From the NCBI RefSeq assembly GCF_024055715.1, contig NZ_JAMXMV010000013.1, positions 186,001 through 250,000 of the forward strand: DNA of 64,000 bases, in the 5' to 3' direction. Below, piece after piece: positions 1 to 64,000 of the stretch. Below the pieces are notes generated by a model. The model was not told the DNA's origin, made no database searches, and was given only the letters and a program-made list of their open reading frames with translations. The first letter of the stretch is position 1, and every line of letters begins with the position of its first letter. The stretch comes from Actinoallomurus soli. Its GTDB lineage: Bacteria > Actinomycetota > Actinomycetes > Streptosporangiales > Streptosporangiaceae. A program made the position numbers and the translations under genes.

Positions 1-171
1 GTCGACCTGTTCGGCCGCCCCGACCGGCTGCGGCTGCGTGCCTGCCTGGCCCCCGGATGCGTCCTGTACTTCCGCAAGGACCACCCTCGCCGTGAGTGGT
101 GCTCCGCGGCCTGCGGCAACCGGGTCCGCGCGGCCCGCCACTACCGGCGCCACCGCCGCTCGGCCTCCTGA
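1..171 (+). CDS. CGNR zinc-finger protein, C-terminal fragment (cut by window edge)
   Basis: The window opens inside this gene; only the last 56 codons are present. They contain CLAPGCVLYF, then WCSAACGNRVRAARHYRR, the C-x4-C ... C-x3-CGNR zinc-finger signature that ends ABATE/CGNR-family proteins of actinomycetes. These are usually about 180-200 aa cytosolic proteins thought to bind nucleic acid or act as stress-linked regulators. The function is inferred from family only. The reading frame is open from base 1 to a TGA at 169-171. Confidence 0.8.
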   Translation, partial: VDLFGRPDRLRLRACLAPGCVLYFRKDHPRREWCSAACGNRVRAARHYRRHRRSAS

Positions 172-194
172 GGCCGGGCCGCCTCGCCGTTCGC

Positions 195-665
195 TCACTG
201 TCCGGGTTGAAGGCCGGACAGGGTGGTCCGCACGAGGCGCCGGACCGCCGCCGCGTCCTGGAGACGGGCGGCTGCGGCCAGTGCGTGCAGGCAGTAGACG
301 GCCAGTTCGTCGGCCGGAACGTCCCGGCGTACGGCGCCGGCCTCCGCGGCGTCGGCCACCAGATCCCGGATGAAGTCGCGCAGACGCTGGTGGGCGGCGG
401 CGACATGATCGCCGCGGTCGAGCTCGGCGGCGATCTCGGAGTCGTGCCGTCCCGGGTGCGAGATCGCCGCCGCGTACGCGGTCAGCACCGTCTCCAGCCG
501 CCGCATGGCGCCTTCCGTGCCGTCGCGAACCTGGAGCAGCCGGTCCAGATGCCGGTCGATCTCACGGTCATGCCAGGCGCGCAGGATCGACTCGACGTCG
601 GGGAAGTACTTGTACAGCGTCGCTCGCCCGACGCCGGTGTCCTTGGTGATGCCCGACATCGTCAC
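195..665 (-). pseudogene. TetR-family regulator lacking its first helix
   Basis: The protein starts at what should be the middle of a TetR DNA-binding domain: TMSGITKDTGVGRATLYKYFPDVESIL is the HTH core and the rest is an alpha-helical ligand domain. A normal TetR has about 20 more residues (helix 1) before this. Upstream in the same frame there are only 11 codons before a TGA (699-701), and no other frame restores helix 1. The only start is a GTG at 663-665. It is probably a truncated relic, although a short protein could still be made. The convergent CGNR gene ends 24 bp away. Confidence 0.6.
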
Positions 666-893
666 GCCCGTTGGAACAGACCGGACGGCGTGACGCCCTC
701 ACCGTCACCTGGCGGCCGGTAGCGCCGGATGAGACCCCCGGCACCTGAGCGCCCTGATCGGCCCCACCTCGACCGCCCGGGTCGTTACTCCATCGCGGCC
801 TCCGCACCCGCCTAAGGCCTGCGCGAGCCCGGGGCCCTCCCCGCGCTCCCTTCTCTGTTGCCTGGGCCGCCGCCGATGTCGAAACGGTGTCGA

Positions 894-1628
894 CTAGGCG
901 GCGAAGCCGCCGTCGATGGTGAGGCTGGCGCCGGTGACGAAGGCGGCCTCCGGGCCGGCGAGGTAGGAGACCAGCGCCGAGACCTCTTCCGGCGTCCCGA
1001 TCCTGGGCAGCGCCAGCCATTTGGTCATGGCGTGGGCGGCGGGACCGTCCACGGTCATGCTGTCGTTGGCGGTGGGGCCGGGTTGGACGTTGTTCACCGT
1101 GATGCCGCGGGGTCCCAGATCTCGGGCCAGGCCGCGGACCAGGCCGGCGACGGCCGCCTTGGTCATGGCATAGGCGGCCGCTCCGGCGAAGGGGGCCCGC
1201 TCGGCGTTGACGCTGCCGATCGTCACGATGCGGCCGCCGTCGCGGAGGTGGGGCAGGGCCGCTCGGATGGTGTGCACGACCCCGCGCACGTTAACGTCGA
1301 TCATCTGGTCGATCTCCTCGGCGGGAAGGGTGTCGATGCCTCCCGCACGGGCCACGCCCGCGTTGGCCACCACGACATCGAGCCGCCCCCATCGGTCCAG
1401 GGCGTGCTCCACCACCCCGGCGATGCCGGCGGGATCGGCCGCATCGGCCTCCAGGCAGAGCGCGTGGCCCTGATGGGCGTTCACCTCGTTGACGACCTGC
1501 TCGGCCCGGTCCCGCTTGGTGGCGTAGGTGAAGGCCACCCGCATGCCATCGGCCGCCAGTCGGCGCACAATGGCCGCGCCGATCCCCCGAGAACCTCCAG
1601 TGACCAGCGCCACCTTGCTGTCGTCCAT
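894..1628 (-). CDS. SDR-family oxidoreductase
   Basis: A 244-aa classical short-chain dehydrogenase/reductase. The nucleotide-binding TGGSRGIG lies at residues 9-16, NAG near 87-89, the catalytic Ser in IGSVN, and the YAMTK active-site Tyr/Lys near residue 150. The C-terminus (GASLTIDGGFAA) is typical of the FabG-like group. It reduces or oxidises a carbonyl/alcohol with NAD(P)H; the substrate is unknown. The start was set at ATG 1628 (MDDSKVALVTGG) because the upstream extension has no SDR similarity. It is divergent from an ArsR-type gene, which probably regulates it. Confidence 0.85.
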   Translation of the reverse strand: MDDSKVALVTGGSRGIGAAIVRRLAADGMRVAFTYATKRDRAEQVVNEVNAHQGHALCLEADAADPAGIAGVVEHALDRWGRLDVVVANAGVARAGGIDTLPAEEIDQMIDVNVRGVVHTIRAALPHLRDGGRIVTIGSVNAERAPFAGAAAYAMTKAAVAGLVRGLARDLGPRGITVNNVQPGPTANDSMTVDGPAAHAMTKWLALPRIGTPEEVSALVSYLAGPEAAFVTGASLTIDGGFAA

Positions 1629-1669
1629 GTCATGACCTCGATTCGACAGACAACGAATACATCGATGGG

Positions 1670-1686
1670 TATCGAACAGTACGATA
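1670..1686. promoter_or_regulatory. Inverted repeat between SDR and ArsR genes
   Basis: TATCG-N7-CGATA lies in the 99-bp divergent intergenic space. It is a plausible operator for the adjacent ArsR-type protein, and the right arm overlaps a TACGAT sequence that could be a -10 box. Arms are only 5 bp, so confidence is modest. Confidence 0.35.
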
Positions 1687-1727
1687 GTCATCGACATGAT
1701 GGCGAAACGACGCCCTGAGGGAGCATC

Positions 1728-2060
1728 GTGCTGATCGATGAGACCCACCCCGTCACGGCCGACCTGCGACTACCGAAGGTCTTGGCGGCCTTGGCCGACC
1801 CTGCGCGGTTGCTGATGGTGCGCGCCCTGAACCGCGTGGGGGAATCGTCGTGCACCCGGCTGCAGCAAACGGCCGGCCTGACGATCAGCCGGTCCACGTT
1901 CTCCCACCACCAGCGGGTTCTGCGCGAATCCGGGGTGATCCAGGTCAGGGTGAGCGGTTCTCAGCGCATCCTCAGCCTGCGCCGCGACGACCTGGACGCC
2001 TGTTTCCCCGGCTTGCTGAACGCCGTGCTCCACACCGCCTCCAAGTTCATCGAAACCTGA
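1728..2060 (+). CDS. ArsR-family winged-helix regulator
   Basis: A 110-aa protein that is almost entirely a winged helix: ALADPARLLMVRAL, then SCTRLQQTAGLTISRSTFSHHQRVLRESGVI (recognition helix and turn), then the beta-wing VRVSGSQRILSLR. No cysteine metal-binding motif is seen, so it is more likely a small-molecule or redox repressor than an arsenic sensor. The GTG start follows GAGGGAGC. It is divergent from the SDR gene with a candidate operator between them; local control of the SDR is inferred. Confidence 0.85.
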   Translation: MLIDETHPVTADLRLPKVLAALADPARLLMVRALNRVGESSCTRLQQTAGLTISRSTFSHHQRVLRESGVIQVRVSGSQRILSLRRDDLDACFPGLLNAVLHTASKFIET

Positions 2061-2092
2061 CCTGCCGGCCGAACGGGTCGTTCCAGTCGTGT

Positions 2093-3040
2093 TCAGCGCG
2101 AGCCGCGGAAGGCGGCCCGATAGGCATGCGGGGTGGTGCCGGCGACGCGCTTGAAGCGCTCGCGGAAGGCCGTCGCGGATCCGAAGCCGGCCTGGGCGGC
2201 GATCCGCTCGACGGAGTGGTCGGTGTGCTCGAGCAGGTACTGCGCCCGCCTGACCCGGGCCCGCAGCAGCCACTGCAGGGGCGTGGTGCCGGTGTGCTCG
2301 CGGAAGCGGCGGCTGAAGGTACGGGTGCTCATGCCGCAGCGGGCGGCCATGGCCTCCAGGGTGAGGTCCTCCCCCAGGTGGTCCTCGATCCAGGCCAGCG
2401 TCGGTTCGAGGAGCGAGCCCCGGGGTACCGGGTGGCGCTCGTGGACGATGTACTGCGCCTGGCCGCCCTCCCGCTCCAGCGGCGTGACGGCCAGGCGCGC
2501 GGCGTCGGCCGCGACGGCCGAGCCCAGGTCGCGGCGGACCATGTGCAGGCACAGGTCCAGGCCCGCGGACGCGCCGGCCGAGGTGAGCAACTGCCCGTTG
2601 TCGACGTAGAGCACGTCGGGCCGCAGCTCGACCTTGGGGAACATCTCGGCGAAATGCTCCGCAGCGGTCCAGTGCGTGGTCGCGGCCAGACCGTCCAGCA
2701 GGCCCGTGGCGGCCAGGATGAAGGCGCCGCCGCAGATCGAGGCGATGCGCGTGCCGCGGGCGGCCGCGTCCCGCAGCGCCTCCAGGACGTCGGTTGACGG
2801 TGGCCCGGCGGTCTCACTGCGGCCGGGCACGATGATCGTGTCGGCATCCGTGAGCGCCTCCAGCCCCCACGGCGGGTGGATCGTGAAGATCTCGGTCGAC
2901 ACGTGCGGCTGGGGGCCGCAGGCCCGGACCCGATACGGACGGCGCCCGTCCGGTAGGCGGACCCGGCCGAAGACCTCGACCGGAACGGCCATGTCGAAGA
3001 CCACCGTCTCATCCATCACCAGAACCGCCACCGTATGCAC
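2093..3040 (-). CDS. GlxA-type AraC-family regulator with DJ-1/PfpI domain
   Basis: A 315-aa two-domain regulator. Residues about 1-190 form a class-I glutamine-amidotransferase-like (DJ-1/PfpI) fold with the conserved elbow ASICGGAFIL; residues about 215-312 are an AraC/XylS double HTH (LTLEAMAARCGMSTRTFSRRFREHTGTTPLQWLL and VERIAAQAGFGSATAFRERFKR). GlxA-type proteins are transcriptional regulators whose amidotransferase domain usually senses rather than catalyses. It is divergent from a stand-alone DJ-1 protein (3227-3898), a common pairing suggesting control of that gene and its downstream membrane operon. Confidence 0.9.
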   Translation of the reverse strand: MHTVAVLVMDETVVFDMAVPVEVFGRVRLPDGRRPYRVRACGPQPHVSTEIFTIHPPWGLEALTDADTIIVPGRSETAGPPSTDVLEALRDAAARGTRIASICGGAFILAATGLLDGLAATTHWTAAEHFAEMFPKVELRPDVLYVDNGQLLTSAGASAGLDLCLHMVRRDLGSAVAADAARLAVTPLEREGGQAQYIVHERHPVPRGSLLEPTLAWIEDHLGEDLTLEAMAARCGMSTRTFSRRFREHTGTTPLQWLLRARVRRAQYLLEHTDHSVERIAAQAGFGSATAFRERFKRVAGTTPHAYRAAFRGSR

Positions 3041-3226
3041 GAACGCAGCGTACGCCGGATTCCAGCCAAGGCGTAGCCGTGCATTGGAATGGCTGGGAAG
3101 ATGAAATCCGCAGCTCAGTGAGTTGGCGAGAACTCGTTCAAATCTGTCGATCCAGCCTGTGGTCCGCGCGCATCGGGTCTCCTAGCGTGAGCGCGGCAGT
3201 AACGGAACGACAGAGACGAGACATCG

Positions 3227-3898
3227 ATGCTTGCGCAATTCGTCCTCTTTGATGGCTTCGACCCGCTGGATATCGTCGCCCCGTTCGAGGTGTTCAGCGC
3301 CGCCGGCCTGTTCACCGAGCAGGTGAGCGCCGAACTGGTCGCCGCCGACGGACCGCGGGAGGTTCCCAGCGGCATCCCCCACGTCTCCCTGCCGGCCACC
3401 GCCGGCCTGGACCCCGACCGCGCGGACCTGATCGTCGTTCCCGGCGCCTCCGGCCGATCCGGTGCGCAGGATCAGGACGAGGTCACCGACGAGGACTGGC
3501 CGGCCACGGTCCCCGCCGTCCTCGGCCGCACCCTGACCACCGGGCTCCCGGCGCTGCTGGGTAAGGCCATGGCCGCCCCCGGCACCACGGTGGCCACGGT
3601 GTGCGGCGGCTCGCTGCTCCTGTCGATGGCCAGGCTCATCCAGGGCCGCAACGCCATCACGCATCACCAGGGCCTGGACGCGCTCGGCGCGAGCGGCGTC
3701 AACGTCATCCGGGCCCGGGTCGTCGACGACGGCGACCTGGTCACCTCCGGCGGCGTCACCTCCGGCCTGGACCTTGGGCTGTACCTGCTGGAAAGGGAGG
3801 TGGGGCCGAAGATCGCCCTCGCCGTCGAGGAGCTGCTCGAGCACGAGCGCCGCGGTGTCGTGTGGCGCGACCTCGGTCCCGTCCCGCTGAGCGCCTGA
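3227..3898 (+). CDS. DJ-1/PfpI-family protein
   Basis: A 223-aa single-domain protein with the DJ-1/PfpI fold: LFDGFDPLDIVAPFEVF at the N-terminus, DLIVVPGASG near residue 65, and the nucleophile elbow VATVCGGSLLLS near residue 125, followed by VTSGGVTSGLDLGLYLLE. Relatives include isonitrile hydratases and glyoxalase-III-type enzymes; the actual substrate cannot be read from sequence. It is preceded by a good purine-rich site and transcribed away from the GlxA-type regulator. The next gene starts 38 bp downstream on the same strand. Confidence 0.85.
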   Translation: MLAQFVLFDGFDPLDIVAPFEVFSAAGLFTEQVSAELVAADGPREVPSGIPHVSLPATAGLDPDRADLIVVPGASGRSGAQDQDEVTDEDWPATVPAVLGRTLTTGLPALLGKAMAAPGTTVATVCGGSLLLSMARLIQGRNAITHHQGLDALGASGVNVIRARVVDDGDLVTSGGVTSGLDLGLYLLEREVGPKIALAVEELLEHERRGVVWRDLGPVPLSA

Positions 3899-3936
3899 CC
3901 CCGTTCCCTCTCTCAGACCGAAGGCACACTCCGGCG

Positions 3937-4416
3937 ATGACCAAGATCCTCCTCATCCTCCACGTACTCGCGGCGGTCATCGCCGTAGGCCCGGTCACCG
4001 TCGCGGGCAGCATGTTCCCCGCCGCGGCCCGCAGGGCCGCCGACGCGTCCGGCGGGACCGAGGCGACCGCCGTCGTGCGGCTGCTGCACCGCATCTGCCG
4101 CGTCTACGCCGTCGTCGGCCTCGCCGTTCCCGTATTCGGATTCGCGACCGCCGGCAGCCTGCACGTCCTCGGCACGCCCTGGCTGATCATCTCCATCTTC
4201 CTCACCGGCGCCGCCGCACTCGTGCTCGCGCTGCTGGTGCTCCCGGCTCAGGAGACCGTCCTCGTCGGCCTGACCGGTGCCGGCGCCGCGACGGCGACGG
4301 GCATCGAGCCTGCGCTCATCAAGCGACTGGCCATGCTGACCGGCACCTTCAACCTGCTGTGGGCCACGGTCACCGTTCTGATGATCGTCCGCCCCGGCTC
4401 CACCACAGGAGTGTGA
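3937..4416 (+). CDS. Small integral membrane protein
   Basis: A 159-aa protein with about four hydrophobic helices (residues about 3-27, 48-70, 76-105 and 128-150), opening with LILHVLAAVIAVGPVTVAGSMF. The length and pattern suit DUF2269-like inner-membrane proteins, but this assignment is tentative. It is the first of three tightly packed membrane genes (3937-5501) downstream of the DJ-1 gene. Its stop codon is almost contiguous with the next reading frame, so translational coupling is likely. Confidence 0.7.
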   Translation: MTKILLILHVLAAVIAVGPVTVAGSMFPAAARRAADASGGTEATAVVRLLHRICRVYAVVGLAVPVFGFATAGSLHVLGTPWLIISIFLTGAAALVLALLVLPAQETVLVGLTGAGAATATGIEPALIKRLAMLTGTFNLLWATVTVLMIVRPGSTTGV

Positions 4417-4419
4417 CCC

Positions 4420-4782
4420 ATCACCGCGCCCACGACCCCGACGTCACGGCACATCCGCAGGCCGCTGCGCGTCTCCGCGACCGTCGAACTGGTCAGTCTC
4501 GCCGTCCTGCTCGCCAACCTGGCGACCGCGCACGTACCCCAGATCGCCGCGCTGTTCGGGCCCGTGCACGGCATCGCCTGGCTCTTCGGCGTCTTCGCCA
4601 CCTGGCGCGACCCGCGCCGGACCACCGGGATCGCGGTGCGCGCCGCGGTCCCCGGCATCGGCGGCCTGCTCGCGCTCCGCGCCCTGGATCGCGCCGACGA
4701 GCAGGCCCGGAGCCCGCACACGCCGGCGGATCCCGCCGCCGGTTCCGGACGGCACGCCGCCCCGACGCGAGGGCGGTCATGA
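4420..4782 (+). CDS. DUF3817 membrane protein, apparent ATC start
   Basis: A 120-aa protein with the DUF3817 pattern: RPLRVSATVELVSLAVLLANL, then VHGIAWLFGVFATWRDPRR, then AVPGIGGLLALRALDR. No ATG, GTG or TTG lies in frame before residue 49, which is well inside the domain, and the frame is closed upstream by the TGA of the preceding gene (4414-4416). An AGGAG at 4407-4411 sits 8 bp before an in-frame ATC at 4420-4422, the best candidate start; a sequencing change from ATG is the alternative. The 3' end overlaps the next gene by ATGA. Confidence 0.6.
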   Translation: MTAPTTPTSRHIRRPLRVSATVELVSLAVLLANLATAHVPQIAALFGPVHGIAWLFGVFATWRDPRRTTGIAVRAAVPGIGGLLALRALDRADEQARSPHTPADPAAGSGRHAAPTRGRS

Positions 4783-5501
4783 GGACTTCGCCCAGTGAGC
4801 CCCGGTCGCAGAACCATCACAACCCCGACGCGGCGTCGCCCCCGGTCCAGCACGACACGGCCGCGCGCGCGGTGGCGACGGCGATCGGGCGGGGCGGCCG
4901 AGTCTCCTCACTGGTGACCACGGCGGCCCCCACCCTCATCTTCGTCGTGGCCGACGGCATCGGCGGACTGCGGGCGGCCCTGATCGCGACCGTCGCCGCC
5001 GGTCTCCTCGCCCTCGGCTGGCGGCTGCGCGCCCGGCGGCAGGTCGGGCATGCGGTCCTCGGCGCGCTCCTCGCCCTGCTCTGCGCCGCGACGGCGGCGG
5101 GCACGGGGCAGGCGAGAGGTTTCTTCCTCCTCCCGATGCTGCTTCCGGCGGCCGCGACGGCGGCCTGCCTCCTGTCCGTGTTCGCCGGCCGCCCCCTGGC
5201 CGGCCTGGTCGCGAACCGGATCGTGGGCGGCCCGCCCGACTGGCGCTCGCACCGGCCGCTCCACCGCTTCTACCTGCGGGCGACCCTCTGCATCTCCGTG
5301 GTGAGCTTCGCGAGCCTGGCGGCACAGGTGGCCCTCTACCGCCTTTCCGCGGTCACCTGGCTCGGGATCCTGCACATCCTCATGGCACCGCTGTGGGCCG
5401 GCGTCACGGCCGCCTCGATCGTCCTGTCGCGCATGGCCGTGACCCGCCACCGGCACCCGGCCGCGGCGAGACCGGCCGACCGGGCCGCGACGGACCGATG
5501 A
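4779..5501 (+). CDS. DUF3159 membrane protein
   Basis: A 240-aa polytopic membrane protein with at least five hydrophobic segments (TLIFVVADGIGGLRAALIATVAAGLLAL; HAVLGALLALLCAATA; FLLPMLLPAAATAACLLSVFAGRPLAGLV; ATLCISVVSFASLAAQVALY; WAGVTAASIVLS) and the motifs ADGIGGL, RPLAGLV and WRSHRPLHRFYLRAT typical of actinobacterial DUF3159 proteins. Its ATG overlaps the stop of the DUF3817 gene, so the two are translationally coupled. Function is unknown; DUF3159 proteins are often about this length. Confidence 0.8.
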   Translation: MRTSPSEPRSQNHHNPDAASPPVQHDTAARAVATAIGRGGRVSSLVTTAAPTLIFVVADGIGGLRAALIATVAAGLLALGWRLRARRQVGHAVLGALLALLCAATAAGTGQARGFFLLPMLLPAAATAACLLSVFAGRPLAGLVANRIVGGPPDWRSHRPLHRFYLRATLCISVVSFASLAAQVALYRLSAVTWLGILHILMAPLWAGVTAASIVLSRMAVTRHRHPAAARPADRAATDR

Positions 5502-5534
5502 CCGAGGGCGCCGCCGACCGCGCCCACGGGATCG

Positions 5535-5996
5535 TCAGCCCGTGGGCGTGCCGATCTGGTCGCGTTCGAGGACGGAGCGCAGCTTCGAGAAGGCCTGGGC
5601 GGCGGTCGCCACCGCGGCACGGTCGAGAGCGCCTCCGATCAGCTCGGCCAGCGCATCGGTGACGGTCGCCTCCGCCGCGTCGACGAGCCGCGATCCGTCG
5701 TGGGTCAGGGCCAGCAGCGAGGACCGGCGATCGGATGGATTCGGCTGCCGGACGGCCCATCCCTGCCTCTCCAGACGGTCGACGCTCTTGCTGGTCGCCC
5801 CGATGCCGATGGCGAACTCGGCGGCGAGGTCCGCCACGCGGGACCCCGGGTGGTCGCGCAGGTAGCGCAGGGCCTCGAACTGTGATGTGACGATCCCGTG
5901 CCGTTCCCGGAGACGGTCGTTGAGGGTGTTGTACAGGCGCGTCTCGCATCGGACCAGGTCGGCGAAGAGGCTCAGCAGGTCGTCAGCGTCACTCAA
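5535..5996 (-). CDS. MarR-family regulator
   Basis: A 153-aa winged-helix protein: dimerisation helix LSLFADLVRCETRLYNTLNDRLRERHG, HTH TSQFEALRYLRDHPGSRVADLAAEFAIGIGATSKSVDRLERQGWAVR, and wing DRRSSLLALTHDG. It starts at TTG 5996, preceded by AAGGA at a good distance; the longer upstream reading frame has no MarR similarity. It is divergent from the alpha/beta hydrolase at 6051 with about 54 bp between starts, so it is likely the local repressor of that gene. Confidence 0.85.
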   Translation of the reverse strand: MSDADDLLSLFADLVRCETRLYNTLNDRLRERHGIVTSQFEALRYLRDHPGSRVADLAAEFAIGIGATSKSVDRLERQGWAVRQPNPSDRRSSLLALTHDGSRLVDAAEATVTDALAELIGGALDRAAVATAAQAFSKLRSVLERDQIGTPTG

Positions 5997-6050
5997 CTTA
6001 GATTCCTTGGCATATAGTGCGATGGAAGCTATTTCGAGGAGAGCATACCC

Positions 6051-6974
6051 ATGAGCAGGGAACAGCGCGCCAAGGTCGACGCGATGATGCGGCAGCCGCG
6101 CCCCGCAGGTCCCAGGTCGGTCGAGGCGCTCCGGACCGGGTTCAAGGCGCTGATGGCGCAGATGCTCGTGCCCCGGGACATCCGCACCGCGCAGACGACG
6201 CTCGGAAACCGGCCCGCGCTGCGTGTCGAGCCGGGCGATGGGCCGCGCGCCGGGACGATCCTGTACTTCCACGGCGGCGCGTGGGTGTTCGGCTCTCCCG
6301 AGACCGCCCTGTCGCTCACGGGGCACCTGGTGGCCAAGACCGGCCTCGGGGCCTACTCGGTGGACTACCGGCTCGCCCCCGAGCATCCGTTCCCGGCCGC
6401 GATCGAGGACACCCTGAGCGCCTACCGCGCCCTCCTCGACAGCGGCGAGGATCCCTCGGCCATCGCGTTCGCCGGTGACTCCGCCGGCGGCGGCCTCGCC
6501 GTCACCACCTGCCTCGCCGCCCGCGACGCGGGCCTTCCGCTTCCCGCCGCCATCGTGGCGTTCTCCCCGGGCCTCGACGCCACCCGAACGGGCGAGAGCA
6601 TGGACACGAAGGAGGGCATCGACCCGATCTTCACCCGTGCGGCCGTCGAATACACCGGGGCCATGTACCTCGCGGGAGCCGACCCGAACCAGCCCCTGCT
6701 CAGCCCGGCCGTCCTCGCCGACCTGACCGGCTTCCCCCCGATGCTGATCCAGGTGGGCACCAACGAGATCCTCCTGGAGGATTCCACGCGCCTGGCCGCA
6801 CGCGCGAGAGAAGCCGGAGTGGACGTCATCCTGGACGTCACCGCCGACGTGCCGCACGTGTTCCAGTCGTTCGCCGGCGTCCTGGACGAGGCGGACGAGG
6901 CGCTCGACCGTGCGGCTCTCTTCCTCGCCCAGCGCGTCCACGCCGAAGGCACGGCGCACGCGTCAGCGGAGTAG
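6051..6974 (+). CDS. Alpha/beta hydrolase (hormone-sensitive-lipase type)
   Basis: A 307-aa esterase of the HSL/alpha-beta hydrolase fold-3 group. The oxyanion motif HGGAW lies near residue 75, the nucleophile elbow GDSAGG near residue 143, an acid in the EILLED strand region, and the catalytic His in DVPHVFQSF near residue 273. It should hydrolyse carboxyl esters of moderate size. The ATG start is preceded by GAGGAG. It is divergent from a MarR regulator and followed by a strong hairpin at 6985-7017. Confidence 0.9.
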   Translation: MSREQRAKVDAMMRQPRPAGPRSVEALRTGFKALMAQMLVPRDIRTAQTTLGNRPALRVEPGDGPRAGTILYFHGGAWVFGSPETALSLTGHLVAKTGLGAYSVDYRLAPEHPFPAAIEDTLSAYRALLDSGEDPSAIAFAGDSAGGGLAVTTCLAARDAGLPLPAAIVAFSPGLDATRTGESMDTKEGIDPIFTRAAVEYTGAMYLAGADPNQPLLSPAVLADLTGFPPMLIQVGTNEILLEDSTRLAARAREAGVDVILDVTADVPHVFQSFAGVLDEADEALDRAALFLAQRVHAEGTAHASAE

Positions 6975-6984
6975 CCCCGCCTCC

Positions 6985-7017
6985 GGCCCCCCGGGGGCTG
7001 TGACTCCCCCGGGGCCC
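6985..7017. terminator. GC-rich hairpin between convergent genes
   Basis: GGCCCCCCGGGGG and CCCCCGGGGCCC can pair across an 8-nt loop (one bulge), between the convergent hydrolase and recombinase genes. It lacks a clear U tract, as is common in actinomycetes, and could serve both genes. Confidence 0.6.
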
Positions 7018-7047
7018 TTCGGCGGGTACCCGGGGCGTTCCGGCCGA

Positions 7048-8121
7048 TCAGGGCAGGCGGAGCCGGTCGACGGCGTCACGACGCCGTCGCTCGGGACGGC
7101 GGTCATAGCGTGCCGTCGTGGCCGGTGAGGCGTGACCGACGAGTTGCTGCGCCGTGGCCAGGTCGACTCCGGCGTCGAGCAACTCGCCGATGAAGGTCCG
7201 CCGGAAGTCGTGGGGCGTGTGCGACGGCACACCCGCCTCCGCCAGTCGGCGGGCGAGGATCCCGGCGATCGCCTGACCCGTGGGGTGGGCCAGGGCCCCG
7301 TCCCGGACCCGGCACCGGCCCATCCTGCTGATCGGCGGGAACAGTGCCCCCGGCCCGCGGCCGCGTACGGCGATCCACGCGTCCAGCCGCGCGGCCGCCT
7401 CGACCGTCACGAAGACCAGCCGCTCCTTGTCGCGCTTGCCGCGAACCCGCAGGGACCGCTCCGCCGGGTCATAGTCGCCGACCGCCAACCCGGCGATCTC
7501 CCCGCGCCGGGCGCCGGTGGTGTACAGCGCGGCCAGCAGCGCCGCGTCCCGCCGCCCGGCGGGCGAGGGATCGGCGTCGCACACGGCCAGGGCGGCGGCC
7601 AGGGAACGGTCCGGGATGTGGTGGCCGCTCGGCAGCCGGCTCCCCTCCACCGACTTCAGGTCCACGGCGCGCTGGTAGTCCTCGGCCGTCATCAGCCCCA
7701 GCCGCCAGCACTCGCGCAGCACCTGCCGCAGCGCCACGAGATGCTTGTTGATCGAGGACGGCGAGTAGGCCGGCCGCCCGTCCTCCCCCGTCCTGGCGCG
7801 CAGTTCGGCGCGGATCCGCGTCGTGTGCTCGTAGCGGAGCAGCCACCACGGGCGTCCGGCCCCGGTCACGTTCTCGTCCATGGCGACGATCCGGGCGATA
7901 CGGTCAAGGCAGCCGCGCATCGTACGCCGCGACTGCTCGCTGTCCAGCCGGTCCAGGTAGACGCGGTACGGGTCGCGCTCCGGGTCGTACGCCGACGGCA
8001 GGCCCGGAGCCCCCCAGTCGCGCAGCGCGCCCCCGGCGGCCGACGCCGGCCGGGCCGGCACGCCGCCTCCGCGGATCCGGTCGGGGCTCGATGCCGTGCC
8101 GTGAGATTCGTCTTCAGCCAT
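7048..8121 (-). CDS. Tyrosine recombinase/integrase
   Basis: A 357-aa site-specific recombinase. The N-terminal SAM-like core-binding domain (residues about 45-160) is followed by a catalytic domain with YTTGARRGEIAGL (first Arg), a KRDKERLVFV beta-hairpin Lys, HDFRRTFIGELLDAG (His-x-x-Arg), LVGHASPATTARYDRR (second His and nucleophile Tyr). All catalytic residues are present, so it looks active. No att duplication or tRNA is visible nearby, so its element cannot be delimited; it may be a solitary XerC/D-like integrase or a remnant of an integrated element. Confidence 0.9.
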   Translation of the reverse strand: MAEDESHGTASSPDRIRGGGVPARPASAAGGALRDWGAPGLPSAYDPERDPYRVYLDRLDSEQSRRTMRGCLDRIARIVAMDENVTGAGRPWWLLRYEHTTRIRAELRARTGEDGRPAYSPSSINKHLVALRQVLRECWRLGLMTAEDYQRAVDLKSVEGSRLPSGHHIPDRSLAAALAVCDADPSPAGRRDAALLAALYTTGARRGEIAGLAVGDYDPAERSLRVRGKRDKERLVFVTVEAAARLDAWIAVRGRGPGALFPPISRMGRCRVRDGALAHPTGQAIAGILARRLAEAGVPSHTPHDFRRTFIGELLDAGVDLATAQQLVGHASPATTARYDRRPERRRRDAVDRLRLP

Positions 8122-8267
8122 CGGCGGACCATCTTGTCATCCGATCGCCGCCTTCTTCGACCGGCGCGTACGACCGCGGTGACCCCGTCCTACGCCCCGC
8201 ACCAGGCGACCGGACCGATCAGGAATCGAGAAGCGCGCACGCACCGGCCGCAACTAGCCTGACGGCC

Positions 8268-8678
8268 ATGGACCTCAGGATTCACAACACCTTCCTGCCT
8301 CATGACGACCCGGACGCCTCCCTGGCCTTCTACCGAGACACGCTCGGCTTCGAGGTCCGCAACGACGTCGGCCACGGCACGATGCGCTGGATCACGGTCG
8401 GCCCCAAGGGCCAGCCCGGCACGTCCATCGTGCTGCACCCGCCGGCCGCCGATCCCGGTATCACCGAGGACGAGCGCCGCACGGTCAGCGAGATGATGGC
8501 CAAGGGGACCTACGCCATCATCGTCCTGGCCACGGACGACCTCGACGGCACGTTCGAGCGGCTCCAGGCCGGTGACGCCGAGGTCGTCCAGGAGCCGACC
8601 GAGCAGCCGTACGGGATCCGTGACTGCGCCTTCCGCGACCCCGCGGGCAACATGGTCCGCATCAACGAGATCCGCTGA
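8268..8678 (+). CDS. VOC (glyoxalase-fold) protein
   Basis: A 136-aa vicinal-oxygen-chelate protein with the paired beta-alpha-beta-beta-beta modules: NTFLPHDDPDASLAFYRDTLGFEVRND in the first half and YAIIVLATDDLDGTFERL ... RDCAFRDPAGNMVRINEIR in the second. DPAGN-x-(V/I)-x-(I/F) is the family's C-terminal signature. Such proteins act as dioxygenases, isomerases or antibiotic-binding proteins; the substrate is unknown. The ATG at 8268 starts the domain directly. Confidence 0.85.
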   Translation: MDLRIHNTFLPHDDPDASLAFYRDTLGFEVRNDVGHGTMRWITVGPKGQPGTSIVLHPPAADPGITEDERRTVSEMMAKGTYAIIVLATDDLDGTFERLQAGDAEVVQEPTEQPYGIRDCAFRDPAGNMVRINEIR

Positions 8679-8812
8679 GCCACCGCCCTCCGTCACGGTC
8701 AGGCCGGCACGGAGGCTGCAGTGACGGAGCCGGCGCCCGGCGCCGGTGGCGGCCGCCCGGCGGCCACGCCCACCGTTCCCGACCGCAACGTCCCCGACCT
8801 TTCTCAGGACCC

Positions 8813-9265
8813 ATGACTGCCGATCCTCGCTCCCGCGCCCAACGTCGTCGCGACACCGAGCACCGGCTCGCGAACGATACGGACATCTGGGTGGCCAGTG
8901 CCTCCGCGGACGGTGCCCCCTACCTCGTGCCGCTGTCCTTCGACTGGGACGGCGAGGCGCTGCTGCTCGCCACGCCGACGGACAGCCGGACCGGAAGGAA
9001 CCTGGCCGCCGCCCGGTCCACTCGGCTGGGACTGGGCCCCACCCGCGACGTGTCCATGATCGAGGGCGAGGTCGAGATCCTCGAGATCGACGCGCTGCCG
9101 CAGGAGCAGGGTGACCGGTTCGCCGCCCGTACCGGCTTCGACCCACGTGAGCTGACCACGCCGTACCGCTGGTTCCGCGTCCTCCCGCGCCGTATCCAAG
9201 CATGGCGCGAGGTGAACGAACTGGACGACCGCGAACTGATGCGCGACGGCCGCTGGTTGGTCTGA
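8813..9265 (+). CDS. PPOX-class (F420- or flavin-dependent) oxidoreductase
   Basis: A 150-aa split-barrel protein of the pyridoxamine-5'-phosphate-oxidase-like superfamily: DIWVASASADGAPYLVPLSFDWDGEALLLATPTDSRTGRNLAAARSTRLGLG carries the flavin/F420 phosphate-contact segments, and the C-terminus (YRWFRVLPRRIQAWREVNEL) resembles actinobacterial PPOX enzymes. F420 as cofactor is inferred from taxon and fold. It is oriented with the UvrA-like gene about 250 bp downstream but no operon is evident. Confidence 0.8.
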   Translation: MTADPRSRAQRRRDTEHRLANDTDIWVASASADGAPYLVPLSFDWDGEALLLATPTDSRTGRNLAAARSTRLGLGPTRDVSMIEGEVEILEIDALPQEQGDRFAARTGFDPRELTTPYRWFRVLPRRIQAWREVNELDDRELMRDGRWLV

Positions 9266-9519
9266 CGCCTCGGCCGGGCGCGCCGCGTGGCCGCGCTCAC
9301 CTCCTTCCCGGCGAGACCGCGTGGGATGCTCGGTCGCGTGCGCCGGTCGCGACCCGTCGGCGTCGGCCGTACGGGTGCCGCCCCGCCGGCCGGCGGTGGT
9401 CATCGCCGCGACCACGCCGGCAAGGACAGAACCGAACCTACGACTCGAAGCCGGTCAGACTGAGCCAGGCGACGCCGACGGCGACCCCGGAGGCGGCCCG
9501 CCCGATGGATGGAGACACG

Positions 9520-11910
<2,391 letters not shown>

Positions 11911-11917
11911 GCGACAC

Positions 11918-11967
11918 CCGTCGGGCCCGGTCCGGCCCCGCCTCGGCGGCCGGGCCGGGCCCGACGG
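11918..11967. terminator. Perfect 13-bp stem hairpin after UvrA-like gene
   Basis: CCGTCGGGCCCGG (11918-11930) pairs perfectly with CCGGGCCCGACGG (11955-11967) around a 24-nt GC-rich loop that can fold further. It begins 7 bp after the stop codon and has no U tract, the usual actinomycete style. The following 270 bp to the next gene hold no ORF I can support. Confidence 0.75.
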
Positions 11968-12237
11968 CGCGCTCGGCCGGCGGATGCACCGCACCACTTC
12001 GTTCACCGGCAGGCCGATCTCCGCGAAGTGCGTCCGCGGTGACCACTGGTACGTCTCCGGGCAGCGCTTCCACCGGTGGTCGAGGGCGTCCCGGCTCCGC
12101 GGCCGCTGAACCAGGCACGGCCCATCGGGAACAACGGAACGCTCATCGGCGACGCCGGATAGCACACCGGCTGAGGGCTCCGCTGGGGTACGCGGAAAGA
12201 TCGCCGCGCGGGTATCGGGGCTAGCTACGGTCCGCTC

Positions 12238-12588
12238 GTGCCGGTGGAGTTTCTGACTGATGAACAGGCCGCGTGGTCCGCCGTCTCTGACGGCGAGCGG
12301 CAGCGGATGCTCGATGACAGCGTGACGCCGGACTGCGTCTACACCGACCCGGCGAGCGTCTCCCGTGGTCACCGCGAGCTGACCGCCAAGATGCAGACCA
12401 CGCAGCGCAACTTCCCCGGCGCCACGTTCCGCAACGACAAGTTCGCTCAGCACCATGACCAGGCGATATCGAACTGGACGATGTTCGACGGGGACGGCAA
12501 GGCCATCTTCACCGGGACGAGCTGGGCGCGCTACGGCGACGACGGCCGGCTGGCCCAGATGACCGGCTTCTTCGAGCCGGCGCCCTGA
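12238..12588 (+). CDS. NTF2/SnoaL-like protein
   Basis: A 116-aa protein with an NTF2-like cone fold: TDEQAAWSAVSDGERQRMLDDSVTPDCVYTDPASVSRGHRELTAKM, then RNDKFAQHHDQAISNWTMFDGDGKAIFTGTSWARYGDDGRLAQMTGFFEP. Members bind small hydrophobic ligands or act as isomerases/hydrolases; no specific function can be assigned. Start is GTG 12238. A TetR gene starts 2 bp after its stop, so the two form an operon and the regulator likely controls this gene. Confidence 0.8.
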   Translation: MPVEFLTDEQAAWSAVSDGERQRMLDDSVTPDCVYTDPASVSRGHRELTAKMQTTQRNFPGATFRNDKFAQHHDQAISNWTMFDGDGKAIFTGTSWARYGDDGRLAQMTGFFEPAP

Positions 12589-12590
12589 CC

Positions 12591-13223
12591 ATGCCGTCGC
12601 AGCCGGCCAAAGAGCGGTCACCCAAGGAAGGGACGCGCACGCAGCGGCAGCGCCGGCAGGAGACCGAGCGGCGCCTCCTCGACGCGACCGCCACACTGGT
12701 GGCGGCCGGCGGGTCGCGTGCGGTGACCTTGCAGGAGGTCGGGCGGCTGGCCGGCTACAGCCGGGGCATCGTGAACCACATGTTCGGGACCAAGGAGGCG
12801 CTGCTCGCCGCGCTGGTCACGGGGGCCCAGCTGCGAGTGGCACCACCGGAGGCGTCCAGTCCTGGCCTGACCAGGCTGCGGCAGCGGGCCGCGCGCTACA
12901 TCGACCAGATCGCCGCCGGCGACGAGCATGCGCGTGCGTTCCTGCTGCTGTGGGCCGAATCGATCGGCGCCACGCCGCACCTGCGGGCCATGTTCGCCGA
13001 ACGCGACAACCTGTTCGCCCGCGAGATCGGCGAAGACCTCAGTGCCGGCATCGCGGACGGCGACATCCGGCCCGACATCGACACCGAAGGCATCACCCTG
13101 GCGCTGATCGCCATGCTACGGGGTGTCGGCCTGCACACGATCATCCGAGACGCGGCACCCGAGGCCGCGGCACGCGTACGCGAGACGGTCCTCGCCTTCC
13201 TGCAGGGGAGCCTGGCGACATGA
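12591..13223 (+). CDS. TetR-family regulator
   Basis: A 210-aa TetR protein: RRQETERRLLDATATLVAAGGSRAVTLQEVGRLAGYSRGIVNHMFGTKEALLAALV is a complete N-terminal HTH, and the C-terminal ligand domain runs to residue 207. It is transcribed with the NTF2-like gene just upstream (2-bp gap), implying autoregulation of the pair. The Lys/Arg-rich N-terminal 25 residues are longer than usual. Confidence 0.88.
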   Translation: MPSQPAKERSPKEGTRTQRQRRQETERRLLDATATLVAAGGSRAVTLQEVGRLAGYSRGIVNHMFGTKEALLAALVTGAQLRVAPPEASSPGLTRLRQRAARYIDQIAAGDEHARAFLLLWAESIGATPHLRAMFAERDNLFAREIGEDLSAGIADGDIRPDIDTEGITLALIAMLRGVGLHTIIRDAAPEAAARVRETVLAFLQGSLAT

Positions 13224-13399
13224 TCCGTCAGGCCGTGCGGGGATGCAGGCATCAAGGCACGTGCCCGTACTGCGGCTAACAGCGAGGCGGCGTTCGCCGT
13301 TGACCGTCACGCCGCGACCTGAGGGGAAGCGGTGCGGGGCAACCAGCCGCCTTGATGCTGCGGGTCGGCCGGGGCGCGTGGTCTGGCCGCGCCGCGTGC

Positions 13400-13735
13400 T
13401 TACTGCGGCGCACGTAGTCCTGCGGTAAGGACCTTGACCAGCCGGCACGGGTCGTACCGGGGATCGCTGTCGGCCCCGATGCAGAGGTTGCCGACACCGC
13501 GCATGAGCTCGTAGGCCCCCAGATCGGCGCGGATCTCGCCAACGGCGGCCGCGGCTTTGAGCAGTTGGGTGCATACGGGTATGAGCCGGTCCAAGAAGTA
13601 GGTGTGCAGCACCTCGAAGCCCGCCTGATCGGACTGCAGGACGGTGGCCAGGCCGTGCCTGGTGACTAGGAAGTCAGCGAAGCGCCCGATCCAGTGCTCC
13701 AGCGCGGCGTGGGGGGCGACCAGCATCGGACCGAA
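13400..13735 (-). pseudogene. TetR-family regulator, C-terminal remnant
   Basis: The reading frame matches only a TetR ligand domain: IGRFADFLVTRHGLATVLQSDQAGFEVLHTYFLDRLIPVCTQLLKAAAAVGEIRADLGAYELMRGVGNLCIG, ending AGLRAPQ. No N-terminal HTH is found upstream in any frame (13740-13916 holds nothing recognisable), so the DNA-binding half has been lost. It is a dead gene at the start of a decay zone. Confidence 0.7.
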
Positions 13736-13916
13736 AAGTCGCGTTAGTGGGCCTGGTGGAGTCGGCGTAGCGCGGATGGTCGTTCCGGGCGACAACCGCC
13801 GCTAAGCACCGGCCCGGCCGCCGTTGAGGCGCCAGGTCCCGGCGGGATGAATTCGGCCGGGAAGCGGTTCTTGTGTCTACCTGCCAGCGCTGCCGGAACA
13901 GCCTCTCGCATTGCAG

Positions 13917-14327
13917 TCAGTGCCGCGGAGGTGACGTGTGCGATGCGGCGACGTCCGCGCTCGCCGAGCACGTCGCCGGAGAATTCTCGTACTCGGCGGC
14001 GAGGCGGATCAGCTCTTCGAGTCGATCGTGCGCCCTGGTCAGGGCGTCGATCTTGACCCGGATACGGGCACGCTCGTCCGTGAGTCGGCGTGTCATCTGC
14101 GGGGTCGCGATGAGGGTGCCCAGGAACGGGAGGATCTGCAGGATCGCCTTACTGGTCAGACCGGCCGCGTAGAGGAGCTGGATGAACTTCACCCGCTCAA
14201 CGGCAGACTCGGGGTACTGGCGGTGGCCGCTGGGGCTGCGGTCGGCGATGACGAGCCCCTGCTCTTCGTAGTACCTCAGCGCGCGGACGCTGACTCCAGC
14301 ACGTTCGGCCACCTTTCCGATGCGCAT
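13917..14327 (-). CDS. MerR-family regulator
   Basis: A 136-aa MerR protein: MRIGKVAERAGVSVRALRYYEEQGLVIADRSPSGHRQYPESAVERVKFIQLLYAAGLTSKAILQILPFL is the winged HTH, followed by a dimerisation coiled coil (RLTDERARIRVKIDALTRAHDRLEELI). No metal-binding Cys pattern is present, so a drug- or redox-type activator is likely. It is divergent from an SDR gene whose promoter carries a perfect MerR-type dyad. Confidence 0.88.
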   Translation of the reverse strand: MRIGKVAERAGVSVRALRYYEEQGLVIADRSPSGHRQYPESAVERVKFIQLLYAAGLTSKAILQILPFLGTLIATPQMTRRLTDERARIRVKIDALTRAHDRLEELIRLAAEYENSPATCSASADVAASHTSPPRH

Positions 14328-14350
14328 GGCACCTCCCGTGCAGTCCGGAC

Positions 14351-14382
14351 TTGATCCTCACGTTGGCGTGAGGATCTAGCGT
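14351..14382 (+). promoter_or_regulatory. MerR-type promoter with perfect operator dyad
   Basis: GATCCTCACG (14353-14362) and CGTGAGGATC (14367-14376) are perfect inverted arms around TTGG. The dyad fills the space between TTGATC (14351-14356, -35) and TAGCGT (14377-14382, -10); the 20-bp spacer is the over-long spacing that MerR proteins correct. The predicted start of transcription, about 7 nt after the -10, coincides with the SDR ATG at 14390, so the mRNA is probably leaderless. Confidence 0.75.
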
Positions 14383-14389
14383 ACGTCTT

Positions 14390-15097
14390 ATGAACATTCA
14401 CGGAGCGACTGCGCTCGTCACCGGAGCCAATCGCGGCATCGGCCGCCACCTCGCCTCCCAGCTCGTCGAGCGAGGCGCGAAGGTCTACGCGACTGCCCGT
14501 CGTCCCGAGTCCATCGATCTCGACGGCGTCGAGGTCCTCGCCCTGGACATCTCCGACCCGGACTCCGTCGCGGCCGCAGCCCGCGTAGCGGGCGATGTGA
14601 ATCTGCTGGTCAACAATGCCGGCATCGGAGGCGGCGCCCTGCTCGGTGACCTGCAGGCGGTCCGCGCTGCGCTGGACGTGAACTTCTGGGGCACGCTGTC
14701 GATGGTCCGTGCCTTCGCGCCGGTCCTCGCAGCGAATGGCGGGGGCGCGATCGTGAACATCGCCTCTTCGGCGTCCTGGTTCGTCTTCCCCGGCAGCAGC
14801 GCCTATGCGGTGTCGAAGGCGGCCGTCTGGAGCATGAGTAAAGCACTGCGCCAGGAACTGGCCGGTCAGGGCACGCTCGTCACCTCGGTCCATCTCGGGG
14901 CGGCCGACACCGACATGATGAAGGGCTACGACGTGCCCAAGATGGACCCAGCCGATGTCGCCCGTATCACCCTCGACGGTGTCGAGGCCGACGCATTCGA
15001 GGTGGTCGTCGACGAGTTCACCGAAATGGTCAAGGCATCGCTGAGCAAGGACCCGCGGGAGTTCGACAAGCAGCTCCACCAGTTCCTGAACGCCTGA
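14390..15097 (+). CDS. SDR-family oxidoreductase under MerR control
   Basis: A 235-aa classical SDR: TGANRGIG at residues 10-17, LVNNAGIGGG near 70, IASSASWF with the catalytic Ser, and YAVSK near 143-147. The C-terminal half (LHLGAADTDMM, then a helical tail ending FDKQLHQFLNA) resembles carbonyl reductases of secondary metabolism. There is no ribosome-binding site before the ATG; the promoter geometry suggests leaderless translation. Activation by the divergent MerR protein is strongly suggested by the operator. Confidence 0.88.
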   Translation: MNIHGATALVTGANRGIGRHLASQLVERGAKVYATARRPESIDLDGVEVLALDISDPDSVAAAARVAGDVNLLVNNAGIGGGALLGDLQAVRAALDVNFWGTLSMVRAFAPVLAANGGGAIVNIASSASWFVFPGSSAYAVSKAAVWSMSKALRQELAGQGTLVTSVHLGAADTDMMKGYDVPKMDPADVARITLDGVEADAFEVVVDEFTEMVKASLSKDPREFDKQLHQFLNA

Positions 15098-15580
15098 CCG
15101 CAACCCATCCGCTCCCTGCAAGGTGCGGAACGCACCCGGGCGCTGAGCGATGTGGCCGGAACCCTGCTGTCTCAGGCACCCGCCCCGCCGCGGGTGCGGG
15201 CGGCGGCGTTCCAGATGCTCGCCACCCTGCCCGGCGTCAAGGCCGAGGGCACGGCGGCCGACCCGATGGGCCGTACCGGAAGGGTGATCTCCCTAGCGCT
15301 GGCGACGACCGTCCCGCTCGCCTGTACACCGCGCCCAAGCAACTGGGCACCTACCAGCGTCAGTGGATCATCGATCCGGTCGGCGGGCGCCTTCTGGCCA
15401 TCCGCGACCTGGTGGCCACGCCGCCACACGGCAGCCGGGCACTCCCGCCGGGAGACGACCGACGGCAAGCCCCGCCGCCTGGAGGCTGCGGACATGCCGG
15501 ACTGCTTCCTGAAGACAGGCGAGGTTTCCTCGTATCAGGCGTTCGCCGTGGCGGAGTGGACCAACACTCCACCGAGGTAA
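15098..15580 (+). pseudogene. CU044_5270-family protein, C-terminal relic with two frameshifts
   Basis: The frame reads on directly from the SDR stop: LSQAPAPPRVRAAAFQMLATLPGVKAEGTAADPMGRTGRVISLA, then shifts to another frame for TAPKQLGTYQRQWIIDPVGGRLLAIRDLVATPP, then returns for TGEVSSYQAFAVAEWTNTPPR and a stop. In intact family members these segments are contiguous in one frame and end a 300-400-aa membrane-anchored protein. The N-terminal two thirds are absent. This is a decayed 3' fragment. Confidence 0.55.
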
Positions 15581-15699
15581 GCCCCACTCCACGAGCCGCC
15601 GTGCCCACCTCGCCGGGCACGGCGGCCTCCGGCTGTCCGGACCGCCGGTGTCCTGAGCCTGATCCGCTTGGTCCGTTCAGACCGGGGCAGCAGCCTGTA

Positions 15700-15759
15700 G
15701 GGGTGCCTGTAGCGATCGCGGAAAATCCAACGAACCAGCGTCCGAGCTGGGGTTATTCG
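15700..15759 (+). repeat. Left inverted repeat of the small Tn3-like element
   Basis: It begins GGGGTGCCTGTAGC and includes ATCGCGGAAAATCCAACGAA, which recurs exactly in the opposite orientation at the right end; the match continues through GAGCTGGGGTTA. Confidence 0.75.
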
Positions 15760-15814
15760 GGTTCCGAGGGCAGGCGTTGATCTCTGCCGCTACGGTTCGT
15801 GTCGGTTCCGATAC

Positions 15815-16264
15815 TTGGCGGTGTTCCCGGGGTCGCTGGAGCAGTACGGGCGGCGGGCGCAGACCCGTAGCGACCATCTTCGGCTGGTGCAGGCCTCTCT
15901 GGACTGGAGCCCGGCGTCCAGTGGCGGGGAGTCGTTGAAGGAGCTGGAGCAGTTCCTGCTGGACCGGGCGATGGAGCACGACACCCCGTCGCTGCTGTTC
16001 CAGCAGGCCACGGAGTTTCTGATCTTGCGGGAGCAGATAGGGATGCAGGCGCTGCGCGAGGTGTCGGCGATGGGCTGGAAGCCGCTGCCCCGCGACCACG
16101 GGCACCGGTCTGCGCTGGAGGCCTCCTACTCCTACCTGCGGCAGTCGGCCGAGGACGTCCCCGTCCAAGCCCTCCTCGGCCACGCCTCCCTGGACACCTC
16201 GGCCCGATACTTCCGAGCCGGATCCGCCGAAACCACCGCAGTCATTGAACGCGTCTTCGAGTAA
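15815..16264 (+). pseudogene. Chimeric relic: Tn3-transposase segment joined to tyrosine-recombinase tail
   Basis: The 149-aa frame has two unrelated halves. Residues about 10-70 (YGRRAQTRSDHLRLVQ ... LKELEQFLLDRAMEHDTPSLLFQQATEFL) resemble the N-terminal DUF4158 region of Tn3-family TnpA. Residues about 110-149 (VPVQALLGHASLDTSARYFRAGSAETTAVIERVF) are the C-terminal box of a tyrosine recombinase with GHASLDTSARYF, lacking the upstream Arg and His-x-x-Arg motifs. Neither activity can be intact. The fusion lies wholly inside the inverted repeats, so it travelled as part of the miniature element. Confidence 0.5.
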
Positions 16265-16317
16265 CCCCAGCTCAGACACAGGTTCGTTGGATTTTCCGCG
16301 ATTGCTACCGGGACCCC
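16258..16317 (-). repeat. Right inverted repeat of the small Tn3-like element
   Basis: Read on the minus strand it begins GGGGTCCCGGTAGC and carries ATCGCGGAAAATCCAACGAA, matching the left repeat with 7 differences in 60 bp. Confidence 0.75.
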
Positions 16318-16320
16318 ACC

Positions 16321-16908
16321 AGGAGCGGTCGGGAACCCGATGGCGGCCCCCAGCGTTGCTGATGAAACTGACCCTGGCGGGCACCGCCTTCGCCTACGGC
16401 TACCTGGCCGTCTTGATGTTCATGCCGTTCGCGCTGCTCCAGCGGGACGCGCCCGCCTGGCTGCCCGGCCTGACGCTGACCGGCTCGGCGTTGCTGGCTC
16501 CGTTGGTCGTCCGCCTGACCCACAGGCCGGTCAACGCCCTTCGGCACACGGCGGCGCCGGCCGCTGGAACCAGCCTGCTGGGCGTCCTAGCCATTGCGAT
16601 GCTGCTCGGCCACAACCTGGCGCTCACCGTGGCCGGCCTACCTGGGATGGACGGCGGTCAACGGCGTGCTGCTCGGCCGCTGGCAGGCCATGCTCGCCGA
16701 GACCGCCCCCGCCGCAGACCGCCCCCGCTGATTCGCCTTCCACGGCTCTTCCTGGGGCATCGCCCAACCCGCCGTCCCAGCCCTCGTCGCGACCGCCGCT
16801 GGCATCGCGGGCGGCACCACCGCCGCCGCCTTCCTGACCGCCGCCCTCGCCTTCCTGACCGTACCGCTGCTGCTGACCACCATCCCCGGACTATCCCGGC
16901 ACGGATGA
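16321..16908 (+). pseudogene. MFS transporter, 3' remnant with frameshift and stop
   Basis: The first part (MKLTLAGTAFAYGYLAVLMFMPFALLQ ... LLGVLAIAMLLGHNLALTVAGL) gives three membrane helices. The reading then shifts frame to WTAVNGVLLGRWQAMLAETAPAADRPR, meets an in-frame TGA near 16729, and resumes FAFHGSSWGIAQPAVPALVATAAGIAGG ... LTVPLLLTTIPGLSRHG. The order suits the last helices of a major-facilitator drug exporter. The 5' half is missing, and the small Tn3-like element abuts the broken end. Confidence 0.55.
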
Positions 16909-17136
16909 GTTACTTCTGGTCCCCGTGGCCTACCGCTGATTCCTGCACTCATCCTCCTCGAAGGCCGGTCAGGCACCGTTCCGCCGCGCCTGAGCCCGGC
17001 ATCTCCCGCCGGGGAGGGCGCCGCGGTTGATCGGTATTGTTCGGGCATTGTTTGTTCGCGTGGCCTGGGCGGTGACGAACAATGATCCAGGTCCTACATC
17101 TGGGATTGACCGCTCCGCCCAGAAGGAGGACCTGCT

Positions 17137-17649
17137 GTGAAACGCCTCACCGATTCGATCACCCACACCCCGGCCCAGCTGCGGCGACTCGTCCTGGCGC
17201 TCGCACTGGCGATCGCGGCCACGATGACGATGTCCATCACGGCCGCCTGGACGGCACCCGCCCACGCCGACACCGGCTCGACCACCACGGCGACCGGCAC
17301 CCCGGCGCCGGTCAAGCTCCAGTGCCTGGCTTGGCAGGGTGGCATCGCCGCGCTGGCTTGGGACATCGTTGTCCAGCTCAACCCCGACGGCACCGCCAAG
17401 TCCGCCGAACAGCAAGGAGACATCTACAAGATCGGTGTGGACCCTGTCTGGTCGGTGCAGCGCACCGACCCTGCGGAGATCACCATCACCGACAACGGCC
17501 GGAACCTGCACTTCCACGGCAGCGGCCTGGTCGAAGGCGGCATCCCCAACACGGAGGCCTCCGCGGACGGGATCCAGACGAGTTGCAGCGCCGACTTCAC
17601 CTTCCCCAACCCCGCGAACTGGGTCTTCAACCCCGAACCCATCTCATAG
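17137..17649 (+). CDS. Secreted protein of unknown function
   Basis: A 170-aa protein with a long Sec-type signal: basic MKRLTDSITHTPAQLRR, hydrophobic LVLALALAIAATMTMSITAAWT and a likely cut at AHA-D near residue 45. The mature part contains two cysteines (KLQCLAWQGG and QTSCSADFTF) that could form a disulphide, and several beta-strand-like stretches. I do not recognise the family. The GTG start has a strong AAGGAGG site. A perfect 15-bp hairpin follows. It is an intact gene between two mobile remnants. Confidence 0.7.
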   Translation: MKRLTDSITHTPAQLRRLVLALALAIAATMTMSITAAWTAPAHADTGSTTTATGTPAPVKLQCLAWQGGIAALAWDIVVQLNPDGTAKSAEQQGDIYKIGVDPVWSVQRTDPAEITITDNGRNLHFHGSGLVEGGIPNTEASADGIQTSCSADFTFPNPANWVFNPEPIS

Positions 17650-17659
17650 CCGGCCCTGA

Positions 17660-17697
17660 CCACGGCCCCGAGACAGTGATGAGTCTCGGGGCCGTGG
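17660..17697. terminator. Perfect 15-bp stem hairpin after secreted-protein gene
   Basis: CCACGGCCCCGAGAC pairs perfectly with GTCTCGGGGCCGTGG around AGTGATGA, starting 10 bp after the stop codon. Confidence 0.85.
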
Positions 17698-17717
17698 CTC
17701 GTCTGTACGAGGGCGGC

Positions 17718-17739
17718 GGGGCTTGAGCAGCAACCGAAC
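17718..17739 (+). repeat. Left Tn3 terminal repeat, outer part (first 22 bp)
   Basis: It starts GGGGCTTGAGCAG and is identical to the outer 22 bp of the right repeat. The sequence diverges after CCGAAC, where the IS110 element begins. Confidence 0.8.
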
Positions 17740-17998
17740 TGTGATTCTTGATTTAGGTGATCCGGCTGGGTCGGATTGCTGTCAGGCTTGACTCGCAACC
17801 GAACTGGCGCCCACGGGCTGCCTTGTGTGCCGAGATGTCTGCCGGGGTGCCGGCGTCGGCCTGGCCCACCTTCGTTGGCTTGATCAGCAGCTTGTCCGCC
17901 GCCCAGCGGCGTGACTCATCACAGTTCTGCCACGCGGTGATCTCACCCAGGCCGACACCGACCACACGGTCGTCTTCGTCGGAAGGAAGAACAACCGC
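17740..17998 (+). ncRNA. Candidate IS110 bridge RNA region
   Basis: IS110 elements of the IS621 type encode a structured guide (bridge) RNA in the non-coding end next to the transposase. Here the non-coding left end contains GCAACCGAACTG at 17795-17806, an exact 12-bp copy of the target flank and junction at 17730-17741. That is what a target-binding-loop guide would look like. The RNA ends and folding were not computed, and the right-target guide was not identified. Confidence 0.45.
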
Positions 17999-19084
17999 AT
18001 GACCATGCTGGCAGAACAGGTCGATGGTGTCATCGGCGTCGACACCCACCGCGACACCCTGGCCGCCGCGGCGGTATCCGTCCTCGGCGCGGTGCTCGCA
18101 CACGCCGAAGCCTTCGCCGACCAGCGCGGATACCAGCGGCTGCTGGCCTTCGCCCGACAGCAGATCCCGGGTGCTCGGTGCTGGGCGCTGGAAGGAACGG
18201 GCAGCTACGGGGCCGGGCTCGCCGCCTTCCTCGACGCTGCCGGTGAACGGGTCGTCGAGGTGTGCCGTCCCAAGCGGCCCCCGCAGCGCGGAGGCCGCAA
18301 GACCGACGCGATCGATGCAGTACGGGCGGCCCGTGAGGCGCTGACGGCTGAGCACCTGATCCATCCGCGTCGTCGCGGTGAGCGCGAGGCGCTGCGGGTT
18401 CTGCCGACCACACGCCAGGGCGCGGTCACCTCCTGCACGGCGGCGATCAATCACCTCAAGGCCCTGATCGTGTCCGCGCCCGAGGATCTGCGGGCCGAGC
18501 TGCGCGGCAAGGGCCGCATGGCCGCGATCTCTTACTGTGCCCGGCTCCGAGACCGGCCGGCCCAGACCATCGAGCACCGGATGACCGTCCGCGCTCTGCG
18601 GACCACTGCCCTCCGCATCCAGGCGCTGCGCGCGGAAGCCGACGACCTGGAGGCCGAGATCGTCCTTCTGGTCGAGGCGATGGCACCTGAGCTGCTGCGG
18701 CTGCCCGGCGTCGGCCCGATCAGCGCGGCGCAGATCCTGGTGAGCTGGTCCCACCCCGGCCGATTCCGGTCCGAGGCCGCGTTCGCCTCCTTCGCAGGCA
18801 CCGCACCGATCCCCGCCTCCTCCGGCTTGACCAACCGTCACCGGCTCAACCAGACCGGCGACCGGCAGCTCAACCGGGCACTGCACACGATCGTGCTGGT
18901 CCGCATGCGCATCGATCCGGCCACCAAGGCCTACGTCCAGCGACGCACCACCGAGGGCAAATCGCCCCGTGAAGCCCGACGCTGCCTCAAACGCACCATC
19001 GCCCGCCAGGTCTTCAAACTCCTAGAGCGAAGGCCCGCTGAAGAAAGCCGAACCGTCACCGACGACCTCCCGCTGGCGGCTTGA
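17999..19084 (+). CDS. IS110-family transposase (DEDD recombinase)
   Basis: A 361-aa IS110 transposase. The N-terminal RuvC-like DEDD domain shows GVIGVDTHRDTL (first Asp), CWALEGTGSYGAGLAAFL (Glu) and RKTDAIDAVRAA (Asp pair). The C-terminal Tnp_IS116/IS110/IS902 domain contains LLRLPGVGPISAAQILV, RFRSEAAFASFAGTAPIPASSG and the conserved Ser region, then RQLNRALHTIVLVRM. Full length and uninterrupted, so probably active. It inserts DNA via a guide RNA without terminal repeats. Confidence 0.92.
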   Translation: MTMLAEQVDGVIGVDTHRDTLAAAAVSVLGAVLAHAEAFADQRGYQRLLAFARQQIPGARCWALEGTGSYGAGLAAFLDAAGERVVEVCRPKRPPQRGGRKTDAIDAVRAAREALTAEHLIHPRRRGEREALRVLPTTRQGAVTSCTAAINHLKALIVSAPEDLRAELRGKGRMAAISYCARLRDRPAQTIEHRMTVRALRTTALRIQALRAEADDLEAEIVLLVEAMAPELLRLPGVGPISAAQILVSWSHPGRFRSEAAFASFAGTAPIPASSGLTNRHRLNQTGDRQLNRALHTIVLVRMRIDPATKAYVQRRTTEGKSPREARRCLKRTIARQVFKLLERRPAEESRTVTDDLPLAA

Positions 19085-19101
19085 CAGATATAGCAGCCTC
19101 G

Positions 19102-19116
19102 GCCGGTCGCGTTAAG
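19102..19116 (+). repeat. Left Tn3 terminal repeat, inner part (last 15 bp)
   Basis: GCCGGTCGCGTTAAG matches positions 24-38 of the right repeat with one change, resuming immediately after the IS110 right end. Confidence 0.75.
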
Positions 19117-19177
19117 GAGCCCAACGGGCTCGTCTTGCCGTGACCGGCCGTTCCGATGCGGGTGGCTGGGGCCGGGG

Positions 19178-19441
19178 TCAGCCGATGAAGTTCGTGGCAT
19201 TGCGGAAGGCGGTTACAGCGGTCTTTAAAGTCCTCGATCGTCGTGCGGGTGGTTGTCGGGTGGCCCACCCGGGTTCTCGGTTGCGGGAGCGGGAGCTGGA
19301 AGACCTCATCGAATGCTGGACGACGTCACACAGCACCTTGGCGTCGGCCTCGGACAGCCCGCGATCCTCGGCGACGGCACGGTCCAGCATGACCAAGCGG
19401 TCCGCGCCGAACAACTCCGCCACCTCGTCATGGGTGGCCAC
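19178..19441 (-). CDS. Unrecognised short ORF inside the Tn3 remnant
   Basis: An 87-aa frame whose first half (MATHDEVAELFGADRLVMLDRAVAEDRGLSEADAKVLCDVVQ) has protein-like composition and helical pattern, while the second half is Arg/Ser-rich and looks like read-through into non-coding sequence. I do not recognise it. It may be a 5' fragment of a transposon passenger gene. Confidence 0.25.
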   Translation of the reverse strand: MATHDEVAELFGADRLVMLDRAVAEDRGLSEADAKVLCDVVQHSMRSSSSRSRNREPGWATRQPPARRSRTLKTAVTAFRNATNFIG

Positions 19442-19507
19442 GTGTTCTCTGTTTCCCCTTCGTCGTACGTCTAGCAGTGTCCGGCCCCCACCGACCGCGC
19501 CGGCGGT

Positions 19508-20059
19508 TCAGCCGGCGAGACCGGCTCGTCGTAACAGCTTCAGCCAGTCGTCGTACTCCACCAACTCGTCGTCGATCGGCGTAAGGCGTGCGTATTCCGG
19601 AGTGGCCAACCGCTCCAGGAAGAACGCCTCCAGCCCGGGCGCGAGCCGCTCGAAGCGCTCCGCGTCGACCCACTCCCAATGCTCGTACGGGATACCGAGG
19701 ATGCCGCAGCCCGTGCGATCGAGGAAGACCGGTGTGCCGCCGATCAACCCGACGCAGAACAGCTTCTCCGGGGACAGATCCAACGGGGAGTCGACCACCG
19801 GCCCGCGGTAGAACTGGTGCTCCTTGGCCTCCTCCAGGCCGAAGAGCTGCACGGACGGCCCGCAGCTCGCACCGTCCAGCACCCGGCAGAAGTCCAGGAA
19901 CTCCCGGGGCACCCCGTCGGCCTCCGCGGCGGCCGCCGTCTCCTCGTCGACGGTCCCGCCGAGCGTGAACCGGAGCAGGTCCGTGCTCTCCGCCAGCGCC
20001 GTACGCAGGGCGTCCACCGTTGCGATCAGACGGGACGATCCCGGGCTCGCGCTGGTCAT
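19508..20059 (-). CDS. SUKH/SMI1-like protein
   Basis: A 183-aa protein: LRFTLGGTVDEETAAAAEADGVPREFLDFCRVLDGASCGPSVQLFGLEEA, then IGGTPVFLDRTGCGILGIPYEHWEWVDAERFERLAPGLEAFFLERLATPEYARL. The early helix with PREFLDFCRVLDG and the later Gly/Pro beta pattern suit the SMI1/KNR4 (SUKH) superfamily, many members of which are immunity proteins against nuclease toxins. No toxin partner is visible in the window. It lies within the Tn3 repeats and so may be transposon cargo. Start is ATG 20059. Confidence 0.6.
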   Translation of the reverse strand: MTSASPGSSRLIATVDALRTALAESTDLLRFTLGGTVDEETAAAAEADGVPREFLDFCRVLDGASCGPSVQLFGLEEAKEHQFYRGPVVDSPLDLSPEKLFCVGLIGGTPVFLDRTGCGILGIPYEHWEWVDAERFERLAPGLEAFFLERLATPEYARLTPIDDELVEYDDWLKLLRRAGLAG

Positions 20060-20079
20060 CTGGCCACCCGCCAGTTCTT

Positions 20080-20490
20080 GATGTCCTCGGCGGCGTTGTT
20101 GCCGTAGACCTGAATGTTCGCACGCATCGGTTCTGTGAACGACGCCGACGGAGACCTTCACGCCGGTGGCGATGGTGCGGATGGACTCGCCGCGGGCGCG
20201 GCGGGCCAGGATGGCGCGAGGCCAGGTCGAGGATGAGGGAGCGTTCGGTGTGCTCGCCGGCGGCGATGCCCTCCAGCACCTTGACGGCGACGCCGTGCTG
20301 GAACAGGTCGTTGAGGACGATCAGCCCCTCGAGGAGGTTTCGGCCCAGACGGTCGACCTCGTGGACGGTGAGCAGGTCGCCGTCGCGGAGGTAGGACAGC
20401 GAGGTGAGCAGGTCGGGCCACATCCTCCCAGTTGCGGCGGATCTTCCGCAGGAAGATCTTCCCGCGCGCGAAGGTGTCCAGTGACCGCCG
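20080..20490 (-). pseudogene. Serine recombinase (Tn3 resolvase type), frameshifted
   Basis: Pieces in successive frames reconstruct a resolvase: ARGKIFLRKIRRNWEDVARP, then LTSLSYLRDGDLLTVHEVDRLGRNLLEGLIVLNDLFQHGVAVKVLEGIAAGEHTERSLILDLA (the E/D-x-DRLGR core), then a changed frame with ILARRARGESIRTIATGVKVSVG (C-terminal HTH). The N-terminal catalytic Ser segment is missing and there are at least two frameshifts. It was probably the resolvase of the surrounding Tn3 transposon. Confidence 0.65.
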
Positions 20491-20605
20491 CCCCACGCCT
20501 GGGCCAGCGGCAGCCCGGCCTGCTTGTCGACCAGCGGCGCGTTCGCCGAGCTCAACGTCTCGGGCCGGAACGGCCAGTCACGACAAGACGAGCCCGCCGG
20601 GGCTC

Positions 20606-20643
20606 CTTAACGTGACCGGCGGTTCGGTTGCTGCTCAAGCCCC
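20606..20643 (-). repeat. Right Tn3 terminal repeat, intact 38 bp
   Basis: Read on the minus strand it runs from GGGG (20643) to TAAG (20606) and is uninterrupted. It is the reference that shows the left copy has been split. Confidence 0.8.
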
Positions 20644-20658
20644 GCGGCCCACGCGGCA

Positions 20659-20683
20659 CCAGTCGCCGCCAGACGGCGACTGG
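20659..20683. terminator. 10-bp stem hairpin outside the Tn3 right end
   Basis: CCAGTCGCCG pairs perfectly with CGGCGACTGG around CCAGA, 16 bp outside the Tn3 repeat. The rest of 20684-20906 shows no ORF I can support. Confidence 0.5.
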
Positions 20684-20906
20684 CGGCCCGGTCGCGCGGT
20701 GAAGCCGGTGGCTTCCGGTCGGCCGCGCTCCGCCAAGCGGTTGGCCGGCACCCGGCCGTTGCTGCCGGACACGCCTACGTCTGACCCGGTGTTCACCGTT
20801 GCCGGGGATGTCGCCCTCGATCTTCCGCCGCCACCGGACGGTGCCGCGCACCACACTCCACGGTCGCCTGGCGACGCCGCCCTGGCGCCGGCTCCCCACG
20901 CGCCCG

Positions 20907-22082
20907 TCAACCCAGCGGGCGCAGCCTGACCGCATGCTTGAGGAAGACGATGCCGTCGATCATGTCGAGTTGCGCCGGGTCCAGCGGGAAATAGGCGAAG
21001 TCGCGGGAGACACGGGGGGCGGGCCTCGTGATGGTCTCGGCCAGGCGGCGGGCGTCGATGAGAGCTCGGTCCCACGGAAGCGTGGACAGGATGCCCTCAA
21101 TGGTGTCCGGGGACGGGGTGTCGTCGCCGGCCGTGCCGAGGGCCGAGGCCAGGAAGGCGTACCGGTCGCCCAGCTGCGTCCCGATGATCGCCCCTGCGCT
21201 CCACCACCCCAGCCGCTGGTCACCGAACGGCATGCAGCTCCTGGTCCGCTGCAGGTGGAGGTTGGAGGAGAAGACCAGGGCCGGCCCGTGCTCGGCGACG
21301 GCACGCAGGTTGGCGGCCATCATCGCGGCCCGCAGGGCCGACAGCCGGGTCCACCGCGCCGGGGACGCGTCGGCCATCCAGTAGTGGTAGCGGAGCAGGC
21401 CGGTGGCGGTTCGCGCGTACAGTGCCGCCCGCGCCCTGCCGTCCGGGCTCAGCTGCGGCGCCTGCGTTTCGAGCAGTGCCACCAGGTCATCGGTGATCAG
21501 CCGCAGCCGCTGCGCGTCGGCGGACCGGCCGATCGACTGGGACGGATCCATCGCCGTGGCCTCGTTGGACCACCGGTCGTCCGGGCCGAGCAGCGCGTCG
21601 AGGGTCTCCCTGGTCACCACCGTACGCGGCAGCGGACCGTCGAGGAGGGAGTAGAGGGCGGTGAGCGCCTGGCGCGGGCTCGCCGCCCAATACTCCAGCG
21701 GGCCGTCGAACCCGAAGAACCGCAGCTTTTCGTCATGCTCTTCGTTGTACGCCCGCATCCACCGCACGAGGTCGCGGTTGGCCGGCGAGGTGCCGAAGCC
21801 GTGGCTGAAGCCGCGTTCCATGACGTCGTCGAGCGTGCCGGCGCCCGTCATGATGTAGTCGTCCACCACGAGGCCCATGAGACAGTCGCTCTCGATGGCG
21901 AACGACCGGTAGCCCTCGTGCTCGACCAGATGCCGGAAGATCTCGTTGCGCACCTCCCCCAGCTCCCCCACGAAGTGCCTGGCCTCGCCCAGGCCGAGCA
22001 GCAGGGGCTGGGCGGGAAGCGACCGCAGGAACGCCGAGACGCCCGCGCCATCCAGCGGCCGGGCCGTGTTCTTGATGTCCAT
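20907..22082 (-). CDS. Erythromycin-esterase-like hydrolase
   Basis: A 391-aa protein of the erythromycin esterase (Ere) superfamily. Visible active-site elements are LLLGLGEARHFVGE (Glu and His), RSFAIESD (Glu), ERGFSHGFGTSPANRDLVRWMRAYN, and VFSSNLHLQR (His). Ere enzymes open the macrolide lactone by hydrolysis; relatives act on other substrates, so macrolide resistance is only a possibility. In-frame starts exist at 22148, 22106 and 22082; the last was chosen because it leaves a usable 90-bp divergent promoter region with a palindrome. It is divergent from a double-HTH MerR regulator. Confidence 0.8.
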   Translation of the reverse strand: MDIKNTARPLDGAGVSAFLRSLPAQPLLLGLGEARHFVGELGEVRNEIFRHLVEHEGYRSFAIESDCLMGLVVDDYIMTGAGTLDDVMERGFSHGFGTSPANRDLVRWMRAYNEEHDEKLRFFGFDGPLEYWAASPRQALTALYSLLDGPLPRTVVTRETLDALLGPDDRWSNEATAMDPSQSIGRSADAQRLRLITDDLVALLETQAPQLSPDGRARAALYARTATGLLRYHYWMADASPARWTRLSALRAAMMAANLRAVAEHGPALVFSSNLHLQRTRSCMPFGDQRLGWWSAGAIIGTQLGDRYAFLASALGTAGDDTPSPDTIEGILSTLPWDRALIDARRLAETITRPAPRVSRDFAYFPLDPAQLDMIDGIVFLKHAVRLRPLG

Positions 22083-22086
22083 TTCC

Positions 22087-22102
22087 TCAACGGTATCGTT
22101 GA
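22087..22102. promoter_or_regulatory. Palindrome in the esterase/MerR divergent region
   Basis: TCAACG-GTAT-CGTTGA is a perfect 6-bp-arm palindrome just upstream of the chosen esterase start. It could be a regulator site. A second short palindrome, GGCGTC-A-GACGCC, lies at 22134-22146. Confidence 0.4.
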
Positions 22103-22172
22103 ACATTCGGTGTAAACTTTCCCGTCCAAATCCGGCGTCAGACGCCATGAACCTTCAATCGGTGGTGCATCC

Positions 22173-22856
22173 ATGAGGCCAGTGGACCTGGCGCGTGAGC
22201 ACGGCCTGTCCACCCAGGCGATCAGGAACTACGAGGACGCCGGCATCCTGCCCGCCGCCGAGCGCACCGCCCACGGCTACCGCACCTACACGCCCCTGCA
22301 CGCGCAGGCCCTGCGCGCGTTCCTCGCCCTCGTACGCGGGCACGGTCACCAGACGGCCACGTCGATCATGCAGGCGGTCAACCGCGGTGCCACCGAGGAC
22401 GCGCTGCGGCTGGTCGACGAGAGCCACGGCCAGCTCCTCGACGACCGCCGCACCCTCCAGGCCGTCGAAGCCGCGCTCCGCGATCTGGCCCCTGTGCCGC
22501 AGGAACGCGGCGAGACGTTCATCGGCCCTCTGGCCAAGCGACTCGGCCTGCGCCCTGCGACTCTGCGCAAATGGGAGGACGCCGGGCTGGTCCGGCCGCG
22601 CCGTGATCCGCAGACGGGCTACCGGATCTACAGCGCGGCCGACGTACGGGACGTCCGCCTGGCCCACCAGCTCAGACGCGGCGGCTACCTACTCGAGCAG
22701 ATCGCCCCGCTGATCGCTCAGGTCCGCTCCGCCGGAGGCGTCGCCCCGCTGGAGTCGACGCTGCGCGACTGGCGGGCCCGCCTGTCCGCCCGGGGCCGCG
22801 CCATGCTCAAGGGCGCCGCCGACCTGGACGCCTACCTCCGCGTCCGCGAATCCTGA
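22173..22856 (+). CDS. MerR-family regulator with two MerR HTH domains
   Basis: A 227-aa protein with tandem MerR DNA-binding modules. The first is at residues 1-70 (VDLAREHGLSTQAIRNYEDAGILPAAERTAHGYRTYTPLHAQALRAFLALV). The second is at about 113-180 (GPLAKRLGLRPATLRKWEDAGLVRPRRDPQTGYRIYSAADVRDVRLAHQLRRGGYLLEQI). Ordinary MerR proteins have one. TioE-like actinomycete regulators have a similar duplication. It is divergent from the Ere-like gene, so control of that gene is likely. Confidence 0.85.
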   Translation: MRPVDLAREHGLSTQAIRNYEDAGILPAAERTAHGYRTYTPLHAQALRAFLALVRGHGHQTATSIMQAVNRGATEDALRLVDESHGQLLDDRRTLQAVEAALRDLAPVPQERGETFIGPLAKRLGLRPATLRKWEDAGLVRPRRDPQTGYRIYSAADVRDVRLAHQLRRGGYLLEQIAPLIAQVRSAGGVAPLESTLRDWRARLSARGRAMLKGAADLDAYLRVRES

Positions 22857-22961
22857 GGCCGGCGGCGATAGGGGCGGCGATACCCGGTGCGCCTTGCGGC
22901 GGCCACGTCACCGGCGAGGTTGCCCTCGACGGAAGGTTCTTCAGAGAAATCCGGGAGGCGG

Positions 22962-22988
22962 TGTCGGATCGGGGCGGTGGCGTTCGTA
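22962..22988 (+). promoter_or_regulatory. Possible ECF-type promoter for the DHFR-like/DGPF/sigma operon
   Basis: TGTCGG (22962-22967) is followed after 17 bp by CGTA (22985-22988), which resembles the TGTCGA/CGT-type elements reported for ECF42 sigma factors (from memory). A hairpin GCCCCT-CACA-AGGGGC (22999-23014) follows in the leader. Autoregulation by the sigma factor at 24038 is inferred. Confidence 0.35.
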
Positions 22989-23040
22989 GCAGGGGTGAGC
23001 CCCTCACAAGGGGCGGTGCCAAGGTGAAGGAACCGCGACC

Positions 23041-23664
23041 ATGAAGCTGACGACCATGACTCAGGTCACCGTCGATGGAGTGATGCAGGGAAACGGCCAC
23101 GCGTCGGACGAGGACCGCAGGAACGGATTCGAGCGCGGCGGATGGGCCCGGGGGAAGGGCGACAACGAGACCCGCGCGTTCATCGACCAGACCTACCGGC
23201 GCGCCGATGCGTTCCTGTTCGGCCGGCGGACCTACGAGCTGTTCGCCGGCTCATGGGGGACCTTCACGGTCCGGGATGCCCCTGGCTGGGAGTCCGTCGT
23301 GGAGGCGTTGAACACACGGCCCAAGTACGTGGCGTCGAGCACGCTCACCGATCCGGCGTGGTCGGGCACGACCGTCCTGTCCGGAGACGTCGCGGCCGCC
23401 GTCCGAGAACTGAAGGCCAAGCCGGGGGGTGAACTGCAGGTGCACGGCAGTGGCATCCTGACCCGGTGGCTGCTGGAGAACGATCTGGTCGACGAGATGA
23501 CTCTGATCACCGTCCCGGTGGTCGTCGGCCAGGGCGCCCGGCTGTTCCCCGACGCGGGCCCGGATCTCGCGCTCGACCTGGTCGAGTCGCGAGTCGACTC
23601 CAAGGGCGTGACCATCCAGGTCTACCGGCCGGCCGGGCGCCCGAAGTATGCGCCAACGGCTTGA
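23041..23664 (+). CDS. DHFR/RibD-C-like reductase
   Basis: A 207-aa protein of the RibD C-terminal/dihydrofolate-reductase-like family: MTQVTVDGVMQGNGH, then ADAFLFGRRTYELFAGSW (FGRRTYE motif), KYVASSTLTDPAWSGTTVLSGD, GGELQVHGSGILTRWLLENDLVDEMTLITVPVVVGQGARLFPD. Such proteins bind NADPH; the substrate is unknown. The start follows AAGGTGAAGGAA. It heads an apparent operon with DGPF and ECF42 genes, a conserved actinobacterial association. Confidence 0.88.
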   Translation: MKLTTMTQVTVDGVMQGNGHASDEDRRNGFERGGWARGKGDNETRAFIDQTYRRADAFLFGRRTYELFAGSWGTFTVRDAPGWESVVEALNTRPKYVASSTLTDPAWSGTTVLSGDVAAAVRELKAKPGGELQVHGSGILTRWLLENDLVDEMTLITVPVVVGQGARLFPDAGPDLALDLVESRVDSKGVTIQVYRPAGRPKYAPTA

Positions 23665-23717
23665 AGCCCCTGACCACCGAACCATGTTGCCTTGGCACCA
23701 CAGGAGATGATCTTCAG

Positions 23718-24041
23718 ATGCGGTACCTGGTTTCCGTGATCGATGACAAGAGCAGTCCCGGCAGCACGGACAGGCAGCCTGCCATCAGCGCGTTCAACGA
23801 ACGACTGATCGCCGAGGGCTACTGGGTCTTCGCGGGCGGACTCGCGGACACCGCCACGGCCACGGTCATCGACAACCGGGGCGAGCAGGCGGTGTTCAGC
23901 GACGGGCCTTTCGCGGAGTCGAAGGAGTACCTCGCCGGCGTCTGGGTGTGGGAGGCCCCCGATCTGGATGTGGCGCTCAAGCTCGCCGCCGAGGCGTCGA
24001 AGGTCTGCGATCGGAAGATCGAGGTACGGCCGTTCCTGTGA
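23718..24041 (+). CDS. YCII/DGPF-domain protein
   Basis: A 107-aa protein with the diagnostic FSDGPFAESKEYLAGVWVWEAPDLDVALKLA segment and the N-terminal MRYLVSVIDD strand. DGPF proteins are small ferredoxin-like-fold proteins almost always encoded beside ECF42 sigma factors, as here, and their exact role is unknown. Its stop overlaps the sigma-factor start (GTGA), so translation is coupled. Confidence 0.92.
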   Translation: MRYLVSVIDDKSSPGSTDRQPAISAFNERLIAEGYWVFAGGLADTATATVIDNRGEQAVFSDGPFAESKEYLAGVWVWEAPDLDVALKLAAEASKVCDRKIEVRPFL

Positions 24042-25279
24042 ACAGGGCCGACGGCCGCGAGGCGGTCACCCGGGCCCACCGCGAGGAGTGGGCCCGGGTC
24101 GTCGCCGCCCTGACCAGGCGCTTCGGTGACCTCGACATCGCCGAGGAGGCGGCCGCCGAGGCGTTCGCGGCCGCCGTCGAGCGGTGGCCGGCCGACGGCG
24201 TACCGCCCAACCCCGGCGCGTGGCTGACCACCACCGCGGGCCGCAAGGCCATCGACCGGCTCCGGCGCGAGAACAAGCGCGACGACAAGCACAAGGAGGC
24301 TCAGATGGTGTACGACGCCGACCCACCCGAGCCTGTCGGCGCCATCGACGACGACCGGCTCCGGCTGATCTTCACCTGCTGTCACCCGGCGCTGGCGATG
24401 GAAGCCCGCCTGGCGCTGACACTGCGCATGGTCGGCGGTCTGACCGTGCCCGAGATCGCCCGTGCCTTCCTGGTGGCCGAGAGTGCCCTGGGGCAACGGA
24501 TCACCCGCGCGAAGACCAAGATCAAGGCCGCGCGCATCCCCTATCGGGTGCCGTCCGCCGAGGATCTGCCGGCGCGTGTCTCCGGCGTACTCGCCGTCCT
24601 GTACCTGGTGTTCAACGAGGGCTACCTGGCCACCGGCCCCGACACCGATCCGGTACGTCCCGGCCTGACCGCCGAGGCGATCCGGCTCACTCGCCTGATC
24701 CGTGCCCTCCTGCCGGACGACGGTGAGGTGGCCGGGCTGCTGGCGCTGATGCTCCTCATCGAGGCTCGCCGCCCCGCCCGGGTCTCGGCCGGCGGCGAGC
24801 TGGTCGCTCTCGACGAGCAGGACCGTGGGGCCTGGGACGCGGCGCTGATCACCGAGGGGCATCGGCTGGTGCGCGAGCGCCTCGCCGCTGCCGCCGCCGG
24901 GGCGGCTCCGGGCCGCTACCAGATTCTCGCGGCGATCAACGCCGTGCACACCTCCGCCCGCGACATACGCGACACCGACTGGTCGCAGGTCCTCGCCCTC
25001 TACGACCAGCTTCTCCGCCTCGAGCCCTCGCCGATCATCGCCCTCAACCGGGCCATCGCGGTCGCCGAACTCGACGGTCCGGAGGTGGCACTGGCGGCCG
25101 TCGACCGTCTTGAGCACAGGTTGGCCGACTATCACGCCTACCACGCCACCCGCGCCGACCTGCTGCGCCGGCTGGGCCGCGGTCATGAATCGCGCGCGGC
25201 CTACGACAAAGCCATCGAGCTGGCCGGCAACACCGCCGAGACCGCCTCCCTGACCCGCCGCCGCGACCAACTGCGGTAG
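24038..25279 (+). CDS. ECF42-type RNA polymerase sigma factor with TPR-like C-terminus
   Basis: A 413-aa sigma factor, much longer than a minimal ECF. Sigma region 2 is at residues about 15-75 (FGDLDIAEEAAAEAFAAAVERWPADGVPPNPGAWLTTTAGRKAIDRLRRE). Region 4 is at about 120-170 (LALTLRMVGGLTVPEIARAFLVAESALGQRITRAKTKI). The helical extension from about 190 to the end has TPR-like repeats and the family signature YLVFNEGYLA. No anti-sigma gene is adjacent; in ECF42 the C-terminal extension is thought to control activity. The GTG start overlaps the DGPF stop. Confidence 0.92.
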   Translation: MNRADGREAVTRAHREEWARVVAALTRRFGDLDIAEEAAAEAFAAAVERWPADGVPPNPGAWLTTTAGRKAIDRLRRENKRDDKHKEAQMVYDADPPEPVGAIDDDRLRLIFTCCHPALAMEARLALTLRMVGGLTVPEIARAFLVAESALGQRITRAKTKIKAARIPYRVPSAEDLPARVSGVLAVLYLVFNEGYLATGPDTDPVRPGLTAEAIRLTRLIRALLPDDGEVAGLLALMLLIEARRPARVSAGGELVALDEQDRGAWDAALITEGHRLVRERLAAAAAGAAPGRYQILAAINAVHTSARDIRDTDWSQVLALYDQLLRLEPSPIIALNRAIAVAELDGPEVALAAVDRLEHRLADYHAYHATRADLLRRLGRGHESRAAYDKAIELAGNTAETASLTRRRDQLR

Positions 25280-25499
25280 CGCTCACCGGTCCTCTCCATC
25301 GGCAGCGCATCGATCCAGCCGCCCCGCATGCGCCGACTGAAGTGAGACGACGACACCGCCTGCCTCAGATGCGATGAGACCGCCTCAGATTCCCCGAGGC
25401 AGGACAGGGGTGCCACTCCGGGCGTCCCCCACGCACGTCGACCACGAGCGGTGAACCCCGAAGACTGACCGTAACTTGCGGGAATCATCATTCCCGTGG

Positions 25500-25569
25500 G
25501 TTGAGCGGACGATTTTCTGACCCTTCTTATTTACTGGAAACAGAAATACAGAAAATGTAGGCTGCGCGC
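25500..25569 (+). promoter_or_regulatory. AT-rich promoter/operator island
   Basis: About 70 bp of strikingly AT-rich sequence interrupts a 70 % GC background immediately before the coiled-coil gene. It contains a TTTTCTG / CAGAAAA inverted pair (25512 and about 25551) and tandem ACAGAAA, TACAGAAA copies. The rest of the gap from 25280 shows no gene. It is probably the promoter and a regulator-binding region. Confidence 0.45.
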
Positions 25570-26772
25570 GTGACGATTCCGAGCGCCGAAGACTCCGTTA
25601 CGAACGACGCGCCCCCCGCGGAGCGGCCTTGCCGCTACTGCGGGAAGCCGGTCCCCCAGCGGAGTGGACGTGGCCGGCCGCGTGCGTACTGCCCCGACGC
25701 CGACTGCCAGACCCGCGCCAAACGCGACCGCGAACTGCGCCGTGCGGTGCCCGGCCTGGAGGGGGCGCTGGCCCGCGCCGAAGATCTGTACGACCGCATG
25801 GAGCAGGGCCTGGCCGCGGCCATCGCTCCCCTGGCGACCGCGCTGGAGACCGAGCTGTCCCCCCGCGGGGTCGAGGCCCGGATCAGCGCCGAGCGGGCGC
25901 AGGCCCAGGCCCGCGTGGCCGCCGCCATGGCCGCCCGGGAGGAGGCGACCCGAACGGCCGAGCAGGCCGGGCAGGCGGCCGCGGAGGCCGACGCCCGCGC
26001 CCACGCCGCCGACCAGCGGACGGCGGAGGCCGAGCGTGCCCGCGCCGAGGCGCAGACCTCTGCCCGGCAGGCCCGTACCGAGGCCGAACGCGCACGGGCG
26101 GAGGCGGCCGACCTGGTGCGTCAGGCCGAGGACGCCGCCGAAGAAGCGGCACGACGGGCCGCGCAAGAGGTCGAGGACATCCGCCGCGCGGCCGCCGAGG
26201 ACGTCGAACGCGCCCGAGCCGACGCCGAGCGTGCCCGGCAGGACGCCGAGGCCGCGCGGAGCGCGCAGGCGGAGGCCGTGGCCGCCGCCCGGCGGGCCGA
26301 GCGCGAGACCGAGCAGGCCCTCGCCCGGCTGGAGGAGGCAAGCGCCGAGCTCGCCGAGGCGCGGACGGCCGCGGTACAGGCCGACCGTGAGCGGACGGCC
26401 GCCCGCGCCCGGGCGGAGGTCGCTGAGGCCGGCCGGGAGCGCGCCGAGACCAGGGCGGCCGCCGCCGACGCCGAGCGTGCCGCCGCCCTGGCCGTACGGG
26501 ACGCGGCTCTCGCGGACGCGGAACGGCTCCGTGCCGAAGTCGCCGAAGCCCGCTCTTCCGCCGAGCGCCTGCGCGGCGAACTCGAGCAGACGCGACTGCG
26601 GTTGAGCGTCGAGCAGGCCCGCCTCCGTGACCTGGAGCGCGACCGCGCCGCCGCCCGTGCCGAGGCAGAGACCCAGCGCGAACGGGCGATCACCGCCGAG
26701 CTGCGCGCCGCCCGTCCCCAAGAGGGGGGATCACCTCGTAGGGAGGAGACCGATTCCGGCGCGGAGGAGTGA
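25570..26772 (+). CDS. Zinc-ribbon/long coiled-coil protein
   Basis: A 400-aa protein. Residues about 18-52 form a small treble-clef-like zinc finger (PCRYCGKPVPQRSGRGRPRAYCPDADCQTRAKR, with Cys at CxxC and C-x4-C). Residues about 85-385 are one long Ala/Glu/Arg-rich coiled coil. It resembles KfrA-type DNA-associated proteins in architecture but has a zinc ribbon in place of the HTH. A structural or nucleoid role is a guess. GTG start right after an AT-rich promoter region; transcribed alone. Confidence 0.7.
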   Translation: MTIPSAEDSVTNDAPPAERPCRYCGKPVPQRSGRGRPRAYCPDADCQTRAKRDRELRRAVPGLEGALARAEDLYDRMEQGLAAAIAPLATALETELSPRGVEARISAERAQAQARVAAAMAAREEATRTAEQAGQAAAEADARAHAADQRTAEAERARAEAQTSARQARTEAERARAEAADLVRQAEDAAEEAARRAAQEVEDIRRAAAEDVERARADAERARQDAEAARSAQAEAVAAARRAERETEQALARLEEASAELAEARTAAVQADRERTAARARAEVAEAGRERAETRAAAADAERAAALAVRDAALADAERLRAEVAEARSSAERLRGELEQTRLRLSVEQARLRDLERDRAAARAEAETQRERAITAELRAARPQEGGSPRREETDSGAEE

Positions 26773-26914
26773 TACCGGGACCGAGCGGCTACGCCCCGAG
26801 CGCACGTGGCCTTCGTGCGGGGCGGCCACATCACCCGGGAGAACCCGCGGGCCCCGATCGCCCGCGTCGTGAACGGGAGCCCCGGGCACGCCCGGTCCAC
26901 CACGGAGCCTTCGC

Positions 26915-26952
26915 AAAACCCGTTGGCGGACCACGGCGACCACTGCTACCTT
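26915..26952 (+). promoter_or_regulatory. Promoter with AT tract upstream of the -35, WhiB7/WblC-like
   Basis: AAAA (26915-26918) precedes TTGGCG (-35, 26923-26928), and TACCTT (-10, 26947-26952) follows an 18-bp spacer. An A/T run just upstream of a weak -35 is the layout of WhiB7/WblC-dependent antibiotic-resistance promoters. The transcript would start near 26959, about 30 nt before the leader peptide. WblC control is inferred. Confidence 0.4.
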
Positions 26953-26989
26953 TCGGGAGGCCGTGCGAGAGAACGAGGAGGTGGTACCC

Positions 26990-27043
26990 GTGAACGCAGT
27001 ATCGACATGGGTGCTCCCCTCTGGGGCCACGGTCGGACGATAG
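26990..27043 (+). CDS. Leader peptide (17 aa) upstream of hydrolase
   Basis: GTG at 26990 opens a 17-codon frame, MNAVSTWVLPSGATVGR, ending at TAG 27041-27043. An AGGAGG (26976-26981) lies 8 bp before the GTG, a better ribosome site than most genes in the window have. The stop falls inside a hairpin (27035-27050), and the hydrolase begins 44 bp later. This is the arrangement of ribosome-stalling attenuators. It is too short for ordinary gene callers. No homologue search was possible. Confidence 0.6.
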   Translation: MNAVSTWVLPSGATVGR

Positions 27044-27080
27044 GTCGTCCGGGAGCGCCGTTCAGAGCACTCCCGAAAGG
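27035..27080 (+). promoter_or_regulatory. Attenuator-like hairpins before hydrolase start
   Basis: Hairpin 1 is GGACGA-TAGG-TCGTCC (27035-27050), including the leader-peptide stop. Hairpin 2 is CGGGAG (27050-27055) with CTCCCG (27070-27075), ending directly at the hydrolase ribosome site AAAGG (27076-27080). They share the base at 27050, so they compete or stack. CTCCCGAAAGG (27070-27080) is also an exact inverted copy of 26949-26959, but that copy overlaps the predicted -10. Confidence 0.5.
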
Positions 27081-27087
27081 CGCGACC

Positions 27088-27819
27088 ATGCGATTCACCT
27101 CCGAGCGGCGCCTCGACGACGGCGTCCTCGAACGCGAATTCGCCCTCGGCGAGATCCCCGGCATCCTGTGGACACCCGTGTCCGCATCCGAACCGGCGCC
27201 GCTGATCCTGATCGGCCACCCCGGCGGACTGCACAAGATGCGCCCCCGGCTGGTGGCCCGGGCCCGGCACTCGGCGGAGTACGGCTTCGCCGCTGCCACG
27301 ATCGAGCTCCCCGGAAGCGGGGACCGGCCCCGCTCGGCCGCCGCCGAGCAGGCCCGCGCCGACCTGCGCCGGGCGCTGCAGGCCGGCGAGCCGGTCGACG
27401 AGGAGATCGTCGACCGGCTCATCCTTCCGCTGGTCGACACGGCGGTCCCGGAATGGCAGGCCACCCTCGACGCCCTCCTTCCGCTGCCCGAGATCGGCGG
27501 GCCGGTCGGGTACTCAGGAGGAGTGATCGCCATCGGCGTCCGGCTGGCGGTGGTCGAGCCGCGCATCTCGGCCGCCGTTCTGTTCGCCGGGAGTTTCGTG
27601 CCTCGCACTCTGTTCGACGAGGCCCGGCAGGTCACCATTCCGCTGCATGTCCTGCTGCAGTGGGACGACGAAGGCAACGACCGGCAGGCGGCCCTGGACC
27701 TGTTCGACGCCTTCGGCACCAAGGAGAAGACGCTCCACGCCAACATGGGCGGGCACACCGGCGTCCCGCAGTTCGAGGGGGACGCCGCGATCCGGTTCTT
27801 CACCCGGCATCTGAGCTGA
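27088..27819 (+). CDS. Alpha/beta hydrolase with attenuator leader, possible antibiotic esterase
   Basis: A 243-aa alpha/beta hydrolase: strand LILIGHPGGLHK (oxyanion turn), AATIELPGSGDRP, a nucleophile region GPVGYSGGVIAIGVRLA (G-Y-S-G-G elbow), IPLHVLLQWDDEGND with the acid, and a C-terminal His in MGGHTGVPQFEGD. The fold resembles small dienelactone-hydrolase-like esterases. The control region (leader peptide, hairpins, AT tract) is like that of ribosome-targeting-antibiotic resistance genes, so an antibiotic-inactivating role is a reasonable hypothesis, not a demonstrated one. The start is ATG 27088. Confidence 0.8.
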   Translation: MRFTSERRLDDGVLEREFALGEIPGILWTPVSASEPAPLILIGHPGGLHKMRPRLVARARHSAEYGFAAATIELPGSGDRPRSAAAEQARADLRRALQAGEPVDEEIVDRLILPLVDTAVPEWQATLDALLPLPEIGGPVGYSGGVIAIGVRLAVVEPRISAAVLFAGSFVPRTLFDEARQVTIPLHVLLQWDDEGNDRQAALDLFDAFGTKEKTLHANMGGHTGVPQFEGDAAIRFFTRHLS

Positions 27820-28067
27820 CCGCCGACCACCCCCGCCGTCAGGCCGACGGCAGACGGTGGGCGTTGGCGATCAGGACGCCGCTCATCGAGGACAGGTCCC
27901 GCCCCTCCCCGATGACGGTGGCCGGCAGATGCACAACCGCCCCGATCGCGGCAGTACCGGCCATCAGCGGTACCGTCGCGGTCGGGCCCTCCGCTCGGGC
28001 CGATGCGTTCAGGTGAGAAGCAGCCGCACGTAACGCCCCATGCTGGAGCGCCACTCCTGAAAAGGCG

Positions 28068-28229
28068 CTATGCGACCCGCAGCAGTTCTGCAGTCAGCGG
28101 GTTGAGCTCGACCGGCTCGTCCTCGCCGACGAGAACCGTCCCGCCGATGGTGACCATGTGGTCGCCGATTCCGCAGCTTGGTTCGAAGGCGAAGGACATT
28201 CCGGGCTCAAGGATCATGTCGGCCAACGT
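28068..28229 (-). pseudogene. M24-family peptidase, C-terminal remnant
   Basis: The last 53 codons read TLADMILEPGMSFAFEPSCGIGDHMVTIGGTVLVGEDEPVELNPLTAELLRVA, the EPG-x-x-FA-x-EP ... GG-T-V-V-x-E end of Xaa-Pro-peptidase-like M24 enzymes. Upstream the frame turns into the antisense of an ABC-permease relic, so the first approximately 300 residues are missing. Confidence 0.6.
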
Positions 28230-28256
28230 TGCAGGCCGTGGGGCGGCTGGACCCAA

Positions 28257-28805
28257 TCGATACCCCGCCGGCGATGGCTGCTGACGAAGATCGGCGGGGC
28301 ACTGTGGGCGGCCGCCGTGTGGGGCTCGGTCGTTGCCGCCTCGGTGACCTGGTGGTCGCGAACCGAGAACGCGCTCAACCACCACCGGTTCGACCCGTTC
28401 GAGTTCGACGTGCAAGGCGTGGTCCCGGTCGCCTACGCAGTGTTCGCGGTGGCGCTGGGCATCGCGGCCGGAGCCGTAACCTGCCGCTGTCACGCCTGCA
28501 CGGGGGGCTGCTCAGCGGCTCCTGGCAGTTCGGTGGACAGGTCCTCGATCCCACCCATCACGCCGTCGGCCACGTGATCGGCGGAAACGACTGGAACATC
28601 CAGCAGGCGATCCCGGCCGACTGCGTCTTGAACGACCCCGACAGGGTGCGACAGTGCCTGTCCGCCGACGGATACCGCTTGGTCGTGCACTACCAGCCGG
28701 CATCCGGATACCGGACCTTCCAGTTCATCGAAGCGGGACTCTTCCCCCCGTCGCAGCCGTCCTCGTCCTGATCGCCTACCAAGTCATCACCAGGCGAGCC
28801 GCCTG
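28257..28805 (+). pseudogene. ABC-type transporter permease, broken 3' region
   Basis: Three frames together give a recognisable permease end: RRRWLLTKIGGALWAAAVWGSVVAASVTWWSRTENALNHHRFDPFEFDVQGVVPVAYAVFAVALGIAAGAV, then after an internal loss CLSADGYRLVVHYQPASGYRTFQFIEAGLF, then a shifted frame PPVAAVLVLIAYQVITRRAA and stop. Intact relatives are about 300-aa ABC-2-like membrane proteins. The 5' part and one or more segments are deleted. It abuts the M24 relic, marking a deletion scar. Confidence 0.6.
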
Positions 28806-28883
28806 AGACATCTCACCATGTCGGTGCCCGCGCACCGGATACCCGCCCGCATGGTCTATCCCGGCCGCGCCTGGTTCGGACCG

Positions 28884-29384
28884 TCACATGATCGGCTGGT
28901 TGGCGTCCAGCTGATCGGCGCGCTCACCGCAGCGCGCTTCGATGCGGTCGACGACTCGCCGACTCCACACGTGAATGGCCGCGGCCTGATCGGGCGTGAG
29001 TGCCTCGAAGAAGTACCGCCGGATGTTGTCCGCGTGCCCCAGGATGGCGTTCTCCACAGCGCTGCGGCCCTTGGCGGTCAGCCCGACCCCGACCCGACGG
29101 CCGGACCGGTCCTCGGTCCGATCCACGAGTTCGCGGTTCTCCATCCGCGTCAGCTGGTGCGCCACGCGGCTTTTATCCCAGGCGAGTGACTCGGCGAGCT
29201 CGCTTACGCGCAGCCGGCCCTCGGCCGCGCGGTGAAGCGTTACGAGCACGCTGAACTCGGCCTTGGAGATGCCGTAGTCGCGCTGCAGATCACGGTCCAG
29301 CTCACGGGCCAGGAGACGCTGCGCCTGCATCCAGCTGTTCCAAAGCTCCCACTGCTCGGGTTCCAGGGTGCGGGGCTTCGCCAT
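28884..29384 (-). CDS. MarR-family regulator
   Basis: A 166-aa MarR protein: LWNSWMQAQRLLARELDRDLQRDYGISKAEFSVLVTLHRAAEGRLRVSELAESLAWDKSRVAHQLTRMENRELVDRTEDRSGRRVGVGLTAKG contains the full winged HTH and DRSGRR wing. The C-terminal helix completes the dimer. It is divergent from the FAD oxidoreductase at 29527, with two matching palindromic sites between the genes. It is most likely an autoregulated repressor of that enzyme. Confidence 0.9.
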   Translation of the reverse strand: MAKPRTLEPEQWELWNSWMQAQRLLARELDRDLQRDYGISKAEFSVLVTLHRAAEGRLRVSELAESLAWDKSRVAHQLTRMENRELVDRTEDRSGRRVGVGLTAKGRSAVENAILGHADNIRRYFFEALTPDQAAAIHVWSRRVVDRIEARCGERADQLDANQPIM

Positions 29385-29401
29385 GCCACGATCATAACCC
29401 G

Positions 29402-29447
29402 AAGTTGACTCGACAACTTGGCCATGCCTAGAGTTGTCGCGTCAACT
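29402..29447. promoter_or_regulatory. Two MarR operator sites
   Basis: Site 1 (29402-29419) is AAGTTG-ACTCGA-CAACTT; site 2 (29432-29447) is AGTTG-TCGCGT-CAACT. They share AGTTG-W-C-N-CG-W-CAACT and are 29 bp apart centre to centre, in the 142-bp divergent intergenic region. Site 1 is just upstream of the marR start codon. Confidence 0.75.
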
Positions 29448-29526
29448 TCTGGCGTGTCCTGCGCGGCCTCTCGGCATCATGCGCCGCACATCCTGCCCAA
29501 TGACGGCGATGCACTGAGGAGCGGGA

Positions 29527-30624
29527 ATGAATCACACAGTGGCGGTCATCGGCGGAGGGTATGGGGGGTCACTGGTCGCCAAGGAGCTGGACTCCGAGGC
29601 GGACGTCACGCTCATCGATCCCCGGGAGGCCTTCGTCAATGCGGCCGCGTCGCTGCGGGCACTGACGCGACCGGACTGGGCGCACAACGCGTTCTTCCCG
29701 TTCGCGACGCTGCTCCAACGAGGACGGGTGATCCGCGACAGAGCCGTCTCAGTGGACCCGAAGGGCGTCACCCTCGCTTCGGGTGAGCGAGTCGAGGCCG
29801 ATTATCTGGTCCTGGCCACCGGTTCCGGCTACACGTATCCGGCCAAACCGAACCACGCGTCGACGAGCATCGCCCAGCAACTGGACGATCTGCGCGAGAC
29901 CTACGGGGAGCTGGCCGGTACCGACCGCGTGCTGATCCTCGGCGCCGGCCCGGTCGGCCTGGAGCTCGCAGGGGAGATCAAGGACGTCTGGCCGGACAAG
30001 TATGTGGTCATCCTCGACAGGACCGATCAGTTGCTCCCCGGCTTCCTTCCCGAGGTGCGAGACGGGCTACGCCACCAGCTGGACGCGCTCGGCATCGATG
30101 TGCGGCTGGGCGCCGGTCTGACCGCGTTGCCGACCGTCGAGGCCGGTCGGGCCGGCCGCTTCGCGGTCACCACCCACAAGGGTGAGCAGATCGTGGCGGA
30201 CATCTGGTTCCAAGCCTTCGGGGTCGAGATCAACACCGGCTACCTGGCCGATGGATGCCTCTCGCCGCTGACCGAGCGGAAGACGGTCCCGGTCACCGGG
30301 CGACTGAACGTCCAGGGCTACGACCACATCTACGCGATCGGAGACATCGCCGCTCTCCCCGACCCCAAGATGGCCTCCTACGCGATGACACATGCCGACA
30401 TCGTGGTGAAGAACATCAGAGCGCAGCTGGCCGGCGACCGGCCGGACGCCGTTCACGCGCCGACACCCGAGCGAAGGATCCTGCTTCCGCTGGGAACGCG
30501 GGCGGGCATCGGCCAGCTCCCGACACCAGACGGCGTCGCCGCGGCCACGGCGGAGACTGTCTACCAACGCAAGGGCGCCGACCTGTTCACCGCACGGTTC
30601 GCCTCCCGGTTCGACCGCGCCTGA
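29527..30624 (+). CDS. FAD-dependent NAD(P)H oxidoreductase (NDH-2/AIF-like)
   Basis: A 365-aa pyridine-nucleotide-disulphide oxidoreductase-type flavoprotein. The N-terminal FAD site is VAVIGGGYGGSLVAKEL; the second Rossmann site for NAD(P)H is RVLILGAGPVGLELAGEI near residue 140; and HIYAIGDIAALPDPKMASYAMTHADIV (about 275-300) is the FAD-binding GD box. No CxxC redox pair is seen, so it is an NDH-2/AIF-type enzyme passing electrons to a quinone or other acceptor. It is divergent from the MarR gene, so quinone- or drug-induced expression is likely. Confidence 0.88.
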   Translation: MNHTVAVIGGGYGGSLVAKELDSEADVTLIDPREAFVNAAASLRALTRPDWAHNAFFPFATLLQRGRVIRDRAVSVDPKGVTLASGERVEADYLVLATGSGYTYPAKPNHASTSIAQQLDDLRETYGELAGTDRVLILGAGPVGLELAGEIKDVWPDKYVVILDRTDQLLPGFLPEVRDGLRHQLDALGIDVRLGAGLTALPTVEAGRAGRFAVTTHKGEQIVADIWFQAFGVEINTGYLADGCLSPLTERKTVPVTGRLNVQGYDHIYAIGDIAALPDPKMASYAMTHADIVVKNIRAQLAGDRPDAVHAPTPERRILLPLGTRAGIGQLPTPDGVAAATAETVYQRKGADLFTARFASRFDRA

Positions 30625-30637
30625 CCGGTCGATCGCC

Positions 30638-31168
30638 TCAGCCCGCGGCGCCGGTGTGTTGGAGGATGAGTTCGGCGATGCGGTGAGGCAGCCCGGGAGA
30701 GAAGAACCCGTGCCCCATGCCGGGGGTGGTCCGCAGCCGTGCCCCGGGGATCCTCGCGGCGACGGCCTCGCCGTGGGCCGGTGGGCGGAGCGGGTCCGCT
30801 GTGCCGTGGATGACGAGCGTCGGTGCCGTGATACCGGACAGGGGCACGAGCCGGTCCTCCGTCATCCGCCTGGCGGCCAGGTCATGGTTGGCGGCGGTGG
30901 CCTGGTCGGGGTCTCGTTCGTAGGAGAGCTCGACGTTGCGCCGCGCGGCGTCCTCGTCGAATGCGAGGACGCCGCCGTTCAGTATCCGCCACGTCTCCAG
31001 GGCCGCCGCGATGCGCTCTTCGGGTGCCGAGGGCGGTGACCCGGCGAGGCGGGCGAGGTGCGCCAGTACCGCCGGCGCCGGAGGCGGAAGGTCGTCAGGG
31101 TCGGGTGACCGTCCGGACATGGCGCGCACCCACGCGTCCCTGGCGTCGTGGCCCATCGGGCCGGTCAT
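30638..31168 (-). pseudogene. Alpha/beta hydrolase, N-terminally truncated
   Basis: A 176-aa frame carries only the cap and C-terminal part of an alpha/beta hydrolase: LTAIMTGPMGHDARDAWVRAM at the start corresponds to the strand after the nucleophile elbow in relatives, then ITAPTLVIHGTADPLRPPAHGEAVAARIPGARLRTTPGMGHGF supplies the Asp and His. The nucleophile Ser and oxyanion region are absent. It is a 5'-deleted gene next to an intact methyltransferase. Confidence 0.65.
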
Positions 31169-31210
31169 GATGGCGGTGAGGTCTCCGCGGGATGTCCCGT
31201 TCCGGCCCCA

Positions 31211-31876
31211 TCACCCCCGAGACGGGCGGACGGCGGTGCCGAGGATCAGCGGGGCCAGAGGGAAGGGAATGCCGGTCTCGCGAGGGCCGAGCCGGTCGAG
31301 TCGTTCGATCACCAAACCGGCGCGTTCGATCGTGGCGGCGGTGTCGCGTCCGAGGTGGCAGCCGCCGTTCAGTCGCGGCCACAGGACGGCGTCGAGGGCA
31401 TGTTGAACGTGCCGCCGGCCCGGAGTATCGGCCTGTACGTGTTCGAGGAACCGCAGTCGTCCGCCGGGCCGGAGCACCCTGAGGATCTCGGCCAGGGCGG
31501 CGTTCGGGGCGGGCACGGTGCACAGCACCAGGCAGGCCACGGCCGCGTCACAGGAGGCGTCGGCGGCCGGAAGCCGGTCGGCGGATCCGCCGGTGACCTG
31601 GATCGGCACGGGCGTCCGGGTGGCGGTCGCCTCGGACAGGCGCCGTAGGTACGGTTCGGGTTCCACGGCCAGCACGGCCTCGACCTGGTGCGGATAGTGG
31701 GCGAAGTTGGACCCGGTGCCCGCACCGATCTCGACGACCCGCCCGGACAGGCCGTCCAGCAGGGCGTGACGGTGCGGGCCCAGGCCCCGGTCCATCAGCG
31801 GGCAGACGCGGGCGTAGAAGCGAGCGAACAGCGGATGCCGGCATCGGGCGCTCGCGCCCCCCATCGTGGGTGTCAT
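31211..31876 (-). CDS. Class I SAM-dependent methyltransferase
   Basis: A 221-aa methyltransferase with motif I VVEIGAGTGSNFAHYP near residue 47, motif II VEPEPYLRRL, a DAAVACLVLCTVP strand (motif IV) and LRPGGRLRFLEHV (motif V/VI). The type resembles METTL7/UbiE-like enzymes; the acceptor is unknown. ATG start; the zinc alcohol dehydrogenase upstream on the same strand ends 25 bp before it, so an operon is possible. Confidence 0.85.
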   Translation of the reverse strand: MTPTMGGASARCRHPLFARFYARVCPLMDRGLGPHRHALLDGLSGRVVEIGAGTGSNFAHYPHQVEAVLAVEPEPYLRRLSEATATRTPVPIQVTGGSADRLPAADASCDAAVACLVLCTVPAPNAALAEILRVLRPGGRLRFLEHVQADTPGRRHVQHALDAVLWPRLNGGCHLGRDTAATIERAGLVIERLDRLGPRETGIPFPLAPLILGTAVRPSRG

Positions 31877-31901
31877 CCTTCCTCCCCGGTGACCGCCCGG
31901 G

Positions 31902-32915
31902 TCAGGGGCGCAGGAGGGTCTTGATGGCGCGGCGCTCGTCCATGGCCTTGTAGCCCTGGGCGGCCTCCTCCAGCGGGAGTTCGAGGTCGAAGACCCGACC
32001 CGGATTGATCTCGCGGTCCCAGATCAGCCGGATCAGCTCGGGCAGGAACCGGCGCACGGGCGCGGGGCCGCCGTGCAGGTGCACTCCGGAGAAGAACAGC
32101 TCCTCGCCGGGGAGCCGGACGTCGTGGCTGACACCGACGTAGCCCACATGCCCGCCCGGGCGGGTGGCGCGGATGGCCTGCATCATCGACTCCTGGGTGC
32201 CGACCGCCTCGATCACGCTGTGCGCGCCCAGTCCGCCGTTCAGCTCCTTGAGCTTGGCCACGCCCTCATCGCCGCGTTCGATGATCAGGTCGGTGGCGCC
32301 GAACTCGGTGGCGAGCTTCTGCCGGTCGGCGTGCCGGCTGAAGATGACGATCCGCTCGGCCCCCAGCTGCCGGGCGGCCAGCACCCCCAGCAGGCCGACC
32401 GCGCCGTCGCCGACGACCGCCACCGTCTTGCCCGGCCCGGCCTCGGCCGCCACGGCGGCGAACCAGCCGGTGCCCAGCACATCGGAGGCGGTCAGCAGCG
32501 AGGGGATCAGGTCCGCGTCGGGCATGCCGGGGGTGGCGACCAGGGTCCCGTCGGCCAGCGGGATGCGGGCCCTCTGCGCCTGGGTACCCCCGACCAGTTC
32601 GGCGTGCACACAGCGGGACTGATATCCGGCCCGGCAGATCTCGCAGGTGTTGTCGGAGGCGAAGAACGACCCGACCACGAAGTCACCGATCGTGATGTCC
32701 TCGACCTGGTCGCCGATCTGCTCGACCACGCCGACGTACTCATGGCCCATCGGCTGGTCGTGGAACTCATCGACGCCGCGGTAGGGCCACAGGTCCGACC
32801 CGCATACACACGCCGCCGCCACCTTGATGATCGCATCGGTCGGCTCGATGATCCTTGGGTTCTCGCGGTCCTGCACCCGTACGTCACCCGGACCGTGCAT
32901 CACCACACCACGCAT
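31902..32915 (-). CDS. Zinc-dependent alcohol dehydrogenase
   Basis: A 337-aa medium-chain dehydrogenase. The catalytic zinc ligands are in CVCGSDLWPYRG (Cys), GHEYVG (His-Glu); structural-zinc cysteines are in DNTCEICRAGYQSRC; the Rossmann motif VAVVGDGAVGLLGVL is near residue 170. The MRGVVMHGPGDVRVQD start is typical and follows AAGGAAGTGAAGG. It oxidises alcohols or reduces aldehydes with NAD(P); similar proteins are annotated glutathione-independent formaldehyde or threonine-type dehydrogenases. Confidence 0.88.
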   Translation of the reverse strand: MRGVVMHGPGDVRVQDRENPRIIEPTDAIIKVAAACVCGSDLWPYRGVDEFHDQPMGHEYVGVVEQIGDQVEDITIGDFVVGSFFASDNTCEICRAGYQSRCVHAELVGGTQAQRARIPLADGTLVATPGMPDADLIPSLLTASDVLGTGWFAAVAAEAGPGKTVAVVGDGAVGLLGVLAARQLGAERIVIFSRHADRQKLATEFGATDLIIERGDEGVAKLKELNGGLGAHSVIEAVGTQESMMQAIRATRPGGHVGYVGVSHDVRLPGEELFFSGVHLHGGPAPVRRFLPELIRLIWDREINPGRVFDLELPLEEAAQGYKAMDERRAIKTLLRP

Positions 32916-33108
32916 TGCCTTCACTTCCTTGGACTCGTGTGTCGACGTACTGCGATCACATGCCGGGGTCGGTGTCGCGTCACACCGGCGGCGGTCCGCG
33001 TACGGCCTCGGCCGCACGCGGACGCCGACTCGGCGGGCCCACGTCCCGCTCGCAGTGGTCATGGCCTCTGAGTGGCCACTACCCATCAAAGACGCTGGTC
33101 AGCAGAGG

Positions 33109-33148
33109 AAGAAGGCACTGCCGGAAGGTGTACTGGCAGGGCACCCCT
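33109..33148 (+). repeat. 40-bp dispersed repeat, copy 1 (KKALPEGVLAGHP)
   Basis: The copy starts AAGAAGGCACTGCCG and ends CAGGGCACCCCT. It matches 43430-43469 (opposite strand) at 36 of 40 bases. In one frame from an ATG at 33061 it reads PLPIKDAGQQRKKALPEGVLAGHP, which aligns without gaps with the other copy's PLTIEGSDPDAKKALPKGVLTGHP. See findings. Confidence 0.65.
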
Positions 33149-33317
33149 CCCGCGCGGACGCGGGCACGACCGAGCCGGGTCCCGCCAGCCGATCCCGGGG
33201 GCGAGAGAAGGTCGGTCGGCCCGCGAGGAGGATCGGACCGGATTTCGGCGGTAGCCGGCCTCGAGGAACAGGGACGGGGAGCCGGGTGAGGAAGTGGGAG
33301 GGGCGCCCGCTGAAGGT

Positions 33318-33534
33318 CGGCCGAAACCGTCCGGTACCGCCTGACCAGCTCGGCCCGCCACGCATGCCGCGGCCTCATCGTCGGTCTCGGGCACGAACGA
33401 CGCGATCACCTCGACCGCAGCCGTCGGCTTCTCAGGCGGCACCACCCGCTCGATCTCGTTCCACACCTCCGCCGGCGATATCAGCCGGTCGTCGGTCGCC
33501 TACCCCGGTGGCCAGGGCGTACTGGATCGCCGCG
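33318..33534 (-). pseudogene. Tn3-family transposase relic
   Basis: One frame reads LISPAEVWNEIERVVPPEKPTAAVEVIASFVPETDDEAAA and a second continues AWRAELVRRYRTVSADLQ. Together they resemble an internal region of DUF4158-type Tn3 TnpA, where the two parts are contiguous (EIE-x-VVP ... EAAWRAELVARYATV). A frameshift sits near 33370. Only about 70 residues of a roughly 1000-aa protein remain. Confidence 0.55.
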
Positions 33535-33535
33535 C

Positions 33536-34555
33536 TCAGATCAGCGCCGCGACGGCGGTGTCCACGTCGGCTTCCGTCGTGTAGAGGTGGAAGGCGAGCC
33601 GGGCCGCGCCGTTGCGGACGGATGCGCGAATGCCGGCCGCCGCGAGCCGCTCGGCCGCGCCCGGGCGGGTGACGCTGACGATCGCACTGTCGCCGGGCGG
33701 TAGGCCGAGGCCGGTCCGGAACCGGTTGGCCAGCCGTACGTCATGGTCGTGGATCGGACCGATGCCGATCTCCAGGAGCAGCTCCAGCGTGGGGGCGGCC
33801 GCGACATAGGAGAACCAGGGGACGGCGATGTCGAATCGCCGGGCGTCCTTCGCCAGCCGCAGCGGCGGGCCGTACGAGGCGTCGCCGTCACCGGCGTACC
33901 AGTTGGCGGCGATCGGCCGGATGCGGTCGCGTACCGCCGGGCTGACGTAGCAGAAGGCGGTGCCGCGCGGGCACATCAGCCACTTGTACGCCGAGACGGC
34001 GAGGACGTCGAAGGGCGTCGCGTCGACCGGCGTCCAGCCGACCGCCTGAGTGGCGTCGGCGATGATAAGCGCGCCGTGCGCCCGCGCCGCCGCGACGACC
34101 TCGTCCACGGCGGCGACCTCACCCGTCGCGGACTGGACCAGGCTGAAGGCGACGGCGTCCGTACGCTCATCGATCGCTGCGGGCAGGTCCGCGGGCGGCA
34201 CCGTGCGCACGTCGAGATCCTGCACGAGCCACGGGAACAGGTTCGACGTCTGCTCGATGTCAGGGACGACGACGCGCGAGCCGGGTGGCAGTGAGGCCGC
34301 GACCGGGGCGAGCACCTGCGCGGCGGAGGCGCCGACGGCCACGTCGTCGGCCGGGACGCCGACCAGACGCGCGAACGCGCCGCGCGCGCGATCGGTGGAC
34401 CGATCCCACTTGTCCCAGCCGTTGACCCCGCGACGCCACTCGGCCAGCGCGCTCTGCAGCGCCTCGAACGCCGGTGTCGGCGGGATGCCGTAGCTCGCGG
34501 TGTTCAGCCATCCCGGCTCCGGGTCCCACAGGCGTACCGCCTCGTCAAGATTCAT
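33536..34555 (-). CDS. PLP-dependent aminotransferase class V-fold enzyme
   Basis: A 339-aa fold-type I PLP enzyme of the cysteine-desulfurase/isopenicillin-epimerase-like group. WLNTASYGIPP opens the domain; VAVGASAAQVLAPVAASL is the PLP phosphate-binding loop; VDEVVAAARAHGALIIADATQAVGWTP has the cofactor Asp; VSAYKWLMCPRGTAFCYV has the Schiff-base Lys near residue 200. Start chosen at ATG 34555 (MNLDEAVRLWDPEPGWLN), 28 codons inside the longest frame. The substrate is unknown. Confidence 0.88.
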   Translation of the reverse strand: MNLDEAVRLWDPEPGWLNTASYGIPPTPAFEALQSALAEWRRGVNGWDKWDRSTDRARGAFARLVGVPADDVAVGASAAQVLAPVAASLPPGSRVVVPDIEQTSNLFPWLVQDLDVRTVPPADLPAAIDERTDAVAFSLVQSATGEVAAVDEVVAAARAHGALIIADATQAVGWTPVDATPFDVLAVSAYKWLMCPRGTAFCYVSPAVRDRIRPIAANWYAGDGDASYGPPLRLAKDARRFDIAVPWFSYVAAAPTLELLLEIGIGPIHDHDVRLANRFRTGLGLPPGDSAIVSVTRPGAAERLAAAGIRASVRNGAARLAFHLYTTEADVDTAVAALI

Positions 34556-34635
34556 CCTGGTGAGCCTAGGGGGTCGGGCGGTGCCGCCCGCGTCCGAGTA
34601 CGGACCGACCGCACTCGGACGCGAAACCGGGTGGC

Positions 34636-35343
34636 TCACCAGGGAAGAGGGCCCTCGATGTCGAAGTAGCCGCCGGTCGGGCCGTCGGGGCCCACCTGTG
34701 CCATGCGCACGATGATCTCGGCGCCCTCCTCGACGGTCTGGATGCCCGTGTGAGCGTTCAGGTCGGTGGCGGTGTAACCGGGCTCGACCGCGTTGATCCG
34801 CATCTGCGGGAACGCCTTGGCGTACTGCACGGTGACCATGTTGACCGCGGTCTTCGAGGCCGGGTAGGCGATCCCCGGGTAGGCGTACACCGGGGTGCCC
34901 TCGGCCGTCGCCCTGGCGAGAGAGGCCAGGCCGCTGCTGACGTTGACCACGACCGGTGCCGCGGACCGCTGCAGCAGCGGCAGGAAGGCGTGGGTGACGC
35001 GTACGAGACCGAAGAGATTCGTCTCGAACATCTCCCGCATCAGGTCCGCGGTCGTCTCGGCGGCGCCGACCACTCCCCCGTCCGGCGTCCGCCCTTCGAT
35101 GCCGGCATTGTTGACCAGCACGTCCAGGCCGCCGTCCGCCTCGATCGTCTTGGCCGCCGCGGCGACGGACGCGTCGTCGGTGACGTCGAGGAGGACCATC
35201 CGCGCGCCCAGGCGCTCGGCGGCCCGGCGGCCGCGTTCGGCGTCCCGGCTGCCGATGTAGACGGTGTGACCCGCGGCGATGAGCCGACGGGCGGTCTCGA
35301 AACCGAGGCCCTTGTTCGCCCCGGTGATCAGTGTTGTCGTCAT
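34636..35343 (-). CDS. SDR-family oxidoreductase (carbonyl-reductase type)
   Basis: A 235-aa SDR: TGANKGLG at residues 7-14, LVNNAGIEGRTPDG near 82, VVNVSSGLASL with the active Ser, YPASK Tyr/Lys near 163-167, and the tail FDIEGPLPW. It belongs to the group with GANKGLG that is usually paired with MmyB-type XRE regulators; here such a regulator is divergent 97 bp away. A decayed copy of the same pair is at 58344-58990. Confidence 0.9.
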   Translation of the reverse strand: MTTTLITGANKGLGFETARRLIAAGHTVYIGSRDAERGRRAAERLGARMVLLDVTDDASVAAAAKTIEADGGLDVLVNNAGIEGRTPDGGVVGAAETTADLMREMFETNLFGLVRVTHAFLPLLQRSAAPVVVNVSSGLASLARATAEGTPVYAYPGIAYPASKTAVNMVTVQYAKAFPQMRINAVEPGYTATDLNAHTGIQTVEEGAEIIVRMAQVGPDGPTGGYFDIEGPLPW

Positions 35344-35388
35344 GGCTCCAGGTTGCCGCCGCGGGACGGCGGCACCCAGTCGTCCCGT

Positions 35389-35415
35389 CTTCCTGGGACT
35401 ACGGGTACCAGGAAG
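35389..35415. promoter_or_regulatory. Operator-like inverted repeat between SDR and XRE genes
   Basis: CTTCCTGG-N11-CCAGGAAG is a perfect 8-bp-arm repeat in the 96-bp divergent region, placed to serve both promoters. It is the likely binding site of the XRE regulator. Confidence 0.6.
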
Positions 35416-35439
35416 TTCGCCGGCCCGCCGTGCAGACTG

Positions 35440-36285
35440 ATGGATGTGGCGACGACAGAGTTCGGACGGACGGTACACCGCTGGCGCGACCGCGTGTCGC
35501 CCGAGGCCGCCGGATTGCCCACCGGCGGGCAGCGGCGCGCGCCCGGCCTCCGCCGCGAGGAACTGGCGCTGCTGGCCGGGATCTCCGTCGACTACATCAC
35601 CCGCCTCGAGCAGGGTCGCGCGTCGAACCCGTCCCCGCAGGTCGTCGAGGCGCTGGCCCGGGCCCTGCGGCTGTCGAGCGGCGAGCGGGCCCACCTGTTC
35701 GGCCTGGCCGGCCTTGCGCCGCCGGGGCCGGACACGGTCCCCGCGTACATCACTCCGAGCGTCCAGCGGCTGCTGGACCGGCTGACCGGGACGCCCGTCG
35801 CGGTGTACGACGCGTCCTGGACGCTGCTCATCGCGAACCCGCCGTACGCGGCGCTGATGGGCGACCCGTCCGGTTGGCGGGGCAACGAGCGCAACGGCGT
35901 GTGGCGGAACTTCCTGGGCTATGAGAACCGGGTCCGGCAGACGCCGGAGTCCCAGGGCGCGCTGCAAGCGGCTCTGGTCGCCGACCTGCGCGCGACCGTC
36001 GGGCGTTATCCGGCCGACCAGCGGCTGCGGCGGCTGGTGGCGGAGCTCCAGGCGCGCAGTGACCGGTTCGCCGAGCTGTGGGAATCGGGTGCCGTCCGCC
36101 GCCACGAGGCCGCGCGTAAGACCATCGACCATCCGCAGGTGGGCGCCCTGACACTGGACTGCGACGTGGTGACCGTGGCGGGCAGCGACCTGCACATCAT
36201 GATCTACACGGCCGAGCCCGGCACCGAGGACGCCGAACGCCTGGAGCTGCTGACCGTCCTCGGCACTCAGTCGCTCCTCGGGTGA
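35440..36285 (+). CDS. XRE-family regulator with MmyB-like ligand domain
   Basis: A 281-aa regulator. The N-terminal XRE HTH is at residues about 10-80 (GFLT-like spacing, RRAPGLRREELALLAGISVDYITRLEQGRASNPSPQVVEALARALRLS). The MmyB/MLTR ligand-binding PAS-like domain is at about 100-280 (VAVYDASWTLLIANPPYAALMG ... RRHEAARKTIDHPQVGALTLDCDVVTVAGSDLHIMIYTAEPGTEDAERLELL). This class typically represses a divergent SDR, as here. Confidence 0.9.
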   Translation: MDVATTEFGRTVHRWRDRVSPEAAGLPTGGQRRAPGLRREELALLAGISVDYITRLEQGRASNPSPQVVEALARALRLSSGERAHLFGLAGLAPPGPDTVPAYITPSVQRLLDRLTGTPVAVYDASWTLLIANPPYAALMGDPSGWRGNERNGVWRNFLGYENRVRQTPESQGALQAALVADLRATVGRYPADQRLRRLVAELQARSDRFAELWESGAVRRHEAARKTIDHPQVGALTLDCDVVTVAGSDLHIMIYTAEPGTEDAERLELLTVLGTQSLLG

Positions 36286-36313
36286 CCGCCCCTGTCCCAG
36301 CCCCGACCCGGGT

Positions 36314-36329
36314 GGGCGGATCTCCGCCC
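36314..36329. terminator. Hairpin between convergent XRE and dehydratase genes
   Basis: GGGCGG-ATCT-CCGCCC with further GC pairing outside, in the 71-bp convergent gap. It probably terminates both transcripts. Confidence 0.6.
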
Positions 36330-36356
36330 GCGGCCCGGGCGGGGTGAACGAGGGGG

Positions 36357-37322
36357 TCAGATGCCGCAGAGTTCGGCGAAGCGCCGTGCGCCGATGTTGC
36401 CCCCGGAGATGATCACACCGACGCGGGACGGCGGGGTGATGCGGCCGCTCAGCAGCGCGGCCAGCGGGCTGGCGCCGCTCGGCTCGATGACGATCTTCAG
36501 GCGTTCGAACGCGAACCGCATGGCCTCGCGGATCTCGTCGTCGGTCACCAGCGCGATCCCGTCGACCAGACGCCGGTTGATGGAGAACGTCAACTCGCCA
36601 GGGATGTCCGCGGCCTGACCGTCGGCGATGGTGCGGGGTACGGGGATGGACACGCGCCGCCCTGCCTCGAGGGAGCGCTTGGTGTCGTCGCCCGCCTCCG
36701 GTTCCACGCCGATCACACGGATCGCCGGGGCGAGGCCCTTGGCGGCGGTGGCGCTGCCGGCGATGAGTCCTCCGCCGCCGACCGGGACCACCAGGGCGTC
36801 GAGGTCGCCGACCTCATCGAGGAGCTCGAGTGCCGCGGTGCCCTGCCCCGCGATGACGTGCGGATGCTCGTACGGCGGGATGAGCGCCAGGCCGCGGTCG
36901 GCCGCCAGCGCCTCGCCGATGGCGACCCGGTCGCCGGTGTAGCGGTCGTAGGTGACGATCTCCGCACCGTAACCGGCGGTGGCGTCCATCTTGGACTTCG
37001 GGGTGTCCTCGGGCATGAGGATCACCGCGGTCGTGCCGAGTTCACGGGCGGCGAGGGCGACGGCCTGGGCGTGGTTGCCCGAGGAGTACGCGGCGATGCC
37101 CTTGGACAGCTGCTCCGGCGTCAGCCGGGAGGCGGCGTTGTAGGCGCCGCGGAACTTGAACGCGCCGATCCGCTGCAGGTTCTCGCACTTGAGGAAGATC
37201 TCGGCGCCGACGAGCGCGTCGAGGGTGCGCGAGCGCAGCACCGGGGTGCGGTGCGCGACGCCCTCGATGCGCGCGGCGGCGGAACGGACGTCTTCCAGGG
37301 TCACCGGGAGTGTGGCGTTCAT
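36357..37322 (-). CDS. Threonine/serine dehydratase-like PLP enzyme
   Basis: A 321-aa fold-type II PLP enzyme: IFLKCENLQRIGAFKFRGAYNA holds the Schiff-base Lys (about residue 58), AAYSSGNHAQAVALAA binds the substrate carboxylate, VPVGGGGLIAGSA is the glycine loop for phosphate, and VIISGGNIG ends the domain. It lacks the C-terminal regulatory domain of biosynthetic IlvA, so it is a catabolic threonine ammonia-lyase, serine racemase or hydroxyaspartate dehydratase; I cannot choose between them. ATG start. Confidence 0.88.
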   Translation of the reverse strand: MNATLPVTLEDVRSAAARIEGVAHRTPVLRSRTLDALVGAEIFLKCENLQRIGAFKFRGAYNAASRLTPEQLSKGIAAYSSGNHAQAVALAARELGTTAVILMPEDTPKSKMDATAGYGAEIVTYDRYTGDRVAIGEALAADRGLALIPPYEHPHVIAGQGTAALELLDEVGDLDALVVPVGGGGLIAGSATAAKGLAPAIRVIGVEPEAGDDTKRSLEAGRRVSIPVPRTIADGQAADIPGELTFSINRRLVDGIALVTDDEIREAMRFAFERLKIVIEPSGASPLAALLSGRITPPSRVGVIISGGNIGARRFAELCGI

Positions 37323-37376
37323 GCTCCGTCTTCCTGCGAGGTCTTCCTGCCAGGCGGTGGGCGTATGGGTCCTGCC

Positions 37377-37832
37377 TCAGTGGATCGGGAGGATGCTCCG
37401 TTCATCGGCGGGACGCGGACCGAAGATACGCCGGTCGGCCTCGGCGATGCGGACGTCGTTGATGCTGGCCTCGCGACGGCTCATCAGGCCTTCGGGGGTG
37501 AACTCCCACAGCTCGTTGCCGTAGCTGCGCCACCACTGGCCGGTCGCATCGTGGCATTCGTACTGGAAGCGCACCGCGATCCGGTTGCCGTGGAAGCTCC
37601 ACAGCTCCTTGCGGAGGGCGTAGTCGAGTTCCCGGTCCCACTTCTCGCGCAGGAACGTGATGATCTCGTCCCGGCCGGTGATCAACCGGTCGCGGTTCCG
37701 CCAGACCGAGTCCTCGGTGTAGGCGAGCGCCACCCGTTCGGGATCGCGCGTGTTCCACGCGTCCTCGGCGGCCTGGACCTTCTGCGGCGCGGTCTCCGGC
37801 GTGAACGGCGGGAAGGGCGGGCGTCCGGTCAC
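37377..37832 (-). CDS. DUF1348 (NTF2-like) protein
   Basis: A 151-aa protein matching the DUF1348/SnoaL-like family: [100 protein letters not shown]. Cone-shaped alpha+beta barrel; function unknown. It is 55 bp downstream of nothing on its strand and 23 bp in front of an inverted repeat that may be its operator. Confidence 0.88.
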
Positions 37833-37854
37833 GGCGGTCTCCTCGGTCGGGTCT

Positions 37855-37890
37855 CTCCTAACGCTTGAATCGTAGCAATCCCGTTAGGAG
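37855..37890. promoter_or_regulatory. 9-bp-arm inverted repeat upstream of DUF1348 gene
   Basis: CTCCTAACG (37855-37863) and CGTTAGGAG (37882-37890) are perfect inverted copies 18 bp apart, 22 bp upstream of the DUF1348 start. This fits a TetR-type operator, but no adjacent regulator is present. The rest of 37891-38072 holds no supported gene. Confidence 0.5.
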
Positions 37891-38072
37891 TGCTCGCTGA
37901 ACGGGCGGTGCCACCGCCCTGAGCGATCGACCGGCCCGTGAGGAGGAGGATCTTGCCGCAGAGCGGACGCCGGCCGAGACGGCTGCGGCTCTGCGGCGCC
38001 TGCTGACGGTTCCGGACGATCGGAGGGTGTCGTGGATCTCACGCCGTGCGCTCCTGAGCTCGCGCGTTGGTG

Positions 38073-39236
38073 TCAGGAGCGAAGGGCGCGCAGGCCGGTG
38101 CGGATTTCGCGGACCAGGATCTCGGGCTGTTCCAAGGCCGCGAAGTGGCCGCCCTTCTCGGCCTCGCCGTAGTGGATCAGGTTGCTGTAGGTGTCTTCGA
38201 TCCAGTTTCGTGGCAGGCGTGGGATGTCCTTCGGGAAGACGGTCACCGCGACCGGAAGCGTCAGCTTCGGGCCGGCGAAAGTGGCCGATTTGTTCTCCCA
38301 GTAGATGCGGCCGGACGACGCTGCGCTGTTGGTGAACCAGTAGAGGGATATCGCGTCGAGCATGTCGTCCATGCTGAGGGTGTCCTCGGCGAGCCCGTGG
38401 TTGTCGGTCTTGGACTGGAACTTCTCGTAGATCCAGGCTGCCTGACCGGCGGGAGAGTCCGCCAGGGCGAATCCGACGGTCTCCGGCTTCGTGCCCTGAA
38501 GGTGGTTCGACCCACCGAGATCGCCGGCGTAGAGGGCGAGGGCCTCCACGGCGTCGCGCTGTTCGGGCGACAAGGTGTCGGGCATCTGTGCGGGAAAGGC
38601 GTACTGGGTGTTCAGATGGATTCCGAGAAGCCCCTCAGGTTGCATGGCCCCGAGGGCGGTGGTGACGACGGCGCCCCAATCGCCGCCTTGCGCGGCCCAT
38701 CTCGTGTAGCCGAGACGCTTCATCAGCTCCGCCCACGCGCTTGCGATGCGCGATACGGTCCACCCGGTCTCCGTGGGCTTCTGGGAGAACCCGAACCCCG
38801 GGAGCGACGGGACGACGACGTCGAATGAATCGGCGGCGTCTCCTCCGAACGGCACCGGATCGGTCAGCGGGCCGATCAGCTTCAGGAACTCGACGATCGA
38901 GCCCGGCCATCCGTGCGTGAGCATCAGCGGCATTGCGTCGGGATTCTTGGACCTGACGTGGATGAAGTGGATGTCCAGCCCATCAATCTCGGTCAGGAAC
39001 TGCGGGAAGCGATTGAGCTCGGACTCCAAGCGCCGCCAGTCGTAGCCGCGCTCCCAGTAGTCGACCAGAGATCTGGCGTTCTCTACCCGAACCCCTTGCG
39101 ACCAGTCGCCCACCGTTTCCGGATCCGGCCATCGAGTCCTGGCCAGTCGCTGCTTCACGTCGGCGATCTCCGAATCCGAGATCGAGACGGTGAACGGGCG
39201 GACGAGGGCCGAGGTCGGCGGCGTCGGTGCGGTCAT
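38073..39236 (-). CDS. Epoxide hydrolase (EHN-domain type)
   Basis: A 387-aa enzyme with an N-terminal EHN domain (PFTVSISDSEIADVKQRLARTRWPDPETVGDWSQGV, residues 13-110) and an alpha/beta hydrolase core: HGWPGSIVEFLKLI (oxyanion), QGGDWGAVVTTALG (nucleophile Asp), two Tyr in the cap region, and GGHFAALEQPE (His). It resembles microsomal-type epoxide hydrolases that open epoxides of xenobiotics or natural products. Start ATG 39236. It is divergent from a TetR regulator with two palindromic operators. Confidence 0.9.
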   Translation of the reverse strand: MTAPTPPTSALVRPFTVSISDSEIADVKQRLARTRWPDPETVGDWSQGVRVENARSLVDYWERGYDWRRLESELNRFPQFLTEIDGLDIHFIHVRSKNPDAMPLMLTHGWPGSIVEFLKLIGPLTDPVPFGGDAADSFDVVVPSLPGFGFSQKPTETGWTVSRIASAWAELMKRLGYTRWAAQGGDWGAVVTTALGAMQPEGLLGIHLNTQYAFPAQMPDTLSPEQRDAVEALALYAGDLGGSNHLQGTKPETVGFALADSPAGQAAWIYEKFQSKTDNHGLAEDTLSMDDMLDAISLYWFTNSAASSGRIYWENKSATFAGPKLTLPVAVTVFPKDIPRLPRNWIEDTYSNLIHYGEAEKGGHFAALEQPEILVREIRTGLRALRS

Positions 39237-39278
39237 TGCCTTCTTCTCCTGGGTTTCGAAGCACAGCGCAACTCCTCG

Positions 39279-39322
39279 TTGCACACTGGTGTGCAATCTA
39301 CTTCACTGCACACCGGTGTGCA
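39279..39322. promoter_or_regulatory. Two TetR operators
   Basis: Site 1 (39279-39296) is TTGCACAC-TG-GTGTGCAA; site 2 (39307-39322) is TGCACACCGGTGTGCA, a perfect 16-bp palindrome. They share TGCACAC-NN-GTGTGCA and are 27 bp apart centre to centre, between the epoxide hydrolase and tetR starts. Confidence 0.85.
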
Positions 39323-39333
39323 ACAATGCTGTC

Positions 39334-39933
39334 GTGCCCACCGAGTCCTCCCGTGTGCGCTCGATGAACGAGACACGCGATCGCATCCTCGACGTCGCCC
39401 TCGACGTGCTGGGCGAGAACCCCGACGCCGGCATGGGTGACGTCGCCTCCGCCGCCGGCGTCGTCCGTCGCACCGTCTATGGCCATTTCCCCTCGCGCCT
39501 CGACCTGGTTCGGACACTCACGGAACGGGCCGTCACCGAGATGACAGCCGTGCTCACCGAAGTCAACGCCTCCGACGCAGAAGCGGACGCGGCGTGGGCC
39601 GAATTCGTCGCCCGCCTCTGGCCGGTGGCGCACCGGTACCGAGTGCTGCTGGCGCTGCGCCGTGGCGAGTACGGCGAGGCGATCCACGGCATGCTCGGGC
39701 CGGTCGACGAACTCCTCGCCGACCTCGTGAAACGGGGCCAGGACACCGACGTGTTCGCACAGCACCTGCCGGCGGGCATTCTGAGCCAGGTTGCCTACGG
39801 CGTCGTGTTCGCCATTGCGGACAGCGACCTGTCGAACGGGACCCTCGGCGCCCGAGCAGCGACGATCACGAGCCTGCTGATGCTGGGCGTTCCCGAGACG
39901 CGCGCAACCGCTCTCGTGGGCGACCAGTCCTGA
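39334..39933 (+). CDS. TetR-family regulator of epoxide hydrolase
   Basis: A 199-aa TetR protein: TRDRILDVALDVLGENPDAGMGDVASAAGVVRRTVYGHFPSRLDLVRTL is the HTH; the C-terminal domain ends MLGVPETRATALVGDQS. The start may be GTG 39334 or ATG 39364; the first is only 11 bp from operator site 2. It is divergent from the epoxide hydrolase with two near-identical palindromes between, so it should repress both genes until a ligand binds. Confidence 0.9.
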   Translation: MPTESSRVRSMNETRDRILDVALDVLGENPDAGMGDVASAAGVVRRTVYGHFPSRLDLVRTLTERAVTEMTAVLTEVNASDAEADAAWAEFVARLWPVAHRYRVLLALRRGEYGEAIHGMLGPVDELLADLVKRGQDTDVFAQHLPAGILSQVAYGVVFAIADSDLSNGTLGARAATITSLLMLGVPETRATALVGDQS

Positions 39934-39989
39934 CCTGCAGCACTCGAGCGAGTTGCGGATCGTCCTGCCCGGGCACGACTACCGTGCTC

Positions 39990-40110
39990 ATGGAACGCGA
40001 GTACATCCGCGACCGCACCCTCGAAGGGCACGAGTCCGCCCGCAAACGCGGCAAGACCTTCGGCGGCGCCGGCGTCACCGACGACATGCCGTCCGTTGCC
40101 CCACCCTCTC
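39990..40110 (+). pseudogene. Serine recombinase fragment
   Basis: The frame MEREYIRDRTLEGHESARKRGKTFGGAGVTDD is the long-helix E-helix segment of Tn3-resolvase/invertase proteins (MERE-x-IR-x-RT-x-x-G). Neither the catalytic N-terminal domain nor the HTH is present. It is a short relic of another Tn3-family element, 30 bp after the tetR stop. Confidence 0.55.
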
Positions 40111-40166
40111 CTTTGCGGCCGGCGTCCGGGCTAGGACTCCGAGGCCGCTACCTGGAGAATGCGCAA

Positions 40167-40622
40167 GTGACACGACCGAGAATCCGCGTCGCCGCCTACG
40201 TGATCAGGCATCGCGCCGTCCCTGAACTCCTGGTCTTCGACCACGTCGACATGCCCCAGGCCGGCACCCAGATTCCCGCGGGCGGCGTCCACCCGGACGA
40301 GGAACTACACCAAGCCGTTTTGCGCGAGGTCGTCGAAGAGACCGGTCTGCTCACCGCCACAGTGATCCGCCCGATCACCGTGGAGGACAAGCCCCATCCC
40401 GACACCCGGCAGCCGCGCAGGACCACCTACTTCCATCTTCAGGCGCCCGCGACCACAGCCGACGCATGGCACCACACCGTCGGCGGCGCTGGAGACGACG
40501 CCGGCCTGACATTCTTCTGCCGTTTCGTGCCACTACCACTCGAACGATCCCTGACAGACGATCAAGACGCGTGGCTGGGCCATCTGGACCCCCGCTGGGC
40601 GACCCCGGCGACCCTTTCCTGA
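40167..40622 (+). CDS. NUDIX hydrolase
   Basis: A 151-aa NUDIX protein. The box GGVHPDEELHQAVLREVVEETGL fits G-x5-E-x7-REU-x-EE-x-GU exactly, so metal binding and pyrophosphohydrolase activity are expected; the nucleotide substrate is unknown. GTG start at 40167. The longer frame upstream is the recombinase relic, not part of this protein. Confidence 0.85.
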   Translation: MTRPRIRVAAYVIRHRAVPELLVFDHVDMPQAGTQIPAGGVHPDEELHQAVLREVVEETGLLTATVIRPITVEDKPHPDTRQPRRTTYFHLQAPATTADAWHHTVGGAGDDAGLTFFCRFVPLPLERSLTDDQDAWLGHLDPRWATPATLS

Positions 40623-40655
40623 TCCGGGTACGCAGAACCGACCTGTGCGCGCTCT

Positions 40656-41110
40656 TCAGAGACTCTGCCGGGAGTGATGGGCACGCATGATCAGGTCAGT
40701 GGTCTGGTGGACGATCTGCGGGATCTCCTCGTTGGTGAGGGGCTGGACGCCGCGCAGCGAACGTACTTGCCCCTCGGCGGCGAGCAGCATGACGAACTGG
40801 TGTGCGCTCAGCGCCGGGTCGGGCACGCGGAGGTCCCCACGGCGGTCCCGTTCGGCCAGGTAGGCGGCGATCGCATCGCGGATGGCCTGTCCGGTGCCGT
40901 CGTCGCGCCAGGATCGTTGCAGTTCGGGGTGGTGGGGTAGTTCGGCGATGGTCAGCCGGTGCAGCGCCATGTGGTCGGGGGTGAGCATGGCGCGCAGTAG
41001 CCGCTCCCCCGCGTTCTGCAGGTCGGTGCGCGCGTCGCCGGTGTCGGTGACGAGCGCACCGGCGTCCTGCGGGTCCACCCCGGTGGCCTTGCGGGCCTGA
41101 TCGACGACGC
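40656..41110 (-). pseudogene. TetR-family regulator, C-terminal remnant
   Basis: About 150 residues of a TetR ligand domain (TDLQNAGERLLRAMLTPDHMALHRLTIAELPHHPELQRSWRDDGTGQAIRDAIAAYLAERDRRGDLRVPDPALSAHQFVMLLAAEGQVRSLRGV) run to a normal stop. The N-terminal HTH is replaced by antisense-like sequence of the adjacent secreted-protein gene; the two relics are fused head to tail in adjacent frames, marking a deletion junction near 41110. Confidence 0.65.
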
Positions 41111-41113
41111 GCG

Positions 41114-41507
41114 TCAGCAGTGGCTGGCGGTCAGGGCGATGGTCCAGATGGGATCCCAGTTGATGCCGTTCTGTCCCACCCCGGCCGGTATGCAGCCGGC
41201 TGCGCCGCCGTTGCCGTCGTAGAGCCTGGTCGCCGCGCCGCCGGTCTGGACATTGGCCACGAATCCCGTGCCGTGCCAGTAGCTCAGGGCGTAACTGCCA
41301 TAGGTGTAGAACTTGAAAACCAGTGCGCCGGTCGAATAAGGCACCCCGGCGCACGCGTACCCGCTCGGGCAGTCGACGCTGCCGTTGGGCCCGACGAATT
41401 CGTGTTCCACCGCCGGCGACGTCGACGGCACCGCAGCCGGGGTGATCCCGGCGGGTTGCGACGGCGGCCCCTGCAACGGCGCCGATCTTGGGTAGTCCAT
41501 TTTTCAT
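41114..41507 (-). pseudogene. Secreted peptidase-inhibitor-like (I36) protein, frameshifted
   Basis: One frame from ATG 41507 gives a signal-like MKNGLPKIGAVAGAAVA. A second frame, one base off, gives the mature domain: SVDCPSGYACAGVPYSTGALVFKFYTYGSYALSYWHGTGFVANVQTGGAATRLYDGNGGAAGCIPAG ... TASHC, like small Cys-rich secreted proteins of the peptidase-inhibitor I36 group. A single indel near 41455 would restore one 130-aa precursor, so this is either a recent pseudogene or a sequence error. Confidence 0.55.
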
Positions 41508-41797
41508 GCCACACCTCGTCTTCTCGAAAGGGCATTGAATTCGCCGACGACGCTCCTGATCAAAACCGTTACTCGAACGAATGCCCTGCAGATCTCTAGG
41601 GCGAGATTACGTTGACTACGCCGAGTCCTGTCACCAATTCGCGTCCGGCGTCTCGCCATTCCGTGCACCGGGCATCGCCCTGAACGGGTCACCCGGTGCG
41701 GTGGTCAGGGGCCCGGCCGGGCTCGGGGCCTCGCCGCACCGTGGCCGAGAGGGAAAACCGGTTGCCGGGCGTGCCGGGCGCGGGGCACGATCCGGGC

Positions 41798-41902
41798 ATG
41801 ACCACGACCAGTGCCGTACTGCCGCCGTCCGTCGCCGTCCGTCCGGCGCGGTTCCAGCGGCAGCCGGGGCGACCGCGGAGGCCGATCACCGTACGGCCGT
41901 GA
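41798..41902 (+). CDS. Short ORF coupled to LysE gene
   Basis: MTTTSAVLPPSVAVRPARFQ and 14 more residues, 34 aa in all, then TGA overlapping the LysE GTG (GTGA at 41899-41902). Arg/Pro-rich with no recognisable domain. Coupling suggests it may set LysE translation, but it could be fortuitous. Confidence 0.3.
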   Translation: MTTTSAVLPPSVAVRPARFQRQPGRPRRPITVRP

Positions 41903-42525
41903 TCGCCACGCTGGTCGCGGGGCTGCTCGCCGGCTACGGCATCGCGGTCCCCGTCGGAGCGGTCGCGGCGTACCTCATCGCGCTGACGACACGAACGTCC
42001 CTGACGACCGGCGCGTGCGCCGCGCTCGGCGTGGCCACCGCCGACGGCCTGTACGCGCTGGTCGCGACGGTGGGCGGCTCCGCGGTCGCGGCCGTGATCC
42101 GGCCCGTTCTGGTGCCGCTGCGCTGGTGCTCGGCCATCGTGCTGATCGTGCTGGCCGTCCGGGGGCTGGCCGGGGCGACGGCCCGTTACCGCGAGCGCTT
42201 GGCGCCCGCCCGGGCCGGGGAGCCGCCGATCGGCCCGGGACGGGCCTACCTGGGGTTGCTGGGGATCACGCTGCTGAATCCCACCACCGTCGTCTACTTC
42301 GCCGCGCTGGTGCTGGGCGGCCACGGCGAGGTGGTCGCCGACCAGACGCGGCGGGCGGTGTTCGTTCTGGCGGCCTTCGCCGCGTCCGCGAGCTGGCAGC
42401 TCCTGCTGGCCGGCGGCGGCGCGCTCCTCGGCCGTGCCCTGACCGGTGCTCGTGGGCGGCTCGGCACCGCGCTGGCCTCCAGCCTGGTAATGACCGCTCT
42501 GGCCGTGTACCTGCTCATCGCCTGA
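41899..42525 (+). CDS. LysE-family exporter
   Basis: A 208-aa membrane protein with about six helices: VIATLVAGLLAGYGIAVPVGAVAAYLIAL (first helix with the LysE G-x-x-x-PVG motif), ALGVATADGLYALVATVGGSAVAAVI, WCSAIVLIVLAVRGL, GLLGITLLNPTTVVYFAALVLGG (LNP motif), LAAFAASASWQLLLAGGGALLG and a last helix. Exports amino acids or related small compounds. GTG start. The 3' end overlaps the convergent XRE gene by 11 bp. Confidence 0.88.
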   Translation: MIATLVAGLLAGYGIAVPVGAVAAYLIALTTRTSLTTGACAALGVATADGLYALVATVGGSAVAAVIRPVLVPLRWCSAIVLIVLAVRGLAGATARYRERLAPARAGEPPIGPGRAYLGLLGITLLNPTTVVYFAALVLGGHGEVVADQTRRAVFVLAAFAASASWQLLLAGGGALLGRALTGARGRLGTALASSLVMTALAVYLLIA

Positions 42526-43399
42526 TGGAGGCTCCGCCGGGCGAGGACGGTTGCGCGTCGAGCGTCGTGGCCCAGCTGGCGAGCAGACGGAGTTTCTCCT
42601 CGGAGTCGCTGCCGGGTTCGGTGCCGTAGGCGACCAGGGTGAGGTCGTCGGTGGGCAGGTCGAGGGATTCGTAGGTGAGCTGAAGGTCGCCGACGACGGG
42701 GTGATGGATGGATTTTGAACCGATGTGGTGCTGGCGGACGTCGTGGCGGGCCCATCGGGTGCGGAAGTCGTCGCTGCGGGTGGACAGTTCGCCGATGAGG
42801 TCGGTGAGCCCCTTGTCGTACGGGTCCCGGCCGGCTTGGGCGTGCAGGAGGGCGACGGTGTCGTCGGCGGCGCGTTCCCAGTCGCCCCAGAAGTAGTGCG
42901 AACGGGGGTCGAGGAAGATGAAACGAGCGTGGTTGGGGATGGCGCCGCGGGCCACGTCGATCATGGGGGCGTACAGGGCGCGGCCGAGGGCGTTGAGGGC
43001 CAGGATGTCGCCGCGTCCGTTCATGACGAAGGCGGGCGCGTCGGTCATGGCGTCCAGCATCCGCTGCACCGTGGGCCGTACCTGCCGCGGGGCGGAGCGG
43101 CGCCGGCGGCGCGGTCCGGGGTCGGCCGCGCGGGCGAGGTCCTCCAGGTGGATGCGTTCCTCGTCGTTCAGCCGCAGCGCGCGGGCCAGGGCGTCCAGGA
43201 CGTGGTCGGAGACGCCGGACAGGTCGCCGCGTTCCAGGCGCGAGTAGTACTCCACGCTGACCCCGGCCAACTGGGCGACCTCGGCGCGGCGCAGGCCGGG
43301 GACCCGGCGGGTGCCGTAGGAGGGCAGCCCGGCCTGCGCCGGTGTGATCTTGGCGCGGCGGGAGGTCAGGAACTCCCGGATCTCGCTGCGGTGGTCCAC
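42515..43399 (-). CDS. XRE-family regulator with MmyB-like ligand domain
   Basis: A 294-aa protein: HTH RREFL-type start, GTRRVPGLRRAEVAQLAGVSVEYYSRLERGDLSGVSDHVLDALARALRLNDEERIHLEDLARAA, then a ligand domain (APAFVMNGRGDILALNALGRALYAPM ... RTRWARHDVRQHHIGSKSIHHPVVGDLQLTYESLDLP). Such regulators usually control a neighbouring SDR or ADH; here the nearest candidate is the truncated ADH at 43549, divergent from it, so it may have lost its target. GTG start at 43399. Confidence 0.88.
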   Translation of the reverse strand: MDHRSEIREFLTSRRAKITPAQAGLPSYGTRRVPGLRRAEVAQLAGVSVEYYSRLERGDLSGVSDHVLDALARALRLNDEERIHLEDLARAADPGPRRRRRSAPRQVRPTVQRMLDAMTDAPAFVMNGRGDILALNALGRALYAPMIDVARGAIPNHARFIFLDPRSHYFWGDWERAADDTVALLHAQAGRDPYDKGLTDLIGELSTRSDDFRTRWARHDVRQHHIGSKSIHHPVVGDLQLTYESLDLPTDDLTLVAYGTEPGSDSEEKLRLLASWATTLDAQPSSPGGASIRR

Positions 43400-43429
43400 C
43401 GTCCCAGGCTAGGCGGCCTTCCGCCTGCC

Positions 43430-43469
43430 AGGGGTGCCCTGTCAGTACGCCCTTCGGCAGTGCCTTCTT
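43430..43469 (-). repeat. 40-bp dispersed repeat, copy 2 (KKALPKGVLTGHP)
   Basis: On the minus strand it starts AAGAAGGCACTGCCG and ends CAGGGCACCCCT, 36 of 40 bases identical to 33109-33148. It lies 31 bp upstream of the XRE start. Confidence 0.65.
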
Positions 43470-43548
43470 CGCGTCCGGATCAGAGCCTTCAATGGTCAAT
43501 GGCGACCGCCCGGCCCCGTGAGGATGCGGGGAGCGGGCTCCGAGATCG

Positions 43549-44196
43549 CACGTCGTCGTCGACGCCGACTTCGTCCTGTCGGTGCCCGAGGGCATCGACT
43601 TCGCGGCCGCGGCGCCGCTGCTGTGCGCCGGCATCACCACCTACTCGCCGCTGCGCCACTGGGGAGCCGGCCCGGGCAAGAAGGTCGCGGTGGTCGGTCT
43701 CGGCGGGCTCGGGCACATGGCCGTCAAGATCGCCCACGCCATGGGCGCCGAGGTCACCGTGCTCTCGCAGTCGCTGAAGAAGCAGGAGGACGGCCTGCGG
43801 CTCGGGGCCGACCACTACCACGCCACCAGCGACCCCGACACGTTCGCCCGGCTCGCCGGCCGATTCGACCTGATCGTCAACACCGTGAGCGCGGTCATCG
43901 ACGTCGACGCCTACCTCGGGCTGCTCGCCGTCGACGGCACCCTCGTCAACGTCGGCGCCCCCACCGAGCCGCTGAGCGTCAACGTGTTCTCCCTCCTGAA
44001 CGCCCGACGCTCCTACGCCGGGTCGATGATCGGCGGCATCGCCGAGACGCAGGAGATGCTGAACTTCTGCGCCGAGCACCACCTCGGCGCCGACATCGAG
44101 CTGATCCCGGCCGACCGGATCAACGAGGCCTATCAGCGCGTCCTGGCCTCCGACGTCCGCTACCGGTTCGTCATCGACATCGCCACCCTCGGCTGA
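43549..44196 (+). pseudogene. Zinc alcohol dehydrogenase, N-terminally truncated
   Basis: The frame begins [91 protein letters not shown], the cofactor-binding and C-terminal half of YahK/CAD-type NADP alcohol dehydrogenases. The N-terminal GroES-like domain with the catalytic zinc ligands (about 130 aa) is missing, and nothing upstream in any frame supplies it. It cannot be catalytically competent. Confidence 0.75.
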
Positions 44197-44260
44197 CGCG
44201 CGGCGCACCCGGCCGGAACGCGCGGCAGGGCGCCGGGCGACCGGTCCACGGCCGCTGGGA

Positions 44261-45004
44261 TCACAGCTGCGAGACACCGCCGTCGACGGTCAGCTCCGCG
44301 CCCGTGGTGTAGGTGGCGTCGAACGCGAGGAACACGACCGCCTTGGCGACCTCGCCGGGATCGCCGAACCGCTGCATGGGGTTGTTCGCGGTCATCTGCG
44401 CCTTGGTCTGGTCGGCGGCCTCTTTCGGCAGCGACCTGTCCAGGATGCCGGTGTCGATCGGACCAGGGCTGATCGCGTTCACGCGGATCTTGCGCGGGAG
44501 CAGCTCGCGGGCGAGACCGCGGGTCATGGAGCGCAGGGCCGCCTTGCTGGCCGCGTAGGCGCTGACCATCGGCATGCCCTTGACGTTCGCGACCGAGGTG
44601 GTGAGGACCACGCCGCTCCCCTCACTCAGCAGCGGGGCGAGTCTCTGCACGGTGAAGTAGGCGCCTTTGGCGTTGATCGCGAACAGTTCGTCGTACACCT
44701 CCTCGGTCATCGATTCGAAGGGCACGGTCCGGGTGATGCCGGCGTTGACGAACAGGGCGTCGACGGTGCCGAACTCGGCCTTCACACGGTCGGCGAGAGC
44801 GGCGATGTCAGGAAGTGAAGCGGCGTCGCTCTGGACCGCCACGGCGTGCTCGCCGAGCTGCTCGCGGGCGGAGTCGAGCCCGGCCTGGCCCCGCCCGGTG
44901 ATCAGAACGCGTGCTCCCTCGTCCACCAGCAGCTTCGCCGTCGTGAAACCGAAGCCGCTACTGCCGCCCGTGATCACGACACGCTTGCCGTCGTACCTGC
45001 CCAT
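44261..45004 (-). CDS. SDR-family oxidoreductase
   Basis: A 247-aa SDR: TGGSSGFG at residues 12-19, FVNAGITR near 87, LTTSVANVKG with the Ser, YAASK near 149-153 and PGPIDTGILDRSL then TGAELTVDGGVSQL. Close in type to glucose/ribitol dehydrogenase-like quinone or ketone reductases. ATG 45004 chosen; ATG 45013 is an alternative. Divergent from a LysR regulator 193 bp away. Confidence 0.88.
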   Translation of the reverse strand: MGRYDGKRVVITGGSSGFGFTTAKLLVDEGARVLITGRGQAGLDSAREQLGEHAVAVQSDAASLPDIAALADRVKAEFGTVDALFVNAGITRTVPFESMTEEVYDELFAINAKGAYFTVQRLAPLLSEGSGVVLTTSVANVKGMPMVSAYAASKAALRSMTRGLARELLPRKIRVNAISPGPIDTGILDRSLPKEAADQTKAQMTANNPMQRFGDPGEVAKAVVFLAFDATYTTGAELTVDGGVSQL

Positions 45005-45197
45005 GGCGAACATCCTTTTCAACGAGGTGAAGGCGCACCGGCTCCGATAAGGCACATCGACGGTGCCACGCCGGTACTCCCAGCCTGCCGCTGGACGGCC
45101 TCCCCGATCCAATGAAACCTCTGCAACGCGCGTCGCGGTTCGCGCATCACCACAGGTCACGACTTCGACCGGTCGGAACGAGGACTACTGTGCCCTC

Positions 45198-46124
45198 ATG
45201 CCCGACGTGCCGCCGTCCTCGGTGAACCTCGACCTGCAGCTGGTGCACTGCTTCACGGTCATCGCCGAGTACCGGCGTTTCGGCCGTGCCGCCGAGGTCC
45301 TGCATCTCACCCAGTCGTCGCTGAGCCGGCAGATGCACCGCCTGGAACAGCAACTCGGCACCCGGCTGCTGGACCGCACCCCGCAGGGCAGCCACCTCAC
45401 CGAGGCCGGCGAGGTGTTCCTGCCCGAGGCCAGGGCACTGCTGCGCACCGCCGCCCAGGCCATCGCCCGCACCCAGGCCGCCGCCCGGCCCAGCCGCATC
45501 ACCGTCGGCTACACCAACGGCGTGATCATCACACCCGCCGTGCGCGCGATGCGCCACCGGCATCCCGACGCCGAAGTGCACGCCCAGCACATCGCCTGGC
45601 ACGACGTCCGGCCCGCGCTGCTGGAGCACCGGGTGGACGCGGTGGTCGGCAGGCTGCCCTTCCCCACCGACCACCTTCATGTCACGGTCCTCTACGACGA
45701 GCCGCGCGTGGTGATCGTGTCACTGGACCACCGGCTGGCCGGCAAGGAGCGCGTCTCCCTCGACGACATCGCCGACGAGCCCCTTCCCCGGCTGCGCGAC
45801 TCCGACCCGGCGTGGAGCGCCTACTGGCGCATCGATCCCCGCCCGGACGGCCGCCCCGCGCCCGACGGTCCCGTCGTCGACACCGTCGAGGACAAGTTCG
45901 AACTCGTCGCCTCCGGACAGGCCGTGGCCATCTCCGCCGCTCACAACCTGGCGGCTCTGCGTCCCGACCTCACCGCGATTCCGCTGGAGGGCGTCGATCC
46001 GGCGCACGTCGTGCTGGCCACCCGTGCCGACGACCGCAGCCGCCTGGTCGCCGTGTTCCGCGATCACGCCCGGGCCCACCTCACCGGCCCGGACCCCGGC
46101 CCCGCCGAACACGCCGGTTCCTGA
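45198..46124 (+). CDS. LysR-family regulator
   Basis: A 308-aa LysR protein: DLQLVHCFTVIAEYRRFGRAAEVLHLTQSSLSRQMHRLEQQLGTRLLDRTPQGSHLTEAGEVFLPEARALL is the winged HTH; the substrate domain starts RITVGYTNGVIITPAVRAM. It is divergent from the SDR at 44261-45004. A palindrome CGACCGGTCG lies at about 45166-45175 in the shared promoter region and may be part of its site. Confidence 0.9.
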   Translation: MPDVPPSSVNLDLQLVHCFTVIAEYRRFGRAAEVLHLTQSSLSRQMHRLEQQLGTRLLDRTPQGSHLTEAGEVFLPEARALLRTAAQAIARTQAAARPSRITVGYTNGVIITPAVRAMRHRHPDAEVHAQHIAWHDVRPALLEHRVDAVVGRLPFPTDHLHVTVLYDEPRVVIVSLDHRLAGKERVSLDDIADEPLPRLRDSDPAWSAYWRIDPRPDGRPAPDGPVVDTVEDKFELVASGQAVAISAAHNLAALRPDLTAIPLEGVDPAHVVLATRADDRSRLVAVFRDHARAHLTGPDPGPAEHAGS

Positions 46125-46181
46125 CCGCGCGACCGGCCACGGAACACGGCCGGACGAGGGGAACCCGGCACGCCGCGTCGT

Positions 46182-46928
46182 TCACTCTCCTCCGGGCACC
46201 GGACCGAGGCGCTGCTCCAGCCGCTCGATCCGCGCGACGACCGGCTGCAACTGCTGCCGTACGACGTCGGCCAGGGCCTTGGCGGGGTCGGCTGCGGAGG
46301 TCTGCGCCCGCAGGTGCACGTAACCGGCCAGAGCGGCCGTGACCGCGCGCCGGGTCAACCGGGGCTCGGCGCCGAGCCCGCGCAGGACGCGGCCGGCCGT
46401 GCCCTCGGGTTCGCCGACCAGCCCCAGGAGCAGGTGCTCGCAGCCGACGTAGTTGTGCCCGAGGGCCGTCGCCTCGGTCACCGCCAGTTCCAGCGCGCCG
46501 GCGGCGGCGACGCTGAAGCGCGCCGACGCGTCATCCTGCGCGCCGCCGGCCTCGGGATCGGTCTGGCGCTCGAGGTCGCGCTGCACCTGGAGGGGGTCGA
46601 TGTCGATGGCGCGCAGCACGTGCAACGCCAGGTTGCCGCCTTCGGCGACGATGCCGGCGAGCAGGTCCGCCGTTCCGACGCTCGAACGGGCGTCGGCGGA
46701 CGCGCGATCGACGGCCAGCTTGATCGTCGTGTGGGCTCGTACGGTGAACGACGGCAGCCGCTCGCCCAGGTCGTCCCGGGACAGCTCGCCCAGTGCGGTC
46801 TGACGGATGGCGGTGACCCGCCGCACGGCCTGTTCCAGTGCCCGCTGGCAGATCGCGGACACCGGGACGCCGGCCTCTTTGACGGCTTCGGCGAGTTCGT
46901 CGGGCAGGTACACGTTGATCTTCGGCAT
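46182..46928 (-). CDS. RHH-like domain fused to Clp N-terminal domain
   Basis: A 248-aa protein. Residues 1-50 (MPKINVYLPDELAEAVKEAGVPVSAICQRALEQAVRRV) look like a ribbon-helix-helix DNA-binding domain. Residues about 60-205 hold two Clp_N repeats (FTVRAHTTIKLAVDRASADARSSVGTADLLAGIVAEGGNLALHVL and FSVAAAGALELAVTEATALGHNYVGCEHLLLGLVGEPEGTAGRVLRGLG). The C-terminus is a short coiled coil. There is no ATPase module. It may be a regulator or adaptor that uses Clp_N for protein contacts. A long palindrome lies 49 bp upstream. Confidence 0.82.
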   Translation of the reverse strand: MPKINVYLPDELAEAVKEAGVPVSAICQRALEQAVRRVTAIRQTALGELSRDDLGERLPSFTVRAHTTIKLAVDRASADARSSVGTADLLAGIVAEGGNLALHVLRAIDIDPLQVQRDLERQTDPEAGGAQDDASARFSVAAAGALELAVTEATALGHNYVGCEHLLLGLVGEPEGTAGRVLRGLGAEPRLTRRAVTAALAGYVHLRAQTSAADPAKALADVVRQQLQPVVARIERLEQRLGPVPGGE

Positions 46929-46977
46929 GGCCGGTCCTCAGGCTCGGGAACACGATGACGCCTCAGGTATACACCCG

Positions 46978-47003
46978 TTGGGGTTATTCGTATATAACCC
47001 CAA
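46978..47003. promoter_or_regulatory. Operator-like perfect palindrome before RHH-ClpN gene
   Basis: TTGGGGTTAT-TCGTAT-ATAACCCCAA has perfect 10-bp arms and an AT-rich centre in otherwise GC-rich DNA, 49 bp upstream of the gene. It is a strong candidate for autoregulation by the RHH domain. The palindrome overlaps promoter-like TATA sequence. Confidence 0.7.
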
Positions 47004-47014
47004 ATTCGCGACCG

Positions 47015-47440
47015 TCAGGCGGGCTGCGGGGAGGGCGTCGCCGGAGCGGCCGCGACCTTGCGGGTCTCGCGCATCATCAGCAGGCCGTTGACCACCATCA
47101 GCGTCGCGGTCAGGCCGTGGACGCCGAGCGCGGTGGCCACGGAGCCGTGGTGCGCCAGCACGTCGGTCATGTCGCCGTACGCGGCGAGGGCCTCCACCAG
47201 CAGCACCCAGCCCAGCGCCCGGCGGTGGCCCGTCACCAGCAGGATGCCCAGGACCAGGGCCAAGACGACGTCGCGGATTCCCTTGATGATCAGGAAGCCG
47301 CCACCGTCGCCGGACGGCCGGCTCGGCAGGCCGAAGCCCGGCGCGGTCGTCTCCGGGCTCAGGATGAACTCCATCCCGAACCAGAGGATGAAAAGGATGA
47401 AGGCGGCGACCAGGACGGTGTTGATCTTCTTCAGCGACAT
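47015..47440 (-). CDS. DUF4267-like small membrane protein
   Basis: A 141-aa protein with four membrane helices: TVLVAAFILFILWFGMEFIL, FLIIKGIRDVVLALVLGILLV, ALGWVLLVEALAAYGDMTDVLA and LTATLMVVNGLLMM. It carries the DUF4267-type PGFGLP ... FLIIKGIRD ... ALGW pattern. Function unknown. ATG start with AAGGAGAAG just upstream. It ends 12 bp before the palindrome of the next gene. Confidence 0.75.
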   Translation of the reverse strand: MSLKKINTVLVAAFILFILWFGMEFILSPETTAPGFGLPSRPSGDGGGFLIIKGIRDVVLALVLGILLVTGHRRALGWVLLVEALAAYGDMTDVLAHHGSVATALGVHGLTATLMVVNGLLMMRETRKVAAAPATPSPQPA

Positions 47441-47503
47441 CGTTCTTCTCCTTGGGAGTCTTCGGCGAGCTCGGTGAGTACGTGCGCGGGGTCCGGCTTG
47501 CGG

Positions 47504-48145
47504 TCAGGCCGCGCGGACGCGACGGATGTGGCGGGCGTAGCGAGGGCGGCCGATGACGTGCCAGACGCCGCGCACCGGCGCGGGGAGGGCGGAGAGGAGC
47601 GTGGCGCGCTCGGCCGGGTTCGCGTCCTCCAGGACGAGGCCGAAGAGCGTGAGCAGGGTGAGCTTGGGCGTGTTGGCCACCAAGTGGTCGCCCTGTGCGG
47701 CCCACTCCTGCTCGGTGATGTGCTCGGCCGCGAGCGGAAGAAGAGTGGCCTCCTCGTCGTCGAGGTGTTCGAGCAGCACCGCCCGGTGATCGGTGAGGAC
47801 CGCCACGAGGGTGTCGCGCTCGTCGGCTCCGGCGGTGGCCTCCCACGCCGGGACTGCGGCGTCCAGCCTGGTCAGCGTGGCCGCGACGCGCTCGTGCTGG
47901 GCCTCCATGCGCAGGACGATGTCCGCCTCCAGATCCACCCGGGACAGGAGTGGCGGCCACAGCAACGCGTCCTCGCCCTCGTGGTGGTTCTTCAGCCCCA
48001 GCCGGTAGTCGCGGAAGTGGTCGGCGATCACCTTGGCGCGAGCGGTGTCGCCCGGGGCGACCGCCGCGACGAGCTCCATCAGCAGCCGCGACTCGCGGCG
48101 GAAGGCGCGGTGGACGATCTCCATGCTCTGGGTGTCGACGCTCAT
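47504..48145 (-). CDS. Hemerythrin-domain protein
   Basis: A 213-aa four-helix protein with His/Glu ligands spaced as in hemerythrin-like proteins: VIADHFRDYRLGLKNHHEGEDALLWPPLL (H...HHEGE), MEAQHERVAATL and LTDHRAVLLEHLDDEEATLLPLAAEHI. It probably binds a di-iron centre and oxygen or NO. It is divergent from the SARP regulator, whose direct-repeat box lies between the two genes. Confidence 0.85.
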   Translation of the reverse strand: MSVDTQSMEIVHRAFRRESRLLMELVAAVAPGDTARAKVIADHFRDYRLGLKNHHEGEDALLWPPLLSRVDLEADIVLRMEAQHERVAATLTRLDAAVPAWEATAGADERDTLVAVLTDHRAVLLEHLDDEEATLLPLAAEHITEQEWAAQGDHLVANTPKLTLLTLFGLVLEDANPAERATLLSALPAPVRGVWHVIGRPRYARHIRRVRAA

Positions 48146-48199
48146 CTGTTCCTGCCCCTTCAGCTGTTCCGTTCGACGTGCTCAAGACTGCTCCCGGGG

Positions 48200-48254
48200 G
48201 TTTGGAAGGCACTTGGAGTCGACTTGGAACGCGTGCGGCGGCCGCGCGTACGAT
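48200..48254 (+). promoter_or_regulatory. SARP-type direct repeats and promoter
   Basis: Three heptamers GTTTGGA (48200), ACTTGGA (48211) and ACTTGGA (48222) recur every 11 bp with 4-bp spacers, the layout bound by SARP/OmpR-type activators. A TACGAT -10 (48249-48254) follows. The SARP gene starts at 48265 without an obvious ribosome site, so a very short leader is likely. It could serve the divergent hemerythrin gene as well. Confidence 0.6.
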
Positions 48255-48264
48255 GTGTCACCTC

Positions 48265-51200
48265 ATGATCTTGATCAGGGTGTTGGGCTCGCTCGCGGCC
48301 GAGGCCGGCGGCGAGCCCGTTCCCCTCGGCGGACCGCGGCAGCGCGGCGTGCTGGCCCTGCTGGTGGTGGCGCGAGGACACGTCGTGCCGGTCGACCGGA
48401 TGGTCGAGGACCTGTGGCGCGGCGAACCACCGTCGCGCGCCCTGGCGTCGTTGCAGGCGTACGTGTCGAACCTGCGCCGCCTGCTGGAACCCGGCCGCCC
48501 GCCGCGGACCCCGGCCCGCCTGCTGGTGAGCGCGCCGCCCGGCTACGCACTGCGCCTGCCGCCGGGGGCGGTGGACGCATGGCGCTTCGATGAGCTGCTC
48601 GACGAGGCCCGTACGCTCACCGATCCCCGTGACACCCGCGCGCGGCTGGACGAGGCGCTGGCGCTGTGGCGCGGACCCGCCTTCGCCGAGGTCGCCGACG
48701 AGCCCTGGGCCGCCGCCGAGACCGCCCGGCTGAACGAGCTGCGCCTGGTCGCCCGCGAACTGCACATCGCCGCGGGACTGCGCCTCGGCGACCCCGGGGC
48801 GGTGGTACCCGAGGCGGAGGGCCTCACCCGCGACGCTCCCCTGCGCGAGGAGAGCTGGCGCCTGCACGCTCTCGCGCTGTGGAGCAGCGGCCGCCAGGCC
48901 GACGCGCTGGCCGCGCTCCGCCGCGCCCGCGCCACCTTCGCCGACGAGCTGGGCCTCGACCCCGGCCCGCACCTGGTGGCCCTGGAAGAGGCGATCCTCA
49001 CCCAGCGCACGGACGTCCTCCGCGCGGCCGTCCCTCCGCCCCCCGCGGACACGCCCCGGCCACGGGCGACCGCGCCGCCTCCGAACAACGGGCGCCGCGC
49101 GACGACGTTCGTGGGGCGAGAGGGCGAGCTGGCGGCGCTGGTGGCGGTCGCCGGGGAGGCCACCGCCGAGGGGGCGCGCGTCGCGCTCGTCACCGGGGAG
49201 GCGGGGCTGGGCAAGTCGACGCTGCTGGAGCACCTCGGCGCGCGACTCGGGCAGGACGGGTGGCTCGTGGCCGCCGGGCGCTGTCCCGAGGTGGACAGCG
49301 CGCCACCCGCGTGGGCGTGGGTCGAGGCGCTGCGGAAGGTGGCCGTGAGCGTTCCTCCGGGAGAGTTCGCGGACGACCTGGCGCCGCTGCTCTCCGACTC
49401 CGCGCCGGTGGACGACGACGCGGCGGCCGGGCGGTTCCGGCTCCGGCAGGCCGTGTGGAACTGGCTCGCGGCGGCCGCCGCCGACCGGCCCGTCGCCGTC
49501 GTCCTGGACGACCTCCACTGGGCGGACGCCGCCACGCTGGAACTGCTCGGCGGCGGCGTCGGCGTGCGGGCCCCGATCCTGGTCGTGGCGGCATACCGCG
49601 CGGACGAGAGCGAGCGCCTCACCGAAACGCTCGGGTCCCTCGCCCGCACCGTACCCCTCCGGCTGGACCTGCCCGGGCTGAACGGCGACGCCGTCGCGGA
49701 GCTCGTACGTGCCGAGTGCGAGGCCGACGACGCGACCGTGGCCGGGATCGCCGAGCGAACCGGCGGCAACCCTTTCTATGTGCGGGAGAGCGCCCGGCTG
49801 CTGACCGGCGAGGGCGCGCTGGTCGCGCTCTCCGAGGTCCCCGAGGGCGTACGGGACGTGCTGCGGCGCCGACTGGCACGGCTCCCCGAGAGCAGTGTGT
49901 CCGTCCTGCGGCTGGCGGCGGTGGCCGGCCGGGAGAGTTCGGTGGACGTGCTCGTGCAGGCCGCCGACTCCGACGAGGACGGGGTGCTGGACGCGCTGGA
50001 CGCGGGCGTCATCGCCGGGTTGCTCGACGAACCCGGGCCCGGGCGCGTCCGGTTCGTTCACGCGCTGGTCAGGGACACGCTGGTCACCGACCTCACCCGG
50101 TTGCGAGCCACCAGGATGCACGCCCGCATCGCCGCCGCCCTGGAGGGCACCGGCGACGTCGCGGCGCTCGCCCATCACTATGCGCGAGCGGGATCGCCGA
50201 AGGCCGTCGCCTATTGCGTACGGGCCGCCGAACTGGCCGAGGCCCGCTACGCCCACGACGTGGCGGCCGCACTCCTCGCCGACGCCGTCGCCAACTCCAG
50301 CGATCCGGACGAGCGCGTGGGCCTGCTCGGCAGGCTGCTGCGCGCGCAGATCAGGGCCGGGGCCGTCGCCGCGGCCAGGGACACGCGCGAGCAGGCCGTG
50401 GAGTACGCCGAGTCGATCGGCCGCGACGACCTGATGATCGCCGCGTTCACCGCCTGGACCGAGCCCACCCCCTGGCAGGCCCGCGCGTACGGCACGGTCG
50501 ACCGTCCCATCGTCGGCCGCCTCAGCCGCCTGCTCGAGCGAACCGACCTCGCCTCCGACGTGCGGTCCCGGCTGCTCGTCGCGTACGCCAACGAGCTGGT
50601 GGGCGAAGACGACCCGACGGTCATGGCGGCGGCGCGGGAAGCCCTCGACCTCGCCACCGATCCCCGCCTCCGGGCCGCGGCGCTTCTGATCCTGGCCGGC
50701 GATCCCGGGCGGGAGGAGTACGCCCGCGAGCTGGTGGAGATCGGCATCGAGCACGACCTGCCCGTCTACCGCGTGACCGGGCTGCTCGACCAGGCCGCGA
50801 ACGCCGCCGCGGCCAACGACCCCGCGACCATGCGCCGTGTGACCGGGGAGGCGCTCGACCTCGCCCGCGCCTACCGGATGCCGGAGGCGATCAGCGCCGC
50901 CGAGATCGCGCTGGCGACCCTGGTGCTCATCGAGGGCCGGTTCACCGACGCCCAGTGCCTCTACACCGAGGCCACCGCACACATGGAACGCGCCGGATCG
51001 GTGCACGCCGGCTTCCTCGGCCTCGCGCTGGCGGTGATCTGGCTGAACGACGGCACGCTCGGCGACCATCTGGACGACGTGCGCGCGCTCCACGAGGCGT
51101 TGGGCCCGATGGTCGCCGACCTGCTCGCGCTCGCCCTCCACGCCGCCGGCCGCGGCGACGAGGCACGCACGTCAGCGAGCCCGATCCGGCCGGACTTCTT

Positions 51201-51525
51201 CTTCACCTTCCTGACGAGCCTGCGCGCGATGGCGATCGTCGCACTGAACGACCACGACGCCGCCGCGGAGATCTACGCGGAACTGCTCCCCCATCGCGAC
51301 GGTCCCCCGGCCGGCGCGGAGAGCCTGTCGCTGGCCCTGCCTCCGGTCGCCCACACACTCGGCGAAATCGCCCTCCTCCTCGGCCGGGGCGACGAGGCCG
51401 CCGCCCACTTCGCCCACGCCGCCGCCATCGCCGACCGGTGGAACGCCCCCCACTGGTCCGCCGACGCCCGAACACGCGCCGATCGTGGCCTCGGCGTCCA
51501 TGTTCCGACCCCGCAGGAACGTTGA
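48265..51525 (+). CDS. AfsR/SARP-family regulator with BTAD and AAA ATPase domains
   Basis: A 1086-aa regulator. Residues 1-95 are an OmpR-type winged helix (RVLGSLAAEAGGEPVPLGGPRQRGVLALLVVARGHVVPVDRMVEDLW). Residues 100-245 are the BTAD. An AAA/NB-ARC-like ATPase follows from about 275 with Walker A GEAGLGKST (about 311) and Walker B VAVVLDDLHWAD (about 412). The rest is TPR-like helical repeats. There is no C-terminal LuxR HTH. Large SARPs activate secondary-metabolite clusters; no such cluster is in the window. ATG 48265 chosen; ATG 48253 is possible. Confidence 0.9.
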   Translation: MILIRVLGSLAAEAGGEPVPLGGPRQRGVLALLVVARGHVVPVDRMVEDLWRGEPPSRALASLQAYVSNLRRLLEPGRPPRTPARLLVSAPPGYALRLPPGAVDAWRFDELLDEARTLTDPRDTRARLDEALALWRGPAFAEVADEPWAAAETARLNELRLVARELHIAAGLRLGDPGAVVPEAEGLTRDAPLREESWRLHALALWSSGRQADALAALRRARATFADELGLDPGPHLVALEEAILTQRTDVLRAAVPPPPADTPRPRATAPPPNNGRRATTFVGREGELAALVAVAGEATAEGARVALVTGEAGLGKSTLLEHLGARLGQDGWLVAAGRCPEVDSAPPAWAWVEALRKVAVSVPPGEFADDLAPLLSDSAPVDDDAAAGRFRLRQAVWNWLAAAAADRPVAVVLDDLHWADAATLELLGGGVGVRAPILVVAAYRADESERLTETLGSLARTVPLRLDLPGLNGDAVAELVRAECEADDATVAGIAERTGGNPFYVRESARLLTGEGALVALSEVPEGVRDVLRRRLARLPESSVSVLRLAAVAGRESSVDVLVQAADSDEDGVLDALDAGVIAGLLDEPGPGRVRFVHALVRDTLVTDLTRLRATRMHARIAAALEGTGDVAALAHHYARAGSPKAVAYCVRAAELAEARYAHDVAAALLADAVANSSDPDERVGLLGRLLRAQIRAGAVAAARDTREQAVEYAESIGRDDLMIAAFTAWTEPTPWQARAYGTVDRPIVGRLSRLLERTDLASDVRSRLLVAYANELVGEDDPTVMAAAREALDLATDPRLRAAALLILAGDPGREEYARELVEIGIEHDLPVYRVTGLLDQAANAAAANDPATMRRVTGEALDLARAYRMPEAISAAEIALATLVLIEGRFTDAQCLYTEATAHMERAGSVHAGFLGLALAVIWLNDGTLGDHLDDVRALHEALGPMVADLLALALHAAGRGDEARTSASPIRPDFFFTFLTSLRAMAIVALNDHDAAAEIYAELLPHRDGPPAGAESLSLALPPVAHTLGEIALLLGRGDEAAAHFAHAAAIADRWNAPHWSADARTRADRGLGVHVPTPQER

Positions 51526-51556
51526 GAGCAAGAACGGCAGCGGGGCGCCTCGGCGT

Positions 51557-52606
51557 TCAGCCGGCGGTGCGCTCGCCGAGGGGACGGCGCCGCGCCGACA
51601 GGTCGGTCAGGGCGGGCGACCGCCAGGCGCCGTCCGCCCGGTACAGGTCGGTTCCGGGAGGCACGATCTCGTCGATCCGGTCGAGCGTCGCGTCGTCGAG
51701 GGTCAGCGCGGCGCCCGTGAGCGTGGCCCGAAGCTGCTCCATCGTCCGGGGACCGATGATCACCGAGGTGATGGCCGGGTGCGCGGCGGGGAAGGCGACG
51801 GCGAGCTCGGGCAGGGTGCACCCGAGGTCGGCCGCGAGCTCGATGAGCCGCTCGACGGCCTCGTACTTCGCGGTGTTCTCCGGGAGGGCGGGATCGAAGC
51901 GCCCCGGGGTCAGCGCGGGACGGCCCGTGGACAGGTCGACGGTGCCGCCCCTGCGGTACCTGCCGGTGAGGAAGCCCGAGGCGAGCGGGCCCCACGTCAT
52001 CACGCCCATCCCGAGCCGGCGGCAGACCGGCAGCACCGACGCCTCGATCCCCCGGGCGAGCAGCGAGTACGGCGGCTGCTCGGTCCGGAACCGTCCCAGG
52101 CCACGGTGCTCGGCCACGTGGTGGGCCTCGACGATGTCCTCGGCGGGGAACGTCGAGCAGCCGAAGGCCCGGATCTTGCCCTGGCGCACCAGGTCGGTCA
52201 GCGCGGAGAGCGTCTCCTCGATGTCGGTGGTGTGGTCGGGGCGATGGATCTGGTAGAGGTCGATCCAGTCGGTCCGCAGTCGGCGGAGGCTGTCCTCGAC
52301 CTCCTTGACGATCCAGCGCCGGGAGTTCCCGCCCCGGTTGGGTCCCTCCCCCATCGGGAAGTGCACCTTGGTCGCCAGCACCACGTCGTCGCGCCGCCCC
52401 TTCAGGGCCTTGCCCACGATCTCCTCCGACTCCCCCGCGGAGTACATGTCGGCGGTGTCGATGAAGTTGACCCCCTCGTCGAGGGCGGCGTGGACGATGC
52501 GGGCGCACTCGTCGTGGTCGGGGTTGCCGACGGCCCCGAACATCATGGCGCCCAGGCAGTGGACGCTCACCTGGATGCCGGTGCCGCCGAGAACGCGGTA
52601 GCGCAT
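51557..52606 (-). CDS. Aldo/keto reductase
   Basis: A 349-aa AKR: LGGTGIQVSVHCLGAMMFG, FIDTADMYSAGESEEIVGKAL (Asp and Tyr of the catalytic tetrad), VVLATKVHF (Lys), DLYQIHRPDHTTDIEETL (His), and VIIGPRTMEQLRATLTGAALTLDD. NADPH-dependent reduction of an aldehyde or ketone; the substrate is unknown. Convergent with the SARP gene, 31 bp apart. A short palindrome (52725-52740) lies upstream. Confidence 0.9.
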   Translation of the reverse strand: MRYRVLGGTGIQVSVHCLGAMMFGAVGNPDHDECARIVHAALDEGVNFIDTADMYSAGESEEIVGKALKGRRDDVVLATKVHFPMGEGPNRGGNSRRWIVKEVEDSLRRLRTDWIDLYQIHRPDHTTDIEETLSALTDLVRQGKIRAFGCSTFPAEDIVEAHHVAEHRGLGRFRTEQPPYSLLARGIEASVLPVCRRLGMGVMTWGPLASGFLTGRYRRGGTVDLSTGRPALTPGRFDPALPENTAKYEAVERLIELAADLGCTLPELAVAFPAAHPAITSVIIGPRTMEQLRATLTGAALTLDDATLDRIDEIVPPGTDLYRADGAWRSPALTDLSARRRPLGERTAG

Positions 52607-52724
52607 GGATCATGCTCCTTCTCGAGGAAGCGCTCGAACGTCGATCGTCGCGAGGGTGGCCGCGACGGTCACGGCTCCGCGGTCCGTACGGGCCGGCGGT
52701 GCCGTGACCGCCGTACCTTAGGAG

Positions 52725-52740
52725 CTAGAGTCGGCTCTAG
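52725..52740. promoter_or_regulatory. Palindrome upstream of aldo/keto reductase
   Basis: CTAGAG-TCGG-CTCTAG, perfect 6-bp arms, about 120 bp before the reductase start. The rest of the 228-bp gap 52607-52834 has no gene. Possibly a regulator site; which regulator is unknown. Confidence 0.4.
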
Positions 52741-52834
52741 ATCAAGATCCGGGTGCGCCCCGGCCGAGCGGTCCCCGCGAGTGCGAGCGCGACGGCGAAC
52801 GGCCGGTCTGCGCGGCGGACGGCCCGCCGGACCA

Positions 52835-53152
52835 TCAGCCTGCGGCTCTGCGCGTCCGGTCGGCCGGAGTGTCCGCGACGGCTTCGCCCCTGGCCCCGGC
52901 GGCCGTTTCGGGCGGGCTGACCTCGGCCAGCAGTCCGTCGAGTGACAGGTCCAGCACCCCGGCGACGGCGACGACCGTGAAGAAGGCCGGGGTGGGGATA
53001 CGGCCCCTCTCGATCTTGCGCAGAGTCTCCGGGGAGATGCCGGCCCGGAGTGCCACGTCGGTGATGCTGCGCGAACCCCTGGCCTCGCGCAGCAGCTCGC
53101 CCAGCCGTTCCCCGCGCAGGCGGTCGGCGATCGACAACGGTTCGCGTACCAT
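52835..53152 (-). CDS. Small XRE-family regulator
   Basis: A 105-aa protein: LRGERLGELLREARGSRSITDVALRAGISPETLRKIERGRIPTPAFFTVVAVAGVLDLSLDGLL is a compact XRE HTH; the C-terminal 25 residues are Ala/Arg-rich and disordered. It has no ligand domain. It is divergent from a second-type methionine aminopeptidase gene 50 bp away with a perfect palindrome between, implying direct repression of that gene. Confidence 0.88.
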   Translation of the reverse strand: MVREPLSIADRLRGERLGELLREARGSRSITDVALRAGISPETLRKIERGRIPTPAFFTVVAVAGVLDLSLDGLLAEVSPPETAAGARGEAVADTPADRTRRAAG

Positions 53153-53165
53153 GAGCCCAATACTA

Positions 53166-53175
53166 ATACCGGTAT
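53166..53175. promoter_or_regulatory. Palindrome between XRE and methionine aminopeptidase genes
   Basis: ATACCGGTAT, a perfect 10-bp palindrome within the 50-bp divergent gap, in the AT-rich stretch TACTAATACCGGTATAGTTA. It is the natural candidate operator for the XRE protein. Confidence 0.55.
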
Positions 53176-53202
53176 AGTTATTTGGACTTGAGGAGGCAGA
53201 AG

Positions 53203-53970
53203 TTGATCGAGCTCAAGACCGCCGGCGAGGTCGAGACCATGCGCGAGGCCGGCCGGGTCGTCGCGGCGGTGCACACGCAGGTCCGCTCGTACGCGACCGC
53301 CGGGGTGTCCCTGCGCGAGCTCGACGAGCTGGCCCGCCAGATCATGCACGAGGCCGGGGCCGGATCGTCCTTCCTCGGCTACCACCCCTCGTTCGGCGCC
53401 ACTCCCTACCCCGGCGTGATCTGCACCTCGGTGAACGAGGTCATGCTGCACGGACTGCCCACCGGCTACCGGCTCCGTGACGGCGACCTGCTGAGCATCG
53501 ACTGCGGCGCCCACATCGACGGCTGGCATGCCGACGGGGCCGTCAGCTTCTGCGTCGGCGAGGCCCGCCAGGGCGACGGCGACCTGATCGCGACGGCCGA
53601 GCGCATGCTGGCCGCCGGGATCGAGCAGGCCGTGCCGGGCGCGCGGCTGGGCGACATCGGCCAGGCCATGTCCCGCATCGGCCGCGCGGCCGGGTACGGC
53701 ATCCAGAACGACTTCGCCGGCCACGGCATCGGGCGGGCCATGCACGAGGAGCCGTGGGTGCCCAACGAGGGCCGTCGAGGGCACGGCCTGAGACTCCGCT
53801 CCGGCATGGTCATCGCCATCGAACCCAGCCTGATGGCCGGCGGCGATGACGACTACGCGATGGCCGAGGACGGCTGGTCCCTGGTCAGCGGAGACGGCAG
53901 CCGCACGGTCCACGTGGAGCACTCGGTCGCCGTCACCGACGACGGACCGGTCATCCTGACCCTCCCCTGA
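53203..53970 (+). CDS. map: Type I methionine aminopeptidase
   Basis: A 255-aa MetAP: ICTSVNEVMLHGLP (His), LLSIDCGAHIDGWHADGAVSF (two metal Asp), FAGHGIGRAMHEEPWVPN (metal His), MVIAIEPSL (Glu) and HVEHSVAVTD (Glu). All five metal ligands are present. It starts at TTG 53203 with GAGGAGG 7 bp upstream (IELKTAGEVETMREAGRVV), not at the earlier TTG. The isolated location, dedicated XRE regulator and palindrome suggest an accessory rather than housekeeping copy. Confidence 0.9.
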   Translation: MIELKTAGEVETMREAGRVVAAVHTQVRSYATAGVSLRELDELARQIMHEAGAGSSFLGYHPSFGATPYPGVICTSVNEVMLHGLPTGYRLRDGDLLSIDCGAHIDGWHADGAVSFCVGEARQGDGDLIATAERMLAAGIEQAVPGARLGDIGQAMSRIGRAAGYGIQNDFAGHGIGRAMHEEPWVPNEGRRGHGLRLRSGMVIAIEPSLMAGGDDDYAMAEDGWSLVSGDGSRTVHVEHSVAVTDDGPVILTLP

Positions 53971-54001
53971 CGCCCGGCGACGCCGACGGCGGTACGAACG
54001 C

Positions 54002-54952
54002 TCAGGCGGGCGCCGGCGCGGCGCGGAGCCGGTCGACGATCACGGCGCGGGCGGCCTTGCCCTCGGGCGTCGGAGTGAGCGGATAGACGTGCACGAGGCC
54101 CGGGGCCTCGTGGAACTCGAGGTCGATCCCGGCCTCGGCCGCCTTGCCGGCCAGCAGGTGCGCGTCGGGATTCAGGATGTCCCGGGTGCCGCAGAACATC
54201 GTCACCGGCCCCAGCCCGCGCAGGTCGGCGTTCAGCGGGCTGACCCGCGGATCGGTGATGGGCAGGTCGCCGCGCCAGTGCTCGGCGAAGACCCGTCCGC
54301 CCGCGCGCCCGAGCCACGGGTCGCTGGGCTGCACGGCGTCGATGCGGGGATTGGCGAAGGTGAGGTCGAGCGCGGGCGAGATCAGCACGGTCCGCGGCAG
54401 TGTCACCTGGTGGCGGTCGCGCAGGAACACCGCGGTCGACAACGCGATCTGCCCGCCCGCGGAGTCACCGGCCAGGCACGCGGTGCCATGCTCCTCCCGC
54501 CCGGCCAGCACCAGGTCGGCGACGCGCCCGACGACCTCCCCGGCGGTCCCGTACGGGATGAGGGGATAGATCGGCAGGAGCACGGTCGTTTCCGCCTCGG
54601 CGGCGATCTGCGCGGCGAGCCGCCAGTGCTGGGAGACGATCTCGTTGACCCATCCTCCGCCGTGCGCGTACACGACGCAGCCCCGGGGCCGGCCGCCGTT
54701 CGGGGTGAGGGTGTAGACCGGCCACTCATGCGGCCGCCGCACGGACACCGTCACGTCCGCGCGGAGCCGTCGGGGCGGCCCGTACGGCTGCGGGCGGAGC
54801 GTCCGCTCGCGGAGGTGGTCCCGCGCCCCCTCCGCCGTGACGTACGGCCGGTTCATCCGCCTGACGCGGACGTAGCCGGAGACGAGCCGGCTGCTCACGC
54901 TGACCAACGTTCCCCACCGTCCCTTCTGATCCGCGGTGTTCCCCGGCCTCAA
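54002..54952 (-). CDS. Alpha/beta hydrolase (steryl-acetyl-hydrolase-like)
   Basis: A 316-aa HSL-type esterase: VVYAHGGGWVNEIVSQHW (oxyanion HGGGW), CLAGDSAGGQIALS (nucleophile), GTRDILNPDAHLLA (Asp) and HEAPGLVHVYPL (His). The TTG at 54952 overlaps the stop of the Lrp gene (TTGA), implying coupled translation; a GTG about 22 codons further in is an alternative start. It is probably the target or partner of that regulator. Confidence 0.88.
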   Translation of the reverse strand: MRPGNTADQKGRWGTLVSVSSRLVSGYVRVRRMNRPYVTAEGARDHLRERTLRPQPYGPPRRLRADVTVSVRRPHEWPVYTLTPNGGRPRGCVVYAHGGGWVNEIVSQHWRLAAQIAAEAETTVLLPIYPLIPYGTAGEVVGRVADLVLAGREEHGTACLAGDSAGGQIALSTAVFLRDRHQVTLPRTVLISPALDLTFANPRIDAVQPSDPWLGRAGGRVFAEHWRGDLPITDPRVSPLNADLRGLGPVTMFCGTRDILNPDAHLLAGKAAEAGIDLEFHEAPGLVHVYPLTPTPEGKAARAVIVDRLRAAPAPA

Positions 54953-55413
54953 CGAGGCTCGTCGTCAGGCGGGGACCCGGGGCCCCGGTAGGGCAGGGTC
55001 TGGCTGTAGACCACGCTGGTCGTGGTGCTGCCGAACTGCGCCAGCTCGTCGACGAGGCGTTCGAGGTGGGCCATGGATCCGGCGGCCACCTTGAGCGTGT
55101 AGCAGTCCTCCCCGGTGGTCCGCAGGCACTCCAGGACCTCCGGGCGCCGTTCCAGCAGCCGGTGCAGCGGCTCGTGCCGGCTGCCGGGATACTTCAGCCG
55201 CACGACCGCCAGGACGGCGTAGCCGACTCTCGCCAGGTCGACGTCGGCGCGGTAGCCCGTGATGACCCCGAGGGACTCCAGTCGCCGGACCCGATCCGTC
55301 GCCGCCGACGCGCTGAGGCTGACCCGGCGGCCGAGCTCGGCGAGGGGGACACGCCCGTCGCGCTGCAGCTCGGTCAGGATCGCCCAGTCCGTCGCGTCGA
55401 GATCCTCGGTCAT
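54949..55413 (-). CDS. Lrp/AsnC-family regulator
   Basis: A 154-aa Lrp protein: LDATDWAILTELQRDGRVPLAELGRRVSLSASAATDRVRRLESLGVITGYRADVDLARVG (HTH), then the RAM domain ARVGYAVLAVVRLKYPG ... LECLRTTGEDCYTLKVAAGSMAHLERLVDELAQFGSTTTSVV. It is the first gene of an operon with the downstream hydrolase and divergent from the LLM oxidoreductase at 55507, about 93 bp away. Confidence 0.92.
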   Translation of the reverse strand: MTEDLDATDWAILTELQRDGRVPLAELGRRVSLSASAATDRVRRLESLGVITGYRADVDLARVGYAVLAVVRLKYPGSRHEPLHRLLERRPEVLECLRTTGEDCYTLKVAAGSMAHLERLVDELAQFGSTTTSVVYSQTLPYRGPGSPPDDEPR

Positions 55414-55506
55414 TCCGCCAAGATACCGGCGTATCCACGGGACCAGGCGGCATACGCCGTGGATCGTCTCTTCCCGGTCCCCCGAGGCCCTCGATAGTTT
55501 CTTCTC

Positions 55507-56361
55507 ATGCGAGTCGGGGTGAATGTTCCCAACTACGGGCCGGGGACCCGTCCGGAGGTGCTGCGGCGCTGGGCGCGGACGGTCGAGGCCCTCGGATACG
55601 ACCTGTTGACGCTGTCGGACCACCTCGTGGTGACGCCGGACGTCGCGGCCCAGTATCCGGCGCCGTTCTACGAGCCCTTCACCGCGCTGTCCTGGCTGGC
55701 GGGCGTGACCGAGCGGATCCGGCTCGGCACCTCGGTGGTCATCGTGCCGTACCGGCATCCCCTCCTGCTCGCGCGAATGGCCGCCAACCTGAACGAGCTG
55801 AGCGGGGGTCGGCTCGTCCTCGGCGTGGGCGTCGGCTGGGCGCGCCGGGAGTTCGAAGCCCTCGGGGTGCCCTTCGAGCGGCGCGGCGCGCTGACCGACG
55901 AGTACCTGCGGGCCGTCCGTACCGCGTGGGCGGAGGAGAAGGACTACCGGAGCGGGTCGATCCCGATCTGGGTCGGTGGCAACAGCACGGCCGGCATCCG
56001 CCGGGCCGTGCGCCTGGGCGACGCGTGGCATCCGCTGCGCGACCTGACCCCGTCCGGGCTGCGCGCGTCGGTGCAGCGGATGAACACCGTCGCCGGCGAG
56101 CTGGGACGTCCCGTGCCCGCCCTGGCGCCGCGCATCCTTTTGCGGCTGACCGACTCCCCCGTCACCGGTGCGGACCGCCGGCTCGGCGAGGGCTCGATCG
56201 GGCAGGTCGTCGGCGACCTGGAGACGCTGCGCCTGCTCGGCGCCGACACCGTCGTCCTCGACCCGTTCCTCGGTGATCCGGCCGAGACCCTGCATCCGCA
56301 GACGGCCTGGAGCGCGCTCGCGACCGTGGCCGACCACTGGAACCTGGACTCACGACCATGA
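55507..56361 (+). CDS. LLM-class (F420-dependent type) oxidoreductase
   Basis: A 284-aa luciferase-like monooxygenase-fold enzyme: MRVGVNVPNYGPGTRPEVLRRWARTVEALGYDLLTLSDH, RIRLGTSVVIVPYRHPLLLARMAANLNELSGGRLVLGVGVGWARREFEALGVPFERRG, PIWVGGNSTAGIRRAVRLGDAWHP. F420 rather than FMN use is inferred from the actinobacterial context. Its TGA overlaps the start of the deaminase gene (ATGA), forming a two-gene operon. Confidence 0.92.
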   Translation: MRVGVNVPNYGPGTRPEVLRRWARTVEALGYDLLTLSDHLVVTPDVAAQYPAPFYEPFTALSWLAGVTERIRLGTSVVIVPYRHPLLLARMAANLNELSGGRLVLGVGVGWARREFEALGVPFERRGALTDEYLRAVRTAWAEEKDYRSGSIPIWVGGNSTAGIRRAVRLGDAWHPLRDLTPSGLRASVQRMNTVAGELGRPVPALAPRILLRLTDSPVTGADRRLGEGSIGQVVGDLETLRLLGADTVVLDPFLGDPAETLHPQTAWSALATVADHWNLDSRP

Positions 56362-56801
56362 CGAACGGAGCGACGATGACACCTGAGGACGAGCGGTTCC
56401 TGCGCCGGGCCATCGAACTCGCCGCCGTGGCGACCGGGAAGGGGGACGCCCCGTTCGGCTCCCTGCTCGTCGGTCCGGCCGGTGAGGTGCTCGCCGAGGA
56501 GCACAACACCGTGATCAGCGACCGTGACATCTCCGCGCACCCGGAGCTGAAGCTGGCCCGCTGGGCGGCCCGTGAACTGGACCCCGCCACCGCGGCGGCG
56601 ACCACCATGTACACCAGCTGCCAGCCCTGCGGGATGTGCTACGGCGGCATCCAGCGCTCCGGACTGGGCCGGGTGGTGTTCGCGCTGTCCACCGAGCAGT
56701 TGGACGCACTGAAACCGGGCGGCGGCTGGCCGGTCGTGCCGCAGGAGGGTCCGGCGCTGTTCGACGAGGCCCGCGTCCCGATCACGGGCTTCTACGGCTG
56801 A
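56358..56801 (+). CDS. Nucleoside/nucleobase deaminase (CDA fold)
   Basis: A 147-aa zinc deaminase. The active site reads HPELKLARWA (metal His and proton-shuttle Glu; usually HAE) and SCQPCGMCYGGI (PCxxC). The N-terminal PFGSLLVGPAGEVLAEEHNTV strand matches guanine/tRNA-adenosine deaminase types. HPE instead of HAE is found in some subfamilies. The ATG overlaps the LLM stop. The substrate is unknown; it might work with the LLM enzyme on a heterocycle. Confidence 0.85.
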   Translation: MTNGATMTPEDERFLRRAIELAAVATGKGDAPFGSLLVGPAGEVLAEEHNTVISDRDISAHPELKLARWAARELDPATAAATTMYTSCQPCGMCYGGIQRSGLGRVVFALSTEQLDALKPGGGWPVVPQEGPALFDEARVPITGFYG

Positions 56802-56858
56802 GGGGCGCGTGTGCGCGGATGAGACACCGCGGGCGCGCGGCGGCAATACGATCATGTC

Positions 56859-57419
56859 GTGCTCAAGCCGGATTACCCGATCGTCACCGAGCGTCTCCTC
56901 CTGCGCCCCTACACTCCCGAGGATCTGGACGCCCTGCACGACATCCAGTCCCGGCCGGAGGTCGCCCGCTACCTGTACTGGGACGCCCGTGGCCGCGACG
57001 AGGTCCGCGAGGCGCTGCAGCGGAAGATCGCCTCCTCGGTGATCGGCGACGAGAACGGCGGGCTGCAGCTGGCGGTGGTCCTCCCGGAGTCCGGCACCCT
57101 GGTCGGGGACGTCGTGCTGATGTGGACCAGCCGGGAACACCGGCAGGGCGAGATCGGGTACGTGTTCCACCCCGACCACGGCGGCCGCGGTTACGCCACC
57201 GAGGCCGCCGAGGTGATGCTCCGGCTGGGGTTCGAGGGGCTCGGCCTGCACCGCCTCGTCGGGCGCCTCGACGGCCGCAACACCGCCTCGGCCCGCGTGC
57301 TGGAGCGCCTCGGCATGCGCCGCGAGGCGCACCTGATCCAGAACGAGATCGTCAAGGGCGAGTGGACCGACGAGGTGATCTACGCGATGCTCAAGGACGA
57401 GTGGCGGGCCCGCGCGTGA
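56859..57419 (+). CDS. GNAT-family acetyltransferase (RimJ/RimL type)
   Basis: A 186-aa GNAT: IVTERLLLRPYTPEDLDALHDIQSRPEVARYLYWDARG, then GTLVGDVVLMWTSREHRQGEIGYVFHPDHGGRGYATEAAEVMLRLGFEGLGLHRLVGRLDGRNTASARVLERLGMRREAHL with the acetyl-CoA loop G-x-x-G-RGYA. GTG start without a ribosome site but 7 nt after a TACGAT -10-like box, so possibly leaderless. Its stop overlaps the next start (GTGA). Confidence 0.88.
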   Translation: MLKPDYPIVTERLLLRPYTPEDLDALHDIQSRPEVARYLYWDARGRDEVREALQRKIASSVIGDENGGLQLAVVLPESGTLVGDVVLMWTSREHRQGEIGYVFHPDHGGRGYATEAAEVMLRLGFEGLGLHRLVGRLDGRNTASARVLERLGMRREAHLIQNEIVKGEWTDEVIYAMLKDEWRARA

Positions 57420-58324
57420 GCACACGCCTGCGCCGGTACGCCGCCGACAACGCCCGGATCGTCGCCGACGGCGAGTACACCACCGCGGACGGCACCGTCG
57501 TCGTCATCGCCCCGGCGCTGGAGGCCGCGATGGCGGGCACGGTCGGCCACTCCCCGGACGGGCCGATCCCGCCGCCGCCCCCGGCCGGGCCCGGGCACCG
57601 GACGCGCTTCGAGGTGACCGCGGAGGGCAGCCTGCAGGCGGCCCGGCGGCTCCACGGCACCGGCACCGGCACCGGCACCGGCACCGGCACCGGCACCGGC
57701 ACCAGCGTCGGCATGAGCGGCGGCCGGATCGCCGTGCTGAACTTCGCCTCGGCCCGCAACCCCGGCGGCGGATACCTCGGCGGAGCCCGCGCGCAGGAGG
57801 AGGACCTTTGCCGGCACTCCCTGCTGTACCCGTGCCTGCTGCGCGCCCCCGAGCACTACGAGGCGCACCGCGCCTCCCGCGACCTGCTCTACAGCGACCG
57901 CGTCATCTGGTCCCCCGACGTCCCGGTGCACCGGGGGAACGACGGGAGCCTGCTGCCCGAGCCGCACCCGGTGTCGTTCCTGACCTGCCCGGCGCCCAAC
58001 ACCGGCGAGGCGCTGCGCCGGGACCCGGCCGTGGCGGACCGGATCCCGGAGGTGCTGCGCGCCCGGGCGCGGCGGGTGCTGTCGGTGGCAGCCCATCACG
58101 GCACGCGCCGGCTCGTCCTTGGCGCGTGGGGGTGCGGGGTGTTCCGCAACGACCCGCGTCAGGTCGCCGAGGCGTTCCACGCCCACCTGGCGGCGGGCGG
58201 GGACTTCGCGGCCGTCTTCGACCACGTGGTGTTCGCGGTGTGGGACCGCGCGCCGGACTCGGCCAACCGCGCCGCGTTCGCCGCGTGCTTCGCCGCCGAG
58301 ACCGGCGCGGCACGACCGGCCTGA
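57416..58324 (+). CDS. Bacterial-type poly(ADP-ribose) glycohydrolase (TIGR02452 family)
   Basis: A 302-aa macrodomain protein with the PARG signature NPGGGYLGGARAQEEDLCRHSLLYPCL (GGG-x6-QEE), VIWSPDVPVHR, VSFLTCPAPN and LVLGAWGCGVFRNDPRQVAEAFHAHL. It should hydrolyse poly- or mono-ADP-ribose from proteins. An unusual Gly-Thr run of eight repeats sits in the loop at residues 81-96, before the catalytic loop. GTG start overlaps the GNAT stop, so the two are co-translated. Confidence 0.9.
   Translation: MSTRLRRYAADNARIVADGEYTTADGTVVVIAPALEAAMAGTVGHSPDGPIPPPPPAGPGHRTRFEVTAEGSLQAARRLHGTGTGTGTGTGTGTGTSVGMSGGRIAVLNFASARNPGGGYLGGARAQEEDLCRHSLLYPCLLRAPEHYEAHRASRDLLYSDRVIWSPDVPVHRGNDGSLLPEPHPVSFLTCPAPNTGEALRRDPAVADRIPEVLRARARRVLSVAAHHGTRRLVLGAWGCGVFRNDPRQVAEAFHAHLAAGGDFAAVFDHVVFAVWDRAPDSANRAAFAACFAAETGAARPA
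57656..57703 (+). repeat. Eight perfect GGCACC hexamers inside PARG gene
   Basis: 48 bp of an uninterrupted 6-bp tandem repeat coding for eight Gly-Thr pairs. Length changes keep the frame, so the loop length could vary between strains. Confidence 0.9.
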
Positions 58325-58343
58325 GGTTCCCCGCTCCCGCGGT

Positions 58344-58815
58344 TCACCAGGGGTAGGTCCCGCCCTCCTCGCTCAGGAACACTCCGCTCGGGACGTCCCC
58401 GGTGACCTGCCGGGCGATGGACGCCCCGCCCTCCGCGGCGCTCAGCCGGCCGCGGTGGCCGTTCAGGTCGGTCGCGCAGAAGCCCGGGGACACGGCGTTG
58501 ACGGTGAAGCCACTGTCCCGCAGCGCGTTCGCGTAGATCAGCGTCACCGCGTTCAGCGCGGCCTTGGAGGAGTTGTAGGCGAGCAGGTTCGCGTACGGCC
58601 GCAGGTCCGGGTCCGGGTCGGCGAGGAAGGAGAAGGTGCCCAGCCCGCTGGAGACGTTGGCGATGTAGGGGGCCGTTGACCTGCGCAGCAGCGGCAGCAT
58701 CGCGTTCGTGACGGCGACGACGCCGAACACGTTGGTCTCATAGACCTCGCGCAGCGTCGCGACGGGAAGCTCGGCCGGCGGATGCGGCCGGTCGCGGCTG
58801 ACGTCGGCGTTGTCT
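58344..58815 (-). pseudogene. SDR oxidoreductase, 5'-deleted
   Basis: The frame carries only the second half of an SDR: VSRDRPHPPAELPVATLREVYETNVFGVVAVTNAMLPLLRRSTAPYIANVSSGLGTFSFLADPD ... YNSSKAALNAVTLIYANAL ... PGFCATDLNGHRGRLSAAEGGASI. The Rossmann TGxxxGxG part is missing and the frame runs into the start of an XRE relic on the other strand. It is of the same type as the intact SDR at 34636-35343. Confidence 0.75.
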
Positions 58816-58819
58816 GCAC

Positions 58820-58990
58820 CATCCCCTCGTGGGCCGGCTCGACCTGGACTGCGAGGCGCTGCACGACCCACACCGCGATCAGTGGACGATCTTCTACACG
58901 GCCGCGCCGGGGACCCCTTCGCATGAGGCGCTGAAACTGCTGAAGGTCATCGGCACCCAGGATCTGGCCGTACGGACCCCCGGCGACTGA
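58820..58990 (+). pseudogene. MmyB-type XRE regulator, C-terminal remnant
   Basis: The frame HPLVGRLDLDCEALHDPHRDQWTIFYTAAPGTPSHEALKLLKVIGTQDLAVRTPGD is the end of an MmyB/MLTR ligand domain, like HPQVGALTLDCDVVTVAGSDLHIMIYTAEPGTEDAERLELL of the intact XRE at 35440. The HTH and most of the ligand domain are gone. Together with the SDR relic it is the scar of a deletion across a divergent SDR/XRE pair. Confidence 0.75.
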
Positions 58991-59029
58991 CGGGCACCGT
59001 CCGCGCCGGCCGGGGGCGTGGCCGCGGAA

Positions 59030-59563
59030 CTACGGCCGATCGTCCCCTGGGGCCGGCGTGGGCGCCGGCGCCATCGGCCCGGTGCCCGCGCGCCGTTCGA
59101 AGGAGAGCAGGTGCCGCTTGCGGTGCAGACCGCCGCCGTACCCGGTGAGGTCGCCGGAGGATCCGACGACGCGGTGGCACGGCAGGATGATGCCGATGGG
59201 GTTCCTGGCGTTGGCCAGCCCGACGGCGCGGGCGGCGGTGGGCCGGCCGATCCGTTCGGCCAGCTCCCGGTACGAGACGGTCCGCCCGAAGGGGATCTCC
59301 CGCAGCGCCGCCCAGACCCGTTGCTGGAACGCCGTGCCGACCGGCGCGAGCGGCAGGTCGAAGACGGTGCGCCGGCCGGCGAAGTACTCCTCCAGCTGGC
59401 CGATCACCGCGCCGAACGGCGCGGGATCACGCTCGCCGAAGGTGTGCTCCTCCGGCCGGTACCGCTGCCGGTCCATGTACAGGCCGGTCAGGGCGCCGTC
59501 GGCCGCGACGAGGGTCAGCGGGCCGACCGGGCTGTCCATCACGGTGTGCGAGCGGTGGGACAT
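59030..59563 (-). CDS. ogt: Methylated-DNA-protein-cysteine methyltransferase
   Basis: A 177-aa O6-alkylguanine-DNA alkyltransferase: SPVGPLTLVAADGALTGLYM, GTAFQQRVWAALREIPFGRTVSYRELAERIGRPTAARAVGLANARNPIGIILPCHRVVGSSGDLTGYGGGLHRKRHLLSFE with the acceptor Cys in PCHRV and the Arg finger in AARAVG. ATG 59563 chosen (GAGGAG 6 bp upstream). It follows the Ada-AlkA gene by 16 bp, forming an alkylation-repair operon. Confidence 0.93.
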   Translation of the reverse strand: MSHRSHTVMDSPVGPLTLVAADGALTGLYMDRQRYRPEEHTFGERDPAPFGAVIGQLEEYFAGRRTVFDLPLAPVGTAFQQRVWAALREIPFGRTVSYRELAERIGRPTAARAVGLANARNPIGIILPCHRVVGSSGDLTGYGGGLHRKRHLLSFERRAGTGPMAPAPTPAPGDDRP

Positions 59564-59579
59564 CAAGGCTCCTCTCGGG

Positions 59580-61049
59580 TCAGGCGGGCATCCGGTTGAC
59601 GGCGTGCTCGCCGGTCGCCCACAGGTACTGCACCGCGTACGCCCGCCAGGGACGCCAGGCGGCGGCGTGCCGGGTGAGGGCGGCCGGGGTGACCGGCAGG
59701 CCGAGCGTGCGCGCCGCCGCGCGTACGCCCAGGTCGGTCGGGGTGAACGCGTCCGGGTCGCCGAGCGCGCGCATCGCGATGATCTCGACGGTCCAAGGGC
59801 CCAGCCCCGGCAATGCCGCCAGCCGCTCGCGGGCCCGTCCCCAGTCGCTGCCGGCGCCCAGGTCGATCTCCCCGTCCGCCAGCGCCCCGATCAGCGTGGT
59901 CAGCGTCGTACGGCGGGCGCGGGGGAACGCCAGCGTCTCCGGGTCCAGGTCCGCGAGCGCGTCCACGTCGGGGAACAGGTGGGTCAGACCTCCCTCGGGG
60001 TCGTCGACGGGCTCACCGTGGGCGGTGACCAGGCGGGCCGCGTGGGTACGGGCCGCCGCCGTCGACACCTGCTGGCCCAGCACGGCCCGTACCGCGAACT
60101 CGGCGGGGTCGACGGTGCGCGGCACGCGGCGGCCGGGGTCCTTGTCCACGTGCGGGGCCAGCACGGGGTCGGCGCGCAGCAGGTCGTCGACGGCGACCGG
60201 GTCGGCGTCCAGGTCCAGCAGCCACCGGCAGCGGCTGATCGCGATGGCCAGGTCCCGCAGGTCGGCCAGGTGCAGCCGGCAGGCGATGTGATCGGGCGTG
60301 GGCCGCAGCGCGACGACGCCATGGCCGTGGGGCAGCCGCAGAGTGCGCCGGTACGCGCCGTCGCGCCACTCCTCGACGCCGGGCACGCCGGTCGCCGCGA
60401 GGTGGCCGAACAGGTTGTCCGGGCACAGCGGCGCGCGGAACGGCAGCCGGACCGACAGGGCCCCCGACGTGGCGGCGGGATGCCCGCGGGAGACGCGGTC
60501 GCGCAGTTCGGTCGGGGACATCGCGAACACCTGGCGCACCGTGTCGTTGAACGCCCGGACGCTGGCGAACCCCGAGGCGAACGCCACGTCGCTCATCGGC
60601 AGGGAACTCGTCTCGATCAGCAGGCGGGCGGTCTGGGCGCGCTGCGCGCGGGCCAGTGCGAGCGGGCCGGCGCCGAGTTCGGCGCGCAGTTGGCGTTCGA
60701 CCTGACGGGTGCTGTAGCCGAGCCGGGCGGCCAGGCCCGGCACGCCCTCCCGGTCGATGACGCCGTCCGCGATGAGCCGCATCGCGCGGGCGACCAGGTC
60801 CGCGCGCTCGTTCCACTGCGGCGAGCCGGGGCTGGCGTCGGGGCGGCACCGCTTGCACGCGCGGAATCCGGCCTGCTGGGCCGCCGCGGCGCTGGGGAAG
60901 AACCTCATGTTCTCCGGTTTGGGCGGCACCACCGGGCAGCTGGGCCGGCAGTAGATTCCCGTGGTCAGCACCGCGGTGTAGAACCATCCGTCGAATCGGG
61001 CGTCCTTGGACTGCACGGCCCGTACGCAGCGCTCCACGTCCTCATGCAT
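59580..61049 (-). CDS. Ada-AlkA fusion: alkylation-response regulator and 3-methyladenine glycosylase
   Basis: A 489-aa fusion. Residues 1-80 are the Ada zinc domain (DGWFYTAVLTTGIYCRPSCPVVPPKPENMRFF and ACKRCRPD, with the methyl-acceptor Cys). Residues about 90-190 form an AraC-type HTH (VPGLAARLGYSTRQVERQLRAELGAGPLALARAQRAQTARLL ... VAFASGFASVRAFNDTVRQVF). Residues about 205-489 are AlkA, with HhH and catalytic Asp in LAALPGLGPWTVEIIAMRALGDPDAFTPTD. It repairs alkylated bases and activates the repair operon with ogt. Confidence 0.92.
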   Translation of the reverse strand: MHEDVERCVRAVQSKDARFDGWFYTAVLTTGIYCRPSCPVVPPKPENMRFFPSAAAAQQAGFRACKRCRPDASPGSPQWNERADLVARAMRLIADGVIDREGVPGLAARLGYSTRQVERQLRAELGAGPLALARAQRAQTARLLIETSSLPMSDVAFASGFASVRAFNDTVRQVFAMSPTELRDRVSRGHPAATSGALSVRLPFRAPLCPDNLFGHLAATGVPGVEEWRDGAYRRTLRLPHGHGVVALRPTPDHIACRLHLADLRDLAIAISRCRWLLDLDADPVAVDDLLRADPVLAPHVDKDPGRRVPRTVDPAEFAVRAVLGQQVSTAAARTHAARLVTAHGEPVDDPEGGLTHLFPDVDALADLDPETLAFPRARRTTLTTLIGALADGEIDLGAGSDWGRARERLAALPGLGPWTVEIIAMRALGDPDAFTPTDLGVRAAARTLGLPVTPAALTRHAAAWRPWRAYAVQYLWATGEHAVNRMPA

Positions 61050-61172
61050 GCGACAAGCATCCCCGGTGGACAGCGTGCCGCGCTCGCGGGAATCCGACAT
61101 CATGCTGCGCCCGCCCGGTTCCCGGCGGGCGCGGGACGGCTCGGCCCGGACGGCGCCGACTACCATCTGAGG

Positions 61173-61892
61173 ATGCCGACCACGGGGGAACGCCCACGTC
61201 CCGACCTGCCCTGGACCGGGCGGCCCGGGCGCGCCGACCTCATCTGCTGGGCCGGGATCGCGCTGAGCGGCCTGTACGCCCTGGCGCTCATCCCGCTGCG
61301 CCCGGTGCTCATCGGCCGGAACCCGGTCCTGCTGGAGTTGCTCACCGGCAGCATGACCTCGATCGTCACCGCCGGGGCGTTCGCCCGCGTCGGCCAGGCG
61401 TCCCTGGTCCTGGCGATGGCCGCCGCCGTCCCCGGGATGATCGTGTTCGACCCGTTCTTCTGGTGGGCGGGCCGGCTGTGGGGACGCGGCATGCTCACGT
61501 TCGTGGCCGGGCGCGGCGGCCGGGGCGACCGGATGATCGCCCGCGCCGAGCGCCTCGGTCGCCGGCTCGGCTGGGTCGGCGTCCTCATCTCCTACTACCT
61601 GCCCGTCCCGGCGGCGCTGCTGTTCGTCATCGCGGGCTGGACGGGGATGCGCCTGGTGACGTTCGTGCTGCTCGACGCGGCCGCCGCGCTGCTGTGGATC
61701 GGCATGCTCATCGGCCTGGGCTACTTCCTGGGCCAGGACGCGGTCGACGTCGCCAAGACCATCTCCCACTACGGCACCTGGGCCTCGATCGCCCTGGTCG
61801 TCGGCGTCATGGTCGTCCGGAGCGTACGCGGCCGCCGCGCCGCCGCTTCCGCGCCGGCCGCCGAACCGGCGGACGTCACCGCGGACCGCTGA
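61173..61892 (+). CDS. DedA/VTT-like membrane protein
   Basis: A 239-aa membrane protein of the VTT (DedA/SNARE-associated) type: RNPVLLELLTGSMTSIVTAGAFARVG, then LVLAMAAAVPGMIVFDPFFWWAGRLWGRGM, RRLGWVGVLISYYLPVPAALLFVIAGWTGMRLVTFVLLDAAAALLWIGMLIGLGYFLG and a final helix. DedA-like proteins move lipids or act in envelope homeostasis; no function is specific here. ATG start. Confidence 0.75.
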   Translation: MPTTGERPRPDLPWTGRPGRADLICWAGIALSGLYALALIPLRPVLIGRNPVLLELLTGSMTSIVTAGAFARVGQASLVLAMAAAVPGMIVFDPFFWWAGRLWGRGMLTFVAGRGGRGDRMIARAERLGRRLGWVGVLISYYLPVPAALLFVIAGWTGMRLVTFVLLDAAAALLWIGMLIGLGYFLGQDAVDVAKTISHYGTWASIALVVGVMVVRSVRGRRAAASAPAAEPADVTADR

Positions 61893-61896
61893 CGTC

Positions 61897-62397
61897 TCAG
61901 TGCGGCGGGGGCGGCGGGGGCGGCGGGGGCGGCAGGGAGTCCAGGCCCGGCGCCGACTCTGGCCAGACCAGCAGGACGCGGCAGGGGGCGTGGTCGACGA
62001 CGAACCGCGTCGGCGGGGCCAGGCTGCGCGGCCCCAGCCGGTCGCGGGCGCCGTCGCGGGCGCAGATGAGCAGGTCGGCGTCTTCGGCGGCCCGTACGAC
62101 CTCGTGTTCGACGCGGCCGTGCCGGGCCTGGCTCGCCGCGTCCCGGCCGAGCCGTTCGGCGGCCGCCGCCAGCAGGTCGGCCGCGGCGGCCTGTGACAGC
62201 GCCTCGAGCCGGACACCGGGGTCGCGTCCGCGGCGGCCCCGCCCGAGCAGGCCGGTGTAGGCGTGGTGGGCGGCCGCGGCGACCGTGTCGTCCGTCACGT
62301 GCAGCAGCGTCAGGTCGGCCTCGGCGGGCACCAGGTCACGGGCGGCGTCGACGGCGGCCTCCCAGGTGCCCTCCGCGACCCAGATGATCACCTTCAC
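61897..62397 (-). CDS. Universal-stress-protein-like protein with poly-proline tail
   Basis: A 166-aa UspA-fold protein: MKVIIWVAEGTWEAAVDAARDLVPAEADLTLLHVTDD, and VVRAAEDADLLICARDGARDRLGPRSLAPPTRFVVDHAPCRVLLVWPE near the C-terminus, though the usual G-x2-G-x9-G-S/T ATP signature is degenerate. The last residues are ten consecutive Pro and His, encoded by a GGCGGG-rich tract. It probably acts with the ArsB-like transporter gene immediately upstream on the same strand. Confidence 0.75.
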   Translation of the reverse strand: MKVIIWVAEGTWEAAVDAARDLVPAEADLTLLHVTDDTVAAAAHHAYTGLLGRGRRGRDPGVRLEALSQAAAADLLAAAAERLGRDAASQARHGRVEHEVVRAAEDADLLICARDGARDRLGPRSLAPPTRFVVDHAPCRVLLVWPESAPGLDSLPPPPPPPPPPH

Positions 62398-62403
62398 GCC
62401 CGA

Positions 62404-63663
62404 TCAGCCTCCGATCGTCGTCAGCACTCCCCACAGTGCCACGGTCGCGGCCACCAGCGTGGCCGGAACGGTCACCAGGCCCAGCCGGGTGAACTCCCCC
62501 AGCCCCGGCTCGGCGTCGTGCTCGCGCAGGATCCGCCGCCACAGCAACGTGGCGAGGGAGCCCACGTAGGTCAGGTTCGGGCCCAGGTTCACGCCGATCA
62601 GCACCGCGAGCACCGGTCCCGGCCCCTGGGGCGCCACCAGCGGCAGCATCGCCAGCACGGCGGGCAGGTTGTTGATCAGGTTGGCCAGCAGCGCCGCCAG
62701 GGCCGCCACCGCCAGCAGCGCGAGCAGGCTTGATCCGTGCGGCAGCACACGGTCGGCCGCCCGGTCCAGGCCGTTCACGACCACCGCCTTGACGACCACG
62801 CCCAGCGCCAGCACGAACAGGCAGAACAGCGGACCGGCCGACACCACCACGCCGCGGACCGTGGTCCGCCGCCGCCGGAGCGCACGGGCCGCCAGCACCA
62901 GCGCACCGGCCAGCGCCGCCCATGCCGGGTTCACCTCCGCGAAGGAGGTCACCACGAACCCCGCCAGCGTCAGGGCCAGCACCACGACCGTGAACACCGG
63001 CACCCGCGGCCGCTCGACCGGCCGCTCCCGGCCCGGCACGACGGCCAGATCACCGCGGAAGAACCAGCGGAACACCGCGTACTCCACGGCGATGACCACC
63101 AGCCACGGTACCGCCATCAGCCCGGCGAACCGCGCGAACGACAGCCCGCTGGCCGCGAACGCCAGCAGGTTCGTCAGGTTCGAGACCGGCAGCAGCAGCG
63201 ACGCGGAATTGGCCAGATGGGTGCAGGCGTACACGTACGGGCGGGGCCGCACCCCGACCCGCGCGGCGGTCGCGAACACCACCGGCGTCAGCAGCACGAC
63301 CGTGGCGTCCAGGCTCAGTACCGCCGTGATCAGGGAGGCGACCGCGAACACCCCCGCCAGCAGCCGCACCGGCCGCCCATGGCAGACGCGGGCCACCAGG
63401 TCCCCGGCCGCCGTGAACAGCCCCTCGTCGTCGCACAGCTGCGCCAGCGCCAGCACCGCCGCCAGGAACCCGACCACCGGCAGCAACGTGCGCGTCTGCG
63501 CCCACGCCTGCGAGGGGGACACCGCGCCGGCGGCCATGAGCATCCCGGCCGCGGGCACGGCCGCCACGGCCTCCGGCAGCCCGCGCGGCCGGGCGACGGC
63601 GAACACCAGCACCGCCAGCAGCAGGAGGACCGCGAGGGTCTCGGCGACGACGGTGTGCAGCAC
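62404..63663 (-). CDS. ArsB-like anion/arsenite transporter
   Basis: A 419-aa membrane protein of the ArsB/NhaD (ion transporter) superfamily: [41 protein letters not shown] at the start, [46 protein letters not shown] (the S-N-x-T-N motif), and [17 protein letters not shown] ... [19 protein letters not shown] (second G-P-N/G-S motif). Arsenite, chloride-type or another anion could be the substrate; no ArsR-type or ArsC gene is beside it. GTG 63663 fits the usual length. Confidence 0.82.
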
Positions 63664-63774
63664 GGCCTCCCGGGTGGCGAACGGTACGGCCCGTCCCGAT
63701 GCCGTCCCCGCGGACCACCAGCATCTCACCCCCCTGATCACCAGAAGGGCCCGCCCCGGGTACCGTTTCGCCCC

Positions 63775-64000
63775 GTGAGGACCTACCTGGAGGAGCTGTT
63801 CTCCCTCGACGGCCGTGTCGCGCTGGTCACCGGCGGCAGCTCCGGCATCGGGCGGGCCATCGCCGTCGCCCTGGGCCGCGCGGGCGCCCGGGTCGTCCTC
63901 CTCGCCCGCCACGAGCCCGGACTCCGCGACACCGCCGCCGAGCTTGAGTCCCACGGCCGCCCCGCCGCGTACGTCACGGCCGACCTCGCCGACCGTGCCC
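63775..64000 (+). CDS. SDR-family oxidoreductase, N-terminus (runs off window)
   Basis: GTG at 63775 begins a classical [78 protein letters not shown], with TGGSSGIG at residues 19-26. The window ends before the active site. TACCGT at 63761-63766 lies 8-9 nt before the GTG and may be a -10 of a leaderless promoter. Convergence or partner genes cannot be judged. Confidence 0.85.

What the first reader, a model, noticed from the sequence alone, without database searches (positions are those of the whole stretch)
17718..19116. IS110 element inserted inside a 38-bp Tn3 terminal repeat, with a target copy in its non-coding end
Seen: the right Tn3 repeat (20606-20643) is an uninterrupted reference; the left copy is split after 22 bp by about 1.36 kb with an IS110 transposase. 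The non-coding left end repeats the 12-bp junction GCAACCGAACTG (17730-17741 and 17795-17806). Known: IS4321/IS5075 (IS1111 group of IS110) target Tn21-type repeats, and IS110/IS621 elements use a bridge RNA with target guides. Inferred: the internal 12-mer is the left-target guide of a bridge RNA that programs insertion into Tn3 ends.
Basis: partly seen in the sequence, partly recalled or inferred. Interest (0 to 1): 0.74.

Follow-up and report, generated by a model that had tools for sequence, protein, structure and literature searches.

The report
RNA-guided jumping gene inside transposon end
A small jumping gene (IS110 type) sits inside one end of another transposon and encodes what comparison with its relatives shows to be an RNA guide matching that very spot; relatives carry other guides and sit in other spots, so this is a clear new case of a known kind of RNA-guided element.

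Summary
An IS110-group element (17739-19099, 1361 bp) splits the left 38-bp repeat of a Tn3-type element that has GCGGC at both outer ends. The 12-mer occurs exactly twice in the window.

In 26 distinct element/flank pairs the internal guide covaries with the outside flank: 132 of 182 cells match, 0 of 100,000 permutations as high (relatedness not corrected). Right guides covary with right flanks in three classes. Twenty-five aligned relatives share a target loop and a donor loop, 9 pairs changed on both sides. The model hits the window at 108 bits.

Corrections: the target-matching guide is GCAACCGAAC; the final TG matches the element's own end. Targets are reprogrammed among relatives; many sit at the end of another IS110 element. 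The 19 uninterrupted sites read (15 distinct) all lack the CT that flanks inserted copies, so the crossover is probably at one shared C. This copy has lost about 18 nt of the loop's 5' arm present in 25 of 25 aligned relatives; its present activity is uncertain.

Mechanism known (IS621, ISEc21); new member.

The parts
17713..17717 (.). 5-bp direct repeat GCGGC outside the left end of the Tn3-type element
   Evidence: equals 20644-20648
20644..20648 (.). 5-bp direct repeat GCGGC outside the right end of the Tn3-type element
17718..17738 (+). outer 21 bp of the left 38-bp terminal repeat; left target (LT) of the insertion
19100..19116 (+). inner 17 bp of the left 38-bp terminal repeat; right target (RT) of the insertion
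20606..20643 (-). uninterrupted right 38-bp terminal repeat (36 of 38 identical to the left one taken without the insert)
17739..19099 (+). IS110-group insertion sequence, 1361 bp; the first C could equally be counted at the right end
   Evidence: boundaries from Tn3 repeat length and from uninterrupted sites of relatives
17739..17998 (+). 260-nt 5' non-coding end that encodes the guide RNA
17781..17792 (+). what is left of the 5' arm of the target loop; about 18 nt are missing between 17788 and 17789 relative to the 25 aligned relatives
17795..17804 (+). left target guide, GCAACCGAAC, identical to 17730-17739
17806..17822 (+). apical hairpin between the two target guides
17829..17834 (+). right target guide GCCGAG; GCCG pairs with target CGGC, the last AG fits the element's own right-end CT (handshake-type bases)
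   Evidence: handshake reading inferred from PMC11208158
17835..17864 (+). 3' arm of the target-loop stem
17882..17893 (+). left donor guide, resembles the right end (AGCAGC then CT)
   Evidence: inferred
17918..17926 (+). right donor guide ATCACAGTT: reverse complement of AA + CTGTGAT, i.e. the left target's AA and the element's left end
   Evidence: inferred
17999..19084 (+). IS110 recombinase, 361 aa, DEDD and Transposase_20 domains, no internal stop
19081..19086 (+). TTGACA, -35-like box in the right end; TTGAC is present in 20 of 20 relatives found by protein or DNA similarity whose right end was read; would form a junction promoter in a circle
   Evidence: promoter role inferred from IS621
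20232..20441 (-). remnant of a serine resolvase gene of the Tn3-type element
   Evidence: Pfam Resolvase 6.2e-07
20485..20548 (.). short remnant similar to Tn3 family transposase genes
   Evidence: three plasmid hits, H30-H32, cover this stretch; two of them are annotated as Tn3 family transposase

Best explanation
It is an IS110-group element whose left non-coding end encodes a bridge RNA (seekRNA). The RNA's target loop holds a left guide (GCAACCGAAC) and a right guide (pairing with CGGC) that together matched the left terminal repeat of a resident Tn3-type element. The recombinase used that RNA to insert the circular element there, without a target duplication. Shown by comparison: the loop, the two guides and their covariation with targets, the insertion boundaries, the uninterrupted sites. 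Inferred: transcription of the RNA from a promoter formed at the circle junction, recombination through a circle, and a crossover at one shared C:G pair, with the remaining constant guide bases acting as handshake guides (right target guide AG for the element's CT; right donor guide UU for the target's AA). The left and not the right Tn3 repeat was hit perhaps because the right repeat has CGC where the guide wants GGC just after the C. The insertion separates the two halves of the repeat and so should lock that Tn3 end.
For: Guide/left-flank covariation: 26 distinct pairs, 132 of 182 cells at the seven positions before AAC, permutation mean 102, 0 of 100,000 as high; 7 of 7 in the window, L007, L017 and L063, with four different 7-mers. 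Right guide/right flank: +1 to +6 match in 23, 23, 23, 22, 20, 18 of 23, with three target classes (GGC, GGGG, AAAA); permutation of +3..+6: 83 of 92, mean 69, 8 of 100,000 as high. RNA structure: 50 pairs, 98.3% of cells paired, 9 pairs with changes on both sides; 0 of 500 shuffles as high on four of five measures and 3 of 500 on the fifth. Model hit at 17764-17934, 108.4 bits, E 1.8e-19; next window hit 13.2 bits. Recombinase: Pfam; nearest solved structures ISCro4 and IS621. Boundaries: 38-bp repeat restored at 36 of 38; uninterrupted sites, 3 of the 8 loci read and 16 of 16 fetched (15 distinct together), all without CT.
Against: No RNA or circle was measured. The permutation controls ignore relatedness; many Streptomyces pairs are near relatives. 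The structure was counted on an alignment from which it was derived. Some copies fit poorly: L016, L023 and L065 match 3 of 7. The window's own right guide matches only 4 nt (CGGC), of which CG is constant. The window's RNA lacks most of the 5' stem arm: 11 stem pairs with open guides against 26-29, and a fold of -40 kcal/mol against -54 to -71 in relatives; its free fold buries part of the guides, as it does in some relatives.
Confidence: 0.92

Rival explanations
1. The repeated 12-mer is not a guide but a leftover of duplication, conversion or a nested insertion of the Tn3 end.
For: The likeness extends to 22 nt at 86%, more than a guide needs.
Against: In relatives the inner copy changes together with a different outer flank, and it sits in a conserved loop. 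A duplication would not track unrelated targets.
Confidence: 0.03
2. The element is guided, but recognises Tn3 ends or ends of mobile elements by protein or DNA structure, with the guide adding little.
For: Window (Tn3 end), L049 (Tn3-like end) and Streptomyces copies (end of an IS110 element) sit at ends of mobile elements.
Against: Across classes the sites share little beyond AAC and CG; the variable parts follow the guides. L007 and L017 are not at an end I could recognise.
Confidence: 0.05
3. Crossover uses the IS621-type CT core, and the uninterrupted sites without CT are unrepresentative.
For: Guides can be read as covering CT; inserted copies have CT at both ends. All 19 uninterrupted sites are ends of one kind of IS110 element.
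Against: 19 of 19 uninterrupted sites read (15 distinct) lack CT, and the window's Tn3 repeat would be 40 instead of 38 bp, with a 38-bp partner; L049 shows the same offset against the Tn3 end of H33.
Confidence: 0.12
4. The copy in the window is a dead relic: the deletion in the target loop inactivated it after insertion.
For: 5' arm 15 nt against 33-34 nt in 25 of 25 aligned relatives; model score 108 against 136 in the nearest relative L007 and up to 200.
Against: Recombinase intact; a shortened 11-pair stem with open guides is possible at 5.5 kcal/mol, relatives 1.2-6.8; the donor loop is intact. A 5'-truncated relative, L120, scores lower still (98).
Confidence: 0.55

Closest known systems
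IS621 and its bridge RNA (IS110 group; PMC11208160 and PMC11208158, passages read)
   Same: Guide RNA in the left end; target loop then donor loop; left guide like the top strand, right guide complementary to it; -35-like box in the right end; DEDD plus Transposase_20 recombinase; constant bases placed like handshake guides.
   Different: The uninterrupted targets read here lack the CT core; the shared base is a single C; recombinase is 361 aa against 328 in the IS621 structure, and sequence likeness is weak (2.2e-06).
ISEc21 and ISMch6 seekRNA (IS110 type; PMC11187229, abstract, passages and section 13 read)
   Same: Upstream non-coding region, intermediate-size transposase, no target duplication, natural redirection between close relatives, target inside other IS elements.
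   Different: Target there is a coding stretch of IS3-family elements; here a Tn3 repeat or an IS110 end. Direct sequence comparison was not made.
IS4321/IS5075 (IS1111 group; PMC8269217 passages read; Partridge and Hall 2003 seen only as a reference, not held)
   Same: Targets terminal repeats of Tn3-family (Tn21-like) transposons.
   Different: IS1111 group with subterminal inverted repeats and a downstream non-coding region; here neither is present. A parallel solution, not the same element.
ISCro4 (solved structure 9t56)
   Same: Nearest recombinase by sequence among solved structures.
   Different: Only the C-terminal half matches clearly; guide RNA not compared.

Membership tests
IS110 family (IS110 group) | DEDD RuvC-like domain and C-terminal Transposase_20 domain | tested here: met
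   PF01548 9e-16 and PF02371 1.2e-22, both above cut-off
IS110 family (IS110 group) | Long non-coding end upstream of the recombinase, short one downstream | tested here: met
   260 nt and 15 nt
IS110 family (IS110 group) | No terminal or subterminal inverted repeats | tested here: met
   best ungapped 12-mer inverted match between the outer 40 nt is 7 of 12; 992 of 1000 shuffles as good
IS110 family (IS110 group) | Left-end RNA with a target loop and a donor loop | tested here: met
   in the window copy the target loop is shortened
IS110 family (IS110 group) | Target guides covary with insertion sites | tested here: met
   (relatedness not corrected)
IS110 family (IS110 group) | Circular intermediate, expressed guide RNA | not testable with these tools
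   needs PCR and RNA sequencing
IS621 subgroup | CT core present in the natural target | tested here: not met
   19 of 19 uninterrupted sites read lack CT. Tested on relatives' targets and on repeat length, not on an uninterrupted copy of the window's own site
IS1111 group (IS4321/IS5075) | Subterminal inverted repeats of 11-13 bp and downstream non-coding region | tested here: not met
Tn3-family transposon (the host element) | 38-bp terminal repeats starting GGGG, 5-bp target duplication (defining traits recalled) | tested here: met
   a 38-mer 32 of 38 identical lies in a plasmid stretch that also encodes a Tn3 transposase
Tn3-family transposon (the host element) | Intact transposase gene | tested here: not met
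   only a short remnant at 20485-20548; so a non-autonomous or decayed member

The most novel reading that the evidence does not exclude
An IS110 subfamily that lives on the ends of other mobile elements, with reprogrammed guides for Tn3 terminal repeats and for IS110 left ends, and that recombines at a single shared C:G pair. The constant 'core' bases of its guides match not their own partner but the other one: right target guide AG pairs with the element's CT, right donor guide UU pairs with the target's AA. This would be natural, built-in handshake pairing, and it would let the element tell one end of the same Tn3 from the other.
Probability: 0.4. Interest if true: 0.62.

Novelty: new member of a known kind. 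Interest (0 to 1): 0.5.

Why it matters
It gives a clear natural series of guide reprogramming inside one actinomycete IS110 subfamily, with many uninterrupted sites for comparison, and it indicates that IS110-group elements, and not only the IS1111-group IS4321/IS5075, have guides for Tn3 terminal repeats. If the single-C crossover and the swapped constant bases hold, they are a natural test of the handshake model of bridge-RNA recombination and widen the choice of recombinases for targets without a CT core.

Tried and rejected
Rfam search of the window at gathering thresholds gave nothing. A right-end pattern with a three-base spacer found 0 of 396 phylum and 1 of 345 order genomes; it could not match the window itself, whose spacer is two bases, so these counts underestimate the family. 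With a two- or three-base spacer 19 of 295 genomes of the genus of G030 matched; with the window's own spacer and up to 2 mismatches 5 of 342 order genomes, the own one included. My pattern for the Tn3 repeat (0 of 150) was one base too long and could not match even the right repeat without mismatch; it says nothing. A search for an uninterrupted GGAA..CGAAAAGTCCCG site found 0 of 6 genomes. The viral collection gave one fragment. Duplication or conversion as the source of the 12-mer was rejected by covariation. I first took CT as the core; uninterrupted sites made me drop that. Comparison of L007 and L017 flanks with the DNA around them gave nothing that names their targets.

Rows left out; 2 of 35 guide-bearing loci had no readable left end, and 7 of the other 33 repeated a counted pair; 4 of those 26 pairs had no readable right flank; L120 was added; 8 of the 15 loci were read (5 occupied, 3 uninterrupted); of the other 7, three are copies already read as L041, L043, L048 and four match another sequence; 16 of the 24 records were fetched; of the other 8, H34 and H44 are the occupied L042 and L048, and H38, H40, H49, H55, H56, H57 were not read. 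Search expressions that force bases: one search required A(A/G)(C/T)TGTGA at the left end, and the 25 relatives were picked with an expression that required CGAG and the donor-guide TT, so the constancy of those bases there is no evidence. Without any motif, 19 of 23 relatives keep the loop; CGAG is in 19 of 19 and the donor-guide TT in 18 of 19 (the other reads TN); the outermost columns of that alignment are shifted by a gap and were not used.

The novelty statement rests on eight text searches, of which I saw listed titles and abstract openings (lists of 55 and 79 cut at 15 of 34 and 12 of 52); none of the listed entries showed an IS110-group element targeting Tn3 repeats in actinomycetes. 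Most subscription papers are not held.

Full report
What is there. Inside are a resolvase remnant, a stretch like Tn3 transposase genes and a 217-aa ORF without a Pfam match: a decayed or non-autonomous Tn3-type element. A 38-mer 32 of 38 identical to its right repeat lies in a Streptomyces plasmid stretch that also encodes a Tn3 transposase. The left repeat is split by a 1361-bp element, 17739-19099, with a 361-aa recombinase carrying both IS110 domains, nearest in the PDB to ISCro4 and IS621.

Boundaries. Removing 17739-19099 leaves 38 bp that are identical to the right repeat at 36 of 38 positions. Independent evidence comes from Streptomyces relatives, which sit at the end of another IS110 element (Pfam on two flanking ORFs, L043 and L102; the same left flank in 24 plasmid records, 22 of them over at least 80%). 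Uninterrupted copies of that end read ATAA followed by CGGG or CGAGG: 3 of the 8 loci read, and all 16 fetched of the 24 records (12 distinct); none of the 19 has CT. Inserted copies read ATAA-CTGTGA ... AGCAGCCT-CGG (L046 has ATTGTGA). So the insert adds CT at both ends, no CT is present beforehand, and the only base shared by target and element at the crossover is a C. L049, in another genome of the order, has a right flank that matches the Tn3 end of H33 at the same offset (score 28), and the inner Tn3 sequence of the window equally well (28, against a maximum of 24 in 500 shuffles). A second Tn3-type insertion is therefore probable; its left end is lost.

The guide RNA. Aligning left ends shows a variable stretch in the middle that resembles the sequence outside the left end of the same copy. 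Over 26 distinct pairs the seven positions before AAC match in 132 of 182 cells against a permutation mean of 102, with 0 of 100,000 permutations as high. Four copies with four different 7-mers match in all seven (window, L007, L017, L063); the other 22 match in 3 to 6. On the right side the reverse complement of the second variable stretch matches the right flank at +1 to +6 in 23, 23, 23, 22, 20 and 18 of 23 pairs, with three classes of target (GGC, GGGG, AAAA; the last from L120 alone); 8 of 100,000 permutations are as high. These controls do not correct for relatedness.

Structure. The 25 relatives (window left out; picked with an expression for the loop motifs) share one structure: a 28-pair stem, an internal loop with the left guide on its 5' side and the right guide on its 3' side, an apical hairpin between them, then a second, more conserved stem-loop. 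Of 50 pairs 98.3% of cells are paired and 9 pairs have changes on both sides; no shuffle of 500 is as high on four measures and 3 of 500 are on the fifth (number of pair types); sliding by one to three columns drops pairing to 31-47%. The structure was derived from the same alignment. The model finds the window at 17764-17934 with 108.4 bits; the next window hit has 13.2 bits. The second loop holds ATCACAGTT, the reverse complement of AA + CTGTGAT, that is the left target's AA and the element's left end, and a left-side stretch like the right end AGCAGC-CT.

Reading of the constant bases. In IS621 the right guides carry 'handshake' bases that pair with the other partner after strand exchange (PMC11208158, passages read). 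Here the right target guide has a constant AG (in CGAG, 19 of 19 relatives that keep the loop, found without using the motif) that fits the element's CT and not the target, and the right donor guide has a constant UU (18 of 19; the other reads TN) that fits the target's AA and not the element. Together with CT-less targets this suggests a crossover after one shared C. This is inference; no circle was sequenced.

Why this end. Taken without the insert, the left repeat has AAC-GGC at the crossover; the right repeat has AAC-CGC. The right guide wants GGC. That could explain the choice of end, but one case proves nothing.

State of this copy. The 25 aligned relatives have a 33-34-nt 5' arm before the guide; the window has 15. 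An 11-pair stem with open guides is still possible (26-29 pairs in relatives), at a cost of 5.5 kcal/mol over its free fold, within the range 1.2-6.8 of relatives; its free fold is weaker (-40 against -54 to -71 kcal/mol). The recombinase and the donor loop are intact. Whether it can move is open; I lean slightly to a relic.

Known and new. RNA-guided target choice by IS110-group elements, the two-loop RNA, natural redirection (ISEc21/ISMch6) and insertion without duplication are published (PMC11208160, PMC11208158, PMC11187229; passages, and of the last the abstract and section 13, read). Targeting of Tn21-type terminal repeats is published for the IS1111-group IS5075 (PMC8269217, passages). 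I file this as a new member of the IS110 group. It is not an IS1111 element, and it differs from IS621 in that the uninterrupted targets read lack a CT core.

Noticed in passing
17783-17806 (junction 17788/17789): The deletion in the target loop joins GGCT to TGACTC and thereby creates GGCTTGA three bases before the guide, exactly as in the Tn3 repeat outside (GGCTTGA, three bases, GCAACCG). Coincidence or a trace of template switching with the repeat; unexplained.
   Followed up: partly
L046, L063, L068 (guide), L046 (left end): AATTG instead of AACTG in the guide; in L046 also at the left junction, so the shared base itself can change.
   Followed up: no
L065: A copy whose left flank looks like the sequence just before the recombinase start of another copy of the same IS, with a poor guide match (3 of 7): off-target self-insertion or rearrangement.
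   Followed up: no
L117, L119, L120, L121: A third group of right flanks beginning CGAAAA, with a fitting right guide in L120; the target element was not identified.
   Followed up: partly
G000:C32:13429-13492 (L097): A second stretch in the same genome like the inner end of the Tn3-type element, next to a different outer sequence.
   Followed up: partly
20907-22148 (-): Erythromycin-esterase-family gene just outside the right end of the Tn3-type element (Pfam PF05139).
   Followed up: no
7048-8121 (-): Tyrosine recombinase (Phage_integrase) gene upstream.
   Followed up: no
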